From positions 1-64,000 of the IMG/VR virus record IMGVR_UViG_3300046747_000551: DNA of 64,000 bases; one strand, 5' to 3'. The notes beneath the pieces were generated by a model that saw only the letters and a program-made list of their open reading frames with translations, did not search any database and had not been told where the DNA came from. Both the position numbers and the translations under genes were made by a program. Positions 1 through 64,000 of this stretch are shown one piece after another. The DNA comes from a virus. Numbering within the stretch: position 1 is the first letter of the stretch; every line of letters starts with the position of its first letter.

Positions 1-595
1 CCTCTTTGACGAACCGCGTGACGTAGTGCAGAGCCTTGAAGCTGAGCGGACCCGTCGGATTGAGCGGAGCGAACTGGACGCCGAGGTCCGTTTCGGTTCC
101 ACCGGTGAACAGCGAGTCGAAGTCGTAGCCGGCAACGGCATTGAATTTCGAGGCACTGCGGAGGTAGAGCTGGGCGCGGATGTCAGAGTTGACATACTGC
201 GTAATCAGCTTGCGGAGCGAGTCTTCGGCCGAGAGGTAGCTCGACTTGAAGGCCGCGTAGCCTTTCTTGACGCAAACGCGGGGACCGCGACCACGCTTGG
301 TTTCCAAGCGAGCCGTGAAGTCAATCGCGTCAGTGAGGTCCTGAATGCCGTTGGTTCCGCAGACCTCAGTATCGCACTGAAAAGTCGGGAGAGCCAGCGA
401 GTCACCAGGAGCCGCCTGCATTTGAACGGGGAAACGGATTTCATCGCTCACGCCGGAGGGGAACACCCCACCGCCGATGACGTTGATGAAAACCGAATTC
501 GCGGCCAACGTTTTGGCCACGGTCCCTACGAGACGGGACACGTCTTTTTGCGCAATCTCAGAAATCTGGTCTGCGCTGTTACATTCACCAGCCAT
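1..595 (-). CDS. Major capsid protein (partial, C-terminus beyond window)
   Basis: The reading frame is open from an ATG at 595 to the left edge, about 198 residues. The product starts MAGECNSADQ and has a mixed alpha/beta N-terminal region (VFPSGVSDEIRFPV, KKGYAAFKSSYLSAEDSL) like podovirus-type capsid proteins. It follows a scaffold-like gene and a portal in the same orientation, the usual head-gene order. It has its own promoter (743-771) and a leader of about 140 nt, fitting a highly expressed virion protein. The family call rests on style and gene order; no motif proves it. Confidence 0.65.
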   Translation of the reverse strand, partial: MAGECNSADQISEIAQKDVSRLVGTVAKTLAANSVFINVIGGGVFPSGVSDEIRFPVQMQAAPGDSLALPTFQCDTEVCGTNGIQDLTDAIDFTARLETKRGRGPRVCVKKGYAAFKSSYLSAEDSLRKLITQYVNSDIRAQLYLRSASKFNAVAGYDFDSLFTGGTETDLGVQFAPLNPTGPLSFKALHYVTRFVKE

Positions 596-742
596 AAAAA
601 CCTAGTTGGTTTCTGTCCTCGGGAAATATCCGTCGGACGGTTTTCCTCGCAATTGGGCTGCGAAGTTACCCTGTCAGCGCCGGCCAGCCGCCAGACAGTT
701 TAGGCCGATTGCCCCAGACCAGTAGGGCCGTTAGGTCGTAGG

Positions 743-771
743 AGAAGTGTCCCGAAAATCGAAAAAGTCAA
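743..771 (-). promoter_or_regulatory. Promoter of capsid gene
   Basis: TTGACT (766-771), 17-bp spacer, ACTTCT (743-748), read leftward. It lies over the last codons of the GDP-fucose synthase gene. Unlike the other promoters here it leaves a long leader before the start at 595. The leader contains an inverted CTGTC/GACAG pair that could form a hairpin. The segment 596-767 otherwise holds no gene. Confidence 0.6.
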
Positions 772-1718
772 GAGGGATTCTGCCCGACGCCGGCCAGCCG
801 CTTCAAATAGCCCTGGTAGGTCTTCTCAAGTCCCTCAGGGAAAGCCACTTTGGGACGCCAGCCCAGGCCGCGGATGAACGAATTGTCCAGCACCTTGCGG
901 GGAACGCCCGTCGGCTTGGAGTCGTCGAAGAAAAGCGTGCCCTCGTAACCGACCACGCGGCGCACCTCGTCGGCAATCGCCTTGATGGTCCATTCGTCGC
1001 TGCTGCCGGTGTTCACGACCTCGCGGCCGTCGTAGGCGTGCATCAGGAAAAGCAGGGCCACCGCGAGGTCGTCCGCATAGAGCAGCTCCCGGCGGGCCGT
1101 CCCGTCTCCCCACACGTCCAGCTCAGGCATGTGCAGCTCTTTGGCCCGGTGCATGCGCGTGACCAGCCCAGGGACGACATGCGACCGGGCGGCGTCAAAC
1201 CGGTCGCCCGGCCCGTAGAGGTTGCACGGCTGGGCGCAGATGAAGTTCTTCCCCTGCTCGTCCCGCAGGTATTGGCACAGCCGGATGCCGGCCACCTTCG
1301 CGATGCCGTAGGCCTCAGTCGTGTCTTCGAAGGCCCCGGTGAGCAGCGCTTCCGGTCGGATGGGCTGCGCGGCGCCGCGCGGGTAGATGCAGGATGACCC
1401 CAGAAAGAGCAGCTTCTTCACGCCATACGCAGCCGCGTTCGTGATTACGTTGGTCTGGATGGCGAGGTTCTTGAGCAGGAATTCCACGCGGTTGGTGTCG
1501 TTGGCCAGGATGCCCCCGACGTGTGCCGCGCACAGAAAAACGTATTCGATGTTGTGGACAGAGAAGAACCAGCGGACGAGGTCCGGCTTGGTGAGGTCCA
1601 TCTCGGCGGAGGTCGCCGTCACGATATTGTGGAAGCCCCGCGCGCGGAGCAGGCGCAGCACAGCGTCTCCGACGAGTCCACGGTGCCCGGCGACATAGAT
1701 TTTGGAATCCAGGTTCAT
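768..1718 (-). CDS. fcl: GDP-L-fucose synthase (NAD-dependent epimerase/dehydratase)
   Basis: The 316-residue product is full length for GDP-4-keto-6-deoxymannose 3,5-epimerase/4-reductase, which makes GDP-L-fucose with NADPH. It shows the Rossmann motif GHRGLVG near residue 12, the GSSCIYP stretch near 107 and the catalytic YGIAK (Tyr-x3-Lys) near 136. Its start overlaps the stop of the upstream glycosyltransferase-like gene (1715-1718, ATGA). It sits in a four-gene sugar cluster between scaffold and capsid genes, so its product probably feeds the neighbouring transferases. The partner GDP-mannose dehydratase is not in the window; the host may supply it. Confidence 0.9.
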   Translation of the reverse strand: MNLDSKIYVAGHRGLVGDAVLRLLRARGFHNIVTATSAEMDLTKPDLVRWFFSVHNIEYVFLCAAHVGGILANDTNRVEFLLKNLAIQTNVITNAAAYGVKKLLFLGSSCIYPRGAAQPIRPEALLTGAFEDTTEAYGIAKVAGIRLCQYLRDEQGKNFICAQPCNLYGPGDRFDAARSHVVPGLVTRMHRAKELHMPELDVWGDGTARRELLYADDLAVALLFLMHAYDGREVVNTGSSDEWTIKAIADEVRRVVGYEGTLFFDDSKPTGVPRKVLDNSFIRGLGWRPKVAFPEGLEKTYQGYLKRLAGVGQNPS

Positions 1719-2404
1719 GGATGGTTCTTGATGTATTGCTTACGCGCGAATTCGAGCTGCCGCCGAATCGCCGCGTTCTTGATAGAGTGAACGAAGATTT
1801 TCCCGTGGCGCCAGACAGCGTCGGTCATTACCCGCAGTCCGTGGGTGTGCGCGGTCCCGCAGCTGAAGCCGTCGCGGAAATTTTTGTGCGGAATGTTCCC
1901 GCGCACGCAGCACGCCATGAAAAACCAGTCGATGAAAAGCATGCGGGAGTCTGGCTCGACAAGCGGCGCCGCCGCAATCAGCCGTTCCACGAGCCCGCGA
2001 GACAGGAAGTAGGGCGGCTGCATCGCGAACCGGGGCCACGCGTAGGGCGCCGGTAGCTTGTGCATCATGTCGGAGACCTCGTTGCTCCAGACCACGTCCT
2101 CCGCGTAGAGGTATGCCGGCAGCTCCGGCGCCAGACAAAAGCTGTCCGAGTCGTTGCACAGGTAGTGCGTCGCGTCGTAGTCGAGCATGATTTTCCAGTG
2201 CTCGACCTGTCGGGCGAAACTTTTCAGCCCGATATATTCGCGCTGCCCGCCCCAGCGACAGATGTGCGGCCCCATGTTCTCGATGCGGGAGTCCTCGGGC
2301 GTGACGATGACGATGGGCAGGTGGTGGTGCTCATAGCACGGCATCAAATCGCGAATCTGGTGCGCGTCGCCTTCGTAGCCGTGGACTGTCACAATCGTTT
2401 TCAC
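1715..2404 (-). CDS. Putative glycosyltransferase-like protein
   Basis: 229 residues. The middle carries an acidic NDSDSF motif (near residue 84) after a beta-strand-like segment, resembling the metal-binding DxD of GT-A glycosyltransferases, and FIDWFF near 174. I do not recognise the family firmly. It overlaps both neighbours by 4 nt, so it is translationally coupled to GDP-fucose synthase downstream and another sugar gene upstream, which supports a role in glycan transfer. Confidence 0.6.
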   Translation of the reverse strand: MKTIVTVHGYEGDAHQIRDLMPCYEHHHLPIVIVTPEDSRIENMGPHICRWGGQREYIGLKSFARQVEHWKIMLDYDATHYLCNDSDSFCLAPELPAYLYAEDVVWSNEVSDMMHKLPAPYAWPRFAMQPPYFLSRGLVERLIAAAPLVEPDSRMLFIDWFFMACCVRGNIPHKNFRDGFSCGTAHTHGLRVMTDAVWRHGKIFVHSIKNAAIRRQLEFARKQYIKNHP

Positions 2405-3150
2405 AAGTATTTCTTCCGGACGTGGCTTATCACGTCATCCGTTTTGCAGCCGTGCAGGTAGCACACGCCCTGGTCGAGCAGCGTCGTGTATTGGTCCTCG
2501 GTCACACCGGGGCAGTGCCACCACGACTTCATCTGCGGGCAGTCCGCCCAGCCCATGCGCTTGAACTGCGGGGCCAGAATCCAATCCCAACCCGCGCGCG
2601 GGGTGCATCCGCCCAGTTTGCGGGTGAACCAGTGCAGGAAAAAGTGGTCGCCGGACACCAGACAGTTGCCGTTGATGTGCTGGTTGCCCGCATCCTTTAC
2701 ACCGGCGTCAATGAGCGGCCCAAAGATGCGCACGGGCTTGACCCGCTGCGCCGCATCCCACGAGCGCGAGATTTCCTCTATCCAACCCTTGCGCAGCGGC
2801 GCACCGTCCGCTTCAAGCAGCGCCACAGCCTTGTAAGGCGGGATACGTTTGGCTGCACCGTAAGAATATACGTAGTCGAGTGTGCCGAAAGCGATGTCGT
2901 TACACCCGGCTGGCCAGCCGACCCCACGACGACCGCGGTTGATGTGGGTGTGGACTTTGAATTTGCGTGAGACATACTGGATGGTGTCGGTGTCGTGAGT
3001 GCAGTCAAAGCGCGCGGAGAAAAGCACGTCGGCGGATTCGCACATGCCCGGCTCCAGGTCCGCGATGAGCCGCGCGAGTTTGCACATCTGCGCCTTGTCG
3101 CGCTCCCAGAAGACGAAGGCGAGCAGAAGTTTATTTGACGGGTTTCCCAT
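2401..3150 (-). CDS. Putative GT-A-like protein of the sugar cluster
   Basis: The start at 3150 (MGNPSNK) is chosen because it overlaps the upstream gene by only 20 nt; a longer frame to 3288 would run through it. The 249-residue product has an LEADG motif near residue 113 that may act as a DxD-type metal site, then GPLIDAG and a His/Cys-rich C-terminus. Substrate unknown. The position among glycosyltransferases is the main argument for function. Confidence 0.55.
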   Translation of the reverse strand: MGNPSNKLLLAFVFWERDKAQMCKLARLIADLEPGMCESADVLFSARFDCTHDTDTIQYVSRKFKVHTHINRGRRGVGWPAGCNDIAFGTLDYVYSYGAAKRIPPYKAVALLEADGAPLRKGWIEEISRSWDAAQRVKPVRIFGPLIDAGVKDAGNQHINGNCLVSGDHFFLHWFTRKLGGCTPRAGWDWILAPQFKRMGWADCPQMKSWWHCPGVTEDQYTTLLDQGVCYLHGCKTDDVISHVRKKYL

Positions 3151-3931
3151 AACAGTAGCTGCCGATGTGGCCGCACAAACAGCCGAGGTCAACGTGGGCT
3201 TGGTGGCCGGCTTGCGTGGCGCGAATGCAAAACTGCACGTCCTCGCCCATCCCCATGCTGGAATTCCGCTTCGAAACCGTGAGCGCATCGCTGATATAAC
3301 GCATGGCCGCGGCCGGGTCCGCCATCGCGATAGCTTTTTCCACGGCGGCGCGCAGGTCGTGCTCGGAGCTGGTGAACCACTGGCCCCCGAGCCCGTTCGC
3401 GCCGCGCGCGAGGTGCGGGAATTTCTTCTCGATGTCCTCGAACACGGACCGGTGAATCAGCTTGCAACCGGTGCCGACCCAGCGGGTCGGCTTGCACACG
3501 TCGTGCGGACCGGACTTCGCATACTTCAGTTCCTGCGGGTCACAACCCTCGCCATACATCGCCTTACCGTGCTCCCAACGACCAATGTATAGTGCGCCAA
3601 CCAGGGTCTTACCGTGGGAGAGAAGGCGGTCAATGACGTGGAGTCCGGCAAAGCGCTCAGGCAGATTGAAATGAGTGAACGAATTAAAAAGTTGAGCATT
3701 GCCAAAGGGGACGACCATGTCGTCGTCGATGGTTAGCATCCACTCCATCTTTGTGCGGAGGAATTGGTCGGCTAGCTTGTTGCGAGAATGGACGATGAAC
3801 GCGTCGCCGAAATCCAGCATCGAGGCCGTCTGTGCCGTCTTCGCCCGACCGAGCAGAGACATCACCGAAAAAGCCATCCGTGGCTCCATCGTTTTATAGC
3901 TCGGGAGACAAATGCAGACCTGCCGGCTCAT
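3131..3931 (-). CDS. Family 2-like glycosyltransferase
   Basis: 266 residues. The N-terminus VCICLPSYKTMEP fits the first strand of GT2 enzymes, TIDDDMV near residue 68 is a DxD metal and nucleotide-sugar site, and MGEDVQFC near 231 fits the acidic (ED) catalytic region. It overlaps the scaffold-like gene by 4 nt (3928-3931). It probably transfers a nucleotide-activated sugar, perhaps fucose given the fcl gene, to a virion component or host surface; the acceptor cannot be read from sequence. Confidence 0.75.
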   Translation of the reverse strand: MSRQVCICLPSYKTMEPRMAFSVMSLLGRAKTAQTASMLDFGDAFIVHSRNKLADQFLRTKMEWMLTIDDDMVVPFGNAQLFNSFTHFNLPERFAGLHVIDRLLSHGKTLVGALYIGRWEHGKAMYGEGCDPQELKYAKSGPHDVCKPTRWVGTGCKLIHRSVFEDIEKKFPHLARGANGLGGQWFTSSEHDLRAAVEKAIAMADPAAAMRYISDALTVSKRNSSMGMGEDVQFCIRATQAGHQAHVDLGCLCGHIGSYCYGKPVK

Positions 3932-5208
3932 TGCTTGGCTTCCACTTCAGCCCGGTGCCGGTCTAGCGCGTCGCCGGGTTTCTCGTTGATGCCGGCACCC
4001 ACCGCGTTCGGCGCGTTGGTCGTGGCCGGCGTCTCGCGCAAGCGATTGGTCGAGCCCTTCTTTACCTTTTCGAGCAGCGCCTTGGCGGCGGTCAGCTCGG
4101 CGGTCAGCTTCTCCACCTCGGCCTTGTGCGAGCTGATGGCGGACGTATAGTCCACACGCAGCTTCATCAGCTGGGCCAGACCAACGGCGAGGAACGACCG
4201 CATCTCGGGGCTGTCGTCTTCCATCGCTTCCTTGATGGCTTCCTTGGTGTCGTTGAGCATTTTATTGTGCTCCACGATGGACGCCTTCTCCGCCTCGGTG
4301 GATTTGTCCGTGGGTTTCTTCTCCACGAACCAGTCCATCTTCGGAAGCATCGAGTCCAGCGACTTCGAGGCCTGCGCGCGAAAAACCTGCTTGCTCTGCT
4401 CACCGGCCTGGGCGCGCTGGCTCAAAAACTCTTCAGAGTTTTTCTTGGCGGCGGCGACGGCCGCGGCTTTCTTGTCCCGCAGGTCTTCGAGCTGGGTCAG
4501 CTTCACTTCGATGAAGCGCCGCGCCTGCGACGGAATTTTTTCGAGGATGGGGTCCCACTGCACCTTGAAGACGCCGCCCATGCCCTTGATTTTCTCGATG
4601 GTCGTTTCGGCCACGCCCACCGCCTTCAGCCGTCCGTAGATGGACTCGGCGTTCGAGTTGTGCTCGTCGTCGAATTTCTTGAACTCCGGGTCCGCCTCCA
4701 CGTCCAGCTTGCGCCGGAATTCACGAAGCTCCTTCAGCTCCTGCTCGACCTTCGGGTCCACGCGGCCGGCTTTCTCGGACAGCTCCTTGTATTTCTTGTC
4801 CAGCTCGTCGCGCTCCGCCTGGAGCGTGGCGACCTTTTCCTTGGCGAGCCGCTTGACGTTCTCGAACGCCTCCGCGGCCTTGGGCTTGAGGTTCGCGGGC
4901 GGGGCCACGTCGAACGGGTCCACGGGCGGGGCCGGGTCCGGCTTCGGCTCGGGCGCCGGGTCCGGCTTGGGCTCGGTTGAAGGGGCCGGCGGCACGACAG
5001 CTGCCGGCTCGGCGGGCTTCAAAAACTTGCCATCGGGTCCGCGCGCGGGCGTCGGCGTGGGGTCGGGTTTGGCCAGCGGCGTGGACTGGTTGTCGTCCTG
5101 CTGTTGCTTCAACAAGTCGTCCAGCGCGCTCGATGTCTCGGCGGAGATGGACGGCATGTTCGCGCTGAGGTCGGCGCCGGGTGCGTTGGGGTTCGTGGGA
5201 GCGGGCAT
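3928..5208 (-). CDS. Scaffold-like head assembly protein
   Basis: 426 residues. Residues 1-110 are low-complexity, rich in Pro, Ala and acidic residues (repeated PKPDPAPEP). Residues 110-180 and 350-390 are charged heptad-like helices suggesting coiled coils. No enzyme motif is visible. A long charged helical protein between portal and capsid genes is the usual profile of a scaffolding protein. It could instead be another internal head protein. Confidence 0.6.
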   Translation of the reverse strand: MPAPTNPNAPGADLSANMPSISAETSSALDDLLKQQQDDNQSTPLAKPDPTPTPARGPDGKFLKPAEPAAVVPPAPSTEPKPDPAPEPKPDPAPPVDPFDVAPPANLKPKAAEAFENVKRLAKEKVATLQAERDELDKKYKELSEKAGRVDPKVEQELKELREFRRKLDVEADPEFKKFDDEHNSNAESIYGRLKAVGVAETTIEKIKGMGGVFKVQWDPILEKIPSQARRFIEVKLTQLEDLRDKKAAAVAAAKKNSEEFLSQRAQAGEQSKQVFRAQASKSLDSMLPKMDWFVEKKPTDKSTEAEKASIVEHNKMLNDTKEAIKEAMEDDSPEMRSFLAVGLAQLMKLRVDYTSAISSHKAEVEKLTAELTAAKALLEKVKKGSTNRLRETPATTNAPNAVGAGINEKPGDALDRHRAEVEAKQ

Positions 5209-5211
5209 AGG

Positions 5212-5529
5212 TTACTCTGTAGGGTTTTCGTCCTCGGGAAGCTGAAGTTCCTTCGGCCAATTTTCATTCGTGTCGAGGTCCGGGTATCGGCTCTCGGGTT
5301 CCGGCTGCGGCGGCTGGTGCGATTGCAGGTCCAGAAAAGTTTGCACTGCGCGTTGGTAGCCCTCGCGCAGAAGGGTTGACACAAGCAACGTGTGAGGCGT
5401 GCTGGGGTCGAAAGGTGGAAGCTGGTAGAGCGTGGACGCCAGGGCCGCGGCCCCAGTGTTCGAGGCGATGAAGTCCTTGAGAATTTTCGCGTTGGTGCTA
5501 TCCCATGCGATGGGTTCGTTTGCGTTCAT
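5212..5529 (-). CDS. Hypothetical head-region protein
   Basis: 105 residues from an ATG at 5529 (MNANEPIAWD). The frame remains open further upstream inside the portal gene, but that part is antisense-style proline/arginine sequence. The protein has a helical middle (TLLREGYQRAVQTFLDL) and an acidic C-terminus ending PEDENPTE. It lies between portal and scaffold genes and is probably a minor head factor; no family is recognised. Confidence 0.65.
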   Translation of the reverse strand: MNANEPIAWDSTNAKILKDFIASNTGAAALASTLYQLPPFDPSTPHTLLVSTLLREGYQRAVQTFLDLQSHQPPQPEPESRYPDLDTNENWPKELQLPEDENPTE

Positions 5530-5548
5530 GGTCTGTAGGGGGACCGAA

Positions 5549-7747
5549 TTAGGCGGCTGGTGCTGGGGCGGCTTCGGGCGGCATGGGTTGTTCTTCAGGC
5601 GCGGGAGCGGGCGCCGGCGCGGGCTCAGGCGCCGCGGGGGACACCCCGGGGATTGGTTGGCCGTTTTCGTCGAGGGGGCCGGGAGGAGCGCCCGCCTGAA
5701 GTTCGGCGTGGCGCTGCTCGGCCGCGGCCTGTTGCTGAGCCGCCTCGGCGAGCTTCGGCATTTCGGCCGCAAGTTTGTTGATGATGTCCGAGAAGGGGGC
5801 CATGTCCTGCTTGCTCACGCCCACTTGCAGGCCGGCCTGCTCGTGCATCTTCGCGTGCTTTAGGATTGCCATCAGCGTCGGCAACGCATGCGGGTCCTGG
5901 ACGACGTGCTGCGCGGTCGTTTCCAGCGCCGGCATCAAAACGCCGAGGTGGATGAGGTGGCCGTCGCGCGGTGACACCGGCACGTCCGCGTTTTGCGGGA
6001 TGATGATAGAGGCCAGCTCCAGCATTTGCTGCCGGGCCTGCTCCGCCTGCTCCGTCGGGTCGTTGTCGGGCAAAAGCACGGCGTCGGCGAATTCCTCGTC
6101 GATGAGCGCGGTGAGTTTGCGCCGCTCCATCTCTTTTCCGTTGTAGAGCGGGTTGCCGCGGGCTTCCTGCGCGATGATGACGATTTGCTGGCGCTCGATT
6201 TCGGTGTAGTCCTTCACCGTCTCGGCCGAAGGCATGTTCGCGAGCATGTCCAGCTCCTCGCGCTTCATAATTTTCAGGAGACGCTCCTGCATCGCCTTCG
6301 CATCGTCCTCGGAAGTGTTCGGGTCGCACATGCGCTTCTGCATGGGCGTCACCATCGCGGAAAATTGCGTGAGGAACCGCGAGATGATGTTGTCCTTGGT
6401 CTCTTCCTCACGCGAGGCGAGAAAATCCACCGCGGCCTTGGTCACCCGCTCGCCTTCGAGCGCTTTGGGCGTCGTGGCGCCGGCCATCTGGTCCAAAAGG
6501 TTCGTCAGGAACTGGTCCAGCTGGATAAACGGCTCTACGGCGGCGTCCAGCTTGCGTTCCGACACGCTATAGCCCTGCGCGATGAGGATTGCGTTGCCGA
6601 CGACCGACATTCGGAAGCGCTTGAGGACTTTTTCGTCCGCTTGGATGATAACTTTGCCGGAAAGGTTGAGCCGGTCCACCACTTCGTTGCGCGAACGGTC
6701 GATGATGCCGGCGATGGAGTAAAGTTCGCGGCCGATTCCCTTCGAGCCGTGAATTGTTCCGTTGCCCTGCTGGAAAGTGAAGAAGTGGGCCGCATCCCAC
6801 ATGCTTTCGTATTGGTCCTCGCTCGTGAACAGCTCGGTGAACGTCTTTTCCTCGAAAATGTAGTGGGAAACCTTGCCGTCAATCTCCGTCGCGAGCAAAT
6901 GCCACACGACGACGACCCGCGCGCCGGATTCGTGGCTCAGCCCGAGGTTCGACTCGCGAATCAGGTCCTCGTAAACACGTTCCCACGCCGAATACTGCGA
7001 GCGTCGGTCCTGGGGCATCGATGCGTTGAGCATCATCACCGCGTTTTCGATGTTCCAGCCGCGCGCGATGGCGGATTCCTTGTCGCGAATGAGGTCGAAC
7101 AGCTCATGGAGCAGAAAAACTTCCTTCAGGCCGACGACCTGCGCCTTGCCGGGCGTCGGTTTCGTGCCGGTGGGAATCGCCATGAAGTCCTGGCGGAAAA
7201 ATTTCGGGAACCAACTGAATTCGTCGAGGTGCGCGACGGCCGCGAACCCGAAAAGTGCGTTCTCCTGCGCCAAGTCACCGAGAAAATCTCGCCAGCCCGG
7301 TCGGTTGCGCGCGGTCGAGGTGATTTCGCGACGGAAGGCCTCGGTTTTTTCGGCCGCGCCCTCAATGTCCTCGGGCAACGAGGAGTTGGTGATGTATTTC
7401 GTGGCCTCGACCGCCTGCACGAAGCGCGGCGCGACCTTTTCGACGAGCATCGCGAGCACCTTAGTGCTGAAGTTTGCTTTCCAAGCCAGCCCTTCGTTCT
7501 CCAGCGAGTCCGTGCGATGGGGCTTCTCCGAATTCACTTTGGCTTGGATTCTTGCGTTTTTTATGTTGCGCTCGCGCGAGGCAGCGAGCAGCGTCATTAT
7601 GATGTTTTTCGCCTGGATGGCATCCCGAATCGCCCGGTTGCCGGGCTTCAGGTTCTTGCCCAGGTCGGGCGGCGACACCGCTCCCTTGAAATCGCCCGGT
7701 GGCGTGTTGCCGTAGGCGGGCTCTGGCATCGATGGAGTGAGAGGCAT
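5549..7747 (-). CDS. Portal protein
   Basis: 732 residues, close to podovirus portals such as those of P22 or N4-like phages. The N-terminus is Pro/Gly-rich, the long middle alternates helices and strands, and there is a run of helices at 520-660. The last 60 residues are Ala/Pro/Gln-rich. It follows terminase and precedes scaffold. The portal forms the dodecameric channel through which terminase pumps DNA. The start at 7747 lies 7 nt below a promoter -10, so its mRNA is probably leaderless. Confidence 0.8.
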   Translation of the reverse strand: MPLTPSMPEPAYGNTPPGDFKGAVSPPDLGKNLKPGNRAIRDAIQAKNIIMTLLAASRERNIKNARIQAKVNSEKPHRTDSLENEGLAWKANFSTKVLAMLVEKVAPRFVQAVEATKYITNSSLPEDIEGAAEKTEAFRREITSTARNRPGWRDFLGDLAQENALFGFAAVAHLDEFSWFPKFFRQDFMAIPTGTKPTPGKAQVVGLKEVFLLHELFDLIRDKESAIARGWNIENAVMMLNASMPQDRRSQYSAWERVYEDLIRESNLGLSHESGARVVVVWHLLATEIDGKVSHYIFEEKTFTELFTSEDQYESMWDAAHFFTFQQGNGTIHGSKGIGRELYSIAGIIDRSRNEVVDRLNLSGKVIIQADEKVLKRFRMSVVGNAILIAQGYSVSERKLDAAVEPFIQLDQFLTNLLDQMAGATTPKALEGERVTKAAVDFLASREEETKDNIISRFLTQFSAMVTPMQKRMCDPNTSEDDAKAMQERLLKIMKREELDMLANMPSAETVKDYTEIERQQIVIIAQEARGNPLYNGKEMERRKLTALIDEEFADAVLLPDNDPTEQAEQARQQMLELASIIIPQNADVPVSPRDGHLIHLGVLMPALETTAQHVVQDPHALPTLMAILKHAKMHEQAGLQVGVSKQDMAPFSDIINKLAAEMPKLAEAAQQQAAAEQRHAELQAGAPPGPLDENGQPIPGVSPAAPEPAPAPAPAPEEQPMPPEAAPAPAA

Positions 7748-7754
7748 CTTCTTC

Positions 7755-7783
7755 TTAAGTGCAGATTTTCAGACGTTTGTCAA
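7755..7783 (-). promoter_or_regulatory. Portal promoter, leaderless type
   Basis: TTGACA (7778-7783), 17-bp spacer, ACTTAA (7755-7760), then GAAGAAG and ATG at 7747. It overlaps the 3' end of the upstream zinc-finger gene. The same ACTTAA -10 occurs at 61073-61101. Confidence 0.65.
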
Positions 7784-8020
7784 GGGCCAGCGATGGTCGG
7801 GGCATTTCTCGGTGGCGAGCTTGGCTTTCGCGGCCACGAAGCAGCCGCACAGCTCGCACTGCTTGGTCTTCGGCAGGAAGTGCGGGCACCGGTGGCAGGC
7901 GTCCAGGCGCTGCCCCTCGATTTTTTCGCCCACGAAAACCTTGGAGCCGGTGGCGACCGCAACCACCACGCGCTTAAGGGCTTTTACCGCGTTTTTCGCT
8001 TCTTTCCGCATGATGTGCAT
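7769..8020 (-). CDS. Small zinc-finger-like phage protein
   Basis: 83 residues from the ATG at 8020; an ATG at 8011 and a GTG at 8098 are alternatives. Cysteines are arranged as CHRCPHF, CELCGCF and EKCPDHRW, a four-plus-cysteine metal-binding pattern common in small proteins near phage packaging genes. The N-terminal helix is basic. It probably binds zinc; a role in packaging is only suggested by position between portal and terminase. Confidence 0.65.
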   Translation of the reverse strand: MHIMRKEAKNAVKALKRVVVAVATGSKVFVGEKIEGQRLDACHRCPHFLPKTKQCELCGCFVAAKAKLATEKCPDHRWPLTNV

Positions 8021-8274
8021 CCGACGTTCTGTTGTGGCATAACTCGTTTCGGCCGAGACGTTTGCGTGCTCCGGCAGTAGCCAGGGAAGTTCCTGCACAG
8101 CTGGGCGTTGACCTCCTCGGCGGGGTCACCAACCGCTAAGTGATTGATGACACGATAGTTAATCACGCGCGCGATGAGCTGGGCCTTGGACGCGCCGCGG
8201 TGCTTAACCTCCTGGGCATCAACGAATACCCAGCCGCCGGGCGGGTGCAGTCCCGGGTTGAATTTCGCGCTCAT
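7984..8274 (-). CDS. Conserved phage protein next to terminase
   Basis: 96 residues with an HPPGGWVFVD motif near the N-terminus, a helical centre (LIARVINYRVINHLAVGDP) and two C-terminal cysteines (CTSCGKK). This HPPGGW layout is a common small-protein type in phage packaging clusters, function unknown. It overlaps terminase by 4 nt upstream and the zinc-finger gene downstream. Confidence 0.7.
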   Translation of the reverse strand: MSAKFNPGLHPPGGWVFVDAQEVKHRGASKAQLIARVINYRVINHLAVGDPAEEVNAQLCRNFPGYCRSTQTSRPKRVMPQQNVGCTSCGKKRKTR

Positions 8275-10205
8275 AATTCGAGGTCGTCCACCGCGGTGTC
8301 GAGGTCTTCGAACCGGTTAATCCGGTCGCAGCCGATGTCCCGCTCGTGCGGGTTCCATTCGTCGGACTGGGTCTCAACCGGCTCCACGTCCGTGTCGCCG
8401 GCCATGCTCGGAGTGAACCCGAACCCCTTGCGACAGGCCTGGAGGAAAAGCGTGAAGGCGTCCGCGTTGTCCGGGGACTTGCCGCCGTGCCGCGACTTGT
8501 ATTCCTTCTTGGACTCGACGTGCGACTTCTTGCCCACCATCCGGAACAGCCGGTCCGTCAGCTCGGGATACAGCTCCCCGGAGTCCAGCTCGAACGCGAC
8601 GAACAGATACTTGAACTCCAACCACCGGCGCAGCGCGAACCACAACTCCGAGTTGACGCGGTCGTAGAGTTCCTTGGCGGTGTCCTCGTCTTCGAGGAAC
8701 ACCCGCACGTCCGAGGCGCCCTCGTAGAAGTTCACGCCGATGACCATGGGCGACCACCGCGCGCGCATGTAGTCATAGACGCCCTGGCCGTTGCCGGTCC
8801 GGTCCACCGCGAGGTGCTCCGGCCGAATCTTCAGCGCGCGGCACAGGCGCATGATTTCGTCGCCGACCGCGAAGGTGTCCCCGTTGGCGATGGGGAAAAT
8901 CTTTTCGGCGAGCGCCAGATACTTCGGCGCCTTGTGCCCGTTGCGGTCCGTGAACCAAATAGTCTCGCCCTCGGGGTGCTTCAGACTCGGCCCCAGCTTC
9001 ACGCCGGCGGCGCGACCGAAAAGGCCCTTGCACAGCCGGCACGCGTCGCCGCCTTCGAGCGCGAGGTCCGCCCCCGCCACCGGCGTCGGCGTGTCATACC
9101 AGATGACGCTGCACTTCAGGTTGAGCGTGAGCCCGGTCGGGATGACCGCGAGCGCCACGCCGATGGGCGGGTAGCAGCCGCGCACCATCGTCCAGTAGCC
9201 GGGCGAGTCCAGCCCGCCGGCGTTGGCCACGATTTGCAGCATGCCCTCGTAGGTCTGCATGCCGGGGAAAACTTCGCGCTTCTCCTTGATGTTCTCCGAC
9301 TGCATCGCGTCCAGGCGCACCACGAACCAGCCGCGCGTGGACATCCACTCGAAGTGCAGCTCGGGGTCGAACGAGCCCCAGCCGAAGGTCGGCTCGGTGC
9401 GGATGCCCACGTCGTTGTTCCGGTCGTCGGGGTTGAACGCGCCATAGACCTTCAGCCCGCCGCGCTTCGACGTGTTCGAAAGCAGGTTGTCGATGTCGTG
9501 CCAGAGTCCCTTGGGCAGGTTGCTGATTTCGTCCACGAACACGAACAGCCGCGAGGTCTCACCAAACTCGGGGTGGGCTTCTTTGCGCCGGAAGCGGGCG
9601 ACACCTTGCAGCCGGCCGGCGGCTTTCTTGCCCTGGGGAATCACCACGCCGCTGATGGACCCGCGCCGCTTGCGCAGGTCGAGGCCGATGAACAGCTTTC
9701 CGATTTCGCCCGGGAGCGGGATGGCGGACTCCCGGTGCAGCGTGACTAGGTGCGAAAAAAGGTTGGCCTCAAGATGGTCCTCGCTCGGGCCGAGGACGCG
9801 CACCGAAGTGTATTCGGGGTCGCGCAACCACTCCAGGAAAAACCGAATCGCCATGCTGAACGATTTCGATTGCTTGCCGGCGCCCATGAGGAGACCGAAG
9901 TCGTGCTCGTCAACGGCGGACCAGACGCGCTTGGTGTGGTTGGGTCGGGGGTCGAACTGGTTGGGAGTCCAGAGAAGTTGTGCGGCTTCCTCGAACGCAC
10001 CGTTGGACAGCGCCCAGTGGAGGAGAATGTTGAGGAGTTCAAACGCTTTGGCCTTGGTGTCCACCGACTGCTTGGCGACCGATGGCGTCGTCTGCGCCGC
10101 CCAGGCGCGCACGAGCCGGGCCGCATCGAAAATCTCGCCGGCATGCACCAGCTTCGCGGTCTCGCGAAGCAAACCTTTGGCCGGGTGTGAATCGGGGAGC
10201 GCCAC
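8271..10205 (-). CDS. Terminase large subunit
   Basis: 644 residues from a GTG start. The ATPase part shows GAGKQSKS as Walker A (near residue 108) and LFVFVDEIS as Walker B (near 217). The C-terminal nuclease has acidic GADLAL (near 388), AVDRTGNGQG (near 470) and SPDNADAF (near 592), the RuvC-like metal ligands of packaging nucleases. It powers DNA translocation into the prohead and cuts the concatemer. The start lies 3 nt after the stop of the small membrane gene at 10209. Confidence 0.85.
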   Translation of the reverse strand: MALPDSHPAKGLLRETAKLVHAGEIFDAARLVRAWAAQTTPSVAKQSVDTKAKAFELLNILLHWALSNGAFEEAAQLLWTPNQFDPRPNHTKRVWSAVDEHDFGLLMGAGKQSKSFSMAIRFFLEWLRDPEYTSVRVLGPSEDHLEANLFSHLVTLHRESAIPLPGEIGKLFIGLDLRKRRGSISGVVIPQGKKAAGRLQGVARFRRKEAHPEFGETSRLFVFVDEISNLPKGLWHDIDNLLSNTSKRGGLKVYGAFNPDDRNNDVGIRTEPTFGWGSFDPELHFEWMSTRGWFVVRLDAMQSENIKEKREVFPGMQTYEGMLQIVANAGGLDSPGYWTMVRGCYPPIGVALAVIPTGLTLNLKCSVIWYDTPTPVAGADLALEGGDACRLCKGLFGRAAGVKLGPSLKHPEGETIWFTDRNGHKAPKYLALAEKIFPIANGDTFAVGDEIMRLCRALKIRPEHLAVDRTGNGQGVYDYMRARWSPMVIGVNFYEGASDVRVFLEDEDTAKELYDRVNSELWFALRRWLEFKYLFVAFELDSGELYPELTDRLFRMVGKKSHVESKKEYKSRHGGKSPDNADAFTLFLQACRKGFGFTPSMAGDTDVEPVETQSDEWNPHERDIGCDRINRFEDLDTAVDDLEL

Positions 10206-10208
10206 GGG

Positions 10209-10379
10209 TCACCGGATTTTCTTCAGCGCGCGGGCCAGCCGAAAATAGCAGTGGCCCAGCGCGGCGAGGTAGCCGTTGCGCGGCCGGCGCCGCAGGGCCA
10301 GCCAGACCTCGCCCAGGGCGACGACGGTCGGCATCACCGTGAGGAGGAACCACAGCTTCAGGTTGTCCAACCCGTGCAT
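10209..10379 (-). CDS. Small membrane protein
   Basis: 56 residues, short but well formed: an amphipathic start, one hydrophobic helix (WFLLTVMPTVVALGEVWLAL, about residues 10-29) and a basic tail. The start is preceded by the AT-rich CAATTT seen before several late genes. It lies directly upstream of terminase. A role in lysis (holin-like) is possible but unproven. Confidence 0.5.
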   Translation of the reverse strand: MHGLDNLKLWFLLTVMPTVVALGEVWLALRRRPRNGYLAALGHCYFRLARALKKIR

Positions 10380-10406
10380 AAATTGTGGGGCGCGTTGTTT
10401 AAGCCG

Positions 10407-10658
10407 TTAACGCCGGCTGCCACGAGTGACGGGCTGCGGACGTTGCCCGCTGTCACCATTTACCCGCTGACAGGCCAGCCACTGGGCGCCCCACGCCGGA
10501 ACATTTAGTTGCTCGGCCAAAACGGGCTGTCCTGTCAAATTGGTGGAGACTTTCCTTGGCTGGAATGCGGTGCCCCTGACCGCCTGCCCCGTTACCGAGT
10601 CCTGGGGGCAGGACCTTCGACGACCAGCGTTAGCTGGGGGCTCGGCGAAATTGTTCAT
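10407..10658 (-). CDS. Hypothetical protein
   Basis: 83 residues, rich in Gln, Arg and Pro (TGQAVRGTAF, TGQPVLAEQL). It starts 2 nt after the stop of the Fn3-like gene. Nothing enzymatic is visible. The composition is mildly unlike its neighbours, so coding status is moderately sure. Confidence 0.5.
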   Translation of the reverse strand: MNNFAEPPANAGRRRSCPQDSVTGQAVRGTAFQPRKVSTNLTGQPVLAEQLNVPAWGAQWLACQRVNGDSGQRPQPVTRGSRR

Positions 10659-10660
10659 GG

Positions 10661-10936
10661 TCAGGTAACCGTTACGGTTACAGTTCCCTGTCCCGGTGCG
10701 GAAGGCAGCGTGGGACCCAGGATGACCGGACTGTCCGGACCCAGGCCGACGAAGTTCTCGGCGCGGACCTTCCAGTTGTAAACCGCTGGAGTTGGATTGA
10801 AAATGTCCAGGCTCGCAACGGGCGTGTTGGCCTTGAAGTTGAACGGACCGCCGTTCTGGCTTTCATAGACCTTGTAGTTCGTAACTTGTTCTCCCGCGGG
10901 GTTCGCGGGCCATTCTAAGTGCAACGTGGTTGGCAT
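10661..10936 (-). CDS. Fibronectin type III-like domain protein
   Basis: 91 residues forming a single Fn3-like fold: LHLEWPANPAGE, NYKVYESQNGG, YNWKVRAENFVGLGPDS. This is the W...Y.V....G...V.A.N..G pattern of the family. Fn3 domains often decorate phage capsids or tails and may bind cell-surface sugars. Its own promoter (10945-10973) puts the ATG 8 nt after the -10. Confidence 0.7.
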   Translation of the reverse strand: MPTTLHLEWPANPAGEQVTNYKVYESQNGGPFNFKANTPVASLDIFNPTPAVYNWKVRAENFVGLGPDSPVILGPTLPSAPGQGTVTVTVT

Positions 10937-10941
10937 GTCAC

Positions 10942-11634
10942 CTAAGAAGTGGGCGGTTCCGGCGTTTTGTCAAGCCGCATCACGGTGCTGGAGTGCCAAA
11001 AAGTTTGGCCCGACGGCGCCCGGTGCCCGAGCTGGCGCAGCCGCTCCGCAATGACCTGATATGTCATCCCCCGCCGGCGCAGGTCGCGGATGACGACGAG
11101 GATATGCCGCTCGTCCGCGTTCTCAGCCGGGTCCGGGTTGTCCCCGAACCGCCGCGGCCCGCCGCAGGGCCGGCCGGTCTTCGCCGCCGTGCGCCGCCGG
11201 CCGTCTTGCAGCTTCTTAACAATGACGGCCTTCTCCCACTGCGCCAGCGCGCCGAGCAGTTGCCGCAGCAACACGCGCGTCGGGTCGCCGTCCTTGCAGG
11301 TCAGTTCCTGGCCGGTGTCCGCGGCGAATACCTTGACGTTTTGCTCCTGGCACTTCACGAAAAAAAGTTCCTGGGCCATGAGGTCGCGCGCCACGCGGTC
11401 CGCGCGCTCGACGATGATGGCGCCCACGTCGCAGGCCACCGCGAGTTCCAACATCTCAATGAGCATGAGGCGGTCCTCGAACGCCGCGCCGCCGGACTGT
11501 TGCTCCTCGAACGTGCGCGCGATGGTGAACCCGACGTGGTCCGCATACGCGTGCACCGCGTCGCGCTGGCGCTCCAGCCCGTTCATGTCGAGCTGTTCCT
11601 TGGTGCTGACGCGCAGGTATGCGAAAGTTCTCAT
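10942..11634 (-). CDS. Serine recombinase (resolvase/invertase family)
   Basis: 230 residues. YLRVSTKEQ at the N-terminus carries the catalytic Ser10, and ERADRVARD near residue 78 is the conserved arginine segment of the catalytic domain. The C-terminal 60 residues (MTYQVIAERLRQLG) look like a helix-turn-helix binding domain. This is the size of resolvases and invertases rather than large serine integrases. Its natural target may be the 36-bp inverted repeat at 16067-16236. It overlaps the gene upstream by 4 nt. Confidence 0.85.
   Translation of the reverse strand: MRTFAYLRVSTKEQLDMNGLERQRDAVHAYADHVGFTIARTFEEQQSGGAAFEDRLMLIEMLELAVACDVGAIIVERADRVARDLMAQELFFVKCQEQNVKVFAADTGQELTCKDGDPTRVLLRQLLGALAQWEKAVIVKKLQDGRRRTAAKTGRPCGGPRRFGDNPDPAENADERHILVVIRDLRRRGMTYQVIAERLRQLGHRAPSGQTFWHSSTVMRLDKTPEPPTS
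10945..10973 (-). promoter_or_regulatory. Promoter of Fn3-like gene, leaderless type
   Basis: TTGACA (10968-10973), 17-bp spacer, ACTTCT (10945-10950), 8 nt, ATG at 10936. It overlaps the last codons of the recombinase gene. Confidence 0.6.
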
Positions 11635-11804
11635 GTAGCGGCGGAAATTAAAATAGCCGGCGGGCTTCCGGTAAACACGACAGTCGATTCTACGTCGGTG
11701 ACCCCGGCGGCGGTCCCGACGTTCACCCAGGTCATCACCTGCTCGTGTCCGTGCCCGGCCAGCCGCAGGTCATCCAGCTGCCTTGCAAATTCGTCGAGTG
11801 TCAT
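11631..11804 (-). CDS. Small hypothetical protein
   Basis: 57 residues starting MTLDEFARQLDDL, with HGHEQVMTW in the middle and a hydrophobic C-terminus. It overlaps the genes on both sides by 4 nt, which supports coding. The helix followed by alternating hydrophobic residues recalls small phage proteins of unknown role. Confidence 0.6.
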   Translation of the reverse strand: MTLDEFARQLDDLRLAGHGHEQVMTWVNVGTAAGVTDVESTVVFTGSPPAILISAAT

Positions 11805-11995
11805 TGGAAATGTTCGCTCAGTTTCTTCTCCGGGTCAAGGCCCTGCTCGCGACAAATTTCACGGGCGGAGGTGCTGCCCACGCCGCACAGGTCCATGACC
11901 GCGACCCACGCCGGCGCAATTCGGAAGTTAGTCCCGGCCAGGATGCGGAGCGCGCTTCGCAATAACCACGCGCGGTCGATTTTTTCCAGGGTCAT
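11801..11995 (-). CDS. Small hypothetical protein, HTH-like
   Basis: 64 residues, mainly helical, with VGSTSAREICREQGLDPEKK at the C-terminus, which may form a helix-turn-helix. It overlaps both neighbours by 4 nt in a tight minus-strand operon. Function unknown. Confidence 0.6.
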   Translation of the reverse strand: MTLEKIDRAWLLRSALRILAGTNFRIAPAWVAVMDLCGVGSTSAREICREQGLDPEKKLSEHFQ

Positions 11996-12327
11996 AATTT
12001 TGCGATGTCGTCTAGCTCAGTATTCCACCGCGCCAGCACTCTGTCAAGGTTGTCCGCATCGGCGGCATTCCGAAGCTGGCTACGCAGGTCCGGGAGCTGT
12101 TCCAAAATGGCTTTGGCAAAAGCCCGGTAGCGAAACTCCCGGCGGATGTGCCCCTGCATTTTGTCCGTGAATTTCTTCAGCGCGTCAGAATAGTCGAACT
12201 GCGCGGTGTGGAGGTCCCCCGTCCAAAGGTCCCCCGTCCAAAAATATGGCTTATAGGGTTTCACTGGGCACGCACAAACATACCGCCCGCACGTCGGGCA
12301 ACAGTCATCAAGGGGGTCGCTTCTCAT
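11992..12327 (-). CDS. Cysteine-rich small protein
   Basis: 111 residues with an N-terminal CCPTCGRYVCAC cluster that could bind zinc, a tandem WTGDLWTGDL repeat (from duplicated DNA near 12218-12240) and a helical C-terminus. It overlaps the next gene upstream by 20 nt. Function unknown. Confidence 0.6.
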   Translation of the reverse strand: MRSDPLDDCCPTCGRYVCACPVKPYKPYFWTGDLWTGDLHTAQFDYSDALKKFTDKMQGHIRREFRYRAFAKAILEQLPDLRSQLRNAADADNLDRVLARWNTELDDIAKL

Positions 12328-12697
12328 TCGTCATCTCCCCGTTTCCCCCGTAGGCGTCCCACACGTCCCGCGCATCCGGATAATTCGCAGTGTCCTGAAT
12401 GGCGAGCAGCCGCCGCGATATCTCGCGCGACATGGCCACGCACACCTCCTGCATCCGCGTGATGCGCCGTGTCACTAGCTCACGGGCGTTTATCAGGTGG
12501 TTGATTTCCATGTCGCGAAGAGACACCACCTCGCCGGCCTTGGTGCGCCAGTGCGTGAGATGGGAAACCTTCCCGCTGCCGCCACCACCCCCGCCGCCGA
12601 TGATGTGGACGTGGACCTCCTTCGCGGTCGCGGGCAGGGCGGTGGCCAGCTTGCGCTTGATGCGCCGGCGCAGTTTCTTCTTGGTCGTCTTTTTCAT
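12308..12697 (-). CDS. Basic protein with glycine run
   Basis: 129 residues. The first 20 are Lys/Arg-rich (KKTTKKKLRRRIKRK), followed by [15 protein letters not shown] and a helical charged C-terminal half. The basic head could bind nucleic acid. No family recognised. Confidence 0.6.
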   Translation of the reverse strand: MKKTTKKKLRRRIKRKLATALPATAKEVHVHIIGGGGGGGSGKVSHLTHWRTKAGEVVSLRDMEINHLINARELVTRRITRMQEVCVAMSREISRRLLAIQDTANYPDARDVWDAYGGNGEMTNEKRPP

Positions 12698-12852
12698 CAG
12701 GCCTTTCCCGTCCGGGTTTTCTCGGCGGCGGCGCGGGCTTCCGCGGTGGCCTTGACGGTTTTCTTGCGGGCGTTCGTCGCCTTGGCGAGCTTCCGCTGCT
12801 TGGCGGATTCGATGGCGTTGTTGATTCGTTGGATTGTGGCTAGGTCGTTCAT
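12697..12852 (-). CDS. Short basic helical protein
   Basis: 51 residues from the ATG at 12852, chosen because it overlaps the preceding stop as ATGA. It is almost all Lys, Ala, Arg and Thr in the second half (RKLAKATNARKKTVKATAEA), like small DNA-binding or histone-H1-like tails. Confidence 0.55.
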   Translation of the reverse strand: MNDLATIQRINNAIESAKQRKLAKATNARKKTVKATAEARAAAEKTRTGKA

Positions 12853-13070
12853 AAAATGTTGTTGTAGGGTCCGCTCCACATCGGCGGGGCAGTTTGTTCA
12901 GCCGCGGTCTTCAGCGCCCGGCGAAACATGCGCGCGTGGTGCCGGGCTTCGTCGTTAGTAAACCACGCCGTCCCGATGTCGAACGTCTGGTTGCCGACCT
13001 TGAACCGCACTTGAAAAGTGTCGTCGGAACGGTCGCCGCCAAGGTGAAGAACGTAAACTCGTGGCTTCAT
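12849..13070 (-). CDS. Hypothetical protein
   Basis: 73 residues with a beta-rich start (RVYVLHLGGD, FQVRFKVGNQTFDIGTAWF) and a helical segment NDEARHHARMFRRAL. It overlaps the upstream stop by 1 nt and the downstream start by 4 nt. Unknown function. Confidence 0.65.
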   Translation of the reverse strand: MKPRVYVLHLGGDRSDDTFQVRFKVGNQTFDIGTAWFTNDEARHHARMFRRALKTAAEQTAPPMWSGPYNNIL

Positions 13071-13438
13071 TAGTCCTCGCAGTCGGGCGCCTCGGGCCAG
13101 GAGATTTCCACACCGGTGGCATCACCAAAAGTTTTGCCGACGGCCTTGAAGCCGCGGCCCTCGAAATGCGCAATGACCCGCGCCCGCGCGCCGGCCAGCG
13201 CCTCGGGGTATTCCTGTTCGGGCTTCGTGAGCGAATTGGCGAACACCGACACACTCTTCATCGGCGCGGGCGTGGAGTGCGCCCACATTATCCGCTCGTC
13301 CAAGGCCGCTATCCAGCGCTCCGTGAGGTATTCCGTCCGCTGGACGATGCTCGCCTCGCGGATAGCAGCCTGCCGGCGGAAGCGCTCGCGCATCTGCTCG
13401 ACGGTCGGCGGCGGTGGATTAAATGGTTCGGTCTTCAT
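13070..13438 (-). CDS. Hypothetical protein
   Basis: 122 residues: an N-terminal charged helix (VEQMRERFRRQAAIREASIV) and a C-terminal strand-rich part ending ISWPEAPDCED. Preceded by a promoter at 13450-13478 whose -10 ends 11 nt before the ATG. No family recognised. Confidence 0.65.
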   Translation of the reverse strand: MKTEPFNPPPPTVEQMRERFRRQAAIREASIVQRTEYLTERWIAALDERIMWAHSTPAPMKSVSVFANSLTKPEQEYPEALAGARARVIAHFEGRGFKAVGKTFGDATGVEISWPEAPDCED

Positions 13439-13647
13439 ATTCTATCCTTACCAGTGCCATAGATTGGCGGGATGTCAAGGGTTGCTCGATGGTTTGAGAT
13501 GAATTGTGCGATTTGGTCCGCGGTGCCCGTAACGATGATTTCCGAGCCGACGCGGTCGATGATGGTGAGCCCGGCGTCCGTCAACTCGGAAATGAGCGCG
13601 GTGGCCCGGGCTTCGTGGCCGGCGTAAACGTGATAGTGGTTGTTCAT
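13435..13647 (-). CDS. Small hypothetical protein
   Basis: 70 residues from the ATG at 13647. The promoter -10 (13657-13662) lies 9 nt before this start, which decides it over the longer frame to 13758. The sequence (HYHVYAGHEARATALISELTDAGLTIIDRVG) looks like a small alpha/beta fold of the ACT or ferredoxin-like kind, without a firm match. Confidence 0.65.
   Translation of the reverse strand: MNNHYHVYAGHEARATALISELTDAGLTIIDRVGSEIIVTGTADQIAQFISNHRATLDIPPIYGTGKDRI
13450..13478 (-). promoter_or_regulatory. Promoter, leaderless type
   Basis: TTGACA (13473-13478), 17-bp spacer, ACTGGT (13450-13455), then AAGGATAGAAT and ATG at 13438. The sequence after the -10 resembles the GGGATAGGTAGA block of the replication-arm promoters. 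Confidence 0.6.
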
Positions 13648-13655
13648 ATCGTCCT

Positions 13656-13880
13656 CTACAGTGCCAGATTCCCCGCCGTTGTCAAGCCCCAGCGCAGCTC
13701 CCCATCCAACCAAAAAGCGGTGAAGGGTTCGCTGGTCATGTGAGAACCGTCCACCCACAAGTCCTGGACATAGACTTGCCGCTCGACCACGGGCCTGGGC
13801 ATCAGGTCCTCCGCAGGGCGGTTACAGGCGAACCGCAGCGGCCCGCAGTGCTCCAGTTCCTCTCGGGTGTAGGGTTTCAC
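13656..13880 (-). CDS. Small hypothetical protein
   Basis: 74 residues from a GTG at 13880 that overlaps the preceding stop (GTGA). It reads VKPYTREELEHCGP, VYVQDLWVDG and WLDGELRWGL, a compact beta-rich protein. The frame remains open upstream, but that part lies within the papain-like gene. Confidence 0.6.
   Translation of the reverse strand: MKPYTREELEHCGPLRFACNRPAEDLMPRPVVERQVYVQDLWVDGSHMTSEPFTAFWLDGELRWGLTTAGNLAL
13657..13685 (-). promoter_or_regulatory. Promoter, leaderless type
   Basis: TTGACA (13680-13685), 17-bp spacer, ACTGTA (13657-13662), 9 nt, ATG at 13647. It lies over the end of the upstream gene. Confidence 0.6.
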
Positions 13881-14377
13881 GCGGGGCAGGTCAAAAGGTT
13901 GGTGGTGCGGACGGGCACGACCTTCCAGGCCTTGAAAACCCGGCGCCGCCGGCCGGGCGCTTTCTTCGCGGGCATCGGCACGCGGACCTGATTGTCCACG
14001 AAGGTGCGCCCGTGGACCACGACGTAGTGGCGGGTCACGTTCACGATGACCGGCGCCGCGGCGATGTCCTTGCGGTGCTCCCGCAAAAAGCGGGCGAGGG
14101 TCGGAACCGGGTTCTGGATACGCAGGGGTATTCCCCATTGCGTTTCGTAGCGGTGGTCTTCCGTCCAGCTGTAGATTAGCTCTAGCTTGAACCCAAGCTC
14201 GTTGGCCACGTGCCCGAGCACGAGGTTCGTCACGCCTTTGACCCGGCGCTTGCCGGTGCGGGCGAGGATGTGTTTGTGGATGACGCTGGTGGGCTGCCCG
14301 GTCGTGATGGACAGCGCCGCCGGCCCGCACCAGAGGGTGCCCGGCAGGTCGTGTTTGATTGGGTGTAGTTTACTCAT
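13877..14377 (-). CDS. Papain-like/C39-like cysteine peptidase fold protein
   Basis: 166 residues from the ATG at 14377, which overlaps the preceding stop by 4 nt. It carries LWCGPAALS (candidate catalytic Cys near residue 17) and RHYVVVHG followed by FVDN (candidate His and Asn/Asp), in the order of papain-like enzymes. It is a paralogue of the product of 26468-26905 on the other strand. It may cleave a peptide or isopeptide bond; the target is unknown. Confidence 0.65.
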   Translation of the reverse strand: MSKLHPIKHDLPGTLWCGPAALSITTGQPTSVIHKHILARTGKRRVKGVTNLVLGHVANELGFKLELIYSWTEDHRYETQWGIPLRIQNPVPTLARFLREHRKDIAAAPVIVNVTRHYVVVHGRTFVDNQVRVPMPAKKAPGRRRRVFKAWKVVPVRTTNLLTCPA

Positions 14378-14595
14378 TGTGGATTGATGATTGGGGCCGT
14401 CCCATAGGGGAACACGAAATACATCTCGCGGCCCACGAAGTCGTTCAACGACTTGGGGGCTGGGGTGGTGTAAAAATAGCGGGTGAGCCCCACGTCGAAA
14501 AAGTAGAGCGGCATGCCCGGCGCCGCCAGCATGTCGAGCATCATCCGCCGGGTCAGCAGCTGCCGGCCGGGGGCTTTGGGATGTTCGTCGTGCAT
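14374..14595 (-). CDS. Small hypothetical protein
   Basis: 73 residues. The ATG at 14595 is preferred to a GTG at 14613 because the latter lies inside the spacer of the promoter 14604-14632. The centre is hydrophobic and aromatic (MPLYFFDVGLTRYFYTTPAP, MYFVFPYGTAP). Function unknown. Confidence 0.6.
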   Translation of the reverse strand: MHDEHPKAPGRQLLTRRMMLDMLAAPGMPLYFFDVGLTRYFYTTPAPKSLNDFVGREMYFVFPYGTAPIINPQ

Positions 14596-14603
14596 CACCC
14601 CGT

Positions 14604-14632
14604 AACTTCGCACACGGACCTCGGGCTGTCAA
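14604..14632 (-). promoter_or_regulatory. Promoter, leaderless type
   Basis: TTGACA (14627-14632), 17-bp spacer, GAAGTT (14604-14609), 8 nt, ATG at 14595. It overlaps the stop of the upstream gene and decides the downstream start. Confidence 0.55.
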
Positions 14633-14820
14633 GCCGAGGACTTCGAAATCACGTCCCAGGCCGGCCAGTAAAAGCCGTGCGCCTGATAGACGAGCCCCTT
14701 GCCAAGTAACTCGACCAACGCACTGGGGTCTTTGACCTTGGTGACGGGGAGCGGCTCGCCCAGCATCACGGCTTGGAGTTGCTCCAGTTCGGGGTCCGAG
14801 AGCCGGTCACGAAGTTTCAT
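14629..14820 (-). CDS. Small hypothetical protein
   Basis: 63 residues: helical N-terminus (LRDRLSDPELEQLQAVMLG), then a short winged-helix-like stretch (DPSALVELLGKGLVYQAHGFYW). It could be a small DNA-binding protein; no family match. Confidence 0.6.
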   Translation of the reverse strand: MKLRDRLSDPELEQLQAVMLGEPLPVTKVKDPSALVELLGKGLVYQAHGFYWPAWDVISKSSA

Positions 14821-15171
14821 GGTGTGTCAAAAAGTCGCGCGCGAGGATTTTCCTCAAATCGCGCTCGGTTGTCTGAGCGCCGCCGGCCGGCCCCGCCTCC
14901 CCCCGTGCCGGCACCCCGACTTCGCGCCGCGGGCTGGCACGATTCTTGCTTTAGCACGCAAGCCCTTGGACCGCAGCACATTGACCGAGTGTCTAGGACC
15001 TGGGCACGGGGACCGAGGGGCTCGGCAATAAGTGCCGAGTGACCCGGTTCGTGTCCCGTTGCGAGTCTAGGCCGTTGCAGAGCAGCTAAGGTGCTGAGGG
15101 CCAAGGACCTCCAGGCCGCGCTTCGGAGGGATTGGCGGGTCGTCCCAATATCGGGACAAGTGAGTGAGCAC
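14821..15171 (-). other. Non-coding segment with hairpins, between packaging-side genes
   Basis: About 350 nt without a convincing gene, unusual in this compact genome. A 121-codon frame on the minus strand is low-complexity and looks non-coding. The segment holds a perfect hairpin CTCGGCA-ATAAG-TGCCGAG (about 15030-15048), a palindrome GAGGATTTTCCTC near 14847 and a sigma-54-like site at 14935. It lies just downstream of the possible small terminase gene, so a packaging site or a small RNA is conceivable. Confidence 0.4.
14935..14950 (+). promoter_or_regulatory. Sigma-54-like promoter match
   Basis: TGGCAC-GATTC-TTGCT has the -24 GG and -12 GC separated by 10 bp, the strict sigma-54 geometry, on the plus strand. 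No plus-strand gene follows before 16272, so it would drive an RNA antisense to the minus genes. A single motif match; it may be chance. Confidence 0.3.
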
Positions 15172-15825
15172 TTACTTACCATGCGTTGGCGGGGTCGGGT
15201 CGGGCGGCGCGACCTCGGTTCGCTCAGCCGGGGCTACAGGGGCGACAGCTTGGCACACGGCATCGGCCAACTCCCGCACAATCTGGTCCGCGGGCTTGGT
15301 CGCCGTGCCGACCGAGTTAAGTGATTGGATGACAGCAGCATGCAACGCAGACACATTCATCTGGTCTGGCTCGTCGTCGCGCTTCGTGCGCTCGCCAACG
15401 GTGTCACCAAGTGCGGCGTAACACATTGCGCTGGCCTTCTCTGCCGCCGCGGCGAGGTCCACAAAATAGCGGGCCGAGAGGATTCTGGCACCGTTCTTGC
15501 CTACGTTCGACACTTGGTCGCAAATCTCCTCGGGCGACATGCCCTCAAAGCGACGGATGACGCTGTCCAGGAGCGTGCGAATGCGGTGGCCTTGCACGAA
15601 TGCAAGCGCCTTGTTCTGAGCACGTTCGAAATCTCCAGGCTTGCCAGAAGTGGACAAAAGGGTGACGCGCTGAATCTTCGCCTGCCAGCCCTCGGCATCG
15701 GCCAGGGCTTGAACGACCGCCGGCTCCAAATTCAGCGCCTCGGCGGTGCGTGCGACGTCGCCGCACAGTGCCACGTAGGTGAGCAGAATCTGCGAGACGT
15801 CTAACTTGTTCTTGTTGAGCAACAT
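15172..15825 (-). CDS. Helix-turn-helix protein, possible small terminase subunit
   Basis: 217 residues. The N-terminal 50 (TYVALCGDVARTAEALNLEP) read as a helix-turn-helix of the kind found in terminase small subunits. The centre is helical and charged and the last 30 residues are Pro/Ala-rich. It is the second gene of the leftward packaging arm, where a DNA-recognition subunit would be expected. The terminase call is inference. Confidence 0.5.
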   Translation of the reverse strand: MLLNKNKLDVSQILLTYVALCGDVARTAEALNLEPAVVQALADAEGWQAKIQRVTLLSTSGKPGDFERAQNKALAFVQGHRIRTLLDSVIRRFEGMSPEEICDQVSNVGKNGARILSARYFVDLAAAAEKASAMCYAALGDTVGERTKRDDEPDQMNVSALHAAVIQSLNSVGTATKPADQIVRELADAVCQAVAPVAPAERTEVAPPDPTPPTHGK

Positions 15826-15828
15826 AGG

Positions 15829-15990
15829 TTAGCTGCCGAGGGGTTTCTTCGCGCGGTCGGTCGCATGCACGCGCCACCACTGCTCCCGTTTTTGTTTTCG
15901 GATGAGTTTCTTCGCCTCGGTGTGCAACTTCTGTGCCGCGTGAGGCGCCGCCTTGAAAAGTTCCCGTTCGATGTCTTTGGGGTCTTGCAT
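15829..15990 (-). CDS. Small basic protein, first gene of leftward arm
   Basis: 53 residues, strongly helical and basic (HTEAKKLIRKQKREQWWRVH). It starts 9 nt after the promoter -10 at 16000-16005 and ends 3 nt before the next start. It may bind nucleic acid; function unknown. Confidence 0.6.
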   Translation of the reverse strand: MQDPKDIERELFKAAPHAAQKLHTEAKKLIRKQKREQWWRVHATDRAKKPLGS

Positions 15991-15999
15991 GTCCGTTTA

Positions 16000-16028
16000 A
16001 GAGGTGCGGCCCAGGCGCGAAATGTCAA
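16000..16028 (-). promoter_or_regulatory. Leftward-arm promoter
   Basis: TTGACA (16023-16028), 17-bp spacer, ACCTCT (16000-16005), then TAAACGGAC and ATG at 15990. It lies outside the inverted repeat. Confidence 0.6.
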
Positions 16029-16066
16029 GGCATGCACTTTGCACGCCTGAAAAGGTAGCCGTGAGG

Positions 16067-16236
16067 CAAGGTGGAGTGGACGGTCATAACCTGTCTGCTG
16101 GGGGGCTATCCTACTCCTATCCTCTTCTAATTCAATAATTTAAGAAGAAGAAGAGGGTATAGTCAACGTGTTTACCTGAAAATGAGAACCCCCGAAAATG
16201 CCCAGCAGACAGGTTATGACCGTCCACTCCACCTTG
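16067..16236. repeat. 36-bp perfect inverted repeat flanking a 98-nt AT-rich core
   Basis: The left arm 16067-16102 (CAAGGTGGAGTGGACGGTCA...) is the exact reverse complement of the right arm 16201-16236. The core 16103-16200 is the most AT-rich stretch in the window and contains a smaller inverted pair (CCTCTTCT/AGAAGAGG). The right arm ends inside the -35 of the rightward promoter. The layout fits an invertible promoter segment, a recombinase or replication-initiator site, or a replication origin. Confidence 0.85.
16138..16166 (-). promoter_or_regulatory. Strong promoter inside the inverted-repeat core
   Basis: TTGACT (16161-16166), 17-bp spacer, TTAAAT (16138-16143), the closest match to a classic sigma-70 promoter in the window. 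As it lies here it reads leftward through the left arm of the repeat. Inversion of the core would turn it toward the rightward arm. Confidence 0.6.
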
Positions 16237-16262
16237 ACAAACCCGGAAAAGGCCACACTGGG
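16234..16262 (+). promoter_or_regulatory. Rightward-arm promoter
   Basis: TTGACA (16234-16239), 17-bp spacer, ACTGGG (16257-16262), then 9 nt and ATG at 16272. The first three bases of the -35 are the end of the right repeat arm. Confidence 0.65.
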
Positions 16263-16271
16263 AAGGGTGAC

Positions 16272-17030
16272 ATGATATCGAGCCGCACAGTTCTGCACGA
16301 GGCAATACGTCGCCTGCACCAAGTCTGGAAGCGCTGGGACCTTTTCAACCGGGATGGAGTGCCCATGGCCGAGGCCGAGGCTGCCCGGCTCCGGGATATG
16401 AAGGCCGACCTGCTGGCGCGCATTGGTCTGTCGCGCATTCGCAACAAGGCCGCGTGGTATGAACGCGTCGAGAGTGCTTGTTCGGCACCACCGGTCAAGG
16501 TCGCCTCGTCCGTGCCGGCGTGCGTCCGCGACTTCGAGCAGCCGCACGACTGCCCGACGTGGCGCGGCCTGGACAGTGCGGAACCCGAGCGCAAGGTGGT
16601 GGGGCTGGTCTGGTGCCGACGCGTGGGGCGCTGGGCTATTCGCATCCAGTGCCGGCGCATCCAGGGCCAGCGTGCGGAGTATCTCAACACCGAGACGCAC
16701 GGCATGTCCTGGGGCCACCTCGCCGTGGCCATCGACCATCTCAAGTGCGTCCTCATTTTTCGCGGGCACCTCAGCTTGCCGGTGTTCGGCACCCGCACTT
16801 CTGCATGGAATGCCTGGAGTTTTGCCAAGGAGAAAATGGACTGTGGCGACGTGGAACTAGACCTGGACAACCCGCTGCATGCACACCTCGCGCAATGGCT
16901 CTCGCGCCAGGAGAAGCTGACCGAGGACCGCATCAAGTATCCGGATGCCACGCTGCGCGACTACCCCAAAGAGACCGCGGCCGAGGCGCGCTATATCAAT
17001 GACGCGTTTGGGAGCAACGTGGCCTCTTGA
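16272..17030 (+). CDS. Hypothetical protein, first gene of rightward arm
   Basis: 252 residues from the ATG 9 nt after the promoter. The N-terminus is helical and charged (VLHEAIRRLHQVWKRWDLF), and the centre has strands and cysteines (VGLVWCRRVGRWAIRIQCRRI). No family recognised. As the first gene of the arm, next to the inverted repeat, a regulatory or replication-initiation role is possible. Its stop codon forms part of the next promoter -35. Confidence 0.65.
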   Translation: MISSRTVLHEAIRRLHQVWKRWDLFNRDGVPMAEAEAARLRDMKADLLARIGLSRIRNKAAWYERVESACSAPPVKVASSVPACVRDFEQPHDCPTWRGLDSAEPERKVVGLVWCRRVGRWAIRIQCRRIQGQRAEYLNTETHGMSWGHLAVAIDHLKCVLIFRGHLSLPVFGTRTSAWNAWSFAKEKMDCGDVELDLDNPLHAHLAQWLSRQEKLTEDRIKYPDATLRDYPKETAAEARYINDAFGSNVAS

Positions 17031-17055
17031 CATTTTTCGAAAAGTCCACACTGGG
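17027..17055 (+). promoter_or_regulatory. Promoter, ACTGGG class
   Basis: TTGACA (17027-17032), 17-bp spacer, ACTGGG (17050-17055), ATAGGTAGAG, ATG at 17066. The block CCACACTGGGATAGGTAGA recurs at 27129. Confidence 0.65.
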
Positions 17056-17065
17056 ATAGGTAGAG

Positions 17066-17263
17066 ATGAACAAGAAGCAATGGCAATCACTGGTCGCGGC
17101 GTTCCGAGACGCGCGCACCGCGGCCCTGGTCGCAGACGACTACGTAATTGGCGGCACGCACCAAGTCTTGGTGGACACTATAGTCCGTCGCGTGGCCGAG
17201 AGGTGCGAAGACCCTGAGCTGTTTATTCTCGTGTGCGGCGCGACGGTTCTCAAACCCAAATGA
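17066..17263 (+). CDS. Small helical protein
   Basis: 65 residues (NKKQWQSLVAAFRDARTAAL), predicted all-helical, ending LVCGATVLKPK. It starts 10 nt after a promoter and overlaps the next gene by 4 nt. Function unknown. Confidence 0.65.
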   Translation: MNKKQWQSLVAAFRDARTAALVADDYVIGGTHQVLVDTIVRRVAERCEDPELFILVCGATVLKPK

Positions 17264-17649
17264 AAACGAAACCCTTCAACATCGACGAAGCCAAACGAAC
17301 CCTGCGCGCGGTCACGCTGGCCGGAGAACCGGTGCGCCTTTTCGCGTTCGACCTCAAGGGCGCGTATCCAATCCTTGGGGCCATTAGCGTGGACGGCGGC
17401 AAGAACGAATACACGGCACGCTGGACGCTGGCCGGGCGCTCCACACTGGGCGGCAGCAGCGCCGAGGACTGCTCGTCTGACCTGCGGTCGCCGGTCGAGA
17501 CGGTCACGCGCTATATCAATATCTACCGGCGCGCCGACTCTGTTGAGCTGCGGACCGGCCCCGGCGTTTTCGTCACGCACAAGGACGCCGAAGACTGCGC
17601 GGGCCATTCCCAGTTCGCCGTCGTGGAAATCAAAATCGAGTTGCCATGA
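17260..17649 (+). CDS. Hypothetical protein, tandem copy 1
   Basis: 129 residues starting MKTKPFNIDEAKRTLRAV. It is clearly homologous to the next product: both share this N-terminus, PVETVTRY in the middle, GVFVT and a VEI...ELP ending. An internal strand-rich region sits between. Function unknown; the ATG at 17260 overlaps the previous stop. Confidence 0.7.
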   Translation: MKTKPFNIDEAKRTLRAVTLAGEPVRLFAFDLKGAYPILGAISVDGGKNEYTARWTLAGRSTLGGSSAEDCSSDLRSPVETVTRYINIYRRADSVELRTGPGVFVTHKDAEDCAGHSQFAVVEIKIELP

Positions 17650-18014
17650 AAACGAAGCCCTTCAACATTGACGAAGCCAAACGAACCCTGCGTGCGGTCA
17701 CCCGCAGCGGACAAGCGGTGCGCCTCTTCGTGTTCGACCTTGGCAAGAGCAACGACATCGCGGGCGCCAGGATGACCGAACATGGGGAAACGCTCACCGG
17801 CTGGTATTCCAACGGCCGTTTCTTCACGGACCGCGAGCACGGCAACGACCTGCTCACGCCCGTGGAAACCGTCACGCGCTACCTCAACCTTTACCGGAAG
17901 GGCACGGGTGAAGTGTATCCGGGCGCGGGGGTTTTCGTCACGCGCGAAGACGCCGAAGAGGGCGCGGGGCGTTCCTGCTTCGCCACCGTGGAAATCCAAT
18001 TCGAATTGCCGTAA
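17646..18014 (+). CDS. Hypothetical protein, tandem copy 2
   Basis: 122 residues, a diverged tandem duplicate of the preceding gene with an identical first 18 residues. It overlaps that gene by 4 nt. The first 50 nt of both genes are nearly identical, which points to a recent duplication or continuing conversion. Confidence 0.7.
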   Translation: MKTKPFNIDEAKRTLRAVTRSGQAVRLFVFDLGKSNDIAGARMTEHGETLTGWYSNGRFFTDREHGNDLLTPVETVTRYLNLYRKGTGEVYPGAGVFVTREDAEEGAGRSCFATVEIQFELP

Positions 18015-18017
18015 TGT

Positions 18018-18782
18018 ATGAGCCGACAGGAAGACATCAAGGCGCCGCCGCCGGGACCTATTCAGCCCATCTTCAACGACAGCCTGACGCAGATAGAACG
18101 CGAGCGGCGGATGTTGCGCTATCGTGCGCAGGGCCTGACCAGTCCGGAAGCGACGGAGAACGTGAAGGGAGCCGCCGCCGCGTTCGGCCAGCAATACGGG
18201 AAAATCCCGGGCGCAGCGCTGAAGCGAGCGCCGCAACCGAAAGGCCGGCAGCTCGGGTTATCGCCTACCAAAAGTGCGGCGACTCCACAGACGCCGATTG
18301 GCGCCCAGTTTTTGAAACACCAACCACAACCGAAACCAATGAGCAAAAATCTAATCGTCCCCGTAAACGCGCAGGGCGCACCAGTGGCTGATACCCGGCC
18401 CGAGGCCGCGCGTCCCAAGCTGTCCTTTTCGCCGGCACCCGACGGCACGTTTTGCAAAATCGCAGACCGTCCGCGCCCGGCCAATCACCCGCTGCACCTG
18501 CCGTGGACCCAGAAATATCTGGCCACGCATGATAGCCAGCCTTTCGCTATCGCGATGGATGAGGCTGTTGCGAACCTCCTATCCAATGCGCTCAACACCT
18601 ATTTTCAGGCGGTGATGCAACACCAAGCCGAGCAGGAAGCGCGCAAAGCGGCCGAAGCAGCCGCAGCCAATGACGCGGACGCGTTCGGCGCGCCGCTGGT
18701 CGAAGAGACCGACGCCATCACGGGCGTGCCCGCGAGTGCGGTCGGCGAGCCGAGTGAAATCGAACAGCTGCCCAGCCTATGA
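18018..18782 (+). CDS. Hypothetical protein
   Basis: 254 residues: Pro-rich disordered N-terminus (IKAPPPGPIQPIF), a helical stretch, a Pro/Gln linker, and a C-terminal helix (YFQAVMQHQAEQEARKAAEA) followed by an acidic tail. An internal ATG (MSKNLIVP, 18339) might give a shorter form. No family recognised. Confidence 0.6.
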   Translation: MSRQEDIKAPPPGPIQPIFNDSLTQIERERRMLRYRAQGLTSPEATENVKGAAAAFGQQYGKIPGAALKRAPQPKGRQLGLSPTKSAATPQTPIGAQFLKHQPQPKPMSKNLIVPVNAQGAPVADTRPEAARPKLSFSPAPDGTFCKIADRPRPANHPLHLPWTQKYLATHDSQPFAIAMDEAVANLLSNALNTYFQAVMQHQAEQEARKAAEAAAANDADAFGAPLVEETDAITGVPASAVGEPSEIEQLPSL

Positions 18783-19093
18783 GCAACACCATCTACACTG
18801 CCGAGAGTGTGAGCCTCGTGCAATCGTGCGCCGTGGCCGCGGTCCTCGACGAGCGCGCGCGGCAAGACGCCAAGTGGGGCACGCAGAACCACACGCCCAT
18901 CGTGTGGTCGGCTATCCTCACTGAGGAGTGCGGCGAGTTTGCGAAGGAAGCGCTGGAGTTTCACTTCTCGGTGAAGCCGCCCCAGCCGAACCTGCGGTAT
19001 GAAGCCGTCCAGGTCGCGGCCGTCGCGCTGGCCATCATCGAATGCATAGACCGCCATGCCGAGGCCAACGCCGGAGAAAACTCACCCTTATGA
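18779..19093 (+). CDS. MazG-like nucleotide pyrophosphohydrolase
   Basis: 104 residues, all-helical. It contains DERARQDAKWGTQ, WSAILTEECGEFAKEALE and a later conserved E/A helix, the EExxE-type metal site of all-alpha NTP pyrophosphatases. Such phage enzymes hydrolyse (d)NTPs or alarmones, shaping nucleotide pools. It overlaps its neighbours by 4 nt. Confidence 0.75.
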   Translation: MSNTIYTAESVSLVQSCAVAAVLDERARQDAKWGTQNHTPIVWSAILTEECGEFAKEALEFHFSVKPPQPNLRYEAVQVAAVALAIIECIDRHAEANAGENSPL

Positions 19094-19173
19094 GTAAACA
19101 CACCGCGGAGACCATCCAGTGGGCGCTCTACTTCGCGTTCTTACTGGGCGTGTCCTACCTGCTACTGCGATGA
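19090..19173 (+). CDS. Tiny single-pass membrane peptide
   Basis: 27 residues, mostly one transmembrane helix (WALYFAFLLGVSYLLL). It overlaps both neighbours by 4 nt in an unbroken chain, which supports translation. Confidence 0.55.
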   Translation: MSKHTAETIQWALYFAFLLGVSYLLLR

Positions 19174-19361
19174 AGACGCCGCAAGAATGGATGGACGCGC
19201 ACGGCTACGACAAAAGCGTTTGCTGTGGCCACGGTGAATACTGGGACCTGCCCAAGCGCATCGACCTCGACATCATCGCGCGCATTCAAGCCGACGCGCA
19301 GGCCGGGCGGGAGCCCGTGAAGGTGTGGTGTCGTGTGCAAGGAAAGTGGGTGACGCCATGA
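19170..19361 (+). CDS. Small hypothetical protein
   Basis: 63 residues with a C-C-H-like CCGHGEYW motif and a helical middle (LDIIARIQADAQAG). It overlaps the previous stop as ATGA. Possibly metal-binding; unknown. Confidence 0.6.
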   Translation: MKTPQEWMDAHGYDKSVCCGHGEYWDLPKRIDLDIIARIQADAQAGREPVKVWCRVQGKWVTP

Positions 19362-19684
19362 ACCCCAACATCAAATCCGCGGCAGGCGGCAACCGCAGCT
19401 TCGGCCTGCATGGTGCGGGCAAGGGCGACGCGGACCGCACAAGCGATGTAACCGCGTATAACGAGCGACTAATGGACATTGAATTCCCGCGGGTTCATCC
19501 CTCGTTAGATGAAGCGTTCACCAAGTCGCGCCGGGGCTACAAAAAAGTTTATGGAGCAACACCTGACAAACACGCATCGGCTCTCGCCGCTACTTTTCCG
19601 CTGGTCGTGGGGCCGGCACCACTTTCAAGTGCGGCGTCTGAACTGGCGGTGGAGATGCGCACACTACGTGACGAAATCGTATGA
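19358..19684 (+). CDS. Hypothetical protein, 3' part overlaps another gene
   Basis: 108 residues. The first 65 contain GAGKGDADRTSDVTAYNERL, a style seen in small phage proteins. From 19551 on, the DNA is shared out of frame with the next gene, and third-position G+C drops in this frame. The C-terminus may be real, or may be what remains after a frameshift. Confidence 0.5.
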   Translation: MNPNIKSAAGGNRSFGLHGAGKGDADRTSDVTAYNERLMDIEFPRVHPSLDEAFTKSRRGYKKVYGATPDKHASALAATFPLVVGPAPLSSAASELAVEMRTLRDEIV

Positions 19685-19748
19685 CATCGCCTACCGCGTC
19701 TGGTGGTTCTGCCCGCTGTGCGTGACCTGCATATCGATGCCCAAATGA
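19551..19748 (+). CDS. Trp/Cys-rich small protein, overlapping frame
   Basis: 65 residues rich in Trp and Arg (FRWSWGRHHFQ, LNWRWRCAHY) ending in CPLCVTC, a likely metal site. It overlaps the previous gene by 134 nt in another frame but has the stronger codon signal there, and joins the next gene by ATGA. It resembles the Trp-rich product at 43824. Confidence 0.55.
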   Translation: MEQHLTNTHRLSPLLFRWSWGRHHFQVRRLNWRWRCAHYVTKSYDIAYRVWWFCPLCVTCISMPK

Positions 19749-19945
19749 AGCCCTTCAAACTTTTTGAGTGCGGCACGTATCGCTGGATACACAGCCCCTG
19801 GGAATTCTGCCTCTCGTGCGGCTACCCTGGCCACTGCGCACAAGCGCGCTCGCGCACCATCTATCTGACGCTCTACCACCGCACGTTCTGGTTTAAATTT
19901 TCCTGGCCCACGAAGCCTGAGAGAATCAATGGGGTGCCGCTGTGA
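19745..19945 (+). CDS. Aromatic-rich small protein
   Basis: 66 residues (FECGTYRWIHSPWEFCLSCG), with three cysteines and many aromatics, likely a small metal-binding protein. It overlaps its neighbours by 4 nt on each side. Confidence 0.6.
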   Translation: MKPFKLFECGTYRWIHSPWEFCLSCGYPGHCAQARSRTIYLTLYHRTFWFKFSWPTKPERINGVPL

Positions 19946-20145
19946 ACCCGCCGACATGGAAACCGTCCCGGTTTGAGCTGGTGGACGAGCCATATCAATG
20001 CATCATCCGCGACGTGGAGAACCAGCTCAACTTTGCTTTCATCGCGGAGAGCGGCCATGGGCTGCACTCGCATGACCGCGCGCTCGCGGAACGGGTGGTT
20101 CAATTTCTCAACAGGCTCCTGCCCATGGAGCGCACGCGCCCATGA
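19942..20145 (+). CDS. Small hypothetical protein
   Basis: 67 residues from a GTG that overlaps the previous stop. Strand-rich centre (FELVDEPYQCIIRDVENQL) and C-terminal helix. Unknown function. Confidence 0.6.
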   Translation: MNPPTWKPSRFELVDEPYQCIIRDVENQLNFAFIAESGHGLHSHDRALAERVVQFLNRLLPMERTRP

Positions 20146-20327
20146 ATTCACATCTCAAGCGTCTGCTTCGCGGGCTCTACGCCCTCGGCATCGTGGCCGG
20201 CACCATAGGCGCGGCGGTTTTTCTCGCGTGGGCTTGGCCCTGGGTTTTGGTTGCCGTATGCGTGTTGGTGCTGGCGTATGGCATTGGCGGCATGGGACCC
20301 GATGACGGTGGGAGCGACATGCCATGA
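20142..20327 (+). CDS. Small two-helix membrane protein
   Basis: 61 residues with two hydrophobic segments (ALGIVAGTIGAAVFLAWAW and VLVAVCVLVLAYGIGG) and an acidic tail. Overlaps both neighbours by 4 nt. A holin-like role is possible, but many small membrane proteins occur in this arm. Confidence 0.6.
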   Translation: MNSHLKRLLRGLYALGIVAGTIGAAVFLAWAWPWVLVAVCVLVLAYGIGGMGPDDGGSDMP

Positions 20328-20401
20328 GCAACACCTTCGTCCTCTGCGCTCTCGCCGTGGCGCTCCTCATGTTCATCCTCTGGAGGAGTAAAGGTGTCTG
20401 A
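20324..20401 (+). CDS. Tiny single-pass membrane peptide
   Basis: 25 residues, nearly all one transmembrane helix (FVLCALAVALLMFILW). Overlaps the previous stop (ATGA) and the next GTG start by 8 nt. Confidence 0.5.
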   Translation: MSNTFVLCALAVALLMFILWRSKGV

Positions 20402-20744
20402 CGTCGCCGGCAACCTGGGTCCCAACGTCGTCCAGGCCATCATTCCAACCGAACGGCGCATGGATGTTTTTGTGTGCCCGGGCGTGCCCGAGGAAGCGCT
20501 CGCGCGCTGGCTGACGCAAGGCGGCGCGTCAAACTTCCACCATGACGCCGCGAGTGCGCCGACGTGCGGCATCGCCCTCTTTGTGCTCGGCCCCTACGGG
20601 TTTGCCTCTGCGGCGACCGCGGCCATGCTGGCACCGTTTTACGCGCAGGCCGGCAACGAGGCCAACTGTTTTCAGTGGTGCGGAATTGAGAAAAACTTCA
20701 CGCGTCGCGACCCGGAGTGGTTGCAGGCGCGGACAGCTTCGTAA
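20394..20744 (+). CDS. Hypothetical protein
   Basis: 116 residues from a GTG. Ala/Gly-rich with a hydrophobic centre (IALFVLGPYGFASAATAAMLA) and several cysteines. Not recognised. Confidence 0.6.
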   Translation: MSDVAGNLGPNVVQAIIPTERRMDVFVCPGVPEEALARWLTQGGASNFHHDAASAPTCGIALFVLGPYGFASAATAAMLAPFYAQAGNEANCFQWCGIEKNFTRRDPEWLQARTAS

Positions 20745-20767
20745 CATTCCCGTCACACAATCGTAAC

Positions 20768-20795
20768 TTGCGGCTGGGGCCTGCCGTGGTATCTT
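20768..20795 (+). promoter_or_regulatory. Promoter, TATCTT class, with repeated upstream motif
   Basis: TTGCGG (20768-20773), 16-bp spacer, TATCTT (20790-20795), 6 nt, ATG at 20802. The preceding block CACAATCGTAACTTGCG is repeated exactly before the promoter at 22368. Confidence 0.6.
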
Positions 20796-20801
20796 CACAC
20801 C

Positions 20802-21005
20802 ATGAAGATTCTGAGGCTCTCCACCACCAACAGCGACGGAAGCGTAATTAGCTACTCCGCCCGCATCGTGCGCACCAATCCAGACAACACCATCTGGGTC
20901 GAAATTCCGGCGCGCGTTCGCGCGCTCCCCTTTCCTCCCTACGGTGGCAAGCGATATGCCCAGTTTGACCTCGCGGTCGTGGGCGCCCAGGTCGTCACCC
21001 GTTAA
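20802..21005 (+). CDS. Small beta-rich protein
   Basis: 67 residues, beta-rich (ILRLSTTNSDGSVISYSARIV), ending VVGAQVVTR. It starts 6 nt after a promoter -10, so its mRNA is probably leaderless. Function unknown. Confidence 0.6.
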   Translation: MKILRLSTTNSDGSVISYSARIVRTNPDNTIWVEIPARVRALPFPPYGGKRYAQFDLAVVGAQVVTR

Positions 21006-21025
21006 CCCTCAACCACCCCAATACC

Positions 21026-21235
21026 ATGAGCCGAAAACACTTCGAAGCCCTCGCCGCGGAAATCCGCGCCGAATACACCTGCGCCCGCACCTACGACAAT
21101 TTTCCCGCCGCCGAGGCAATCGCCCGGCTGGCCGGACGCATCGCCCGCGTCTGCGCGGACAGCAACCCCAACTTTTCCGACGCGCGCTTCATCAAAGCGT
21201 GCGGCATCGGTTCCACCGAAGTCATTGGAGCCTAA
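21026..21235 (+). CDS. Conserved small phage protein
   Basis: 69 residues, helical: KHFEALAAEIRAEY, AIARLAGRIARVCADSNPNF, ARFIKACGIG. This layout occurs in many phage early regions without known function. Confidence 0.7.
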   Translation: MSRKHFEALAAEIRAEYTCARTYDNFPAAEAIARLAGRIARVCADSNPNFSDARFIKACGIGSTEVIGA

Positions 21236-21239
21236 CTAT

Positions 21240-21665
21240 ATGGCCACCCTCAAACGAAACGGCACGGAGCTGGCGCGGTTCGAATACGAATCGGGCACCC
21301 TCGTGGTAATGTCCAACGGCCGCGTTTTGCGCAACCGAGGCGACGGCTGGGAGCGCTACCGGCACGCCAAGCCGGGCGTGGCCGCTGAGACCATCGCGGC
21401 CGAGCGGCGGGCGCGCTTCGAAGCCCGGCGCGCGGCCTGCCCGACCTGGGCGGAGTATATCGAGGCGCTGTGCGACGCGGTCGCGCTGCGGCACCGTAGC
21501 GTGCTGGCGACGGCCATTGCGATGATGCCGACGGACGCGGACGGCGTCTGGTCCACAATGGACGACTACGGCATGGGCCTGGACCTGGACGACGTGGTCC
21601 GGCTGTGCGACCTGCGCACGCGCGGCGAGGCCGAGCTTCGCGCCTTCAAACAGGCGAAAGAATAA
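21240..21665 (+). CDS. Hypothetical protein
   Basis: 141 residues from the ATG at 21240. Beta-rich head (TELARFEYESGTLVVMSNGRV) and long helical remainder (AETIAAERRARFEARRAA). No family recognised. Confidence 0.65.
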   Translation: MATLKRNGTELARFEYESGTLVVMSNGRVLRNRGDGWERYRHAKPGVAAETIAAERRARFEARRAACPTWAEYIEALCDAVALRHRSVLATAIAMMPTDADGVWSTMDDYGMGLDLDDVVRLCDLRTRGEAELRAFKQAKE

Positions 21666-21666
21666 T

Positions 21667-21695
21667 TTGACAACCCGCCCGACCTGGGCGACATT
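21667..21695 (+). promoter_or_regulatory. Promoter, GACATT class
   Basis: TTGACA (21667-21672), 17-bp spacer, GACATT (21690-21695), only 5 nt to ATG at 21701. Confidence 0.65.
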
Positions 21696-21700
21696 CCTGC

Positions 21701-21946
21701 ATGAAAGAAACCAAGTTCAGTATCGGCGACGCGGTGGTTTTCCGCGCGTTCAACGGTGACAGCGTCTCGGCCACGATTCTCGCGGTGCTTCCGGACGCGG
21801 TCCGCGTGGGCTACTGCTCCGGCAGCCGCATCATCAACGGCCGCATGGAGCCGAAAATGGAGCGCGTGCTGGTCAAGCGCGCAGACTACGGGCGCATCAC
21901 GGCCTTCCCCAAGGACAGCAAGTTCCTCGTGCTCGAAACCCTCTAA
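21701..21946 (+). CDS. Small beta-barrel-like protein
   Basis: 81 residues, mostly strands (FSIGDAVVFRAFNGDSVSAT), with the G-D-x-V-x-F pattern of KOW or SH3-like barrels. No function known. Leaderless start predicted. Confidence 0.6.
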   Translation: MKETKFSIGDAVVFRAFNGDSVSATILAVLPDAVRVGYCSGSRIINGRMEPKMERVLVKRADYGRITAFPKDSKFLVLETL

Positions 21947-21957
21947 GCCTCACCACT

Positions 21958-22353
21958 ATGCACAAAGTCACCATCTCGTTCCCGTCCCTGGAGGACGCGG
22001 AGTTTTTCACCTACCTCGCGCGCAAGTCTGCCGAGAACCATCTCCGCCTGACCGGCGGTCCGGCCGGCATCATGCAGGACGCGCTCACCCGCGCCGCCGC
22101 CGTGGTTGGCCCGGGCGATGCCAACCCGTTCCTCGTGGCGGTCGCGTCGTCGGTGCCGCCCCGGACGGACGCGGTGCCGGACGACCACCTGCCGCCGCTG
22201 GTGCCGAACTGGTGGCACCTCGAATGCCAGTTTTCCTGGGGCTGGGAGCGCAGCGGCTCTTATGATAGGAGCTACCCCACGCGCGCCGAGGCGCTGTCGG
22301 TTCTCAAAACCATCAAGAGCGGGCTGAAGTATCGTGTCTGCCGTTCCAAGTAA
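21958..22353 (+). CDS. Hypothetical protein
   Basis: 131 residues. The first 60 (TISFPSLEDAEFFTYLARKSA) resemble a small alpha/beta fold. The C-terminus is Trp-rich (NWWHLECQFSWGW). Unknown function. Confidence 0.6.
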   Translation: MHKVTISFPSLEDAEFFTYLARKSAENHLRLTGGPAGIMQDALTRAAAVVGPGDANPFLVAVASSVPPRTDAVPDDHLPPLVPNWWHLECQFSWGWERSGSYDRSYPTRAEALSVLKTIKSGLKYRVCRSK

Positions 22354-22367
22354 TTCACAATCGTAAC

Positions 22368-22395
22368 TTGCGAACCGCCCGCGCCGCGGTATCTT
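22368..22395 (+). promoter_or_regulatory. Promoter, TATCTT class, with repeated upstream motif
   Basis: TTGCGA (22368-22373), 16-bp spacer, TATCTT (22390-22395), 5 nt, ATG at 22401. It shares the 17-nt block CACAATCGTAACTTGCG with the promoter at 20768. Confidence 0.6.
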
Positions 22396-22400
22396 TCCCC

Positions 22401-22652
22401 ATGAACAACACCGATTTTACCGCGGCCTCCGCGAAACTTTTCCGCGACATCGTGACCGACCTGCCGAACTGGACGGGCGTCACGCCCTGTTTCAACCACA
22501 TCACCAGCGCCCTCCGCGGGAACCTCACCGACCTGAAAAAACGCGGGCTGATTACGACCTTCCGCAGCGACGGCGAGGAATGGATTGAACTGACCGCTGC
22601 CGGCGAGGAATTTGCCCGCACGGTGGGCATGGGCAAATTCCTTCCAAGCTGA
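22401..22652 (+). CDS. Winged-helix DNA-binding protein
   Basis: 83 residues: NHITSALRGNLTDLKKRGLI followed by TTFRSDGEEWIELTAAG is a winged-helix recognition helix plus wing. Probably a phage transcription regulator. Its promoter shares an upstream motif with that of 20802, so it may regulate both. Confidence 0.65.
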   Translation: MNNTDFTAASAKLFRDIVTDLPNWTGVTPCFNHITSALRGNLTDLKKRGLITTFRSDGEEWIELTAAGEEFARTVGMGKFLPS

Positions 22653-22653
22653 T

Positions 22654-22682
22654 TTGACAAACCGGCCCGCCCGGGCTACCTT
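22654..22682 (+). promoter_or_regulatory. Promoter, TACCTT class
   Basis: TTGACA (22654-22659), 17-bp spacer, TACCTT (22677-22682), ACGCC, ATG at 22688. Confidence 0.65.
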
Positions 22683-22687
22683 ACGCC

Positions 22688-22858
22688 ATGAGCAACGAAA
22701 CAAAGAACGAGCCGAGCGCGGTGCGGGTGCCCGCGCCCGAGCTGACTTCCCAGGAGTGGGAACTGCGTCGCAAGGAGCGCGTCGCGAAGCAGTGGGCCGA
22801 CCGCCGCGCGCGGTGGGCAGCCTACAAAAAAGCACAAAACCACTTGCGCGGGTCCTGA
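22688..22858 (+). CDS. Small basic helical protein
   Basis: 56 residues, charged helix (SQEWELRRKERVAKQWADRR) with a basic C-terminus. Starts 5 nt after a promoter -10. May bind nucleic acid. Confidence 0.6.
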   Translation: MSNETKNEPSAVRVPAPELTSQEWELRRKERVAKQWADRRARWAAYKKAQNHLRGS

Positions 22859-22872
22859 ACCCGTGCGACCTT
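22844..22872 (+). promoter_or_regulatory. Promoter, GACCTT class
   Basis: TTGCGC (22844-22849), 17-bp spacer, GACCTT (22867-22872), ACGCC, ATG at 22878. The downstream ACGCCATG is identical to that of the promoter at 22654. Confidence 0.55.
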
Positions 22873-22877
22873 ACGCC

Positions 22878-23114
22878 ATGAATTATTCGATTATCTGGAA
22901 ACTCCGCGAGGGCGGGCTGGTCACGTTCCGCTTTGAAGTGGAGAACGTGCCCACCCTCGCGGACGCGCTCGCGGCCTTCCGGCACGCCGAGCCGAACGGC
23001 TACCTCGTGCGGGCCTATGCGCACGAACCCATTGACCCCGCTCTGCTCGCGGGCCTGATGGACACCCTGGAGCAGAAAATTGTGGCGGACGGCTGGCGTT
23101 CGCTGGGGGACTAA
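22878..23114 (+). CDS. Small hypothetical protein
   Basis: 78 residues, alpha/beta: IIWKLREGGLVTFRFEVEN, then a helix (TLADALAAFRHAEP). Leaderless start predicted. Unknown. Confidence 0.6.
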   Translation: MNYSIIWKLREGGLVTFRFEVENVPTLADALAAFRHAEPNGYLVRAYAHEPIDPALLAGLMDTLEQKIVADGWRSLGD

Positions 23115-23118
23115 TTTT

Positions 23119-23355
23119 ATGAGCGAACCCTGGTTTTCCCAAATCCTGTGGCCCGTCCTCCGCTCCGCGGATGGCGAAGCCGGTCTTACTCCCGAGGTAG
23201 TGCTGCAAGCGGTGCGCGCCTGGGACCAGCAACAAATGTGGGAGCGTGGCCGCAGCGTAATGCCGACGGACCTGCGCGACGCCGTGTATGCGGTGCTCAG
23301 CCCCGCCGGGCGCCGCGCCGCGGACTTGGCGGCATTGTCATCCCTGAAGGGCTAA
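23119..23355 (+). CDS. Small hypothetical protein
   Basis: 78 residues, helical (TPEVVLQAVRAWDQQQMWER), 4 nt after the previous gene. Unknown. Confidence 0.6.
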   Translation: MSEPWFSQILWPVLRSADGEAGLTPEVVLQAVRAWDQQQMWERGRSVMPTDLRDAVYAVLSPAGRRAADLAALSSLKG

Positions 23356-23359
23356 CCCG

Positions 23360-23725
23360 ATGCGCCTAGACTTCCATCGCGACATCTACCTGCCGGCGGA
23401 CCTAATCGCCCAGGTCCGCGCCGTGAACTATTCCCGGCTGGATTACAGCATGCACGCCGTCCGAGAGGCCGCGGCAGACGGCCTGCGCGCGCACGAGCTG
23501 CCCCGGGCGCTGTCTTTGGACGACTGGGGCATCATTCACGTAGAGACGTGGTCCGGTCGCGCCACGGGCGTCCTGGTGCGTCGCACGCTGTTGTCCCGCC
23601 CGGGCTGGGACCTCGTGCTGGCGGTATCGGTGCCCGACTGCCGGGTCAAAACGGTCTGGCTGAACGAAACGACGGACCGCCACCGCAGTTTGGACCGGAA
23701 AAGATATGTTGCGAAACCCGCTTGA
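23360..23725 (+). CDS. Hypothetical protein, small RNase-like style
   Basis: 121 residues. RLDYSMHAVREAAADG, VLVRRTLLSRPGWDLVLAVSV and VKTVWLNETTDRHRSLD recall the compact fold of small phage or plasmid RNase-like proteins of the DUF4258/RelE style (H...R, then an R-rich strand, then a W/N motif). The likeness is weak and no function is claimed. Confidence 0.6.
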   Translation: MRLDFHRDIYLPADLIAQVRAVNYSRLDYSMHAVREAAADGLRAHELPRALSLDDWGIIHVETWSGRATGVLVRRTLLSRPGWDLVLAVSVPDCRVKTVWLNETTDRHRSLDRKRYVAKPA

Positions 23726-23751
23726 CGGGCGGGGGGACGTGTGGCACTTTA
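23722..23751 (+). promoter_or_regulatory. Promoter before structured RNA region
   Basis: TTGACG (23722-23727), 18-bp spacer, ACTTTA (23746-23751). It precedes a very short frame and the hairpin-rich region 23800-23940. Confidence 0.45.
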
Positions 23752-23754
23752 CTT

Positions 23755-23841
23755 ATGACGCGGGAACAGTGGACAGGACGCGAGACAACAGGTGGCGAAG
23801 GGCCGGGTTTGTCCCCGGAGCAAAGCGCCTGCGCGGTCTGA
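23755..23841 (+). CDS. Possible 28-residue leaderless peptide
   Basis: A frame MTREQWTGRETTGGEGPG... starts 3 nt after the promoter -10 and ends within the hairpin region. Similar spacing to other leaderless genes here, but too short to be sure. It may be a leader peptide, or the transcript may be purely non-coding. Confidence 0.3.
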   Translation: MTREQWTGRETTGGEGPGLSPEQSACAV

Positions 23842-23940
23842 AAGCTGGTGGGCTGCCGGGGTTTAATCCCCCGGATTGGTCCGGAAGGGGCGGTTCGCGA
23901 GCTGCCTCAGAGGTTCGATTCCTCCCCGTCGTCACCATTT
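23800..23940 (+). ncRNA. Structured RNA with tRNA-like 3' end
   Basis: Three stable hairpins follow one another: CCGGG/CCCGG (23803-23818), CCGGGG/CCCCGG with a 7-nt loop (23856-23874) and GGGGCGG/CTGCCTC (23887-23908). Then comes a T-arm-like GAGG-TTCGATT-CCTC (23910-23924) and CCGTCGTC-A-CCA (23926-23937), as at a tRNA 3' end. There are 13, not 12, bases between T-loop and discriminator, and no matching 5' acceptor strand (GACGACGG) occurs at tRNA distance. So this is not a normal tRNA. It may be a tRNA-like RNA, a tRNA remnant or an attachment-site core. Confidence 0.35.
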
Positions 23941-23942
23941 TT

Positions 23943-24110
23943 GTGAACGCTTTCAACGAAAACCTCCTGGCCACCGATGAGTCTGGCTTAACGGAATCCT
24001 GCGACGTCTGCAACCGCGTCATCCTGAACTGGACGACGGTGGGGGACGCCGCCACCCTGGCCGAGGACGGCCAGACGATTCTGTGCCGGCATTGCGCCGA
24101 TTTAATTTGA
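23943..24110 (+). CDS. Small zinc-ribbon-like protein
   Basis: 55 residues from a GTG at 23943. Two cysteine pairs, SCDVCNRV and LCRHCADL, form a likely zinc ribbon. The frame remains open upstream, but there it crosses the structured RNA region, so the short start is preferred. Confidence 0.55.
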   Translation: MNAFNENLLATDESGLTESCDVCNRVILNWTTVGDAATLAEDGQTILCRHCADLI

Positions 24111-24135
24111 CATCCCGGCCCGCCGGTGCGACATT
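24107..24135 (+). promoter_or_regulatory. Helicase promoter, GACATT class
   Basis: TTGACA (24107-24112), 17-bp spacer, GACATT (24130-24135), 7 nt, ATG at 24143. The previous stop codon TGA is part of the -35. Confidence 0.65.
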
Positions 24136-24142
24136 CCACGCC

Positions 24143-26149
24143 ATGAGCGACATCAAAGAGATTTCAATCGAAACCCTGCTCCCCTGGGGCGCGCCCAAGC
24201 GGGTGCGCCTTCAGGACGGGAGCGAACGCATCCTCCGCACGTCCTTTACCGTGCCGGCGGCGTTCTGGGATGCCTGGAAGCAGAACAAGGCCACGCTGCA
24301 AGCGGCCGGCATTTCCCCCAAGCGCCAGCCGAACGGCTCGTGGATTGTGAACCACTGGGCTGCGGTTGACCCCGTCGCCGCCAAGGCCGAGCAGGCGCGC
24401 CGGTTCGTCGTGGCCGAGGCATCGCGCGCGACCGACGCGAACGTGGACCTTCCCCGCCCGGCCGGGCTGGATTATCTCCCCTATCAGAAGGCGGGCGTCG
24501 CGTTCGGGCTGGAGTGCTGGGCCGCGAAGCGTGGCGTTCTTATCGGCGACGAAATGGGCCTGGGCAAAACCATCCAAGCCATCGGCCTGATGAACTGCAC
24601 CGCCGACATCAAGTCGGTCATCATCGTTTGCCCGAACACGCTTAAGCTGAACTGGGCACGCGAGCTGAAGAAGTGGCTGACCCGCCCCATGTCGGTCGAG
24701 GTCCAATACTCGAACAAACCGTTTTCCCGCGCGGACATCGTCATCGTGAATTTTGACATCGTCCACAAGTTCCTCCCCGCGTTGAATGACCGGACGTGGG
24801 ACCTGCGCATTGTGGACGAGAGCCAATACATCAAGAACCCCAAGGCGCGCCGCACGAAGTCCACGCTGGCCATCCGCGCCGCGCGCAAGGTCGCGCTCAC
24901 CGGCACGCCGATAGAGAACCGCCCCATTGAACTGTGGCCCGTCCTGAACGACCTGGACCCGTCCGCGTGGCCGAAGGGAAACTTTTTCCAATACGCGCGC
25001 CGCTACTGCGCGGCGAAGCAGAACGGCTTCGGCTGGGACTTTTCCGGCCACTCGAACGAGGCCGAGCTGCAACACAAATTGCGTTCTTCCATCATGGTGC
25101 GCCGCCTGAAAAAGGACGTCCTGAAAGAGTTACCGCCGAAACAGCGGCAGGTCATCGAGCTGGACGCCGCGGGCTGCAAGGAGCTGTTGGAGCTGGAGGC
25201 GCACATGGTGGAGGAACGCGAGGCCGCGCTGGTCGAGCTGCGCGCGAGGGTGGAGCTGGCCCGTGCCGGCGAGAGCCGCGAGGACTACGCGGAAGCGGTC
25301 CACGCGCTGCGCCAGGGACAAGGCGCGGCGTTTGAAGACATGGCCGAGCTGCGGCACAAGGTCGCCGCCGCCAAGCTGCCGCAGTGCCTCGCGTTCATCG
25401 AGGACGCCATGGAATCCGGCAAGGTGCTCGTGTTCGCGCACCACCTGGACATCGTCGCCGCCATCGTCGCGAGGTTCCCCCAGGCCGCAGTCATCACGGG
25501 CAACACGCCCGCGCCGAAACGGATGGAGCAGGTGGACCGCTTCCAGACGGACGCGGACTGCAACATTTTTGTGGGCAACCTTGCCGCGGCCGAGGGGCTG
25601 ACGCTCACCGCCGGCACGCACGTCATCTTCATCGAGCTGCAATGGGTGCCCGGCAAGCACGCGCAGATGGAGGACCGCGCGCACCGCATCGGGCAAAAGG
25701 ACAGCGTGCTGTGCAGCTACCTCGTGCTTGAGGGCAGCCTGGACTCCCACATGGCGCGCACGAACGTGGACAAGCTGAACACCATCGACTCGTGCTTGGA
25801 CCGCGTTACCGACTGGACCGAGGCCGAGGTGGAAGAAGTGGAACCCGTGACCAAGGTCCGCCTCACGTTCGAGCGCGTCGCCGCCGAAGCGCGGCTGGTG
25901 TCGGACCGCTGCGTGGAGCTGGTCCATCAGGGAATGAAGATGCTTGCCGGCGTGTGCGACGGGGCCGTCAAGCGGGACGACGTGGGCTTCTCCGGGGTTG
26001 ATGTTCGCATCGGCCACGCACTCGCGCACCGCACGAGCATCACGCAGAAGCAGGCCGCGCTGGGCTGGAGAATCCTCTGCAAGTATCATCGCCAACTCGG
26101 TGACGCGTTCATCGCGGAGCTGAAGGCCGCGGCAGCTACGAAAGAATAA
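24143..26149 (+). CDS. SNF2-family DNA translocase/helicase
   Basis: 668 residues. It shows superfamily 2 motifs in order: LPYQKAGVAFGL (Q-like motif), GDEMGLGKTIQAIG (Walker A, near 152), VDESQYIKN (motif II, near 232), LTGTPIENRP (motif III), and in the second RecA-like domain VFAHHLDIV, NLAAAEGLTL and DRAHRIGQKD (motif VI). The layout matches SMARCAL1/HARP-like SNF2 proteins found in phages. It probably remodels DNA-protein complexes or annealed strands during replication. Leaderless promoter directly upstream. Confidence 0.9.
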   Translation: MSDIKEISIETLLPWGAPKRVRLQDGSERILRTSFTVPAAFWDAWKQNKATLQAAGISPKRQPNGSWIVNHWAAVDPVAAKAEQARRFVVAEASRATDANVDLPRPAGLDYLPYQKAGVAFGLECWAAKRGVLIGDEMGLGKTIQAIGLMNCTADIKSVIIVCPNTLKLNWARELKKWLTRPMSVEVQYSNKPFSRADIVIVNFDIVHKFLPALNDRTWDLRIVDESQYIKNPKARRTKSTLAIRAARKVALTGTPIENRPIELWPVLNDLDPSAWPKGNFFQYARRYCAAKQNGFGWDFSGHSNEAELQHKLRSSIMVRRLKKDVLKELPPKQRQVIELDAAGCKELLELEAHMVEEREAALVELRARVELARAGESREDYAEAVHALRQGQGAAFEDMAELRHKVAAAKLPQCLAFIEDAMESGKVLVFAHHLDIVAAIVARFPQAAVITGNTPAPKRMEQVDRFQTDADCNIFVGNLAAAEGLTLTAGTHVIFIELQWVPGKHAQMEDRAHRIGQKDSVLCSYLVLEGSLDSHMARTNVDKLNTIDSCLDRVTDWTEAEVEEVEPVTKVRLTFERVAAEARLVSDRCVELVHQGMKMLAGVCDGAVKRDDVGFSGVDVRIGHALAHRTSITQKQAALGWRILCKYHRQLGDAFIAELKAAAATKE

Positions 26150-26286
26150 TGAGCTACATCATCACGACGGTGGACAAGGCCACGGGGCACAGCTGGGTGG
26201 AAATCACCCCGCATTTTGAGCGGGCAGAAGAGGCGCTGGAGCTGGCAACCGAGGACCAGTGGGTTTTTGTAAACGAAGCCGAATAA
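26149..26286 (+). CDS. Small hypothetical protein
   Basis: 45 residues (SYIITTVDKATGHSWVEITP), beta-rich then an acidic helix. Its ATG overlaps the helicase stop by one base. Confidence 0.6.
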   Translation: MSYIITTVDKATGHSWVEITPHFERAEEALELATEDQWVFVNEAE

Positions 26287-26288
26287 TT

Positions 26289-26465
26289 ATGCACACCATC
26301 TATCACGACGGGACCTGGAGCGAAGAGGAGCTGCGGCAAATGGCGGCGGGAAAATTTGTGGACCGCAACGGCAAGCGCTACGGCATCTGCCGCGGCTGCC
26401 GCAAAGTCATTCGCATCGACCATCCACTTTTTGGCTCGGTCCATTTGTGCGCGATGCCGGAGTAA
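26289..26465 (+). CDS. Small metal-binding-like protein
   Basis: 58 residues with CRGCRKV and a later VHLC, a likely zinc site, after a helical N-terminus (DGTWSEEELRQMAAGKFVD). Unknown function. Confidence 0.6.
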   Translation: MHTIYHDGTWSEEELRQMAAGKFVDRNGKRYGICRGCRKVIRIDHPLFGSVHLCAMPE

Positions 26466-26467
26466 AT

Positions 26468-26905
26468 ATGCACACCGTCAAACACGACCTGCGCGGCAGC
26501 AAACTCTGGTGCGGCCCCGCGGCCATCAGCGCCATCACCGGCCGCGGCACGCGCGATATTGCACTTATAGTGCGGCATCTGCGAAGCGACGCAGAACCGG
26601 TGTCGAGCATGAAGCCCAGCGAGGTGTTACAGGTCTTGCGGTTTATGGACTACGGGTTCCAAACGATATGGGACCATGAGGTGTCGGAGTATGCCAAGCC
26701 CACCCTGTGCCAGCTCGCGCGCTGGGACGCTGTAGGGCTGTGGAGCACGCCGACGCTGGTCGCGCTCACCGGGCACTTCGTCGTCCTGCAAGGGGACCTC
26801 TTCGTGGACTCCTGGACCAAGACGCCCGTGCCTTTTTCTGACGCACCAAAACAATTCCGACGCCGCCGCGTGGCTTACGCGTGGCGAATTTTTCAACGCA
26901 CATGA
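26468..26905 (+). CDS. Papain-like/C39-like cysteine peptidase fold protein, paralogue
   Basis: 145 residues with KLWCGPAAISAITG (candidate catalytic Cys), GHFVVLQG (candidate His) and FVDSW (candidate Asp), plus the FRRRRVAYAW tail also seen in the minus-strand copy at 13877-14377. The two share the VKHDL..LWCGPAA head. One copy lies in the packaging arm, the other in the accessory arm. Target unknown. Confidence 0.65.
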   Translation: MHTVKHDLRGSKLWCGPAAISAITGRGTRDIALIVRHLRSDAEPVSSMKPSEVLQVLRFMDYGFQTIWDHEVSEYAKPTLCQLARWDAVGLWSTPTLVALTGHFVVLQGDLFVDSWTKTPVPFSDAPKQFRRRRVAYAWRIFQRT

Positions 26906-27141
26906 AACTCAACAAACTCGAAAAAGAACTAGACGCCCGGTTCGCGGACATCGGCTTCCCGAGCCACGACGACCCAACCATCCCGCCCGCCATGCGGATA
27001 CAGCTGGCGCACTGCATCGCGCGCTTTTACAGCGGCGAGGTGCTCGTCGTGGACCGCCGCGGGAACGCGCTGCGCATCTACGCTCGCGCGAATCCTAATC
27101 CCGGGGGGTTGACATTTCCGAAAAAGTCCACACTGGGATAG
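26902..27141 (+). CDS. Small hypothetical protein
   Basis: 79 residues from the ATG at 26902 (4-nt overlap). Helical N-terminus (LNKLEKELDARFADIG) and a strand pair (VLVVDRRGNALRIYARAN). The last dozen codons coincide with the next promoter, so the true C-terminus is tuned by that constraint. Confidence 0.6.
   Translation: MKLNKLEKELDARFADIGFPSHDDPTIPPAMRIQLAHCIARFYSGEVLVVDRRGNALRIYARANPNPGGLTFPKKSTLG
27109..27137 (+). promoter_or_regulatory. Promoter, ACTGGG class
   Basis: TTGACA (27109-27114), 17-bp spacer, ACTGGG (27132-27137), ATAGGTAGA, ATG at 27147. Nearly identical to 17027-17055. Confidence 0.65.
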
Positions 27142-27146
27142 GTAGA

Positions 27147-27635
27147 ATGAGTAACAACGTCATCGTCGGTGAATTTCTGGTTGACGGCGCGCCCTGCACC
27201 GTTGAGGTCCCTTGCAACGCCGTCGGGGCAGCCGCAAAGGAGGTCTATAACGACCTGCTGCGCGAAGTGCGCAAGCTGCACCCGGACGCGAAACAGGTCG
27301 CGCGCGTGGGCAGCAAAATCGAGAAGCGCGACAAGGGGCTAATCCGCCTGACCGACGGGCAGACCGTCCGGCAGCTGTTCCCGCGCGAGGGCGATGCCTC
27401 TCCCGTGCTGGACGTGGGGCAAGTGTTCTTCCACGGGGCCGCGTGCGTCATCATGCTTCGCTTCAGCCGCGGCCAGGACCGCGCCCACATCACCCTGCGC
27501 GACCGCCTGCGGGGCACGCCCGTGAACATCACCGGCGGATACATCCTGGGCGGCGCGCTGGCGGCGAACCTCGCGCAGTCCATTGCCGGCCTGCTGGGCA
27601 ACACCGCGCGCGACCTTAAGCTGCGCATCGAATGA
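27147..27635 (+). CDS. Hypothetical protein
   Basis: 162 residues. Head VIVGEFLVDGAPCTVEVPCN is strand-rich, the centre charged, and the C-terminus Gly/Ala-rich and hydrophobic (GGYILGGALAANLAQSIAGL). Not recognised. Leaderless start predicted. Confidence 0.6.
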   Translation: MSNNVIVGEFLVDGAPCTVEVPCNAVGAAAKEVYNDLLREVRKLHPDAKQVARVGSKIEKRDKGLIRLTDGQTVRQLFPREGDASPVLDVGQVFFHGAACVIMLRFSRGQDRAHITLRDRLRGTPVNITGGYILGGALAANLAQSIAGLLGNTARDLKLRIE

Positions 27636-27964
27636 AGTTTTGTTACAACCGACTTTGCCGTTGGCATATCGAGTGTGACCCGACTTGCAACCGGCTGAAG
27701 TTTTTGACGACGGCCCGGCCCGTCTCGTATTTCGCGGACGCCGAGGCCACGCTTGCGACCGCCGCCGCGGACCTGGAAGTGCGGCGCGTCGTCATAAAAG
27801 ATTCGGTCACCGGGGCGATGTATCACTTTTGTGAGATATGCGCCAACGCGGTGGCCATGGCCAACACACAAAAGAACGATGAACACGAAGCACAACGAAG
27901 AACGAATCCCGAGCCTGCGCCTGACGCGCCAGCAACACCGCGCGACAGCACGCAAGGCGGCTAA
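27632..27964 (+). CDS. Cysteine-rich hypothetical protein
   Basis: 110 residues with four N-terminal cysteines (CYNRLCRWHIECDPTC) and a second pair FCEIC, likely zinc-binding, then a disordered Pro/Thr tail that overlaps the next gene. Confidence 0.55.
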   Translation: MKFCYNRLCRWHIECDPTCNRLKFLTTARPVSYFADAEATLATAAADLEVRRVVIKDSVTGAMYHFCEICANAVAMANTQKNDEHEAQRRTNPEPAPDAPATPRDSTQGG

Positions 27965-28274
27965 GCGGACGCCGCGATATCTGCTCCCCTCGCGCTACAC
28001 CGAGACCGCTTTTCTCGCGCGCCTGGAAGCCCGGCCGCTGTCCTACCTGGGACGGCAACAAACGCACCTCAAGCGGCTCCTGGCAAATTGTGACCGTCTC
28101 ATTGCGGAACACGGCGGCGCCGGGTCGGTCATCGACCAAGCAGTTGCCCGCGACCGCGCGACCTGGGAACGGCAACTGGCTCTGGTTCAAGGGCTTATCG
28201 TGAAACGGACCCGGACGCCGGCCAAAAGGGACACCCGCACGGCCCGCCTGCGCCGGCTGCAAAAAGTCGGTTAA
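27879..28274 (+). CDS. Basic helical protein
   Basis: 131 residues from the ATG at 27879, overlapping the previous gene by 86 nt. Arg-rich at both ends (RLTRQQHRATARKAAKRTPR, RDTRTARLRRLQK). Probably binds nucleic acid. Function unknown. Confidence 0.55.
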   Translation: MNTKHNEERIPSLRLTRQQHRATARKAAKRTPRYLLPSRYTETAFLARLEARPLSYLGRQQTHLKRLLANCDRLIAEHGGAGSVIDQAVARDRATWERQLALVQGLIVKRTRTPAKRDTRTARLRRLQKVG

Positions 28275-28280
28275 TGGAAT

Positions 28281-28493
28281 TTGAAACGGACCCAATTCAA
28301 ACCCAAAATGAACCGAGAATTCTATCGTGAGCTGCGCAGAATTATCTCTGAAGCCAAGGGGGCCGAACGCGCGCGTGCGCTGGCCCGCCCCAGTTTTTCC
28401 GCCCTCGAACCGACCGTGGCGCCTTCGGACTATGACCGTCCCCGGGGCGATGAACCAAATTCCCTCAATGAAATCGTCGGACCAACCCACTGA
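28281..28493 (+). CDS. Small hypothetical protein
   Basis: 70 residues from a TTG, or 61 from an ATG at 28308 (MNREFYREL). Helical head and disordered tail. It ends 2 nt before the next gene. Confidence 0.5.
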   Translation: MKRTQFKPKMNREFYRELRRIISEAKGAERARALARPSFSALEPTVAPSDYDRPRGDEPNSLNEIVGPTH

Positions 28494-28495
28494 AC

Positions 28496-29440
28496 ATGAG
28501 CATCGAAGACATCGCACAAACGAAGAATGGCCCGCAGACTTTTGCGGAGCTGCATCGAATCATCCAACAGGTCAAGGCAACGTGTGGCGTCGCGCCGGCC
28601 ACGCCGACTGGACCCACACCGAGTGGTTCTATGAGTGGCAACGACTCGCTGGAGCTTCCGCCGACAGTGAACCCCAAGCGCATTTACATCCTTGGGCCGA
28701 TGCGGGGCTTTGACAAATATAACTTCCCCGCGTTCTACGGCATGGCCGAGAACCTGCGCGACGCCGGTTTCGAACCGGTGAACCCGGCCGAGCTGGACCG
28801 CGAAGACGGCTTCGAAATTGAATCGCTGGAGCCCGGGCACGACTTCACCACGTATCCCGCCGGCATGGACGCGGAACAGGTGGTGCGGCGCGACCTGAAG
28901 GCCATCATGTCGTGTGCCGGCTACGTCGCGCTCCCGGGCTACGAAAAGTCCAAGGGGGCAACCGCGGAGAAGGCGGTGTTCGACTGGCGCGGCGCGAAGC
29001 GGCTGGAGTATTTTTCCGTCCACGCGGGCAACGGACCGTTCCTGCAAATTGCGAACGATACTGCGCCGGCAGTGATGGTCGGCACGAACCCCAAGGATGT
29101 GCTCGGCATGAAGAAGCCGCCAATGACGCTCATCCCTACCGCGTCGCTGGTCTATCTGTCGCGTGTCATGGAGCTGGGCGCTAGGAAATACTCCGCCTTT
29201 AATTGGCGCAATCCCGCGACGCCGGTGAAGCTGACGGTCTATCTGTCCGCGGCTTGGCGGCACCTTCTGCAAATCCTCGACGGCGAGGACAACGACTCGG
29301 AGAGCAACCAGCCGCACGCCGCCCACGCCATGGCCTGCTTCGCCATCATCCTGGACGCGCACGCGTGCGGGACGCTGGTGGACGACCGACCGATAAAAGG
29401 TGCGGCCACGAAAGTCATCAACGAACTGACCACCAAGTAA
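28496..29440 (+). CDS. Fusion: deoxyribosyltransferase-like (DUF4406) plus dATP/dGTP diphosphohydrolase-like domain
   Basis: 314 residues. Residues 60-160 contain RIYILGPMRGFDKYNFPAF and PVNPAELD, the pattern of DUF4406 proteins related to nucleoside 2-deoxyribosyltransferases. Residues 195-314 contain GARKYSAFNWRNP, YLSAAWRHLLQ and DNDSESNQPHAAHAMACF, the pattern of phage dATP/dGTP diphosphohydrolases (DUF5664, MazZ-related). The fusion would edit or salvage deoxynucleotides. MazZ-like enzymes serve 2-aminoadenine synthesis in some phages, but no PurZ is in this window. Confidence 0.7.
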   Translation: MSIEDIAQTKNGPQTFAELHRIIQQVKATCGVAPATPTGPTPSGSMSGNDSLELPPTVNPKRIYILGPMRGFDKYNFPAFYGMAENLRDAGFEPVNPAELDREDGFEIESLEPGHDFTTYPAGMDAEQVVRRDLKAIMSCAGYVALPGYEKSKGATAEKAVFDWRGAKRLEYFSVHAGNGPFLQIANDTAPAVMVGTNPKDVLGMKKPPMTLIPTASLVYLSRVMELGARKYSAFNWRNPATPVKLTVYLSAAWRHLLQILDGEDNDSESNQPHAAHAMACFAIILDAHACGTLVDDRPIKGAATKVINELTTK

Positions 29441-29441
29441 C

Positions 29442-29858
29442 ATGTTCTCCTGGCTCAAATCCAAGTTCAAGTCACGCGCACAGCGGGACCGCGAGCGCGG
29501 CTACTACGACCGCCTGCCGCGCATCGGTAGCGCGCACAAGTCGCCCGCGGACCAGCTCGACGAGCTGCTGGCCGAGGCGAACCGGACCGACCGCCGCCGG
29601 GTGTCCCTGGTCCGGCGCCCGAACAAGACGGGCGTGCTGGCGCGGTTCAAGGAATTCCGCGCGGCCTTCGGCTGGCCCAACCCCAAGGAAATCCTCGCGC
29701 TGCTTTTTCCGTCGGAGTGGCTGATGGAAAAGCTGTGGCCCAAGTGGGACCCCGAGGACCGCAACGCGCGCATCGCACCGCCGGCCGGTTACTACGACGC
29801 CGACAGCGGCCGACTCTACGACCACAAGCACCGTTATGTCCGCACCATCCGACGCTGA
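29442..29858 (+). CDS. Hypothetical protein
   Basis: 138 residues, basic head (FSWLKSKFKSRAQRDRERGY), Trp-rich middle (PSEWLMEKLWPKWDPED) and tail YYDADSGRLYDHKHRY. Overlaps the next gene by 23 nt. Not recognised. Confidence 0.6.
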   Translation: MFSWLKSKFKSRAQRDRERGYYDRLPRIGSAHKSPADQLDELLAEANRTDRRRVSLVRRPNKTGVLARFKEFRAAFGWPNPKEILALLFPSEWLMEKLWPKWDPEDRNARIAPPAGYYDADSGRLYDHKHRYVRTIRR

Positions 29859-30180
29859 GCTGTGGCATTATGTAAGTCGCAAGCTGCGCGCGTATGCGCG
29901 ATTCTTCCACTTACCGCTGCGCGAGGTCAAGCTGATGGCGCCGCACAAGAATTTTTACGGCGACTGCTCCAGCGACGGGCGCATTCGCATTCAGCTTCGG
30001 CGAAACGGGGACCGGCCCATCGCCTACCAAATCATCGACACCATGGCGCACGAGCTGGCGCACCTGGAATACCAGAATCACAAGCCGCCCTGGTTCCGGC
30101 TGCACATGGGCCTTCTCGTCCGCATGATGGACGACGGCGTATATGACGACCTCCGCCGGCTCTGCAAAAAAGCCCGTTGA
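29836..30180 (+). CDS. SprT/WSS1-like zinc metalloprotease domain protein
   Basis: 114 residues. MAHELAHLEYQNH supplies HExxH with a downstream His as third ligand, preceded by a strand and followed by helix WFRLHMGLLVRMM. This matches small SprT-like or YgjP-like zinc peptidases. It may cleave proteins bound to DNA; the substrate is unknown. Confidence 0.7.
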   Translation: MSAPSDAELWHYVSRKLRAYARFFHLPLREVKLMAPHKNFYGDCSSDGRIRIQLRRNGDRPIAYQIIDTMAHELAHLEYQNHKPPWFRLHMGLLVRMMDDGVYDDLRRLCKKAR

Positions 30181-30205
30181 CAAATCGAATTGCCTCACCA
30201 CTTCT
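30177..30205 (+). promoter_or_regulatory. Promoter, ACTTCT class
   Basis: TTGACA (30177-30182), 17-bp spacer, ACTTCT (30200-30205), 11 nt to GTG at 30217. The stop codon of the protease gene forms part of the -35. Confidence 0.6.
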
Positions 30206-30216
30206 TATGGAAGAAC

Positions 30217-30768
30217 GTGAAATTGATAGCAATTCTCCTGCTGGCGGCGGCGACAATCTTCGCCGACGAAAACCCTCCCCAAACCCCCGAAGTCGTGGAT
30301 GCCCTGGACGCCGTCGCCGCCATCTCGGCGCGGATGCACTTCGAGCCGGACTCGCCTTACACCGGTCCCGAGGACGGGCTCTATGTCGCGCCCACCCAGG
30401 CGATGATAGAGGACTTCCTTCGCTTCTACGAGGCGAAGCGGGAACAAATCCCCTGGCTGCCCGAGGTGTTCGACTGCGACGACAAGGCGACCGAGATGAA
30501 ATATCTCGCGGCGGTCTGGAGCGTGCGCAAGTGGCACGGCGAGGCGCCCGGCGTGCTCATTGGGAAGGCCTACGTGAAAATCGACGGCGACTACTCCGCG
30601 CTGGCCCCCGCGTCAGCGGGCAAGTGGGCGCACGGGTATCACGTCCTGAATTTTGTGGTGCGGAGCGACGGGGAGGTTTTTTTTATCGAACCGCAGACGG
30701 GCTGCGTGGCCGAGGTGTCCGCGTTCATCTATGAAGGGTCGATAGAGATTCTCCGATTGGAGTATTGA
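30217..30768 (+). CDS. Exported protein, papain-like (MOA-type) fold
   Basis: 183 residues from a GTG at 30217, giving a signal peptide (KLIAILLLAAATIFA). The mature part has FDCDDKATEMK, then WAHGYHVLNFVV and FFIEPQTG, a Cys-His-Glu order like the C-terminal papain-like domain of Marasmius oreades agglutinin-related proteins. Exported phage proteins may act on the cell envelope during entry exclusion or lysis. Activity unproven. Confidence 0.6.
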   Translation: MKLIAILLLAAATIFADENPPQTPEVVDALDAVAAISARMHFEPDSPYTGPEDGLYVAPTQAMIEDFLRFYEAKREQIPWLPEVFDCDDKATEMKYLAAVWSVRKWHGEAPGVLIGKAYVKIDGDYSALAPASAGKWAHGYHVLNFVVRSDGEVFFIEPQTGCVAEVSAFIYEGSIEILRLEY

Positions 30769-30781
30769 GGGGGTGATTTAG

Positions 30782-30967
30782 ATGCCAGTAAAAACCAAAA
30801 AGACCAAGTGCGGCTACAGCAACAGCACGCCCGGCGGAAGCAAAGGGAAGTGCATGACCAAGAAAAACGCTGCGGCCCAGAAGCGACTGCTGAATGCCGT
30901 GGACCACGGCTATGTGCCGACCGGCAACAAGCACGAGGCCATGAAAAAGCGCGTCATGGGGGAGTGA
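30782..30967 (+). CDS. Small basic protein
   Basis: 61 residues, Lys-rich (VKTKKTKCGYSNSTPGGSKG), with a C-terminal helix KHEAMKKRVMGE. Unknown. Confidence 0.55.
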   Translation: MPVKTKKTKCGYSNSTPGGSKGKCMTKKNAAAQKRLLNAVDHGYVPTGNKHEAMKKRVMGE

Positions 30968-30971
30968 CCCC

Positions 30972-31000
30972 TTGACAATTCCAGAAAACCCTACACTGGG
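30972..31000 (+). promoter_or_regulatory. Replication-arm promoter, ACTGGG class
   Basis: TTGACA (30972-30977), 17-bp spacer, ACTGGG (30995-31000), ATAGATGTA, ATG at 31010. Confidence 0.65.
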
Positions 31001-31009
31001 ATAGATGTA

Positions 31010-32203
31010 ATGAGCAACGCAGCAACCCGAGTCCATCACCCCTACTCTCCGAGCACGCTACAGGCTCGGGAGGCCTGCCCGTGTTGGACCCCGTCTGGGG
31101 GCACCAACGAGGCGGCGGAGGCGGGCACGCTGCAACACGACGCGGCGGAAAAAGGTCTGGACGACCCGCGGTTGTCTGATGCCCAGGCAGCCGCGGTCGC
31201 CCAGTGCAAGGCCTTCTGTGACGACCTCGCCAGCAAGTTCCCGGGCGCCACGGTTCTCAACGAGCAATACCTCCCGGTGGACGATGAAGTAATCGCGGTG
31301 CAGGACCCGCCGCCGCTTCGCTCCCGCAGCATTTTCGTGGGGACCACCGCTGGCTTCATGGACTGGGGTCTGGTCACCGCGGACGGCCTGCACGGCGAGC
31401 TGGTGGACTACAAGTTCGGCCAGCACGCGGTCGAAGACACCGACAACAATCTCCAGGGCATTTCCTACGCGCTCGGGCTGTTCAAGAAATACCCGACGCT
31501 GCGCGACGTGACGGTGACCTTCCTACTCCCGTATCGCGACGAGGTGGACCAACACACCTTCGATATGAGCAACGCGGCCGCACTCCTCTTGCGCATCAAA
31601 ACCGTTGTGCATAGGGCGATAGAAGCCAAGCGTGCGGGAGACTTTTTGACGGCACGCCCGAGCGTCTCCGCGTGTTCGTTCTGCGGTGAGCTGGGCCGCT
31701 GCCCGAAAGTCGCGGAGCTGGCGCTGCACGTCGGCCGCAAGTATCGGCCCATCGACGTGCCGAAAAGTTTGACGCCCTCGATGATGCTCGACCCGAAAGA
31801 TGTGGGCCTCGGGCTGCAACTGGCGCAGGTGCTGAAGGCCTGGGCCGAGGCATACCGCGCGCAGGCGACCCAGAAGACCATCCTGGACGACCACTTTGTT
31901 CCGGACGGCTACAAGCTGGTGTCGTCCGTCAAGCGACACGTCCTGCCCGGCAAGGCCCGGGAGCTGGCGAACATCGCCAAAGAATTTTTGCCTGAGGAGC
32001 AGCACGACATGGTCGAGGCCCTTTTCGACATCTCGCTCGGCCCCCTGGAAAAACTAATCTCCGCCGCCGCACCGCGCGGCAGCAAAGAAGAGGCGGTCGA
32101 AACCTTCGGGGAGTGTATCCTCGAAGCCGGCGCAGTGGAGGAAGGCGAACCCTATGCCTACCTGCGCATGGACACGACCGGAAAACCGAAAACCAAGACC
32201 TAA
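31010..32203 (+). CDS. PD-(D/E)XK nuclease, DUF2800/Cas4-like
   Basis: 397 residues. GELVDYKFGQ near residue 126 holds the D-x-K core, followed by LQGISYALGLFK as the conserved Q-x3-Y helix. SACSFCGELGRC near 221 supplies cysteines for a metal cluster as in Cas4 or AddB. Phage proteins of this type act as recombination or replication exonucleases. It heads the operon with a probable ssDNA-binding partner. Confidence 0.8.
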   Translation: MSNAATRVHHPYSPSTLQAREACPCWTPSGGTNEAAEAGTLQHDAAEKGLDDPRLSDAQAAAVAQCKAFCDDLASKFPGATVLNEQYLPVDDEVIAVQDPPPLRSRSIFVGTTAGFMDWGLVTADGLHGELVDYKFGQHAVEDTDNNLQGISYALGLFKKYPTLRDVTVTFLLPYRDEVDQHTFDMSNAAALLLRIKTVVHRAIEAKRAGDFLTARPSVSACSFCGELGRCPKVAELALHVGRKYRPIDVPKSLTPSMMLDPKDVGLGLQLAQVLKAWAEAYRAQATQKTILDDHFVPDGYKLVSSVKRHVLPGKARELANIAKEFLPEEQHDMVEALFDISLGPLEKLISAAAPRGSKEEAVETFGECILEAGAVEEGEPYAYLRMDTTGKPKTKT

Positions 32204-32208
32204 AAACC

Positions 32209-33015
32209 ATGAACATGAGTTTTGTCAAAGAAGGCGTGGAAGATACCACGACGCCGGTTCCGCCGGCACCCGAGACGCCGGCCGCGTCAACCGAAGTCGC
32301 CACCCGCGAAGCCACCCCCGGCTTTTTCGACGAGGACAACATTCGCTACGAAGACATCGTCTTCCCGCGAATCAACATCGTCCAGTTCGTCGGCAAGCTG
32401 GCCACCGAGCAGGGCTTCGACCCCGGGTCCATCCTGTTGGCGTCGCAAAACGTCATCCACACGCCCGAGAGCAAGACGGACAAGGGCACGCCCCCGCTCA
32501 ACCTCACGGTCATCGGCTTTCGTCCGCTGCAATACGCGGAGAAGCTGCCCGGCGGCAAGCAGGGCCTGCTTGTCAACAGCGAGTCCGAAGTGGTCAAGCA
32601 CAACGGCACGCTGAGCTGGAAGGAATGGGACGCCTCGAAGAACAGCGGGAGCCCGCTGCGCTACTTCCAGACCTTGGCTACTGCCCTGCTCCTCGTGGAG
32701 AAGCCGGACTTCTACGCGGACCCAGACCAGCTGGACTTCCCGTATGTGTTCGAGGTCGAGGGGCAGCCTTCGCGCTACTTCACGCTCGCGCTCTGGGGCA
32801 TGAAGGGCTCGGCCTACACCAAGGGTGCCAAGGCCATCCGCACGCAGAAGAAAATCGGTTCCCTTCGGAAGGGATACCTCACGCACTCCTGGACGCTGAC
32901 CACGACCAAGCAGTCCAAGGACGACAACTACTACTTCGAACCGAAGCTCCGCGCCTCGACGAAGAATGGTGACCTCTTCCAAGAGTTCATCAAAGCAATC
33001 ATCGGCGCGCAGTAA
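32209..33015 (+). CDS. Possible ssDNA-binding protein
   Basis: 268 residues. Residues 1-45 are disordered and Pro/Thr-rich. The remainder is strand-rich with charged and aromatic residues (FPRINIVQFVGKL, SPLRYFQTLATALLLVE, GAKAIRTQKKIGSLRKGYL). It lies 5 nt after the nuclease and ends at a strong terminator. In phages this position often holds the single-strand-binding or annealing partner. Function is inferred from context only. Confidence 0.5.
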   Translation: MNMSFVKEGVEDTTTPVPPAPETPAASTEVATREATPGFFDEDNIRYEDIVFPRINIVQFVGKLATEQGFDPGSILLASQNVIHTPESKTDKGTPPLNLTVIGFRPLQYAEKLPGGKQGLLVNSESEVVKHNGTLSWKEWDASKNSGSPLRYFQTLATALLLVEKPDFYADPDQLDFPYVFEVEGQPSRYFTLALWGMKGSAYTKGAKAIRTQKKIGSLRKGYLTHSWTLTTTKQSKDDNYYFEPKLRASTKNGDLFQEFIKAIIGAQ

Positions 33016-33032
33016 AGCGCCGCTCGCCACGG

Positions 33033-33073
33033 GCGGGCCGGGGGTTCACGTTCTTCCCCTCGGCCCGCTTTTT
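33033..33073 (+). terminator. Rho-independent terminator
   Basis: Arm GCGGGCCGGGGG (33033-33044) pairs with CCCC-T-CGGCCCGC (33056-33068, one bulge) over an 11-nt loop, followed by TTTTT. It ends the nuclease operon 17 nt after its last stop. Confidence 0.8.
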
Positions 33074-33084
33074 CGTGTCCGGAT

Positions 33085-33113
33085 TTGACAGGAGGACGGC
33101 GGCGTGCTAGACT
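33085..33113 (+). promoter_or_regulatory. Promoter, TAGACT class
   Basis: TTGACA (33085-33090), 17-bp spacer, TAGACT (33108-33113), 6 nt, GTG at 33120. It directly follows the terminator. Confidence 0.65.
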
Positions 33114-33119
33114 GCGGGC

Positions 33120-33245
33120 GTGAAGAAAGCCCGCAAACCAAAGATTCGACGAACCTGGGGCACGATGTCCCCGGTCACCAAAGTGAAACCCTCGGCACGG
33201 CGCTACAGCCGCGCTGAAAACAAAAGGAACGAACGTGGCGAATAA
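33120..33245 (+). CDS. Tiny basic protein
   Basis: 41 residues, very basic (VKKARKPKIRRTWGT, RRYSRAENKRNER), from a GTG 6 nt after the -10. Overlaps the next gene by 11 nt. May bind nucleic acid or ribosomes. Confidence 0.5.
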   Translation: MKKARKPKIRRTWGTMSPVTKVKPSARRYSRAENKRNERGE

Positions 33246-33417
33246 GAACACCCTCCGCAAGAACGCGGCCCGCCTGAAGGCCTACGCCCGCTACAAGCGC
33301 GGTCGCGACACTTTTCCCGCCGGCATGGCGCCGTTTGGGGAAGAGGCCTGTCGGCCCAAAGACAACAAACCCAAGGTCGCCGCAAGTGGTGGCCGCAAAA
33401 CCCCTGGACTCCGATGA
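33235..33417 (+). CDS. Small basic protein
   Basis: 60 residues from a GTG, basic (NKNTLRKNAARLKAYARYKR), ending RKTPGLR. Overlaps the next gene by 4 nt. Unknown. Confidence 0.55.
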   Translation: MANKNTLRKNAARLKAYARYKRGRDTFPAGMAPFGEEACRPKDNKPKVAASGGRKTPGLR

Positions 33418-33857
33418 ACATTTTTCAAAAATTCAAGCGCTGGCTGATGGACACCTCGCCCGAGCCGGACCCCATTGAATACGCGCAATGGGAAACTGAA
33501 GGCGGCACAACGCCTGAACAGAACGAGGCGCACTTCGCCGCGACCGGCCCCAAACCGACCGGTCCCGGTCCGCGCCCTTATGGTTGGTCAACCGGTCCGC
33601 ACTACGCGGGAGGCTACCGCACCGCGCCTGTGGTTGCCGTGGACGACACCAGCGACTGCCTCACGGTCGCCGCGTCTGCCGCGGTCGCTGCGATGCTGGC
33701 CGAATCTACCCCGCCAGCCTGCCCCTACTGCGAGACCGCCATCCCGCCGGCAGCCATGCCGTCCACCGACGTGCCGCTCGAATCGCCCTCGCCGTCATCG
33801 GACACCCCGGACTGCGGCGGGTCTTCCTGCGACTGCTCCTGCGGAGGTGACCAATGA
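33414..33857 (+). CDS. Low-complexity protein with cysteine-rich tail
   Basis: 147 residues. Disordered Pro/Gly centre, ACPYCETA near 102 and a C-terminal SSCDCSCGGDQ. Ser/Pro-rich linker between. Possibly zinc-binding; not recognised. Confidence 0.55.
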   Translation: MNIFQKFKRWLMDTSPEPDPIEYAQWETEGGTTPEQNEAHFAATGPKPTGPGPRPYGWSTGPHYAGGYRTAPVVAVDDTSDCLTVAASAAVAAMLAESTPPACPYCETAIPPAAMPSTDVPLESPSPSSDTPDCGGSSCDCSCGGDQ

Positions 33858-33979
33858 ACGTCGCGCGCGTTGCAGTGGGCGTGCTTATCGGCCTGGGCCT
33901 CGTGCTCTGGGCAGTCAATCAGGTCGCCCTGGCGGCGGCTTGTTTCATCTTCGTCATCCTCCTGTGGAGGCCGTCGTGA
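33854..33979 (+). CDS. Small two-helix membrane peptide
   Basis: 41 residues with two hydrophobic stretches (VAVGVLIGLGLVLWAV and AAACFIFVILLW). ATGA overlap upstream, GTGA overlap downstream. Confidence 0.5.
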   Translation: MNVARVAVGVLIGLGLVLWAVNQVALAAACFIFVILLWRPS

Positions 33980-34326
33980 GCGACGCCTTCACAGTGAAGT
34001 CCAACGTCCGGGACTACGCGCTGGTGTGCTCCAAAGCCAATCGCGCCGGCAAATTCAAGCGCGTTAGCGAGGACTTCCTGACGGACATCGAAACGGCCGT
34101 GGACTGTTTGATACGGCAAATCGAAACGAAGGTCGGCGAGCCGCTGCACCCGCTGCCGAAGGACCCGCAGAAGACGGCCATTTTCGGGGGCACCGAACCG
34201 GTCGAGCGCCTGCGGCTGGTGACGGGCTTCGCGAGCGAACGGGCGCACGCGCGCCTGGAAGCGGCCATCCGAAAAATCATCGCAAACAAAGTGCAAGGCA
34301 CGCCAACGTGCGGCCAGACACTTTGA
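33976..34326 (+). CDS. Histone-fold-like small protein (tentative)
   Basis: 116 residues from a GTG. The first 50 (FTVKSNVRDYALVC, RVSEDFLTDIETAVDCLIRQ) follow the VKSxVRxY ... VSxDFLxxLE pattern of bacterial histone-fold proteins. The C-terminal helix (RLEAAIRKIIANKVQG) is basic. It lies between membrane peptides and DNA polymerase. If right, it would bind phage DNA; confidence is low. Confidence 0.45.
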   Translation: MSDAFTVKSNVRDYALVCSKANRAGKFKRVSEDFLTDIETAVDCLIRQIETKVGEPLHPLPKDPQKTAIFGGTEPVERLRLVTGFASERAHARLEAAIRKIIANKVQGTPTCGQTL

Positions 34327-34331
34327 GGGGG

Positions 34332-34360
34332 TTGACATTTTCGGGAAACTCCACACTGGG
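34332..34360 (+). promoter_or_regulatory. DNA polymerase promoter, ACTGGG class
   Basis: TTGACA (34332-34337), 17-bp spacer, ACTGGG (34355-34360), ATAAGTG, ATG at 34368. Confidence 0.65.
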
Positions 34361-34367
34361 ATAAGTG

Positions 34368-35435
34368 ATGATAACGCACCTCGGCTTCGACTACGAGACC
34401 TATTACGACACGAAGCTGAAGTATGACATACAGCACCTGGGGGCCGAGCGCTACGTCCGAGACGAGCGTTTCGACCCCTACTTGTTGTCGGTGAGTGACG
34501 GCGCGAATTCCTGGGCCGGCCCACCAAAAAATTTCAACTGGGACATGCTGGACGGGATGACCGTCGTGGCGCACAACGCCGCGTTCGACCAGACCGTTTA
34601 CAACGAGATGGTCCGGCGTGGCATGGCGCCGCTGAAGCGCATCAAGGCGTGGCACTGCACGGCGAACCTCTCGTCCTACCTCTGCAATCGGCGCGCGCTG
34701 GATGACGCGTGTGCGTTCCTGCTCGACATCACGGTGGACAAGTCCACCCGCAGCGAGGCCAACGGCAAAACGTCCGAGGAGCTGAAGGCCGACAAGCTGG
34801 GCTGGGACCGCATGCTCGACTACGGGCGCGGCGATGCTTTTCGGTGCTGGACGCTCTGGGACAAGTTCGGCGCGGAGTGGCCGGAGTCGGAGCGCGAGCT
34901 GTCCCGTATCACCATCGACCAGTGCCTGCGCGGCGTGCAAATCGATGTCGAGCTGCTGAACGAATACATCCGCGTGGCCGAGACGCTGGTCATCACTTGC
35001 CAATACGCGCTGCCCTGGACGTCCCGCGGCGCGCCGCCCACGTCGCCCAAGGCCATGGCCGAGGAATGCCGCAAGTGCAACATCCCCTGCCCGCCGGTGA
35101 AGTCCCGGGACGGCGTGGACGCGTTCGATGCCTGGGAGGCGCAGTATTCTCCCGCGCACCCGTGGATAAAAGCTGTGGGCGACTGGCGGCAGGTCAATAA
35201 GCTGCTGGCCACGCTGAAGACCTTCAAAATCCGCGTGCGTGAGGACGGCACGATGCCCTTCGGCCTGAAGTATTTTGGCGCGCATACTGGCCGCTGGTCC
35301 GGCGACGCCGGCCTGAATTTTCAAAACTTCCGCAAGGTGCCCCTGTTCGTCACCGCCGCCGGCGCGCTTACCGAGGACAAAAAAGCTGCGGCCACTGTCC
35401 TCGACATCCGCAAGTTAATCATCGCCCGCCCATGA
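34368..35435 (+). CDS. DNA polymerase family A, N-terminal part (3'-5' exonuclease and start of polymerase domain)
   Basis: 355 residues. GFDYETYY (exo I, near residue 9), VVAHNAAFDQTVYN (exo II, near 63) and DYGRGDAFR (exo III, near 149) give a complete DEDDy proofreading domain. The C-terminus reaches THxGRWS-type FGAHTGRWSGDAGLNFQN, which normally lies just before polymerase motif A. The frame then stops and the next gene continues the polymerase, overlapping by ATGA. Both products are needed for one enzyme. Confidence 0.85.
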   Translation: MITHLGFDYETYYDTKLKYDIQHLGAERYVRDERFDPYLLSVSDGANSWAGPPKNFNWDMLDGMTVVAHNAAFDQTVYNEMVRRGMAPLKRIKAWHCTANLSSYLCNRRALDDACAFLLDITVDKSTRSEANGKTSEELKADKLGWDRMLDYGRGDAFRCWTLWDKFGAEWPESERELSRITIDQCLRGVQIDVELLNEYIRVAETLVITCQYALPWTSRGAPPTSPKAMAEECRKCNIPCPPVKSRDGVDAFDAWEAQYSPAHPWIKAVGDWRQVNKLLATLKTFKIRVREDGTMPFGLKYFGAHTGRWSGDAGLNFQNFRKVPLFVTAAGALTEDKKAAATVLDIRKLIIARP

Positions 35436-36331
35436 AACTAATCGTCTCCGACCTCGCGCAAATCGAGCCGCGCGTGCTGGCGTGGCTGGTCAACGACAAG
35501 GTGGCCCTGGACGCGATGGCAGCCGGCGACTCGCCGTATGTCGCGCACGCCAAGGCATCCATGGAGTGGACCCCGTCACACACGGACTGGGTCCTGGGCG
35601 ACCTGAAAAAAGAGTCCGCCAACATTTATTCGCTGGCCAAAGTCCGTGTCCTCGGGCTGGGCTACGGCGCCGGCTGGCTGAAGTTCATCACGATGGCCAA
35701 AACGATGGCTGGCCTGGACATCACCAAGGGCGACCCGGAGACCGAGCAAAAGCTGACCCGCGACGGGGAACTATGTTGGAACGCCGACGGCACGCCGAAG
35801 ATGGTGTCCGGCTACGGCAAGAATTCCCGGCGCATCGTGAAAGACTTTCGCGACTCGAACCCTGGCATCGTGAACCTCTGGCGGCAGCTTGACGAGGGCT
35901 TCCGGAACGCCTGCGGCGGCGACTTCCGCATGCAGCTGCCCTCCGGCCGCTTCATGGTTTATCGGGACGTGCGGTCCGAATGGCGGCTGGTGCCCGAGAC
36001 GGACGAGAGCGGCGAGGCCACGGGCGGCATGAAGCGCAAGCTGGTCTATACCGCCGACGTGGGCGGTGTGCGCAGCGTTTTCTACGGCGGGCTGCTGTGC
36101 GAAAACTTGGTGCAGGCCACCGCGCGCGACGTGTTCGGGTTCCACATGCTTTTGCTCGACAAGACGCCGGGCATTCGTATCCTGTTCACCTGCCACGACG
36201 AGGCAGTTTGTGAATGCGAGGACCACATCACCGCCGAGCAGGTGCAAGACACAATGTCGGTATGCCCGCCCTGGCTGCGCGGCTGCCCTCTCGCCGCCGA
36301 AGCCAAGGAAGTCCCCTGCTACTGCAAATGA
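35432..36331 (+). CDS. DNA polymerase family A, C-terminal part (palm and fingers)
   Basis: 299 residues beginning right at motif A, KLIVSDLAQIEPRVLAW. It continues with motif B (KVRVLGLGYGAGW, near residue 70) and motif C (CHDEAVCE, near 255), which supply the catalytic aspartates and the fingers. Relative to the first part it lies one frame back, so a -1 frameshift at the ATGA overlap would give a contiguous enzyme. Otherwise the two are co-translated subunits. Confidence 0.85.
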   Translation: MKLIVSDLAQIEPRVLAWLVNDKVALDAMAAGDSPYVAHAKASMEWTPSHTDWVLGDLKKESANIYSLAKVRVLGLGYGAGWLKFITMAKTMAGLDITKGDPETEQKLTRDGELCWNADGTPKMVSGYGKNSRRIVKDFRDSNPGIVNLWRQLDEGFRNACGGDFRMQLPSGRFMVYRDVRSEWRLVPETDESGEATGGMKRKLVYTADVGGVRSVFYGGLLCENLVQATARDVFGFHMLLLDKTPGIRILFTCHDEAVCECEDHITAEQVQDTMSVCPPWLRGCPLAAEAKEVPCYCK

Positions 36332-38553
36332 AACTTTTCTGCCTGCGCAACCTCAGCTCGCACGAGGTCACCACCTGTGTCCCGTGGGAATTCGGTCCGG
36401 AAAATCTGGGAGCGGTTCCCCCGGAGGCCTTCTCGGATAAGACGGTCCGAGACACCTGGGCCAATCGCCCCGGCACGGTGCATCAAATGTATTCGTGCTA
36501 CCAGGGGTCCAACCCGAACCTGCGCATCAGCAAAGAGAATCCGCCACACGACGCACGCGCCGCGGCCATCGACGTGGACGTGAAGCTGACGCGGCCCGAG
36601 CTGGACGGCGCGCTGGAGCGAATGGGCGACCGCAAGCCGAACTATATCGAGACCACTTTTTCCGGCCACTTCCGGCTCGTCTGGCTGTTCGCGGTGCCCA
36701 TCGGTTTTCTCGGCGACATGACTTTCGCAAAGTTCGTCCTTGAGCATCTGCATGAGCTGCTGCCGTATCGCCAGTGTCCGGGAATTGATGAGGGCGCCGT
36801 CTCGCGTGGCACGCAATACTACACTAACGGTTGTCGCTGGGAAAAAATTCACGACACCCCCATTCCGGCGGACCTGCTCATTGGCTGGCAAATGGCCATC
36901 TCCAAAAAATTCAACTGGGCGGATACCAAGGACGCGGTGAAAATCCCGCTCGACGTGGTCGAGGCGAAGCTGCGCGAAATGTTTCCTCGGTTCGTGACTG
37001 AGTGGAAATCGGAGTTCAAGAAGGATGCGCAGGGGCCGACCTTCTGGGAACCGGAATCGACGAGCCCGAATTCGGCAATCGTGAACGACCACGGTATCCG
37101 GTCCTTTGCGGACCACGCCTCACACAAGCCGTTTATGACCTGGGCCGACTTTTTCGGCGCGCAGTTCGTGGCCGAGTATCAGCTGAAGCTGCTGGGCAAC
37201 GCGGTCGAGGGCATCTACTACGACGGCCGGCAGTTCATCCGAAAACAGTCTGAGGGCAAGTGGCTGTTCGGCGGCGCGGACGACCTGTCGCGTCACCTGC
37301 GCTGCGAGCGCGGGCTCTCCGACCGCCGGCCCAAGGGCCGCAACGCTTCGCCCGTGGACGAGGCCATCTCCTTCATCCAAAACAAAGGCCACATCACGTC
37401 GGCCGGGAGTTTCTCCTTCTACCCCAAAGGCATCATGGAACGTTACGGCAAAACATTTCTCAACATCCACAACCGCGACGTGCTGACCCCGGCACCGGGC
37501 ACCCAGAAGTGGGGCGACAAGTTCCCCTTCATCGCCAAGTTTTACGACGGCTGGCTGACTTCCGAAGCCGCGCTCACGGCGTATCTGTCGCACCTGTCGT
37601 ATGCGTTTCGCTGCGCGTTCAATCGCGCCCCGCAGCCCGGGCAAGTGTCCGTCTTCGTCGGTCCGCCGAGCTGCGGAAAAACGCTCAACACGCGCTACAT
37701 CATCGGCGCGCTGTTCAATGGCTACGCGGAGTGCCAGGACTGGATGATGGGCCGCGACCAGTTCAACAGCGAGTTGTTCGAGGTCTTCAATTGGGCCATC
37801 GACGACAACACAATGGGGCTTGACGCGCGCTCGCATCGTATCTACACTGAGATGCTGAAAAGATGCTGTGCCAATCAAGCGTTCCGTTCCAACGAGAAGT
37901 TCCGCGCGGCCGGGCTGCTCGACTGGGCCGGCCGAATCTGGGTGTCGCTCAACAACGACGCGGCCAGCCTGCGGCACTTGCCGGAGCTGGGCATGTCGAA
38001 CATGGACAAGCTGAACCTTTACTGCTGCACGGTCCTCCGGACGGACGGGTTCGTTTTTCCTGCGCGCGAGGAAATCGCCCGCACGCTGGTCCAGGAACTG
38101 CCCTACTTCGGGAAGTTCCTGTTGGACTACGAAATCCCGGCGCACCGCATGGGCACGGAAAAGCGCTTCGGCCCCATTCATTACCACGACACGTCTTTGG
38201 TCATCGAGGCCAACCAATCGTCGCTGAGCGCCAGCATCGGCGAGCAGGTGGACGAGTGGATGCGCCAGTATTTTGTCGAGAAGCACCCTGAGCACGACTG
38301 CTGGGAAGGCACCGCCTACCAGCTCTACCAATCGATGGCCATCGACTGCCAGATGCGCGAGGCCATGGGCCGCACGACGGCGGACACGCTGAGCAAGACG
38401 CTCCCTGAGCTGGCGCAAAAAGGTTTCGACATCGAAATCCTGGGCGGCGAGTTCCGCCGCACGTTCCGAATTTGCCGGGGCAACCGTTACCCGAAGGGAC
38501 CGGTCGCCAAGACAATCAAGCAGACCCCCAACAACCCCTACGAAAAACAATGA
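36328..38553 (+). CDS. Primase-helicase (AEP-like primase plus SF3/D5-like helicase)
   Basis: 741 residues from the ATG at 36328, overlapping the polymerase stop. Residues 80-200 have AIDVDVKL (DxD), FSGHFRLVWLF and GAVSRGTQYYTNG, typical of archaeo-eukaryotic-type primase-polymerase domains. Residues 440-600 have GPPSCGKT (Walker A, near 450), FNWAIDDN (Walker B) and RIWVSLNND (sensor 1) of superfamily 3 helicases. It would prime and unwind at the phage fork beside its polymerase. Confidence 0.8.
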   Translation: MKLFCLRNLSSHEVTTCVPWEFGPENLGAVPPEAFSDKTVRDTWANRPGTVHQMYSCYQGSNPNLRISKENPPHDARAAAIDVDVKLTRPELDGALERMGDRKPNYIETTFSGHFRLVWLFAVPIGFLGDMTFAKFVLEHLHELLPYRQCPGIDEGAVSRGTQYYTNGCRWEKIHDTPIPADLLIGWQMAISKKFNWADTKDAVKIPLDVVEAKLREMFPRFVTEWKSEFKKDAQGPTFWEPESTSPNSAIVNDHGIRSFADHASHKPFMTWADFFGAQFVAEYQLKLLGNAVEGIYYDGRQFIRKQSEGKWLFGGADDLSRHLRCERGLSDRRPKGRNASPVDEAISFIQNKGHITSAGSFSFYPKGIMERYGKTFLNIHNRDVLTPAPGTQKWGDKFPFIAKFYDGWLTSEAALTAYLSHLSYAFRCAFNRAPQPGQVSVFVGPPSCGKTLNTRYIIGALFNGYAECQDWMMGRDQFNSELFEVFNWAIDDNTMGLDARSHRIYTEMLKRCCANQAFRSNEKFRAAGLLDWAGRIWVSLNNDAASLRHLPELGMSNMDKLNLYCCTVLRTDGFVFPAREEIARTLVQELPYFGKFLLDYEIPAHRMGTEKRFGPIHYHDTSLVIEANQSSLSASIGEQVDEWMRQYFVEKHPEHDCWEGTAYQLYQSMAIDCQMREAMGRTTADTLSKTLPELAQKGFDIEILGGEFRRTFRICRGNRYPKGPVAKTIKQTPNNPYEKQ

Positions 38554-39329
38554 AGAACCTAGTCGTGGGCTACGCGCACCATCAAGACACCAAACGCGGC
38601 GAGGAATACCTCTCCCGCTTCGGTAACTGGATGCCCTTGCACCCCCACTATTTCAATATGAGCGACAACCAAAGCTACTACGCCCCCGGGACGGACCTGA
38701 AGTTCACCCTCCTCTCTGCCGAAGAAGAGACACGCCTGTTCACCGTCGCCCGCGGCGGTCGATATACGGCGACCGAGGTGAACGCCGCGCGCGACTACAT
38801 CATCACCAACCATCTGCTTTTCGCGGCGACTTACGCGAGGCGAATCGTGAAGGGCAAGCTGCCCGACAACGAGGTCGTCAGCGCCGCGAATTTCGGCCTG
38901 ATGAAGGCGTTCGAGGCGTTTGACCACAAGCGCGGGAAACGTTTCTCGTGCTACGCGAAGCCCTACATCCGGTCCGAAATCGCCACGCTCTGGCGCTCCA
39001 AGGACATCGTGGACTACCACGGCAATTTTCCGGACGTGACCGAGGACAACGTCGCGATGCTCGACCCCGACTGCGGCGTCGTCATGCCGGACAACGAGGG
39101 CGACAGCCGCGAGCTGGTGTTGAAGTGCCTGGAGGAATCCAAGTCCGTGCTCAACGCCAAGGAAGCGAAAATCCTGCGCATGCACTACGAGCAGGGACTG
39201 AACATGCGGGAAATCGCGGACACGTTCGACATCACGCGCGAGCGCATTCGACAAATCCACGACGTGGCCATCGCCAAGCTGGCCCGGGCCTTCAAGCGTG
39301 CCGGCGTGAACGCACAGGGGGAAGTATGA
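38550..39329 (+). CDS. Phage RNA polymerase sigma factor, sigma-70 family
   Basis: 259 residues. Region 2 is clear (NHLLFAATYARRIVKGKL, LMKAFEAFDHKRGKRFSCYA, KPYIRSEI, residues 92-150), as is region 4 with its helix-turn-helix (NAKEAKILRMHYEQGL, MREIADTFDITRERIRQIHD, residues 205-245). Region 1.1 is absent. It should redirect host RNA polymerase to phage promoters; the ACTKNN class is the natural candidate. An internal ATG (38658) could give a shorter form. Overlaps both neighbours by 4 nt. Confidence 0.9.
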   Translation: MKNLVVGYAHHQDTKRGEEYLSRFGNWMPLHPHYFNMSDNQSYYAPGTDLKFTLLSAEEETRLFTVARGGRYTATEVNAARDYIITNHLLFAATYARRIVKGKLPDNEVVSAANFGLMKAFEAFDHKRGKRFSCYAKPYIRSEIATLWRSKDIVDYHGNFPDVTEDNVAMLDPDCGVVMPDNEGDSRELVLKCLEESKSVLNAKEAKILRMHYEQGLNMREIADTFDITRERIRQIHDVAIAKLARAFKRAGVNAQGEV

Positions 39330-39532
39330 GCGAGTCCGTCAAGTGCCCCGTGTGCGGGCTGACCGACGTGGAGGTGTGCTGCGACGAGGTGGACAACGAG
39401 GTCGGCATCCAGCGTTTCGTCTGGGGCTACGTCTGCAAGAAGTGTGGCGAGATACCCGTGTGCCCGGACTGCGGGGCCTGCATCGCCTCGCCGGGGGACC
39501 ACATGGTCTGGTGTGAGAGGGACAAAGAATGA
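39326..39532 (+). CDS. Zinc-ribbon protein
   Basis: 68 residues with three or more Cys pairs (KCPVCGL, VCKKCGE, VCPDCGAC), ending in a charged WCERDKE. Probably binds zinc and perhaps nucleic acid or RNA polymerase; next to the sigma factor by ATGA overlap. Confidence 0.65.
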   Translation: MSESVKCPVCGLTDVEVCCDEVDNEVGIQRFVWGYVCKKCGEIPVCPDCGACIASPGDHMVWCERDKE

Positions 39533-40017
39533 ACATCCTTGCGCTAGACCTCGGGACGAACACCGGCTGGGCGCGCCGCCTGGACGGGAAAGTAGTGTCT
39601 GGCACTTGGTCATTGCCGCCGAAAAAGAAGGGCGCGGACTGCTGCGTCATCGACCCGCGGCTCATTCTTTTCCGGCAGCGCCTGCGGGACAACACCGACG
39701 TGGATGCGTTGGTTTATGAGGACGTGAAGTTCGTGCGGTCCCAAGCGCAGGCCCACCTCTGGGCCGGCTTCCGCGCCGTGCTTTGGCTTTTTGCACACGA
39801 CTTCAGCATCCCGACCTTTTGCTGCCCGGTGCAGACCTTGAAAAAGTTCGCGACCGGCAGCGGGGCGGCGGACAAGGATGCGATGGCGCTGGCCTACTAT
39901 GAAAAGGTGGGCCTGAATCCGCGGTTCGCGGCGCTAGATGACAACGCCATCGACGCGTGGCATCTACTGCATTGGGCAGAAGCGACCTTGACGAAACCGG
40001 AAATTGGCACACCTTAA
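39529..40017 (+). CDS. RuvC-like Holliday junction resolvase
   Basis: 162 residues. LALDLGTNTGWA (first Asp, near residue 6), LVYEDVKF (Glu, near 64) and DDNAIDAWHLL (Asp pair near 141) give the RNase H-like catalytic set of RuvC-type resolvases, with the KK.ATG.G.ADK segment between. It would resolve branched DNA before packaging. Confidence 0.8.
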   Translation: MNILALDLGTNTGWARRLDGKVVSGTWSLPPKKKGADCCVIDPRLILFRQRLRDNTDVDALVYEDVKFVRSQAQAHLWAGFRAVLWLFAHDFSIPTFCCPVQTLKKFATGSGAADKDAMALAYYEKVGLNPRFAALDDNAIDAWHLLHWAEATLTKPEIGTP

Positions 40018-40023
40018 CTAGGA

Positions 40024-40587
40024 ATGAGCAACGACTACCAGATGCTGGTCCCGGGCCGCGAGCGCGTCAACGCGGAACAAATCACGACCCTCCTGCACGT
40101 CACCAACGCGCTTCAGGTTTACCTGCTTGCCCCGCACCGCGCCTTCGACTCCGAGAACCCGCACCCGGAGCTGGACGGCGGCGCCCTGGCGGCGGCGACG
40201 GTGACCTTCGGCAAGGCCTGCGAGCAGCTGAACAACATCCTGTCGGACGCATCGCGTTGGAGCCTGGACAAGGTGACGGACCTGAACAAGGAAATCGTCA
40301 AGACCCAGCAAGCCCAACAGGGGCTCCTCGCTGCGCAGACCAAGCTGGCGGAGAACGCGCTGCTGCCGCACGCGCAACTCAAGCCCCTGGTCGTGCATCA
40401 CGGCGGGATGTTCCTCGCCATCCACGGCGACCCGGCCACGCCGGCCGCACACATCGTCGGCCGCGGCTTCACGCCCGAGGCCGCGCTCTACGACTTCGAC
40501 CTCGCTTTTAAACGGCTGGCCAACGACCAATACCAAATCGAGGTCGAGCAACAGCCCCAACCCAAAAACAAGAAGAACGACAAATGA
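40024..40587 (+). CDS. Hypothetical protein
   Basis: 187 residues, helical centre (LDKVTDLNKEIVKTQQAQQG) that may form a coiled coil, strand-rich C-terminal third and a Gln/Lys tail. It overlaps the phosphoesterase gene by 4 nt. Not recognised. Confidence 0.6.
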   Translation: MSNDYQMLVPGRERVNAEQITTLLHVTNALQVYLLAPHRAFDSENPHPELDGGALAAATVTFGKACEQLNNILSDASRWSLDKVTDLNKEIVKTQQAQQGLLAAQTKLAENALLPHAQLKPLVVHHGGMFLAIHGDPATPAAHIVGRGFTPEAALYDFDLAFKRLANDQYQIEVEQQPQPKNKKNDK

Positions 40588-41876
40588 AGTGGACCCACAA
40601 GCAAATCGAACAGTTTCGCGACTGCGTGAAGGCGGGCGCGAGCGACACGTTGCTCGCCTCAATTTTCCAGGTGACTGAGCCCGCCATCCGGCGCGCTCGC
40701 CAGCGGTTCGCTCCGTTTAGCGTGAAGTTCCGCACCCAGGTGCATCCCGACTTCAAGACCGCGGAACCTTTTCCCCAGGCGCCCAAGCAGCCGACCACGT
40801 TCGAGCAGGACAAGGAAGCCAAGTCCGGCGAATTCTGGAAGCGTGAGTATCAGGTCCTCGAAAAGAAATACGAGCAGGCCGTCACCCAGGCTTCCATCTC
40901 CGAGCAGCTCGTGGAGCTGGCCAAAGAGGTGGCCCCCACTTCGTATGACCCGTGCCCGGCGCAGATACCGAGCAAGCAATCCCACAGCGACTGCGCGCAG
41001 TCCGCGGTGCTGCTGCTGAGCGACACGCACGTCGGGCAGGTTATTACGCCAGACCAAACTTTAGGTTTTGGCGGCTACGACCTGGAAATTTTCCTGGCGC
41101 GCCTCAAGACCGTGGAGTCCGCCATCACGTCCATCGTCACGCGGCACACGACCACCGTCGTGGACGAGCTGGTCGTCTGTTTCGGGGGCGACCTCATCCA
41201 CGGTGCGTTGAACCACGGCGCCGAGGCCGCGCAGAAAATGACGCTGTTCGACCAGACGTATGCCGCCGGCCACGCCTTCGCGCAGTTCCTTCGCAATCTC
41301 GCGCCGCTGTTCCCGCAGGTCCGGGTCTTCGGCACGGTCGGCAACCATCCGCGGTTCGCGAACCAAAAGCGCATGCCGACGGAAAACCGCTACAGCAACC
41401 TCGACCAGTTTTGCCTGAGCTACACGCGGGCGCTGACCGAACGGCTCGAAAACGTTCACTGGACCCTGAACCGGCAGCCGACGGCGTTGTTCAAGGTGCA
41501 GGGCTTCGGGTTCGAGCTGCTCCACGGCGACACGCTGCGCGGCGGGGACCGTGCGCTGGGCATCCCGAACCACGCAGTGGGGCGCCACATTTCGGGGCGC
41601 GCGCAACTCTTCGCCAAGCACGGGCAGCAATCGCCCGACTACTATCTGTGCGGGCACCTGCACCGGGACATTGTTTTGCCGCACGCCAAGGGCCGCTTCA
41701 TTGTCAACGGGGGGTTCCCCGGCATCGACGGCTATGCGCTGGCGGAAAACTTTTCGCCGGTGGACCCCACGCAGACCTTCTTCTTGATGCACCCTAAATA
41801 CGGGCAAACCGCGAGCTACAGCATTTCCCTGAAGTTCGCGAAGGTAGAAGCCGAGCGGCCCTACGACCTTCCCTAA
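40584..41876 (+). CDS. Metallophosphoesterase with N-terminal HTH
   Basis: 430 residues. Residues 1-40 are a helix-turn-helix (DTLLASIFQVTEPAIRRARQ). Then LLLSDTHVGQ (near 142), GGDLIHG (near 200), VGNHPR (near 251), LLHGDTL and YLCGHLHRD give the calcineurin-like two-metal site of SbcD/Mre11-type nucleases and related enzymes. Probably a DNA nuclease or phosphatase in replication-recombination. Confidence 0.8.
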   Translation: MKWTHKQIEQFRDCVKAGASDTLLASIFQVTEPAIRRARQRFAPFSVKFRTQVHPDFKTAEPFPQAPKQPTTFEQDKEAKSGEFWKREYQVLEKKYEQAVTQASISEQLVELAKEVAPTSYDPCPAQIPSKQSHSDCAQSAVLLLSDTHVGQVITPDQTLGFGGYDLEIFLARLKTVESAITSIVTRHTTTVVDELVVCFGGDLIHGALNHGAEAAQKMTLFDQTYAAGHAFAQFLRNLAPLFPQVRVFGTVGNHPRFANQKRMPTENRYSNLDQFCLSYTRALTERLENVHWTLNRQPTALFKVQGFGFELLHGDTLRGGDRALGIPNHAVGRHISGRAQLFAKHGQQSPDYYLCGHLHRDIVLPHAKGRFIVNGGFPGIDGYALAENFSPVDPTQTFFLMHPKYGQTASYSISLKFAKVEAERPYDLP

Positions 41877-41877
41877 T

Positions 41878-41906
41878 TTGACAGGACGAACCCCCTGTTG
41901 TAACCT
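41878..41906 (+). promoter_or_regulatory. Promoter, TAACCT class
   Basis: TTGACA (41878-41883), 17-bp spacer, TAACCT (41901-41906), 8 nt, ATG at 41915. Confidence 0.65.
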
Positions 41907-41914
41907 ACAGACAC

Positions 41915-42364
41915 ATGAGACACATCATCGCACTACTGGCGCTGCTCGGACTTGCAGCGGTTATCCCCTCGGCCACGGCGGGCACGAAAATCATCGGCGA
42001 AGTGAACGGCTTGAAGCTGGTCCGCGTGAAAACGGTGGGCATCTTCTGTCCAAGCACCACGACGGTCATCGCGTATGACCCCGCCAAGCCCGGCACCATC
42101 GAAGGCGTCATCAATCACGCGGGCGGTCCTGGCGTGTTGCAGAGCGTCGCCCAACCGGCGTCCATCGCCGCGGGTGCCTATCTGCTCAAGCCGGACTCCA
42201 CGCGCGTGACCCAGAGCGGCAGCGGCAACGCAGCGGCTACCTCGACCAGCGGCGCGACGGCTGCCGGCGGCAACGCCACGGGTGGCAACGGTGGCGCGGG
42301 CGGAGCCGGTGGCTCGGCTGGCGGGCCTCCCGGGCTCGTGAACAACCCCGGTCACAGCAACTAA
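41915..42364 (+). CDS. Exported glycine-rich protein
   Basis: 149 residues. Signal peptide (IIALLALLGLAAVIPSATA, residues 4-22), a strand-rich domain to about 105, then a low-complexity Gly/Ala/Thr tail (GGNGGAGGAGGSAGGPPG). Probably secreted to the periplasm or surface. No family recognised. Confidence 0.65.
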   Translation: MRHIIALLALLGLAAVIPSATAGTKIIGEVNGLKLVRVKTVGIFCPSTTTVIAYDPAKPGTIEGVINHAGGPGVLQSVAQPASIAAGAYLLKPDSTRVTQSGSGNAAATSTSGATAAGGNATGGNGGAGGAGGSAGGPPGLVNNPGHSN

Positions 42365-42400
42365 CCTTCGCCTTGGGGCCACGGACGGCCCCCGAGATTT

Positions 42401-42814
42401 ATGAAACACCTCGTCCTAATTTGGCTCGCCTGCGTCGCGCTCGCCTGGACCGCCCTCAGCGCACCGCTGCCCGACTTCCGCGTGCTGCCCGACTACATGG
42501 TGGAGAACCATTGCAACCCCTTCAGCAAGTCGGCCGTCGCGATGCTGAAAGCGAAGGGCATCCCGGCAGTGCGCATCACCTTTTGCTGGTCGCGCTTTGG
42601 CGTGGGCCACGGATATCACGCCGCGGTGCTTTTCAAGCAGGGCGACAAGTTCTACTACATGGATAACAACCGAATGGGCGCGCGGCCGGTCGCCGGCACG
42701 ACGGACCTTGGTTGCGTGCGCCACATTGACGGGACCCACGACACGATGCTGTGGATGACCGATGAACAAATGAAGCGGGTCGAGCCGCACAAGCTGGAGG
42801 AACTGTTCCGATGA
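42401..42814 (+). CDS. Exported protein, papain-like style
   Basis: 137 residues. Signal peptide (LVLIWLACVALAWTALSA). Mature part has VENHCNPFSKSAVAML (candidate Cys helix) and VGHGYHAAVLFKQGDKFYYMDN (candidate His and Asp/Asn strand), the order seen in papain-like folds. It may act in the envelope; activity unproven. Second such exported protein after 30217. Confidence 0.55.
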   Translation: MKHLVLIWLACVALAWTALSAPLPDFRVLPDYMVENHCNPFSKSAVAMLKAKGIPAVRITFCWSRFGVGHGYHAAVLFKQGDKFYYMDNNRMGARPVAGTTDLGCVRHIDGTHDTMLWMTDEQMKRVEPHKLEELFR

Positions 42815-43047
42815 CTGACATGCGACGAGTCGTTTTCGACGCGGTAGTGGCCCGCTACACGCGCAAGCATCGCCCGCTGGATGAAGTGGCCTACGACGCA
42901 GACACGCTCGCGGAGTCGCACAAGGGAGTGCTTCGGTTGCGCTACCTGCGTGCCGGCGACATCTCCATCGAAGAATACCTCACCCCCCTAACGAACGAGC
43001 AGCTGCTCGACGTTTTCCAATCCCAATGCTGTCAGGACTACCGATGA
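42811..43047 (+). CDS. Small hypothetical protein
   Basis: 78 residues, mostly helical (RRVVFDAVVARYTRKHRPLD), acidic middle. Joined to both neighbours by 4-nt overlaps. Confidence 0.6.
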   Translation: MTDMRRVVFDAVVARYTRKHRPLDEVAYDADTLAESHKGVLRLRYLRAGDISIEEYLTPLTNEQLLDVFQSQCCQDYR

Positions 43048-43286
43048 ACGCCAAAGTCGAAAAAGCAATCAAGCTGTCCCGCGCCTACTACAACATGCCG
43101 GGCAACGGGGCTGGAGGTTCGCTGCACATCGTCCTGGATGACGGGAACATTGAAGTGGACCACGTCCGGTTCTGTCTGGAGTGGGCGGCGGACCGGAACG
43201 ACAAGCCGGGCGTGAAGCTGGCGGAGTTTCTCCTCACCCTTACGGAAGACGAGCGCCAGGAAGTTTACCAAGCCCTTTACCCATGA
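43044..43286 (+). CDS. Small hypothetical protein
   Basis: 80 residues (KVEKAIKLSRAYYNMPGNGA), with a strand pair LHIVLDDGNIEVDHV and an acidic helix. Its C-terminal LTEDERQEVYQAL matches the PLTNEQLLDVFQ style of the previous product. Unknown. Confidence 0.6.
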   Translation: MNAKVEKAIKLSRAYYNMPGNGAGGSLHIVLDDGNIEVDHVRFCLEWAADRNDKPGVKLAEFLLTLTEDERQEVYQALYP

Positions 43287-43621
43287 AATATCCTCCCCTA
43301 ACCCTCGACCAGTTCATCGACATCCTGCTGGACTTCCAGCGCCGCGGCGGTGGCGACTTGCCCGTCAGCTTCAATGCCGACGAGCGCTATGCCGTGGACC
43401 GGGTAATCGTCCACGCAAATCCTGAAGGGAAGCCTTACGTGGAAATCTACGGCGACGCGCCGTTCGACGACGGCCGGCCGAAGCCGATGACGCTGGAGCA
43501 GGAGCGCTTCGCTGACCAGATAGCCAAGGCCCTGGAGAAGACCTCGCCGTTCTTGGACATCCTCACGCGCGGCAAGTTCCCCGAGAAGGCCGGCGAGGAG
43601 AAGCGGGAGGGCACATGTTAA
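43283..43621 (+). CDS. Hypothetical protein
   Basis: 112 residues from the ATG at 43283. LTLDQFIDILLDFQRRGGGDLPV is a common head in small phage proteins of unknown role; charged helical tail. Confidence 0.65.
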   Translation: MKYPPLTLDQFIDILLDFQRRGGGDLPVSFNADERYAVDRVIVHANPEGKPYVEIYGDAPFDDGRPKPMTLEQERFADQIAKALEKTSPFLDILTRGKFPEKAGEEKREGTC

Positions 43622-43827
43622 TTTTAGCTGCCGCCATCATGGCCGTCGCGATAGTTCAGGCCGTTCAGAATGCCCGCCTGCAACGACAAATCGACCGACT
43701 CACGCGCGAAGGTTGGGACTACCCGACCTATGACTATACTTCCGGACGGCTTAACGCTTTATGGGCCGAGTCGAATCGCCATCGCGAGCGGCTGGAAAAG
43801 CTGGAAGCCAAACGAAAACGCCAATGA
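43615..43827 (+). CDS. Membrane-anchored coiled-coil peptide
   Basis: 70 residues: one transmembrane helix (LILAAAIMAVAIVQAV), then charged heptads (RLQRQIDRLTREG, RHRERLEKLEAKRKR). Small Rz-like spanins have this layout, but no lipoprotein partner is seen. Confidence 0.55.
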   Translation: MLILAAAIMAVAIVQAVQNARLQRQIDRLTREGWDYPTYDYTSGRLNALWAESNRHRERLEKLEAKRKRQ

Positions 43828-43958
43828 AACTTTTCTGGTCCTGGCACAAATACTACAGCGGCACCCGCTGGTTCCGCCTGGAGTTTTGCCCGGCTCGCCG
43901 CCGTTGGTCGTTCCAGGTCTGGAGACTTTTCATCTCGCTATGGCTGCGTCCGCTATGA
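43824..43958 (+). CDS. Trp-rich small protein
   Basis: 44 residues, rich in Trp, Arg and Phe (FWSWHKYYSGTRWFRLEFCP). Similar in style to 19551-19748. 4-nt overlaps on both sides. Confidence 0.5.
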   Translation: MKLFWSWHKYYSGTRWFRLEFCPARRRWSFQVWRLFISLWLRPL

Positions 43959-44167
43959 ACCCGACCTACGAGAAAAACACGACCGGCTGGACGTGGTGGT
44001 GCCGCACGCACCATCGCGAAGCCACCCACCTGTTGAAACGCGAGGGCTGCTCGCCCGTCGCCACCTGTGACCCCGCCTTGGGCGGAATCCTATTACCCTG
44101 TGACTGCGTCTGTAAAAACTGGCTCCTCGTCGTCGAAGCTAAGACTCCACCTGCTGGGTCTTCCTAA
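43955..44167 (+). CDS. Cysteine-rich small protein
   Basis: 70 residues (WTWWCRTHHREATHLL, LPCDCVCKNW), likely zinc-binding. Its second half overlaps the start of the glycosyltransferase gene in another frame. Confidence 0.5.
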   Translation: MNPTYEKNTTGWTWWCRTHHREATHLLKREGCSPVATCDPALGGILLPCDCVCKNWLLVVEAKTPPAGSS

Positions 44168-45194
44168 CGCGCCCGTCAACCTGGACTACTCGCTCGACGG
44201 CTTCGCCGCGGCGACGTATAGGTTCGCGCAGATGATGTTCCACATGGGACATCATGTCATCCTCTACGGGGCCGAGAAGTCCAACGCGCCATGCAACGAG
44301 TTCGTGCAAATCATTTCCGAGCGCGACCGCACCGCCCTCTGCAAAGGGTTCGAATATCAGCACGCCATAATGGACGAGCGCTACCCGCTGTGGCAGCTCA
44401 GCAACGCCATCGCCTCGGCTGAGGTGTCCTCGCGCAAGCAACCGCGGGACCTGCTGCTCACCATCGGGGGCTCGTCACAGCGGCCGGTGTTTCAGTTCAA
44501 CCCGGAACTGTTGGACGTGGAGTGGAGCATCGGCTACGAGGGTAACTTCTGCAATCACCGTGTGTTCGAGTCCTACGCGCACATGCACAAAATCTACGGG
44601 CAGCAAAACGTCGTGGACGGCCGTTTCTATGACACGGTTATCCCGCTGCCGTTCGACCCGGACCACTTCAAGTTCCGTCCCAACCCGGAGGACTATTTCC
44701 TTTTCGTGGGCCGGCTCATTGAACGCAAGGGCCTTTGCATCGCGTGCCAAGCCGCCACGGCTGCTGGCGTGAAGCTGAAAATCATCGGCCACGGCGGCGA
44801 CCGCCGGCTAATCACTGGAGGGCACGAGTATCTCGGTGCGGTGGACTGGAAAACTCGCAACGAGGTCATGTCCAAAGCGCGGGCCGTTTTCACGCCGACC
44901 ATCTACCTGGAGCCCTTCAACTGCGTCGCGGTGGAGGCCCAGATGTGCGGCACGCCGGTCATCTCAACCGACTGGGGCGGCTTCACCGAGACGGTGGAGC
45001 AAGGCGTGTCCGGCTTTCGGTGTTCCTACCTGAAGGAATTCGTGGAGGCAACGAAAAAGGTGGAGACGCTCAGCCGGGAACGCATCGCCATACGCGCCGC
45101 GCGCAAGTATTCCATGTGGAACCTCTGCCACGACTATCAGCGCTATTTCGAGCGCCTTATGACCCGCTGGGGAGCGGGCTGGAACACTTTATGA
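44067..45194 (+). CDS. Family 4-like glycosyltransferase
   Basis: 375 residues from a GTG at 44067; a GTG at 44100 is possible, since conserved sequence begins at LRLHLLGLPNAP. FLFVGRLIERKGLCIACQA (near 212) and the C-terminal FTPTIYLEPFNCVAVEAQMCGTPVIS (near 280, the E-x7-E motif) define GT-B retaining enzymes of family GT4. Its donor and acceptor are unknown. It is the only glycosyltransferase outside the head cluster. Confidence 0.8.
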   Translation: MTPPWAESYYPVTASVKTGSSSSKLRLHLLGLPNAPVNLDYSLDGFAAATYRFAQMMFHMGHHVILYGAEKSNAPCNEFVQIISERDRTALCKGFEYQHAIMDERYPLWQLSNAIASAEVSSRKQPRDLLLTIGGSSQRPVFQFNPELLDVEWSIGYEGNFCNHRVFESYAHMHKIYGQQNVVDGRFYDTVIPLPFDPDHFKFRPNPEDYFLFVGRLIERKGLCIACQAATAAGVKLKIIGHGGDRRLITGGHEYLGAVDWKTRNEVMSKARAVFTPTIYLEPFNCVAVEAQMCGTPVISTDWGGFTETVEQGVSGFRCSYLKEFVEATKKVETLSRERIAIRAARKYSMWNLCHDYQRYFERLMTRWGAGWNTL

Positions 45195-45388
45195 CCTACA
45201 GACCAAACGCAAAATACGGTCCCGCGTGGCGGGCACAATTGGGGTGGTTCGTGTTCGAATACTGTTGTCCCCGGCATTTCTTCGACCGGGACCCGGCGCG
45301 AGACCGGCGGTGGAAGTGTTGGGGCTTCCATCGGTGGGAATACGGGGTTCGCTTGCTGGGCTTCAGCGTGGAGTTACCGCGCTACTGA
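45191..45388 (+). CDS. Aromatic-rich small protein, last of rightward arm
   Basis: 65 residues rich in Trp, Arg and Phe (WFVFEYCCPRHFFDRD). ATGA overlap with the glycosyltransferase. Its 3' end overlaps the convergent gene by 26 nt. Confidence 0.55.
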   Translation: MTYRPNAKYGPAWRAQLGWFVFEYCCPRHFFDRDPARDRRWKCWGFHRWEYGVRLLGFSVELPRY

Positions 45389-45605
45389 AGGTCAGCGCGG
45401 GCTCTTTCCGCAACAGCTTCATCACCGTCGGGGCGTGCTCGTCCCGATTTTCGCTCGGCCCGGTGCAGACGGGTTCATACGGGTCGTCGTAGCGAAACCG
45501 TTTCCGGCACACCGGGCATTCGTAGAGATACACGCCGCGCGTGACGAGGTGTGACCCCGGCACGACGCGCGTGTAACTTTGGAATGGCGGCTTAGGCGAA
45601 CTCAT
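45363..45605 (-). CDS. Zinc-ribbon protein, end of late arm
   Basis: 80 residues from the ATG at 45605. YLYECPVCRKRFRYDD ... PVCTGP gives a Cys4-like ribbon of the FmdB style, followed by HAPTVMKLL. It overlaps the upstream start region by 14 nt and converges on the plus-strand arm. Confidence 0.6.
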   Translation of the reverse strand: MSSPKPPFQSYTRVVPGSHLVTRGVYLYECPVCRKRFRYDDPYEPVCTGPSENRDEHAPTVMKLLRKEPALTFSSAVTPR

Positions 45606-45915
45606 AGCCCCACGCACCGAAGTTCGGCACGTTGGTCGCGATGGAATCCGCTTTGACCTGGAGGATACCCGCACTCGGGATGACCCACCAACCGTTTGCC
45701 GTGAGCGGCACGCCGGGCGTGATGACTTGATTTTCCACAATCACGGTGCCTTCGCCGCCCGCTTCGCGCGAGAGGAAAGCGTTGTGAGTCGTGGTGAGCA
45801 CGTTGAATACGTAAGTCCGCATGATGCCCGTTACTGCGGTCGCCGTGTAAACCGTCGCGTAAGACGCCGTGATGGCGGTCGGAGCGCGGAGTTCTTTTGG
45901 AGTGTATGTCGCCAT
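45592..45915 (-). CDS. Small virion-style protein
   Basis: 107 residues, beta-rich and Thr/Ala-rich (TAITASYATVYTATAVTGIM). This T.Y.P..L.....L..SYAT.Y layout is common in phage structural clusters. Probably a minor virion protein. Start preceded by the AT-rich AAACTT. Confidence 0.6.
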   Translation of the reverse strand: MATYTPKELRAPTAITASYATVYTATAVTGIMRTYVFNVLTTTHNAFLSREAGGEGTVIVENQVITPGVPLTANGWWVIPSAGILQVKADSIATNVPNFGAWGYEFA

Positions 45916-45921
45916 AAGTTT

Positions 45922-48820
<2,899 letters not shown>

Positions 48821-48821
48821 T

Positions 48822-49469
48822 TTATACCACCGACTTTGAAATCGCGTTCAGGACCCGGCCGCGGCCGGGCATAGCACCGCTCGTCGGCGACCCTGGCATG
48901 AGATTTGCTACCCGGGCGCTCAGGAGGCGTTTCTGGGCACCGGCCGGCGCGGGGGCACCGACAGGCACCGGAGCGGCGGCGGCTTGCCCAGCGGGCGCTG
49001 GGGCTGCGGGCGCCCCCTCCCCGGCGGCTTCCGCGGGAACGGCGTCCTTGCGGGCGCTCTCGAAACTCTTGGTCAGCTGGTCGAACGGGACGGCCATGGA
49101 ATCGAGCTGGCCGGCCTTGTCGGCCTGCATAACCTCGTCTGGCTTAACGATTAACCCGTTGAAAAGCACGAAGTTCCCGGGCAACGATTCGGACTCGAAC
49201 GCGGCGAAGCCGGCCTTCTTCAGGTCCTCGGCATGCTTGGTAAGTGTCTTGATTTCAGGGATTTTCGACTTGAGCGGCGCGTAGGTGGCCGGCGGCGACC
49301 CATTCAAAAGCGCGGCCATGGCGGGAATCTTCAGGACCTCCTCGGGCAGCGAAGACTCGGCCGGCAGGTCTTCCTGGGCGCCCGCGGGGGCGGGCGCGGC
49401 GTCTGGGGCGACAGGCGCCGGCGCGGCGGCGTCGGCTACGGGCTGGACATCGGACGGTAAAACGGGCAT
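48822..49469 (-). CDS. Ala/Pro-rich virion-associated protein
   Basis: 215 residues. Pro/Ala-rich segments at both ends flank a folded helical core (LKSKIPEIKTLTKHAEDLKK). Located among virion genes with its own promoter (49479-49507). Function unknown. Confidence 0.6.
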   Translation of the reverse strand: MPVLPSDVQPVADAAAPAPVAPDAAPAPAGAQEDLPAESSLPEEVLKIPAMAALLNGSPPATYAPLKSKIPEIKTLTKHAEDLKKAGFAAFESESLPGNFVLFNGLIVKPDEVMQADKAGQLDSMAVPFDQLTKSFESARKDAVPAEAAGEGAPAAPAPAGQAAAAPVPVGAPAPAGAQKRLLSARVANLMPGSPTSGAMPGRGRVLNAISKSVV

Positions 49470-49472
49470 GGC

Positions 49473-49631
49473 TTAGGTAGAAGTGGGGGGTTTCTCCGGT
49501 TTGTCAACCCCGGAGTCGGGCGTCCGGTCCACCGGCTCGTGGTCCGGGACCATCAGGCGCTGGAACATGGACACGACGAGCTTCATCTCGTCGGGCGTGA
49601 GGTTAAAGTCTTCGACAGCAATTTCTTTCAT
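49473..49631 (-). CDS. Small helical protein
   Basis: 52 residues: acidic helix (VEDFNLTPDEMKLVVSMFQR), then a disordered Pro/Thr tail. Lies between the giant virion gene and the 48822 gene; its last codons contain the next promoter. Confidence 0.6.
   Translation of the reverse strand: MKEIAVEDFNLTPDEMKLVVSMFQRLMVPDHEPVDRTPDSGVDKPEKPPTST
49479..49507 (-). promoter_or_regulatory. Late promoter, ACTTCT class
   Basis: TTGACA (49502-49507), 17-bp spacer, ACTTCT (49479-49484), 9 nt, ATG at 49469. Confidence 0.6.
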
Positions 49632-49643
49632 GGCACCTACAAC

Positions 49644-52600
49644 TTACTGCGACTCGACGATTTTCGCAACCTTGGACTTGACCTTTTTCGGGGGCTTGGG
49701 CGGCGTGAACTCCAGCTTGCCCTCGGGGGTCTTCGTCGTGTGCTCCAAGAGCCCTTGGTAGGTGGCCCCGTGCTGCGCACCCGCGCGTGCCCAGCCGTTT
49801 TCCTCCCAGAGCCGTTGCTCGTTCACCCAGAGGATTGCCTGGAGCGCGTCGGGCTTGATGCCGATTCGGTCCGCGGCTTCCTGGAAGGCCTTTTCGCCGG
49901 CGAAGTATTCGGGGTTCGAGATGCCCGTCTCGGCTTGGTGGATGATTCGCCAGGGCTGCCCCTCAGAGCTGAGGCGCGTCATCGTCCGCATCGCCCACTT
50001 GTCCACGATTCCCTTGAACCATAGACCAATCAGGTTGCCCGTGAACGACGGCGTCTTGGGACCCTCAACGGATTCCATCCACGTTCCGTCCAGCACCTTC
50101 ATCACCGCGCGCGAGTTCATCCCGTATTTCGCGCCGTTCGCTTTTTTCGGCACGAGGTCGTGCTTGTCGGCCCACCAATACAGGAAGTCACTGAGCTGTC
50201 CGGATTTCACGGCTGACGCACTCGCTTCCTTTTGGAAGTCCGCCATCGCTTCCGGGTCCTTGGCGGCAAACTTCGCTTTGCCCTCGCGATACTTCGCGAC
50301 CATGTCATCGTAGGCGCCGGACTTGATTTGATTGAACGCGGCGACCGCATCGGAAAAGTTCGGGGCCACCTTCTGCTGCGGGGACGTCGCCCCGAGCAGC
50401 TCGCCGAAAAGTTTGATGTCTTCGGGCGTCTTCAGCACCTCGCGCAGTTTGGTCCGGCACAGTTCATACCACTGCTCCGCGCCCTTCAGCTCGGGGCGGT
50501 CCTTGATGGAATTGTATTCCTCTTCCATCTTTTTCGACAGGTCCGTCGTGAAGGCATCCACTGACCCGGACTTTTTCGCGAGCGGCGTGTTGAAAAGGTC
50601 CCACTCCTGCGCGGCGAAAAGGGGCTCCCCGTCCCACGCGGCGCGGACGTTGCCGGCCTTGTCCCGGCGCAGCTCGGGCGCCAGCACCTCGGGGAACGAC
50701 TTGGCTTTTGCCACCAAACTCTCGGCGTAGTCGTTGAAGCCGGGGGTTCCCTGCGGCGGGATGTTCTCGGGCAGGTAGCCCCCGCGGCTGCGCGCGATTT
50801 GAATGCCAGAGGGACCGCCCTTTCGGGCCTGGGCCTCGGGCTTCACCCGGTCGAGCATGTCCATCGCCGCGCCACGCGGGTCTTCGGCATCGAAAAGCCG
50901 GGCGGCGACTTGGTCCACTACCTGTCCGTCGTCGTTGAGCAGATTGATTTGCGCACGGTCCAGATTTTCGGCGTGGTCCGTGAGCAGGGTTTCGATTGCC
51001 TGTTTCGCTTTGCCCTTGAAAAATTTCTGGTTCGCTTCGACGGTCAGGTTGCCGTTATACTCGCGCGCGCGGATGAAGCCCTTATTGATGGCGTCCTGCC
51101 GGTCTTGAATGTTCGCGGTGTCGCTGAAGCTGGTGCCGAACTGTTTGTTGAGCTGGTCCGCGTTCTCGCCGAGCCACGTCTGGTGGTAATCCGTGTCGAG
51201 CGGAACATACTCCCCGTTCGGCAGCACCCAGCCCGTGGGCTTGTCGCCCTTCGGTTTCTGGCTCGCCGGCACGTTGTATTTTTCGTAGGGATTAGGTTCT
51301 TCCTCTTTGGGCGCGCGCTTCTTCGGCAGATATCCCCCGCGCTCGCCGGGCTTCACCTCGTCCACGCTGATAAGTTTGCCCGTCTTGAGAACCAACTTTT
51401 TGACGGCCTCGTCGGCGGTGGCGCCCTCGATGGTTTGACTGAAGGTATCCTTGCTCGTCTCACCGGGTTTCCAGGTCACTTTCCACTGGCGTGGTTCGCC
51501 GGTGGGCCGCACATCGGATTCCGTGGGTCCGCCAAAGTCTTCTTCGCGTTCGACAGGCTTGAGGGTGTCCAGGGCTCCGTTTTCTCGAAGCTGGCGAACG
51601 ATGCTATCGTAGGTGCCGATGCGGCGAAAAGCCTTCATGGCCACCCGCTCTTTGTTAGCGGGGGAATCCACTTCAATGACGGTCAGATATTCCGGCTTCG
51701 CTTTTCGGACACTCTCTTCAAAGTCGCGGCTGAAAATAGCTTCTCGGAGCTGTTGCTTAGTCCCCTCCAGGATATCCATTCCGCCGTAGTTCTCGACTTT
51801 GACCGCGGGGGCCTTCGAGAATTCTTCCCCAAAGGGGTCCGTCAAAAAGCGGGCGACCTTACCGCGGTCCGCGGGCCAGGGCAGCGACGTGGAGGCGAGA
51901 ACATTGCCGTTCAGGTCATGCACGTCGGCGTGGAACATCGAGTAATAGGGCTCGCCTTCCAGCGCCACTTGGTCGAGCGAACTGAGGATTACGTTCTTCT
52001 GTGCGGAGGTCGGCTTGCGGGAGAACGACACGTTCATCGCCGAGTTGCCAAACTCTTCAACCGCGCGGGGCGAGTCTGCATTCGTGACACGCAGGGAACC
52101 CGTCTGGTGCTGGAATTCCAGCGTCGGCGATTCGCCGAGGCCCGTCATTTGCGACATCTTAGTTGCCGCGTCGTCGTGGTAATACGCGCTCTCCACGGAC
52201 TTCCATTTTCCGTTCGGCAATACCCAAGCGGCGCCAACGACTTCACCATCGTGCAATTCTTTTTCGTCCACGGTCGGCTTCTTCGGGGCCGGCTCCTTGA
52301 AGTCAGCCGGCGCGGGCAAATAACCCGCGCGGCGCATGCCCGGGGCATAGACCGGCTCCGTGCTGACGATGTGCGCGCCTTCAGGCACGCCGGCCTTTTG
52401 CTGGGCTTCTTCGGCACTGGCAGCGTGGACCGTTTGACGGAGGGTCGTCTTGCCTTCGGCCCGGGGCTTCCAGACGACGTGCCACCGGTCGTCCAGCGGC
52501 TTCACGTCCGCCTCGCCGGGCGTCAGCGGGTTCTCGCCGCGAGCCAACGCTTCCGCTGCCTTCGCCACTTCGGCCGGAGACTTCAGCACAGCTTCACCGT

Positions 52601-55600
52601 TGCCGCCGGTTGCCACAGACTCCTGCGCGGATAGGTCGTAGATGCCTTCCTGGCCGTTCGCTTTGGCAAACGCTGCGGAGTTGTCGCGGTGTTCCTGGTC
52701 CACCAGCGCGTTGATGTCCACGCTATATTGCTGCTTGCCTTCGGCGTCAGGCGTGGCCAGTCGGAAAACGCCGGCCTTGATGTTCTCGTTCTTGAGCGTC
52801 TCCTTGAAGGGTTCTAAAGCCTTGGCTACGCCGGCCGCGGTGAACTGGTCCGCGGGCAGATTGATGCTGGTCAGCGGGACAACGTCCAGCTTCGCGTCCG
52901 TCGGCGGCACGAACACCGAACCATCCGCGTTGAAGGTCTCGCCGTCCTTTTCTCCGTTTCGGATTGGTTCGAGCGCGGTCTCGGAAAGAAACCCGCCCTT
53001 CTTTTTGGCCAGCTCATTGCCGCGGTCCATCGCCTTCTGCGCCACCTCTGGCCCGTAGCGGCCGGCGAGGCGGTTCTGGACCTGCTCCATTGCCTTGTCG
53101 AAAGGAACGAAGTCGCCGGGATGGTTTTTCTGGTGCCAGTTGCGGATGGCGTTCTGAATGATGGGCCATTCCGACGCCGGAATGGACGAGTAGATGGTGT
53201 CCAGGTCTTCCGTCCCGAGGCGTGCCAACACTCGCTTCACCGCATCCGTTCCGCCGGCCTTCTGGAAACGCTCGATGGGCATGTTCTCCACGACCTTGGC
53301 CACCGTCTCCGGCGAAGTCCATTCGGACTTGGGAACGGTGTCGAGTTCCTTGGACAGCTCGTCGTTGTAAATGCCGGCCGCGCGTTTTCCGAGCGACGTG
53401 AATTCTTTCGGGGCCACGCCGGTCGCGGGCACGCCCTGGTGGCGGGGGCTGAACTCTTTGAACTCGCTCGCCAGACCACGCGCGCGTTGGTTCTTTTCGA
53501 TGTAGTCCGCGATGTCGTAAACGACCTTCTGGTCGGTGTAGGGCATGTTCCGAAACTGCTCGGTCGTGAGGCCTTGGTCCATCTGGCGCATGACCTGGGC
53601 ATAGTCGAATTTCTGTGTCATGCCGCGAACCAGCCCCGCGTTCTGCATGTCGCCAAGCAGCGATTCGTAGGACCCCTTTTCGGGCGGGGCCTCGGGCGTC
53701 AGGAACGCCTTGGGCTCCCCACCTCCCGCGAACGGCGGCTTTGCGTCCGGGTGCGACTTACGCCAGCCGGACTCGCCAGCCGCGGAACCCTTGTCCGTCG
53801 CGGCCTCGATGGCTTCACGGAAAAATTGTGCCTTGGTCGCGTCCGCCGATGCCTTGTCCAACGCATCGAAGTTCCCGCCGCGGACTTCGGCCATCGTCGC
53901 TTGTGCGGTCTTGGATGCCGCATCCTGGGCAGCCATGAGCGTGTCCAGGTCGGCCCGGTCCTTGAGCCCGAGGCCGAGGTCATACGCGGAGCGCGTGAGC
54001 GAGCCCTGCGGCCCGAAAAATTTCTGCCACTGCTCGGGCGTGGCATCCGTGACGTCCTTGACGGTTTCGCCCACGGGCTTTTCCGGCAGATAGCCAGCGC
54101 GCGCGATGTCGGTCTGTCCGCCCTTGCCTTGCAGCTCCGGCGCGGGTTCCGCCTTCACGATGTCTGCGGCGTTGAGGCGTTCCACAACCGTGTGCAGGTC
54201 GCCCACCGGCATGCCGGCGGCGCGGAGACGATTGCGCAGCGGGTTGGTCTCTTTGACTTCCACCGGACCCCGTCCCTGGGTCGCCTTCTCGGGGTAAATA
54301 GGAATGTTGGTGCCCGGCGCGATGCGCTCAGACACGTCGCCCTGCGCGGCGCGGATTTCCTGGGCCTTGATGTTGGCCGGGAGCTGGCCCTTGACGGTGC
54401 GGGCGGTCTGGGGCGGTCCCACATCTTTGCCCTGAAGCAGATTGAGCCACTGCTCTTTCTCGGTGCCCAACTGCGTTCCTTCGCCCTTTTCGGCCGGGAT
54501 GGAGACGTTGACGCCTTCGGGGCGCACGAGTTTGCCGCCACCGCCGCGGAAGCCGCGGTCCTGGTTGTCCCAGTAGGTGCGCTGGTCCGCCAAAAGCTGG
54601 TTGAGCCCTGCCGCGGTCAGCGCGCCGTTCGCATCGGTCTCCCACGGGACGGTCTCGCCGGCCGCTTTTCCCCACTGCACGGCGCGGTCGATGTTGGAGA
54701 CGACCTTGTCCACGCTGCGGGCGATGACCTGGGGTTCGCCGGTCTTGGTCTGCTCCGCGCGCGTCAAAAACTTTTCCCCGGTATGGACCTCGCGTTGGTC
54801 GGGCGGCAAGCCGCGGCCTTCCTCGACCTCGGCCGCGCGCTCGGGCTCGGTCGGTTCGTAGGTGACCTTGGGCGCCCCGGCGTGTTCCATCCGGACCCCG
54901 ATGCCTTGGTCCATGGCCTGGGCCACGGTGTTCACCGCAGCCTCGTTGTCCTTGCCCTTGGACCACGACGTGAGGATACCCGTGTTCGTGACCGCGGCAC
55001 GTTTAGCAGAAGGAGCAGCCGGCGGAGTAGCTTCAGCCGGGGCCGGCGCGGGAGGGGACGCGGGCGGCGTGGCTTCGGCCGGTGCCGACGGCTGCTCAAA
55101 AAGTGGAAGTTCGCCCTGGGCGGTCGGTTCCGCGGCCGGCTTGACCGGGACCTCTACGGGCGCGGCGGGTGCCGGTGCGGGTTCGGCTGGCTGCACGGGC
55201 GGGGCAGCGGTGGCTTGCTGGGCGGCACGTTGGTCGCGTTCGGCCAGGATTTCCCCCGTGGCGTTGGCCAGCGCTTTGCGCAGGCTATACGACGGCTTCA
55301 GGTTCAACCCAGGCGTCTTGCGGCCGGCGGTCATGTCGAGCCCGAGCGCATTGCCCATGCTCACCGCGGCGTCCAGAAACTTTTGCCGGAAGGTGGTCTT
55401 CGCCTCAGGCAGCCCCAAGGATTCCATCGGGGTGTTGTAAAGCAGGTTCGCCCAGTTGTCCGCGATGAACTCGCTGCGGACTTCCTCGGGCGTGAACGGC
55501 CGGCCGAATTGCTGTTCGTAGTGCGCCTTGAGCGCATCGAGTTCCTCGGGCGTGTAGGCCTCGCGCACGGCATCGTGCAGGGCTTCCCGCGCCTCGGGCG

Positions 55601-57527
55601 CCATGACGGACTCCAGGACGTGGGAAAATTCGTGCGGCGCGTCCGCGGACGACTTCACCAGGGTCACGCTCTCCACGTTCCCCTTGTCGTCGGCCACGTT
55701 GATTTTCGACACGCCGCGAGAGCGGGCTTCCTGCGCGACGGCCGCTTGCTGCTCTGGTGTGAGCGGCTGGCCACCGTTGGCGCGGATGGTGTCCTGTTCG
55801 ATGGCCTTCTGGTAAGACGCATCATCCACCAAGAAAAGTTTCTTGCCGAACGGGCGCAGCGTCTCGCGCAGGCTGTCCACCATGTTGCGCGCGTTCTCCG
55901 GCGTTGAGGCGGAGACGGCCTCGTGTGCAGCGTTCAGGGCCGGGAAGCCCTCGTAACCGGGCGAGGGCGTTTTCTCCCAGTTAATTTGCCCGGGGTCGAA
56001 ATAGCGTTTCGCGCCGGCCTCAGCGACTGCGCCCTTGACGCCGGTCACCGCGCCGTGAACAGCTCCGCCCACCGCGCCGACACCGAGCAGCCCGCCTTGG
56101 GGCTCATCGGTGGCGAACGCGAGTGGAGCGGTTGTCGCTGCACCTTCCAGTGCGCCTACCACGGGCGGTTTGACAAAAGCTGCCGCGGTCTTCGCCGCGT
56201 TGAGGACCTTGGCTCCGGTCGTGGACTCCAGGCCGAGCGAGAGTTGCCCGGCCGGGGCCGCGCCGCCGGCTTCGCCGACTTCGCGAATGAATTGTCCGGT
56301 CTTGCTGATAACCGGTGCGGCCAGACGCGCGGCGACCAAGGCTTTGGTGGGCACGCCGAACATGTGCAGGAACGCCCCCGTGCCGATGCCATGCGCCGAG
56401 CTGGGGAGCAGGTTCTTGATGCCCTGGCCGGTGGCCTCGATACCTTGCCCGACAACCTGGGCGGTCTTCGCGGCTGCCGTTCCGGCCGCGCGCCCGAGAT
56501 AACTCAGGGCCGCGTCTGCGCCGGCTTGATTGGCTGCCGTGAAAAGGATGCGCCCGCCGGTAGAAACCGCTTTGAGCCCGACGCCCGTGCCGACGAGCGT
56601 GATGGGGTCCGTCAAGCTGAGGAGCTTGATGTTCTCCGGGTTGAGCTGCACGCCTTCGCTGACGAGATTTTTGACGCCCTCACCGCGGGAGAGTTCCTCG
56701 ACCGTTTGCTTCCAGCCGAGGTCCTTGAAAAATTCGTTCTTGAGTTCCTCGTCCGATATGGTCCGCCAGTCCTTTTTCCCGTGCAAATCAAAGGCCGGTC
56801 CGACGGCTTTGCGCGCACCCTGGCGCACCATGTCCTGGAGCGAGCCCACGGCGGTCTGCGTGCCGGCGGTGGCCTCCGCAATGGCGGCTTCCTTATTGTC
56901 CTCCGACATGGTTTCCCACTGCTTGCGCAGCTCGGGGTCGCCGCCCTCACCGCGCAGCGTCATCGTGATGGTGTTAACCAGCTTGCCGATGCCGCCGATT
57001 TCTCCGAGGTTCTCCAGCCGCGCCGGGATGGACTTCAGGATGTCCTTCAACAGCGGGACGGTGTCCTTCTTGACGGACTCCACGGTCTTATGGAGCGTGG
57101 CTCCCTGGGCCTGCTGCTCGCGATAAGTGTCGAGCGCCTTTTGATAGCGCTTCGGGTCCTTGAAAACGTCGGGATTCTGCGAGACGAAGTCGTGGATTTT
57201 GAAGTTCGGGTCCGCCGCCAAGTCCTGGGGTGTGCGTTCATCCAGGGCGTCGGCCTTGCGCTCCCCGGCAAAAGGGTCGTGGACCTGTTGCTCGCCGTGG
57301 AAGGGGTCAACCTGCTTCTCTCCGGCAAACGGGTCCGCCGGCTTGACGGCTTCTTTTTCCCCAGGCGCGAGCGGCGGCGGTTCGATGCCCTTCGCAGCGA
57401 AAGCCGCGCGCATCTTTGCGTGTTCCGCGGCCAGCGCTTCGGGCGTTAGAACGCCCGGCTGTTCCGCTGGAGTGAGTGGGATGTCCGTGAACGGCTGCCC
57501 CTCCGACAGGTCTTGGACGACTGGCAT
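49644..57527 (-). CDS. Giant polyvalent-type virion protein with zinc-peptidase motif and repeated modules
   Basis: 2627 residues. The head is repeated PADPFAGEKQVDPFHGE-like. Residues 280-520 are Gly/Ala-rich and weakly hydrophobic. SADAPHEFSHVLES (HExxH near 631) followed by EVRSEFIADNWANLL suggests a zincin. A Pro/Ala linker lies near 800. From about 1140 on, four GYLP motifs (near 1144, 1734, 2065, 2249) separate domains, two of which are duplicated (WxVxWKP near 1682 and 2015; WVLPNG near 1769 and 2101). The C-terminal domain carries LLGATSPQQK. Such multi-domain proteins are ejected with phage DNA as polyvalent proteins; that role is inferred. Confidence 0.75.
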   Translation of the reverse strand: MPVVQDLSEGQPFTDIPLTPAEQPGVLTPEALAAEHAKMRAAFAAKGIEPPPLAPGEKEAVKPADPFAGEKQVDPFHGEQQVHDPFAGERKADALDERTPQDLAADPNFKIHDFVSQNPDVFKDPKRYQKALDTYREQQAQGATLHKTVESVKKDTVPLLKDILKSIPARLENLGEIGGIGKLVNTITMTLRGEGGDPELRKQWETMSEDNKEAAIAEATAGTQTAVGSLQDMVRQGARKAVGPAFDLHGKKDWRTISDEELKNEFFKDLGWKQTVEELSRGEGVKNLVSEGVQLNPENIKLLSLTDPITLVGTGVGLKAVSTGGRILFTAANQAGADAALSYLGRAAGTAAAKTAQVVGQGIEATGQGIKNLLPSSAHGIGTGAFLHMFGVPTKALVAARLAAPVISKTGQFIREVGEAGGAAPAGQLSLGLESTTGAKVLNAAKTAAAFVKPPVVGALEGAATTAPLAFATDEPQGGLLGVGAVGGAVHGAVTGVKGAVAEAGAKRYFDPGQINWEKTPSPGYEGFPALNAAHEAVSASTPENARNMVDSLRETLRPFGKKLFLVDDASYQKAIEQDTIRANGGQPLTPEQQAAVAQEARSRGVSKINVADDKGNVESVTLVKSSADAPHEFSHVLESVMAPEAREALHDAVREAYTPEELDALKAHYEQQFGRPFTPEEVRSEFIADNWANLLYNTPMESLGLPEAKTTFRQKFLDAAVSMGNALGLDMTAGRKTPGLNLKPSYSLRKALANATGEILAERDQRAAQQATAAPPVQPAEPAPAPAAPVEVPVKPAAEPTAQGELPLFEQPSAPAEATPPASPPAPAPAEATPPAAPSAKRAAVTNTGILTSWSKGKDNEAAVNTVAQAMDQGIGVRMEHAGAPKVTYEPTEPERAAEVEEGRGLPPDQREVHTGEKFLTRAEQTKTGEPQVIARSVDKVVSNIDRAVQWGKAAGETVPWETDANGALTAAGLNQLLADQRTYWDNQDRGFRGGGGKLVRPEGVNVSIPAEKGEGTQLGTEKEQWLNLLQGKDVGPPQTARTVKGQLPANIKAQEIRAAQGDVSERIAPGTNIPIYPEKATQGRGPVEVKETNPLRNRLRAAGMPVGDLHTVVERLNAADIVKAEPAPELQGKGGQTDIARAGYLPEKPVGETVKDVTDATPEQWQKFFGPQGSLTRSAYDLGLGLKDRADLDTLMAAQDAASKTAQATMAEVRGGNFDALDKASADATKAQFFREAIEAATDKGSAAGESGWRKSHPDAKPPFAGGGEPKAFLTPEAPPEKGSYESLLGDMQNAGLVRGMTQKFDYAQVMRQMDQGLTTEQFRNMPYTDQKVVYDIADYIEKNQRARGLASEFKEFSPRHQGVPATGVAPKEFTSLGKRAAGIYNDELSKELDTVPKSEWTSPETVAKVVENMPIERFQKAGGTDAVKRVLARLGTEDLDTIYSSIPASEWPIIQNAIRNWHQKNHPGDFVPFDKAMEQVQNRLAGRYGPEVAQKAMDRGNELAKKKGGFLSETALEPIRNGEKDGETFNADGSVFVPPTDAKLDVVPLTSINLPADQFTAAGVAKALEPFKETLKNENIKAGVFRLATPDAEGKQQYSVDINALVDQEHRDNSAAFAKANGQEGIYDLSAQESVATGGNGEAVLKSPAEVAKAAEALARGENPLTPGEADVKPLDDRWHVVWKPRAEGKTTLRQTVHAASAEEAQQKAGVPEGAHIVSTEPVYAPGMRRAGYLPAPADFKEPAPKKPTVDEKELHDGEVVGAAWVLPNGKWKSVESAYYHDDAATKMSQMTGLGESPTLEFQHQTGSLRVTNADSPRAVEEFGNSAMNVSFSRKPTSAQKNVILSSLDQVALEGEPYYSMFHADVHDLNGNVLASTSLPWPADRGKVARFLTDPFGEEFSKAPAVKVENYGGMDILEGTKQQLREAIFSRDFEESVRKAKPEYLTVIEVDSPANKERVAMKAFRRIGTYDSIVRQLRENGALDTLKPVEREEDFGGPTESDVRPTGEPRQWKVTWKPGETSKDTFSQTIEGATADEAVKKLVLKTGKLISVDEVKPGERGGYLPKKRAPKEEEPNPYEKYNVPASQKPKGDKPTGWVLPNGEYVPLDTDYHQTWLGENADQLNKQFGTSFSDTANIQDRQDAINKGFIRAREYNGNLTVEANQKFFKGKAKQAIETLLTDHAENLDRAQINLLNDDGQVVDQVAARLFDAEDPRGAAMDMLDRVKPEAQARKGGPSGIQIARSRGGYLPENIPPQGTPGFNDYAESLVAKAKSFPEVLAPELRRDKAGNVRAAWDGEPLFAAQEWDLFNTPLAKKSGSVDAFTTDLSKKMEEEYNSIKDRPELKGAEQWYELCRTKLREVLKTPEDIKLFGELLGATSPQQKVAPNFSDAVAAFNQIKSGAYDDMVAKYREGKAKFAAKDPEAMADFQKEASASAVKSGQLSDFLYWWADKHDLVPKKANGAKYGMNSRAVMKVLDGTWMESVEGPKTPSFTGNLIGLWFKGIVDKWAMRTMTRLSSEGQPWRIIHQAETGISNPEYFAGEKAFQEAADRIGIKPDALQAILWVNEQRLWEENGWARAGAQHGATYQGLLEHTTKTPEGKLEFTPPKPPKKVKSKVAKIVESQ

Positions 57528-57530
57528 AAA

Positions 57531-58880
57531 TTAGCGGGCTTCGACTGGCAACACCGGGATATCGGCTTCTGATGGGGCGGGCGCCGGCTCCGCAGCGGGA
57601 GCCGGAGCGGCAGGCAGGTTGCCCTTGTATTTTCGGTTCACGAATTTGCGACCGTCCGGCGACATGTAAAACTCTGCGTCGTCGGGGGCCTCGGCCGGCG
57701 AGTTGACGACCGGGATTTGCTTCACGAGAGACGCCCCCGTGCCAGCTGCGGGCGCGGTGGCTGCGGGAGTCGCCGTCGGCGTCGCCGCGGTGAGGACCGC
57801 CGGAGCCGGGGGGACTGTGGCAGCCCCCGGGCGCTTGGTCACTGCATCTCGGTTTGGAAGCTGAACAAAGTTTTTCCCGTTGAGCACGTTCATTTCCTCA
57901 TCCGTGAGGACCTCGTCCAGGTCGTTTCCGATATTCTGTTTCTCGGCGCGCTTCTGGATGAATTTGTAGTGGTCGCGGGAATCCTCGGACACGGCTTGGT
58001 TGTATTGCTGAAAAGCCTGCGCCATCTGGCGACGGTCGTTCTCCGTGAGAATTGCGCCGGCGGGAAGCTGGTCCCGGTTCGGCAGCGTCATAAAGTTGTC
58101 CAGCTTTTTCTTGAGCTGCTCGGCGAACGGCGTTTGCTTCTGCACGAAGTCAATCATCGATGGACGAATGACGGCCGAGGGATTCGCGGCCTTCAAAAAG
58201 GAATCGATGAGCAGTCCGTCCTCGGCGTTTGACGGCGTGGGATTCGACAGCACGTTGCGCGCGACGCGGAGCGCACCGAGAGCGGTATCAAGCCCGCGCT
58301 CGTGATTCTTCTTGTCCTTCTGCTGGACCAGTTCATCAATCGCCTTGGGCGCATTCGGCGCGGCGGATTCTACCGTGCGGACGGGGCCGACCGCGCGCCC
58401 TTCCTTGGTCATCATCTGACCCGTGATGGTTTTCTGGCCAGAGGGAAGGACCGTCGTCGTGGTGTGCTCGGTCGCGCTAAGCGACATCGCGCGCGCATGT
58501 TCGCGCTCCTCCTTGGCCTGGGTCGCGAGCAAAATGTTCTTGAGCGCTGCGGGGCGGTCAACCGTGCCGTCCGGCTTCGTGGGCAGCTCGTAGCCTTCGT
58601 GCGCGGCGACCTGGGCATGCACCTTGGCCACTTCTTCGTTGGAGCCGCCACTGAGCAGGTTAGTATATTCCTGGCGGGCCTTCAACGCAGCGTTGCGTTG
58701 CAGGGCGGGAGACAGCTTGCGCTCGTCCAGCGCCTTTTGCGCCTGCAACTCGTGAATCAAGTCCTCCGCGTCCCATGAATTGAGCAACTGATGCGTGGGC
58801 ATCTTCGCATACTTCGCCCGGGCCTGCTCGTAGTAGGCCTTGTATTGCGGGTCGTTTCGGTCCACATGCGTCGTCGGCAT
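57531..58880 (-). CDS. Virion-associated helical protein
   Basis: 449 residues from the ATG at 58880. Mostly charged helices (residues 10-330: YYEQARAKYAKMPTHQLLNS, DHYKFIQKRAEKQNIGN), then a Pro/Ala linker and a short C-terminal segment with FYMSPDGRKFVNRKYKGNLP. Placed just before the giant protein and separated by TAA-TTT-ATG. Probably an internal or ejected virion protein. Confidence 0.65.
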   Translation of the reverse strand: MPTTHVDRNDPQYKAYYEQARAKYAKMPTHQLLNSWDAEDLIHELQAQKALDERKLSPALQRNAALKARQEYTNLLSGGSNEEVAKVHAQVAAHEGYELPTKPDGTVDRPAALKNILLATQAKEEREHARAMSLSATEHTTTTVLPSGQKTITGQMMTKEGRAVGPVRTVESAAPNAPKAIDELVQQKDKKNHERGLDTALGALRVARNVLSNPTPSNAEDGLLIDSFLKAANPSAVIRPSMIDFVQKQTPFAEQLKKKLDNFMTLPNRDQLPAGAILTENDRRQMAQAFQQYNQAVSEDSRDHYKFIQKRAEKQNIGNDLDEVLTDEEMNVLNGKNFVQLPNRDAVTKRPGAATVPPAPAVLTAATPTATPAATAPAAGTGASLVKQIPVVNSPAEAPDDAEFYMSPDGRKFVNRKYKGNLPAAPAPAAEPAPAPSEADIPVLPVEAR

Positions 58881-58884
58881 AAAA

Positions 58885-59328
58885 TCAGTCACCAGTGTCC
58901 ACCAGATAAATCTCGCCGGTGCTTGGCGGGGCAATCGCGGTAGGAATCGCGTTCCCGTATTGGTCCGTCGTGCCAGTGATTCCGCTCACCCCGCCGCCGG
59001 GCGGGGGTCCGAAGTTCGGGCCACCGAGTCCACCACCGGAAGCAGCGGGCGTGACGGGTGCGCCGGAGCTGTCGCGCGGGAGGGATTCCTCTTCGGAGCT
59101 GTTGTTGTTGAACAAATTTCGGTCGCGGGATTCCTTGGTCCGCGCGTCTTTGTCCGCTTGGTCCTTCAGGGCTTTTTGGCGCTTCTGTTCGTCCGTGTTT
59201 TGCTGCGTCTGGGCACCCCCGCCCGCCTGCGCGAGGTGCATGTTGTTAATCGCCTGCGTCAGCGACATCGCGGCGAAAGTCTTCGCGTCGGAATTAACTG
59301 GGACGATTGGAATATCGAGGGCAGCCAT
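58885..59328 (-). CDS. Small virion-associated protein
   Basis: 147 residues: helix (MSLTQAINNMHLAQAGGG), a long charged Gln/Lys/Asp stretch, then Gly/Pro-rich disorder. No domain recognised; position suggests a virion component. Confidence 0.6.
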   Translation of the reverse strand: MAALDIPIVPVNSDAKTFAAMSLTQAINNMHLAQAGGGAQTQQNTDEQKRQKALKDQADKDARTKESRDRNLFNNNSSEEESLPRDSSGAPVTPAASGGGLGGPNFGPPPGGGVSGITGTTDQYGNAIPTAIAPPSTGEIYLVDTGD

Positions 59329-59329
59329 A

Positions 59330-60586
59330 TTACGCGGTCGCAGTTTTCATCTGTTTGATTTGACGGACCAGCGCCTTCACACTGGCGAGCGCGACGCCAA
59401 TCGCGTCCACGATGGGAATCGTTTTCGCGTCGCCCTGGCCGCTGCCAAAAAGCACGTCCCAGTCCTGGGCCATGGGTCCGGTGTGTCGGCCCGCCGGCAC
59501 GCCTTCGATGTCCTTCTTGTATTCCCAGTTCGAGACCGGGAGCCGGGACACCTTGTCGAGAATTTTCTCGTCGTCCACTTCGTGGATGTTTTCCTTGGCG
59601 TTTTTGTCGGAGAGCATCGACATGATGCCGCCCATGGCGCCCTGGGACGCTTGGCTTCCGCCACCGCCGCCCGTGCCGCCTGCGCCGCCGTAGGCACCCG
59701 AGGCGGTGCCGCCCCAGTTGCCAACCGACTGGTTCAACGCCGTGTCGCGGATGCGCGCGAATTCGAGCGCCTTCCACGAGTTCAGGTTGGCCTTCTGCAT
59801 CGCGATGTCGCGCTGCGCCGTGCGGCCGGAGAGGTCGAGGTTCAACGTCTCGCGACCGGTGAGGCCCGTGCCCGTCCCGGCTTCGGTCGAGTTGGCCAAC
59901 TGGAAAATGCCCGCGGCCCGGCCGAGGTTGGACTGCTCCGAGGATTGAATCGTCGGGAAAATCGAGCCGAGAATCTTCGCCCGGGACTCGGTCATCGCCT
60001 GCGCGGTGCCGGCCAGCTGAGACGCCTCCAGGTTGCGGGCCTGCCGCAGCTTTTCGCCCGCGCTGCCGAGCACGTTCGAAACTACGCCGCCCACGGACCG
60101 CTCACCCGGCTTTATGCCCGCTTGCGCGGCCGCTCCCACACCGGCGCGGACCAGCTCGGCCTGATACTCCGGCGGCAGACTGCCGCCCAGCTGGAGAAGG
60201 TCGTTCGCTTTCTGGATGACGGTGTCCTTGAGTTTCTTCAACTCCGGATTTTGGTCGATGTTCTCGCTGAAAAGCTGCTTGGCGACCCGCGTGGATTCGA
60301 GCGAGGAGGCCGGCGTCTGGGCCTGCGCGAGGAGGTCCTTGCGCGCCTGCTGCCCGGCCGCATACATCTCCGGCTCGTATTGCTTCTGTAGCGCGACGCG
60401 GCGGTCCAGGTAGCCCTTGTCGTATTGCTGGACGAGGTTGGTGATGCGCTCGATGTTGTAGTCCTGCGACAGCGCGTCGCGCTGGGCATTGAGGCCATTA
60501 CGCTGTGCCGCGTAAGCCTCGTTCATCGCCTTTTCGTCGGTGAATCTTTCAGCGATACTTGCGGCAGTTCCTAATACAGCTCCCAT
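59330..60586 (-). CDS. Helical virion protein with C-terminal S74 chaperone domain
   Basis: 418 residues. Residues 1-300 are long helices (NEAYAAQRNGLNAQRDALSQ, KKLKDTVIQKANDLLQLGGS), like an ejection or internal protein. After a Gly-rich hinge, residues about 325-418 (LSDKNAKENIHEVDDEKIL, VSNWEYKKD, GPMAQDWDVLFG) are a peptidase S74 intramolecular chaperone with the Ser-Lys dyad of SDKxxK. These domains trimerise and cut themselves off tail spikes; here the partner is a helical protein. Confidence 0.75.
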   Translation of the reverse strand: MGAVLGTAASIAERFTDEKAMNEAYAAQRNGLNAQRDALSQDYNIERITNLVQQYDKGYLDRRVALQKQYEPEMYAAGQQARKDLLAQAQTPASSLESTRVAKQLFSENIDQNPELKKLKDTVIQKANDLLQLGGSLPPEYQAELVRAGVGAAAQAGIKPGERSVGGVVSNVLGSAGEKLRQARNLEASQLAGTAQAMTESRAKILGSIFPTIQSSEQSNLGRAAGIFQLANSTEAGTGTGLTGRETLNLDLSGRTAQRDIAMQKANLNSWKALEFARIRDTALNQSVGNWGGTASGAYGGAGGTGGGGGSQASQGAMGGIMSMLSDKNAKENIHEVDDEKILDKVSRLPVSNWEYKKDIEGVPAGRHTGPMAQDWDVLFGSGQGDAKTIPIVDAIGVALASVKALVRQIKQMKTATA

Positions 60587-60589
60587 AAA

Positions 60590-61066
60590 TTAAAGTCGTT
60601 TCCGAAAACCTAGCTCGGCCACTTCGTAGCCGCGCTTTTCAAAGATTGCTTTCCCGCCGTCCTCATCGATGGTGAACATGTGACCATGGACAATGGAAGT
60701 GCAGCCGTGCTGCCGGGCGTCTTCCTCCGCGAAGTCCAGCAAGGTCCGGCCGATTCCCCGTCCCCGGGCCTCCGGAACCACGTAGAGAAAAGTCATGGTG
60801 GCGGTCATCTCACCGTTGAACGTGTCTGGGCAGTAGTTCGTCCCCACAAGCCCCTCAGGTCCACCTGAGCCGATGAACCAGTTCGCCGCCGTTATGGTCC
60901 CGGCGTTTTTCGAGATGAGCGAAGACCAGAGGCGGGACAGCGTTCGCATGTCCAGCTGACCGGGGTATTTCACCTCGTCGAAATAGCGCTGGAACAGCGG
61001 GCGGAGCAGGTAGAGCCCTTCCGGGATTACCTTCACCAAAGTCGTCACTTTTTCAGTTGCGGTCAT
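60590..61066 (-). CDS. GNAT N-acetyltransferase
   Basis: 158 residues. LYVVPEARGRGIGRTLLDFA (near 92-111) has the acetyl-CoA binding R/QxxGxG motif, and AIFEKRGYEVAEL is the conserved C-terminal segment. It may acetylate a protein, glycan or antibiotic. Unusual inside a virion operon. Its own promoter (61073-61101) puts the ATG 6 nt after the -10. Confidence 0.8.
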   Translation of the reverse strand: MTATEKVTTLVKVIPEGLYLLRPLFQRYFDEVKYPGQLDMRTLSRLWSSLISKNAGTITAANWFIGSGGPEGLVGTNYCPDTFNGEMTATMTFLYVVPEARGRGIGRTLLDFAEEDARQHGCTSIVHGHMFTIDEDGGKAIFEKRGYEVAELGFRKRL

Positions 61067-61072
61067 CTACTA

Positions 61073-61101
61073 TTAAGTGTTCCGAATCAGTCCTTTGTCA
61101 A
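61073..61101 (-). promoter_or_regulatory. GNAT promoter, ACTTAA class
   Basis: TTGACA (61096-61101), 17-bp spacer, ACTTAA (61073-61078), TAGTAG, ATG at 61066. It overlaps the end of the tail-collar gene. Confidence 0.65.
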
Positions 61102-62166
61102 GTGCCAAAGGAACACCGTTGGCTGGATGGTATTGTGACCGACAGCCGCCGCGGTGTAGTGCGGGGCCTTCTCCAGGGTGAACTGCCGGCTGGTCATCAG
61201 CTGCGTGCCGGTCGGGCCGAGGGTCACCCCCGTCTGGCTGCCGTTCGGCGCGGAGTGCCCCGTGCGGGCGGTCTGGCTGTTCGGGGGCGTCGGCACCGGG
61301 ATGCCCGCCGTCTGGATTTCCGTGTCGGCGTCTTCCACCCGGAAGAAAACGACGTTCGCCTGGGTCGAGTTCAGGAGCGACGCGTGCCCAATCATGTGCG
61401 AGTGCTGCTCAATTTCGAGCGAGGACAGCACATGGTTCTCTTCGCCGAAGGTGTCGCCAGCTCCGCGCTGGGTGATGCCGGACGGCACGGACACCGCCGA
61501 TTCTGGCGAGCCGCCGGAATCCTTGGCTGCCTGGGCAATGGTCCGGCCGCGCCGGGACTCGTCGTTCTCATAGAGGAGCGACCAGCCCGGGTTGCGGGTG
61601 AGAACGGTCGTCAGCACGTCGCCCGTGACGGCCTTGACGTCGCCCGGCGAGCCCGATACCGTGCGCCACGCGCTGCGTTCCCAATGAATCAGACAGTTGA
61701 TGTCCGAGTCGAAATACTGCTCCAGGTCCAACGGGTCCGTCGGCCGGTTGGTCGTTCCGCCGTTGTTCGGCACGCTGGGCGCCGGCTCCCACGAGTTTCC
61801 GTCCCAGCCATACCAGCCGATGGGCCGGTTGCCGACGGACCGGAACCAGATGAGCGGGTCGTTCGTGCCCGGCTGGCCCGGGTCGTTCGGCCCGATGAAC
61901 GCGAACGCGCTCAGCGAGTCGGAGATGTCCAGCGGGACGTAGTGCCCAACGTTGATGTCGAACACGTAGAGCTTCGTGCCGTTTTTGAACCACGGGCCGG
62001 AGTTGCTCGCGGGCTCCACGTCGCCGATGACGAAAAAGTTCGTGCCGACCGGGGACTGGATGTCCTGCCGTTCGAGCATGGCGGCAAATAGCTCCTGCGG
62101 CGTGCCCTCGAAGTCCGGCGGCAGCTGCGACGCGACGATGACGAGATTGGTTTTCTGAAGGGGCAT
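61087..62166 (-). CDS. Tail collar/fibre-like protein
   Basis: 359 residues, Trp/Gly/Pro-rich and beta-rich (FGEENHVLSSLEIEQHSHMI, with HSHMIGH). This HTH-like HSHxIGH segment and the TGxxxSHNHT style end are common in phage tail collar fibres. Probably a receptor-binding or collar component; start 3 nt after the previous stop (TAA-TTT-ATG). Confidence 0.65.
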   Translation of the reverse strand: MPLQKTNLVIVASQLPPDFEGTPQELFAAMLERQDIQSPVGTNFFVIGDVEPASNSGPWFKNGTKLYVFDINVGHYVPLDISDSLSAFAFIGPNDPGQPGTNDPLIWFRSVGNRPIGWYGWDGNSWEPAPSVPNNGGTTNRPTDPLDLEQYFDSDINCLIHWERSAWRTVSGSPGDVKAVTGDVLTTVLTRNPGWSLLYENDESRRGRTIAQAAKDSGGSPESAVSVPSGITQRGAGDTFGEENHVLSSLEIEQHSHMIGHASLLNSTQANVVFFRVEDADTEIQTAGIPVPTPPNSQTARTGHSAPNGSQTGVTLGPTGTQLMTSRQFTLEKAPHYTAAAVGHNTIQPTVFLWHLTKD

Positions 62167-62169
62167 AAA

Positions 62170-62451
62170 TTAGTGGCGTTCCAGCGCCTTGACGCGCTCA
62201 TTCAACGCGAACACCAGCGCGAGCAAAAGCTGGCTAGGATTTTCCAGGTAGTTGGCCAGCGCGTCCGCGTTGCCGGCGTCCACGAGGTCATTGAAGTCCT
62301 TGATGACGTCCGTCACGATGGTAAACTTGCGACCGTCGCCTCGGGTGAATTCCTGTGTGAATGCGGCTTCCAACTTGTTCAGCGCCGCACGCGCGTCTTG
62401 CGCGTTGGTTTTTCCACCGCCACGACCGGGGTTTGCTTTGGGCTTCGCCAT
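62170..62451 (-). CDS. Small virion-region protein
   Basis: 93 residues: basic Gly-rich head, then helices (ARAALNKLEAAFTQEF, DALANYLENPSQLLLALVFA). Unknown. The start lies 5 nt after a promoter -10. Confidence 0.6.
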   Translation of the reverse strand: MAKPKANPGRGGGKTNAQDARAALNKLEAAFTQEFTRGDGRKFTIVTDVIKDFNDLVDAGNADALANYLENPSQLLLALVFALNERVKALERH

Positions 62452-62455
62452 AAAA

Positions 62456-62875
62456 TTATTCGCACGCTGGGACTTTTACTGTCAAAACTGCCGACGGGTC
62501 CGTGACTCCGAAGTCCCCGAACGCGCTCACCTGATAGAAGTAGGTGGCGTCCGCCACGACCTCTTCCATGAACACCGGGTCGTCAACCGACAGCACGTAA
62601 ACAAACGGGCCGTCTGCGCTGTCCGACACAAAAATGTTGTAGCCGATGGCCCCCGACAGGGGTGTCCACGTCAGCGTCACCACGCGCGGGCAATCGCTCA
62701 CCAGCGCCGACAAGCCGACCGGACCATCCAGCGTGAGGATGGGCAGGAACGCCGGGATGGAGGTGCTCGAACCGCTGCCGCTCTCCGACGGACCCGGCTG
62801 ACAAATCAACGGCGAGCGATAGTTGATTCGCAACTCGCGCCGCGTGATTCCGCGCAATGAATCAAATTGCATCAT
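62456..62875 (-). CDS. Fn3-like tail protein
   Basis: 139 residues. The C-terminal 85 (VTLTWTPLSGAIGYNIFVSD, YFYQVSAFGDFGVTDPSA) form one fibronectin type III-like domain. N-terminal part is Ser/Gly-rich. Probably a decoration or fibre component, like 10661. Confidence 0.7.
   Translation of the reverse strand: MMQFDSLRGITRRELRINYRSPLICQPGPSESGSGSSTSIPAFLPILTLDGPVGLSALVSDCPRVVTLTWTPLSGAIGYNIFVSDSADGPFVYVLSVDDPVFMEEVVADATYFYQVSAFGDFGVTDPSAVLTVKVPACE
62457..62485 (-). promoter_or_regulatory. Possible promoter of 62170-62451
   Basis: TTGACA (62480-62485), 17-bp spacer, CGAATA (62457-62462), ATTTT, ATG at 62451. It lies in the last codons of the Fn3-like gene. The -10 is weak. Confidence 0.4.
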
Positions 62876-64000
62876 AGCCCGGTTCCCGTCGAGATGATGA
62901 TGGGCAGCGCCAGCTCCAGCTGCCGGGCCGCTTTTCGCCGTGCCGTCGTGGTCGCGATTTTGTCGGCGTCCTGCTGGCTGATGACCGATTCGCCGTAGCC
63001 GGTGCCCACTTCCGTGATGCCCTGCTCCGTAATAGTCACCGTCTGGTTGCTCGTAAACAGCGGGATGCTCGCGTTCAGTTCTTCGATGCTATCCGAAGAT
63101 GCCCCGTCGAATCGGACGAAGTTTTGCTCTGGCCCTTCATCGACTTCGCAGCGTCCAGAGAGTTCTTTGTTCGGGCTGACCGAGCCCGGGGTCCCCGGTG
63201 CAGGCTCCATATAAATGCGGACTCCGCGCACTGCACCAGGACCAGAGACCACAATGAGAAGCTGAAAAGATTCATCGAGAAAATCGAGTTTGAACGACTC
63301 CACGTCGCACGACGACAGGTCCTCGGCCGAGGCGAGTTCCTTGGCGTCCTGCGTGCGCAGGGGCCGCGTTTGTTTCTTGAACGCGAACATTTTTTCGCTG
63401 CTCTTGATTTTGTGTCCCTGACGAATGGAGCCACGCGGCGCCTCAATTCGTTTCGTCATCAGCCGTTTGTAGCGGCCCCTATACGGTCCGGCCCAGAAGA
63501 CCGCAATGTCCACAGTGCCCGATAACTCGGACAAAAAGATGTCAGCGTAGCGCACGGTTTTATCCCGAAGCGGCACGTCCGCCGAGAACGCGCGCGTCTC
63601 GCCATACCACGTAATCGGGCAGCCGTCGTCCAGGCGGTCGGGGATGAACGCCTCCCACAACCGGTTCTGGCCGTCAAAATCAGCGCTGGCGAAAAAGATT
63701 CGGTTCGAGCCGGCGAACACTCCGTAGAGCCACTCCACCGGGCGCGTCCCCGTCCACACGGAGTTCCAGGCGAAGGGCGATTTCTGGTCCTTCTTCTGCC
63801 ACGTCGCGCCGTCCAGGCACCACGTATGCGTGTTCAGCTTGTCGCAGTAGGGCACCGACAGGAGCAGGTAGTTTTCGAAAAAGCCCGCGGCGATGCCGCT
63901 GAGGTCGCCCCCGAGCCGGGATTTGCTGTCCGCCATCTCGTTGTCTTCGTAGGGCGTGACGGACGTTTGACGGGTGACCTCGGCCGCGTTGATGTTGGTC
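62872..64000 (-). CDS. Tail nozzle-like beta-rich virion protein (partial, N-terminus beyond window)
   Basis: The frame is open to the right edge; an ATG at 63936 is internal, since TNINAAEVTRQTSVTPYEDNE precedes it without a stop. The visible 376 residues contain the pattern FENYLLLSVPYCDKLN, WQKKDQKSPF and RPVEWLYGVFAGSNRIFFAS found in beta-propeller-like tail proteins of short-tailed phages. Probably a tail tubular or nozzle protein. It overlaps the next start by 4 nt. Confidence 0.55.
   Translation of the reverse strand, partial: TNINAAEVTRQTSVTPYEDNEMADSKSRLGGDLSGIAAGFFENYLLLSVPYCDKLNTHTWCLDGATWQKKDQKSPFAWNSVWTGTRPVEWLYGVFAGSNRIFFASADFDGQNRLWEAFIPDRLDDGCPITWYGETRAFSADVPLRDKTVRYADIFLSELSGTVDIAVFWAGPYRGRYKRLMTKRIEAPRGSIRQGHKIKSSEKMFAFKKQTRPLRTQDAKELASAEDLSSCDVESFKLDFLDESFQLLIVVSGPGAVRGVRIYMEPAPGTPGSVSPNKELSGRCEVDEGPEQNFVRFDGASSDSIEELNASIPLFTSNQTVTITEQGITEVGTGYGESVISQQDADKIATTTARRKAARQLELALPIIISTGTGL

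Follow-up and report, generated by a model that had tools for sequence, protein, structure and literature searches.

Several described systems resemble in part the locus considered here, a long inverted repeat situated where the two gene arms of a phage genome diverge. HSV-1 OriS consists of inverted boxes on either side of an AT-rich spacer and has a hairpin form that is involved in initiation (PMC12543377). Inverted-repeat arms are kept identical by template switching in replication (PMC8794818), and a further study describes template switching that homogenises such arms (PMC8604942). Nematomorph mitochondrial palindromes are long perfect inverted repeats of up to 284 bp, the function of which is unclear (PMC6649704). 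Invertons with serine recombinases combine perfect arms, a short AT-rich promoter-like segment and a serine recombinase gene in the same genome, as does the locus described below. Herpes simplex OriS, which is also located between divergent genes, may be regarded as the nearest functional analogue of the phage repeat, as both consist of inverted elements around an AT-rich spacer. However, the OriS boxes bind one initiator protein, whereas the sequence of the phage arms is not conserved and no initiator was identified. Template-switched quasipalindromes would share with the phage repeat arms that are kept identical by copying during replication, but they are scattered or located in genes, while the phage repeat occupies one fixed place family-wide. 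The nematomorph palindromes are likewise long and perfect, but are numerous and lie inside protein-coding genes, while the phage has a single repeat between divergent operons. Literature searches for a feature of this kind in phages returned no match.

The window analyzed here is a stretch of 64,000 nucleotides, positions 1 to 64,000 of the IMG/VR virus record IMGVR_UViG_3300046747_000551. As the ends of this record overlap by 127 bases, the genome closes to a circle of 73,051 bp. Two further records belong to this virus; the stretches fetched from them match the window at 100% identity and have its orientation. The features of the window that are relevant to the repeat are as follows:

8271..10205, minus strand: putative large terminase subunit (TerL), assigned by position and sequence character; used to gather relatives
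10942..11634, minus strand: serine recombinase (PF00239, E-value: 9.9e-22)
15172..15825, minus strand: putative small terminase subunit (TerS), assigned by position and sequence character
15829..15990, minus strand: first leftward gene, predicted product of 53 aa
16018..16028, minus strand: TTGACATTTCG, with which an outward-facing promoter-like element begins to the left of the repeat, resembling that at 16229..16268 (putative promoter)
16067..16102, no strand: left arm of the inverted repeat, 36 bp
16103..16200, no strand: AT-rich core, 98 nt, 38.8% GC; the stretch TTCTCATTTTCAGGTAAACAYGTTGACTA (minus strand) recurs in lineage L128
16201..16236, no strand: right arm, the exact reverse complement of the left arm
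16229..16268, plus strand: one of five copies of a promoter-like element (TTGACA..CACACTGGGA), adjoining the right arm on its outer side (putative promoter)
16272..17030, plus strand: first rightward gene, fast-evolving
38472-39329: phage sigma factor

The first-pass annotation correctly described two perfect 36-bp inverted arms (100% complementary) around a 98-nt AT-rich core in a divergent control region. The chance expectation for such a repeat in the genome is about 4e-14, and it is the sole strong inverted repeat of the window genome (score 36; runner-up 15). It sits at the only divergent gene boundary of the genome, between a leftward gene starting at 15990 and a rightward gene starting at about 16272. 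The GC content of the core compares with 62.8% for the whole window, and among all 98-bp stretches of the window, the one lowest in GC (37.8%) begins inside the core, at 16107, and lies mostly within it. Because the arms are perfectly complementary, predicted folding of the region is strong (z about -10, as RNA or as DNA); no known structured RNA was matched in Rfam at E ≤ 1 over positions 15700-16600. The sequence TTGACT-N17-TTAAAT is present in the core on the minus strand, but its description as the best sigma-70-like promoter of the window does not hold: with a simple weight matrix it ranks about ninth in the window, and it scores marginally above AT-matched shuffles (p about 0.08). An assembly artefact is unlikely because three records carry the identical sequence and the feature recurs across many lineages.

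The final TTG of the right arm forms the beginning of the right-hand TTGACA. This promoter-like repeat (TTGACA..CACACTGGGATAGG) occurs in five copies (16229-16268, 17022-17061, 27104-27143, 30967-31006 and 34327-34366), each just upstream of a start codon, and the phage sigma factor may serve the repeated TTGACA..CACACTGGG elements. In both the window and L128, part of the promoter-like -35 on the right-hand side is also present in the left arm. On the left side, small basic proteins similar to the predicted 53-aa product appear to follow the repeat in relatives. The gene at 15172..15825 probably encodes the small terminase subunit, judging by its position and sequence character; the one at 8271..10205 probably encodes the large subunit, judging by the same features and a single weak hit against an annotated terminase. 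PHROGs and Pfam gave no match for either subunit. The gene at 16272-17030 is the first right-hand gene in eight near lineages. It has no Pfam match and no Foldseek match at E ≤ 0.001, two AlphaFold models of its product are both of low confidence, and no support was found for an AP2-like resemblance.

Three further observations concern other repeated sequences in these genomes. A short TGCA-3-TGCA palindrome (16033-16043 in the window, where it reads TGCACTTTGCA) lies near the repeat, also in L045, L052, L051 and L135; in several near relatives it is within about 160 bp of the repeat on the TerL side, and it is a candidate operator. Positions 17260-17354 and 17646-17740, at the starts of neighbouring small genes, are 87% identical and probably reflect a recent duplication. 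A long array with a 9-nt period (46844-47900) within the minus-strand ORF 45922-48594 suggests a collagen-like protein.

Relatives were gathered by scans with the serine recombinase, a TerL alignment and a TerS alignment. A search of isolated phages and plasmids gave one weak terminase match only, and a genome scan gave one MAG contig (L109), the fetched stretch of which lacks a strong repeat. The longest records of the family measure roughly 68-75 kb. According to strand maps, the genes of each genome diverge at one point, the repeat, and converge at one other. Eighteen lineages have an inverted repeat at the divergence point; its arms are 17-70 bp long and its spacer is 49-113 nt. Most of these repeats are perfect or nearly so: those of the window (36 bp), L014/L062 (35 bp), L021/L045 (43 bp) and L091 (24 bp) are perfect, the 69-bp repeat of L078 has one mismatch, the 68-bp repeat of L107 has about nine, and most others have a few. 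Across all lineages, 38 of 672 arm positions are mismatched (16 transitions and 22 transversions), with no excess of wobble-type changes. The core is AT-rich and is often the lowest-GC stretch of the genome.

When 15 near-complete genomes were scanned, ten proved to have a strong inverted repeat (score ≥ 17), which in every case was confined to the divergence. The best score away from the divergence in these ten was 12-16, and 20 block shuffles of one genome gave 11-15. Two of the remaining genomes (G002 and G022) have only a degenerate repeat, and in three (G004, G005 and G021) none was seen, a result that for G004 and G021 is subject to a divergence point that was not pinned down. The repeat is therefore not strictly required. 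Besides its main repeat, G013 has further overlapping or nearby repeats at the divergence site, and at L103:767-1222 (G013:14907-15362) the outer part of the arm recurs in direct repeats and a second inverted repeat lies close by.

In most lineages, the family keeps the pairing of the arms and not their sequence. Arms of most lineages are unrelated, and BLAST gives only matches of 9-16 nt, near chance; those of L048 and L135 look alignable, at about two thirds identity by eye. Over 4 kb on one side of the locus, L126 and L128 are 99.1% identical, and on the other side they are 92% identical, but they have different alleles of the segment that contains the repeat and the first right-hand gene. 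Their arms have the outer 14 bp in common (GAAGTCAACCAACT), and further inward both arms are different. This points to both arms having been altered together, as would be expected of template switching, with paired replacement of this kind seen in this one lineage pair only. The locus has the features of a repeat homogenised by template switching, namely arms that are identical within a genome and diverged between genomes, with a block change in one pair. It has those of a palindromic viral origin in part: inverted arms and an AT-rich spacer lie between divergent genes, but conserved initiator binding boxes are missing, as there is no arm homology between most lineages. Genes for possible homing endonucleases adjoin the repeat in two lineages, an Endonuclease VII-like gene at L062:3536-3991 (E-value: 3.9e-16) and a weak GIY-YIG match at L085:3021-3464; such enzymes might drive exchange of the repeat and first gene as a cassette.

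The first-pass annotation had proposed an invertible promoter flipped by the phage's own serine recombinase. Perfect arms do flank an AT-rich, promoter-like core, and the recombinase that it reported at 10942-11634 is indeed encoded there; located near the large terminase gene, it is a family core gene found in 18 of 18 records, in none of which a tyrosine integrase was seen. Nevertheless, we consider such a switch very improbable. The recombinases of the window lineage and the L014/L062 lineage are 97-99% identical, but the arms that they accompany are unrelated. A serine-recombinase crossover site should have an internal dyad, and none is present in the arms above the level of shuffles. All ten same-lineage contig comparisons across the repeat are collinear and the second orientation was not observed, although identical viruses make up some of the pairs, which are therefore not independent, and a minority orientation would be hidden because assemblies represent the majority one. 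Moreover, the stretch TTCTCATTTTCAGGTAAACAYGTTGACTA has the same orientation in the cores of the window and L128, the arms of which are unlike each other. A serine-recombinase crossover site in the arms was rejected in view of the unrelated arms, the lack of a dyad and the collinear contigs, and the enzyme probably does not act on these arms. It is in these respects that the locus differs from the invertons: no inversion was observed, the arms have no dyad and near-identical recombinases occur with arms that are not shared. No shared dyad was seen upstream of the recombinase gene. A mobile element with terminal repeats was also rejected, as no target duplication was apparent by eye and unrelated arms occur at the same place.

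Two other explanations are serious rivals of an initiation region. The repeat may be a shared regulatory leader or operator, in which the core fires in both directions and the identical arms serve coordinated control and not DNA structure, either as the same first bases on both divergent transcripts or as the same element upstream of both outer promoters. The position of the repeat between divergent operons, with promoter-like elements just outside it, would fit this arrangement, as would the Shine-Dalgarno-like AAGGAGGTCG in which both L078 arms end and the sigma-70-like sites on both strands of several cores. The core mostly has stronger promoter-like sites than the inward-pointing ones of the flanks, and one RNA across both arms is therefore unlikely; an RNA hairpin spanning both arms was rejected on this ground and for lack of an Rfam match. 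We nonetheless judge a shared leader to be unlikely, since the arms are entirely different from one lineage to the next while near relatives retain a similar outer promoter-like element, most core promoter scores are on a par with those of AT-rich shuffles and arms of up to 70 bp are longer than the usual operator.

The repeat could instead be a functionless by-product of replication, which template switching repeatedly makes and repairs at an AT-rich site where replication pauses or starts, and which decays between events. This would account for perfect, imperfect, degenerate and absent repeats within one family and for arms that change together, and the mechanism is documented (PMC8794818, PMC8604942). 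However, recurrence at exactly one point in many lineages requires at least a special site. In the L014/L062 lineage, the arms are also identical although the surrounding contigs are 97-98.5% identical, a divergence that is itself small. We regard a by-product as quite unlikely.

The reading that we favour, tentatively and at somewhat less than even likelihood, is a single bidirectional initiation region (a replication origin and/or a divergent promoter) of a family of phages with circularly closing genomes, in which arm pairing is maintained and template switching homogenises the arms. The architecture is family-wide, and we infer from it that a replication origin, an alternative already named in the first-pass annotation, is the leading candidate for its function. 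The two gene arms would diverge from the AT-rich core bracketed by the long inverted repeat, and the arms would matter as DNA structure. As the core melts, they could fold back as a hairpin or cruciform and thereby mark or open the start of replication, with divergent transcription alongside. Template switching there would copy one arm onto the other, such that the arms stay identical while their sequence drifts or is replaced, and the repeat and the adjacent fast-evolving first gene could be exchanged between phages as one cassette. The length of the core, which is long for a hairpin loop, counts against an initiation region, as do the five of 15 genomes in which a strong repeat is lacking and the mismatches of imperfect arms, in which wobble-type changes are not in excess. 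In GC3 skew, a measure that gene order makes a weak test, no consistent switch was seen at the antipode; the third-position AT shift seen in the skew analysis may reflect expression. A stricter form, in which the site is kept by self-complementarity alone, with the foldback retained, both arms rewritten together by template switching and the sequence replaceable, appears somewhat unlikely.

The combination of an inverted repeat and a recombinase gene in one genome is insufficient for calling an invertible switch. These phages form a family without a close relative in the phage and plasmid collections searched. If the initiation reading is true, this family keeps its initiation site by shape and not by letters, and it would lend itself to clean tests of how palindromes persist and of whether an origin can function without conserved sequence.
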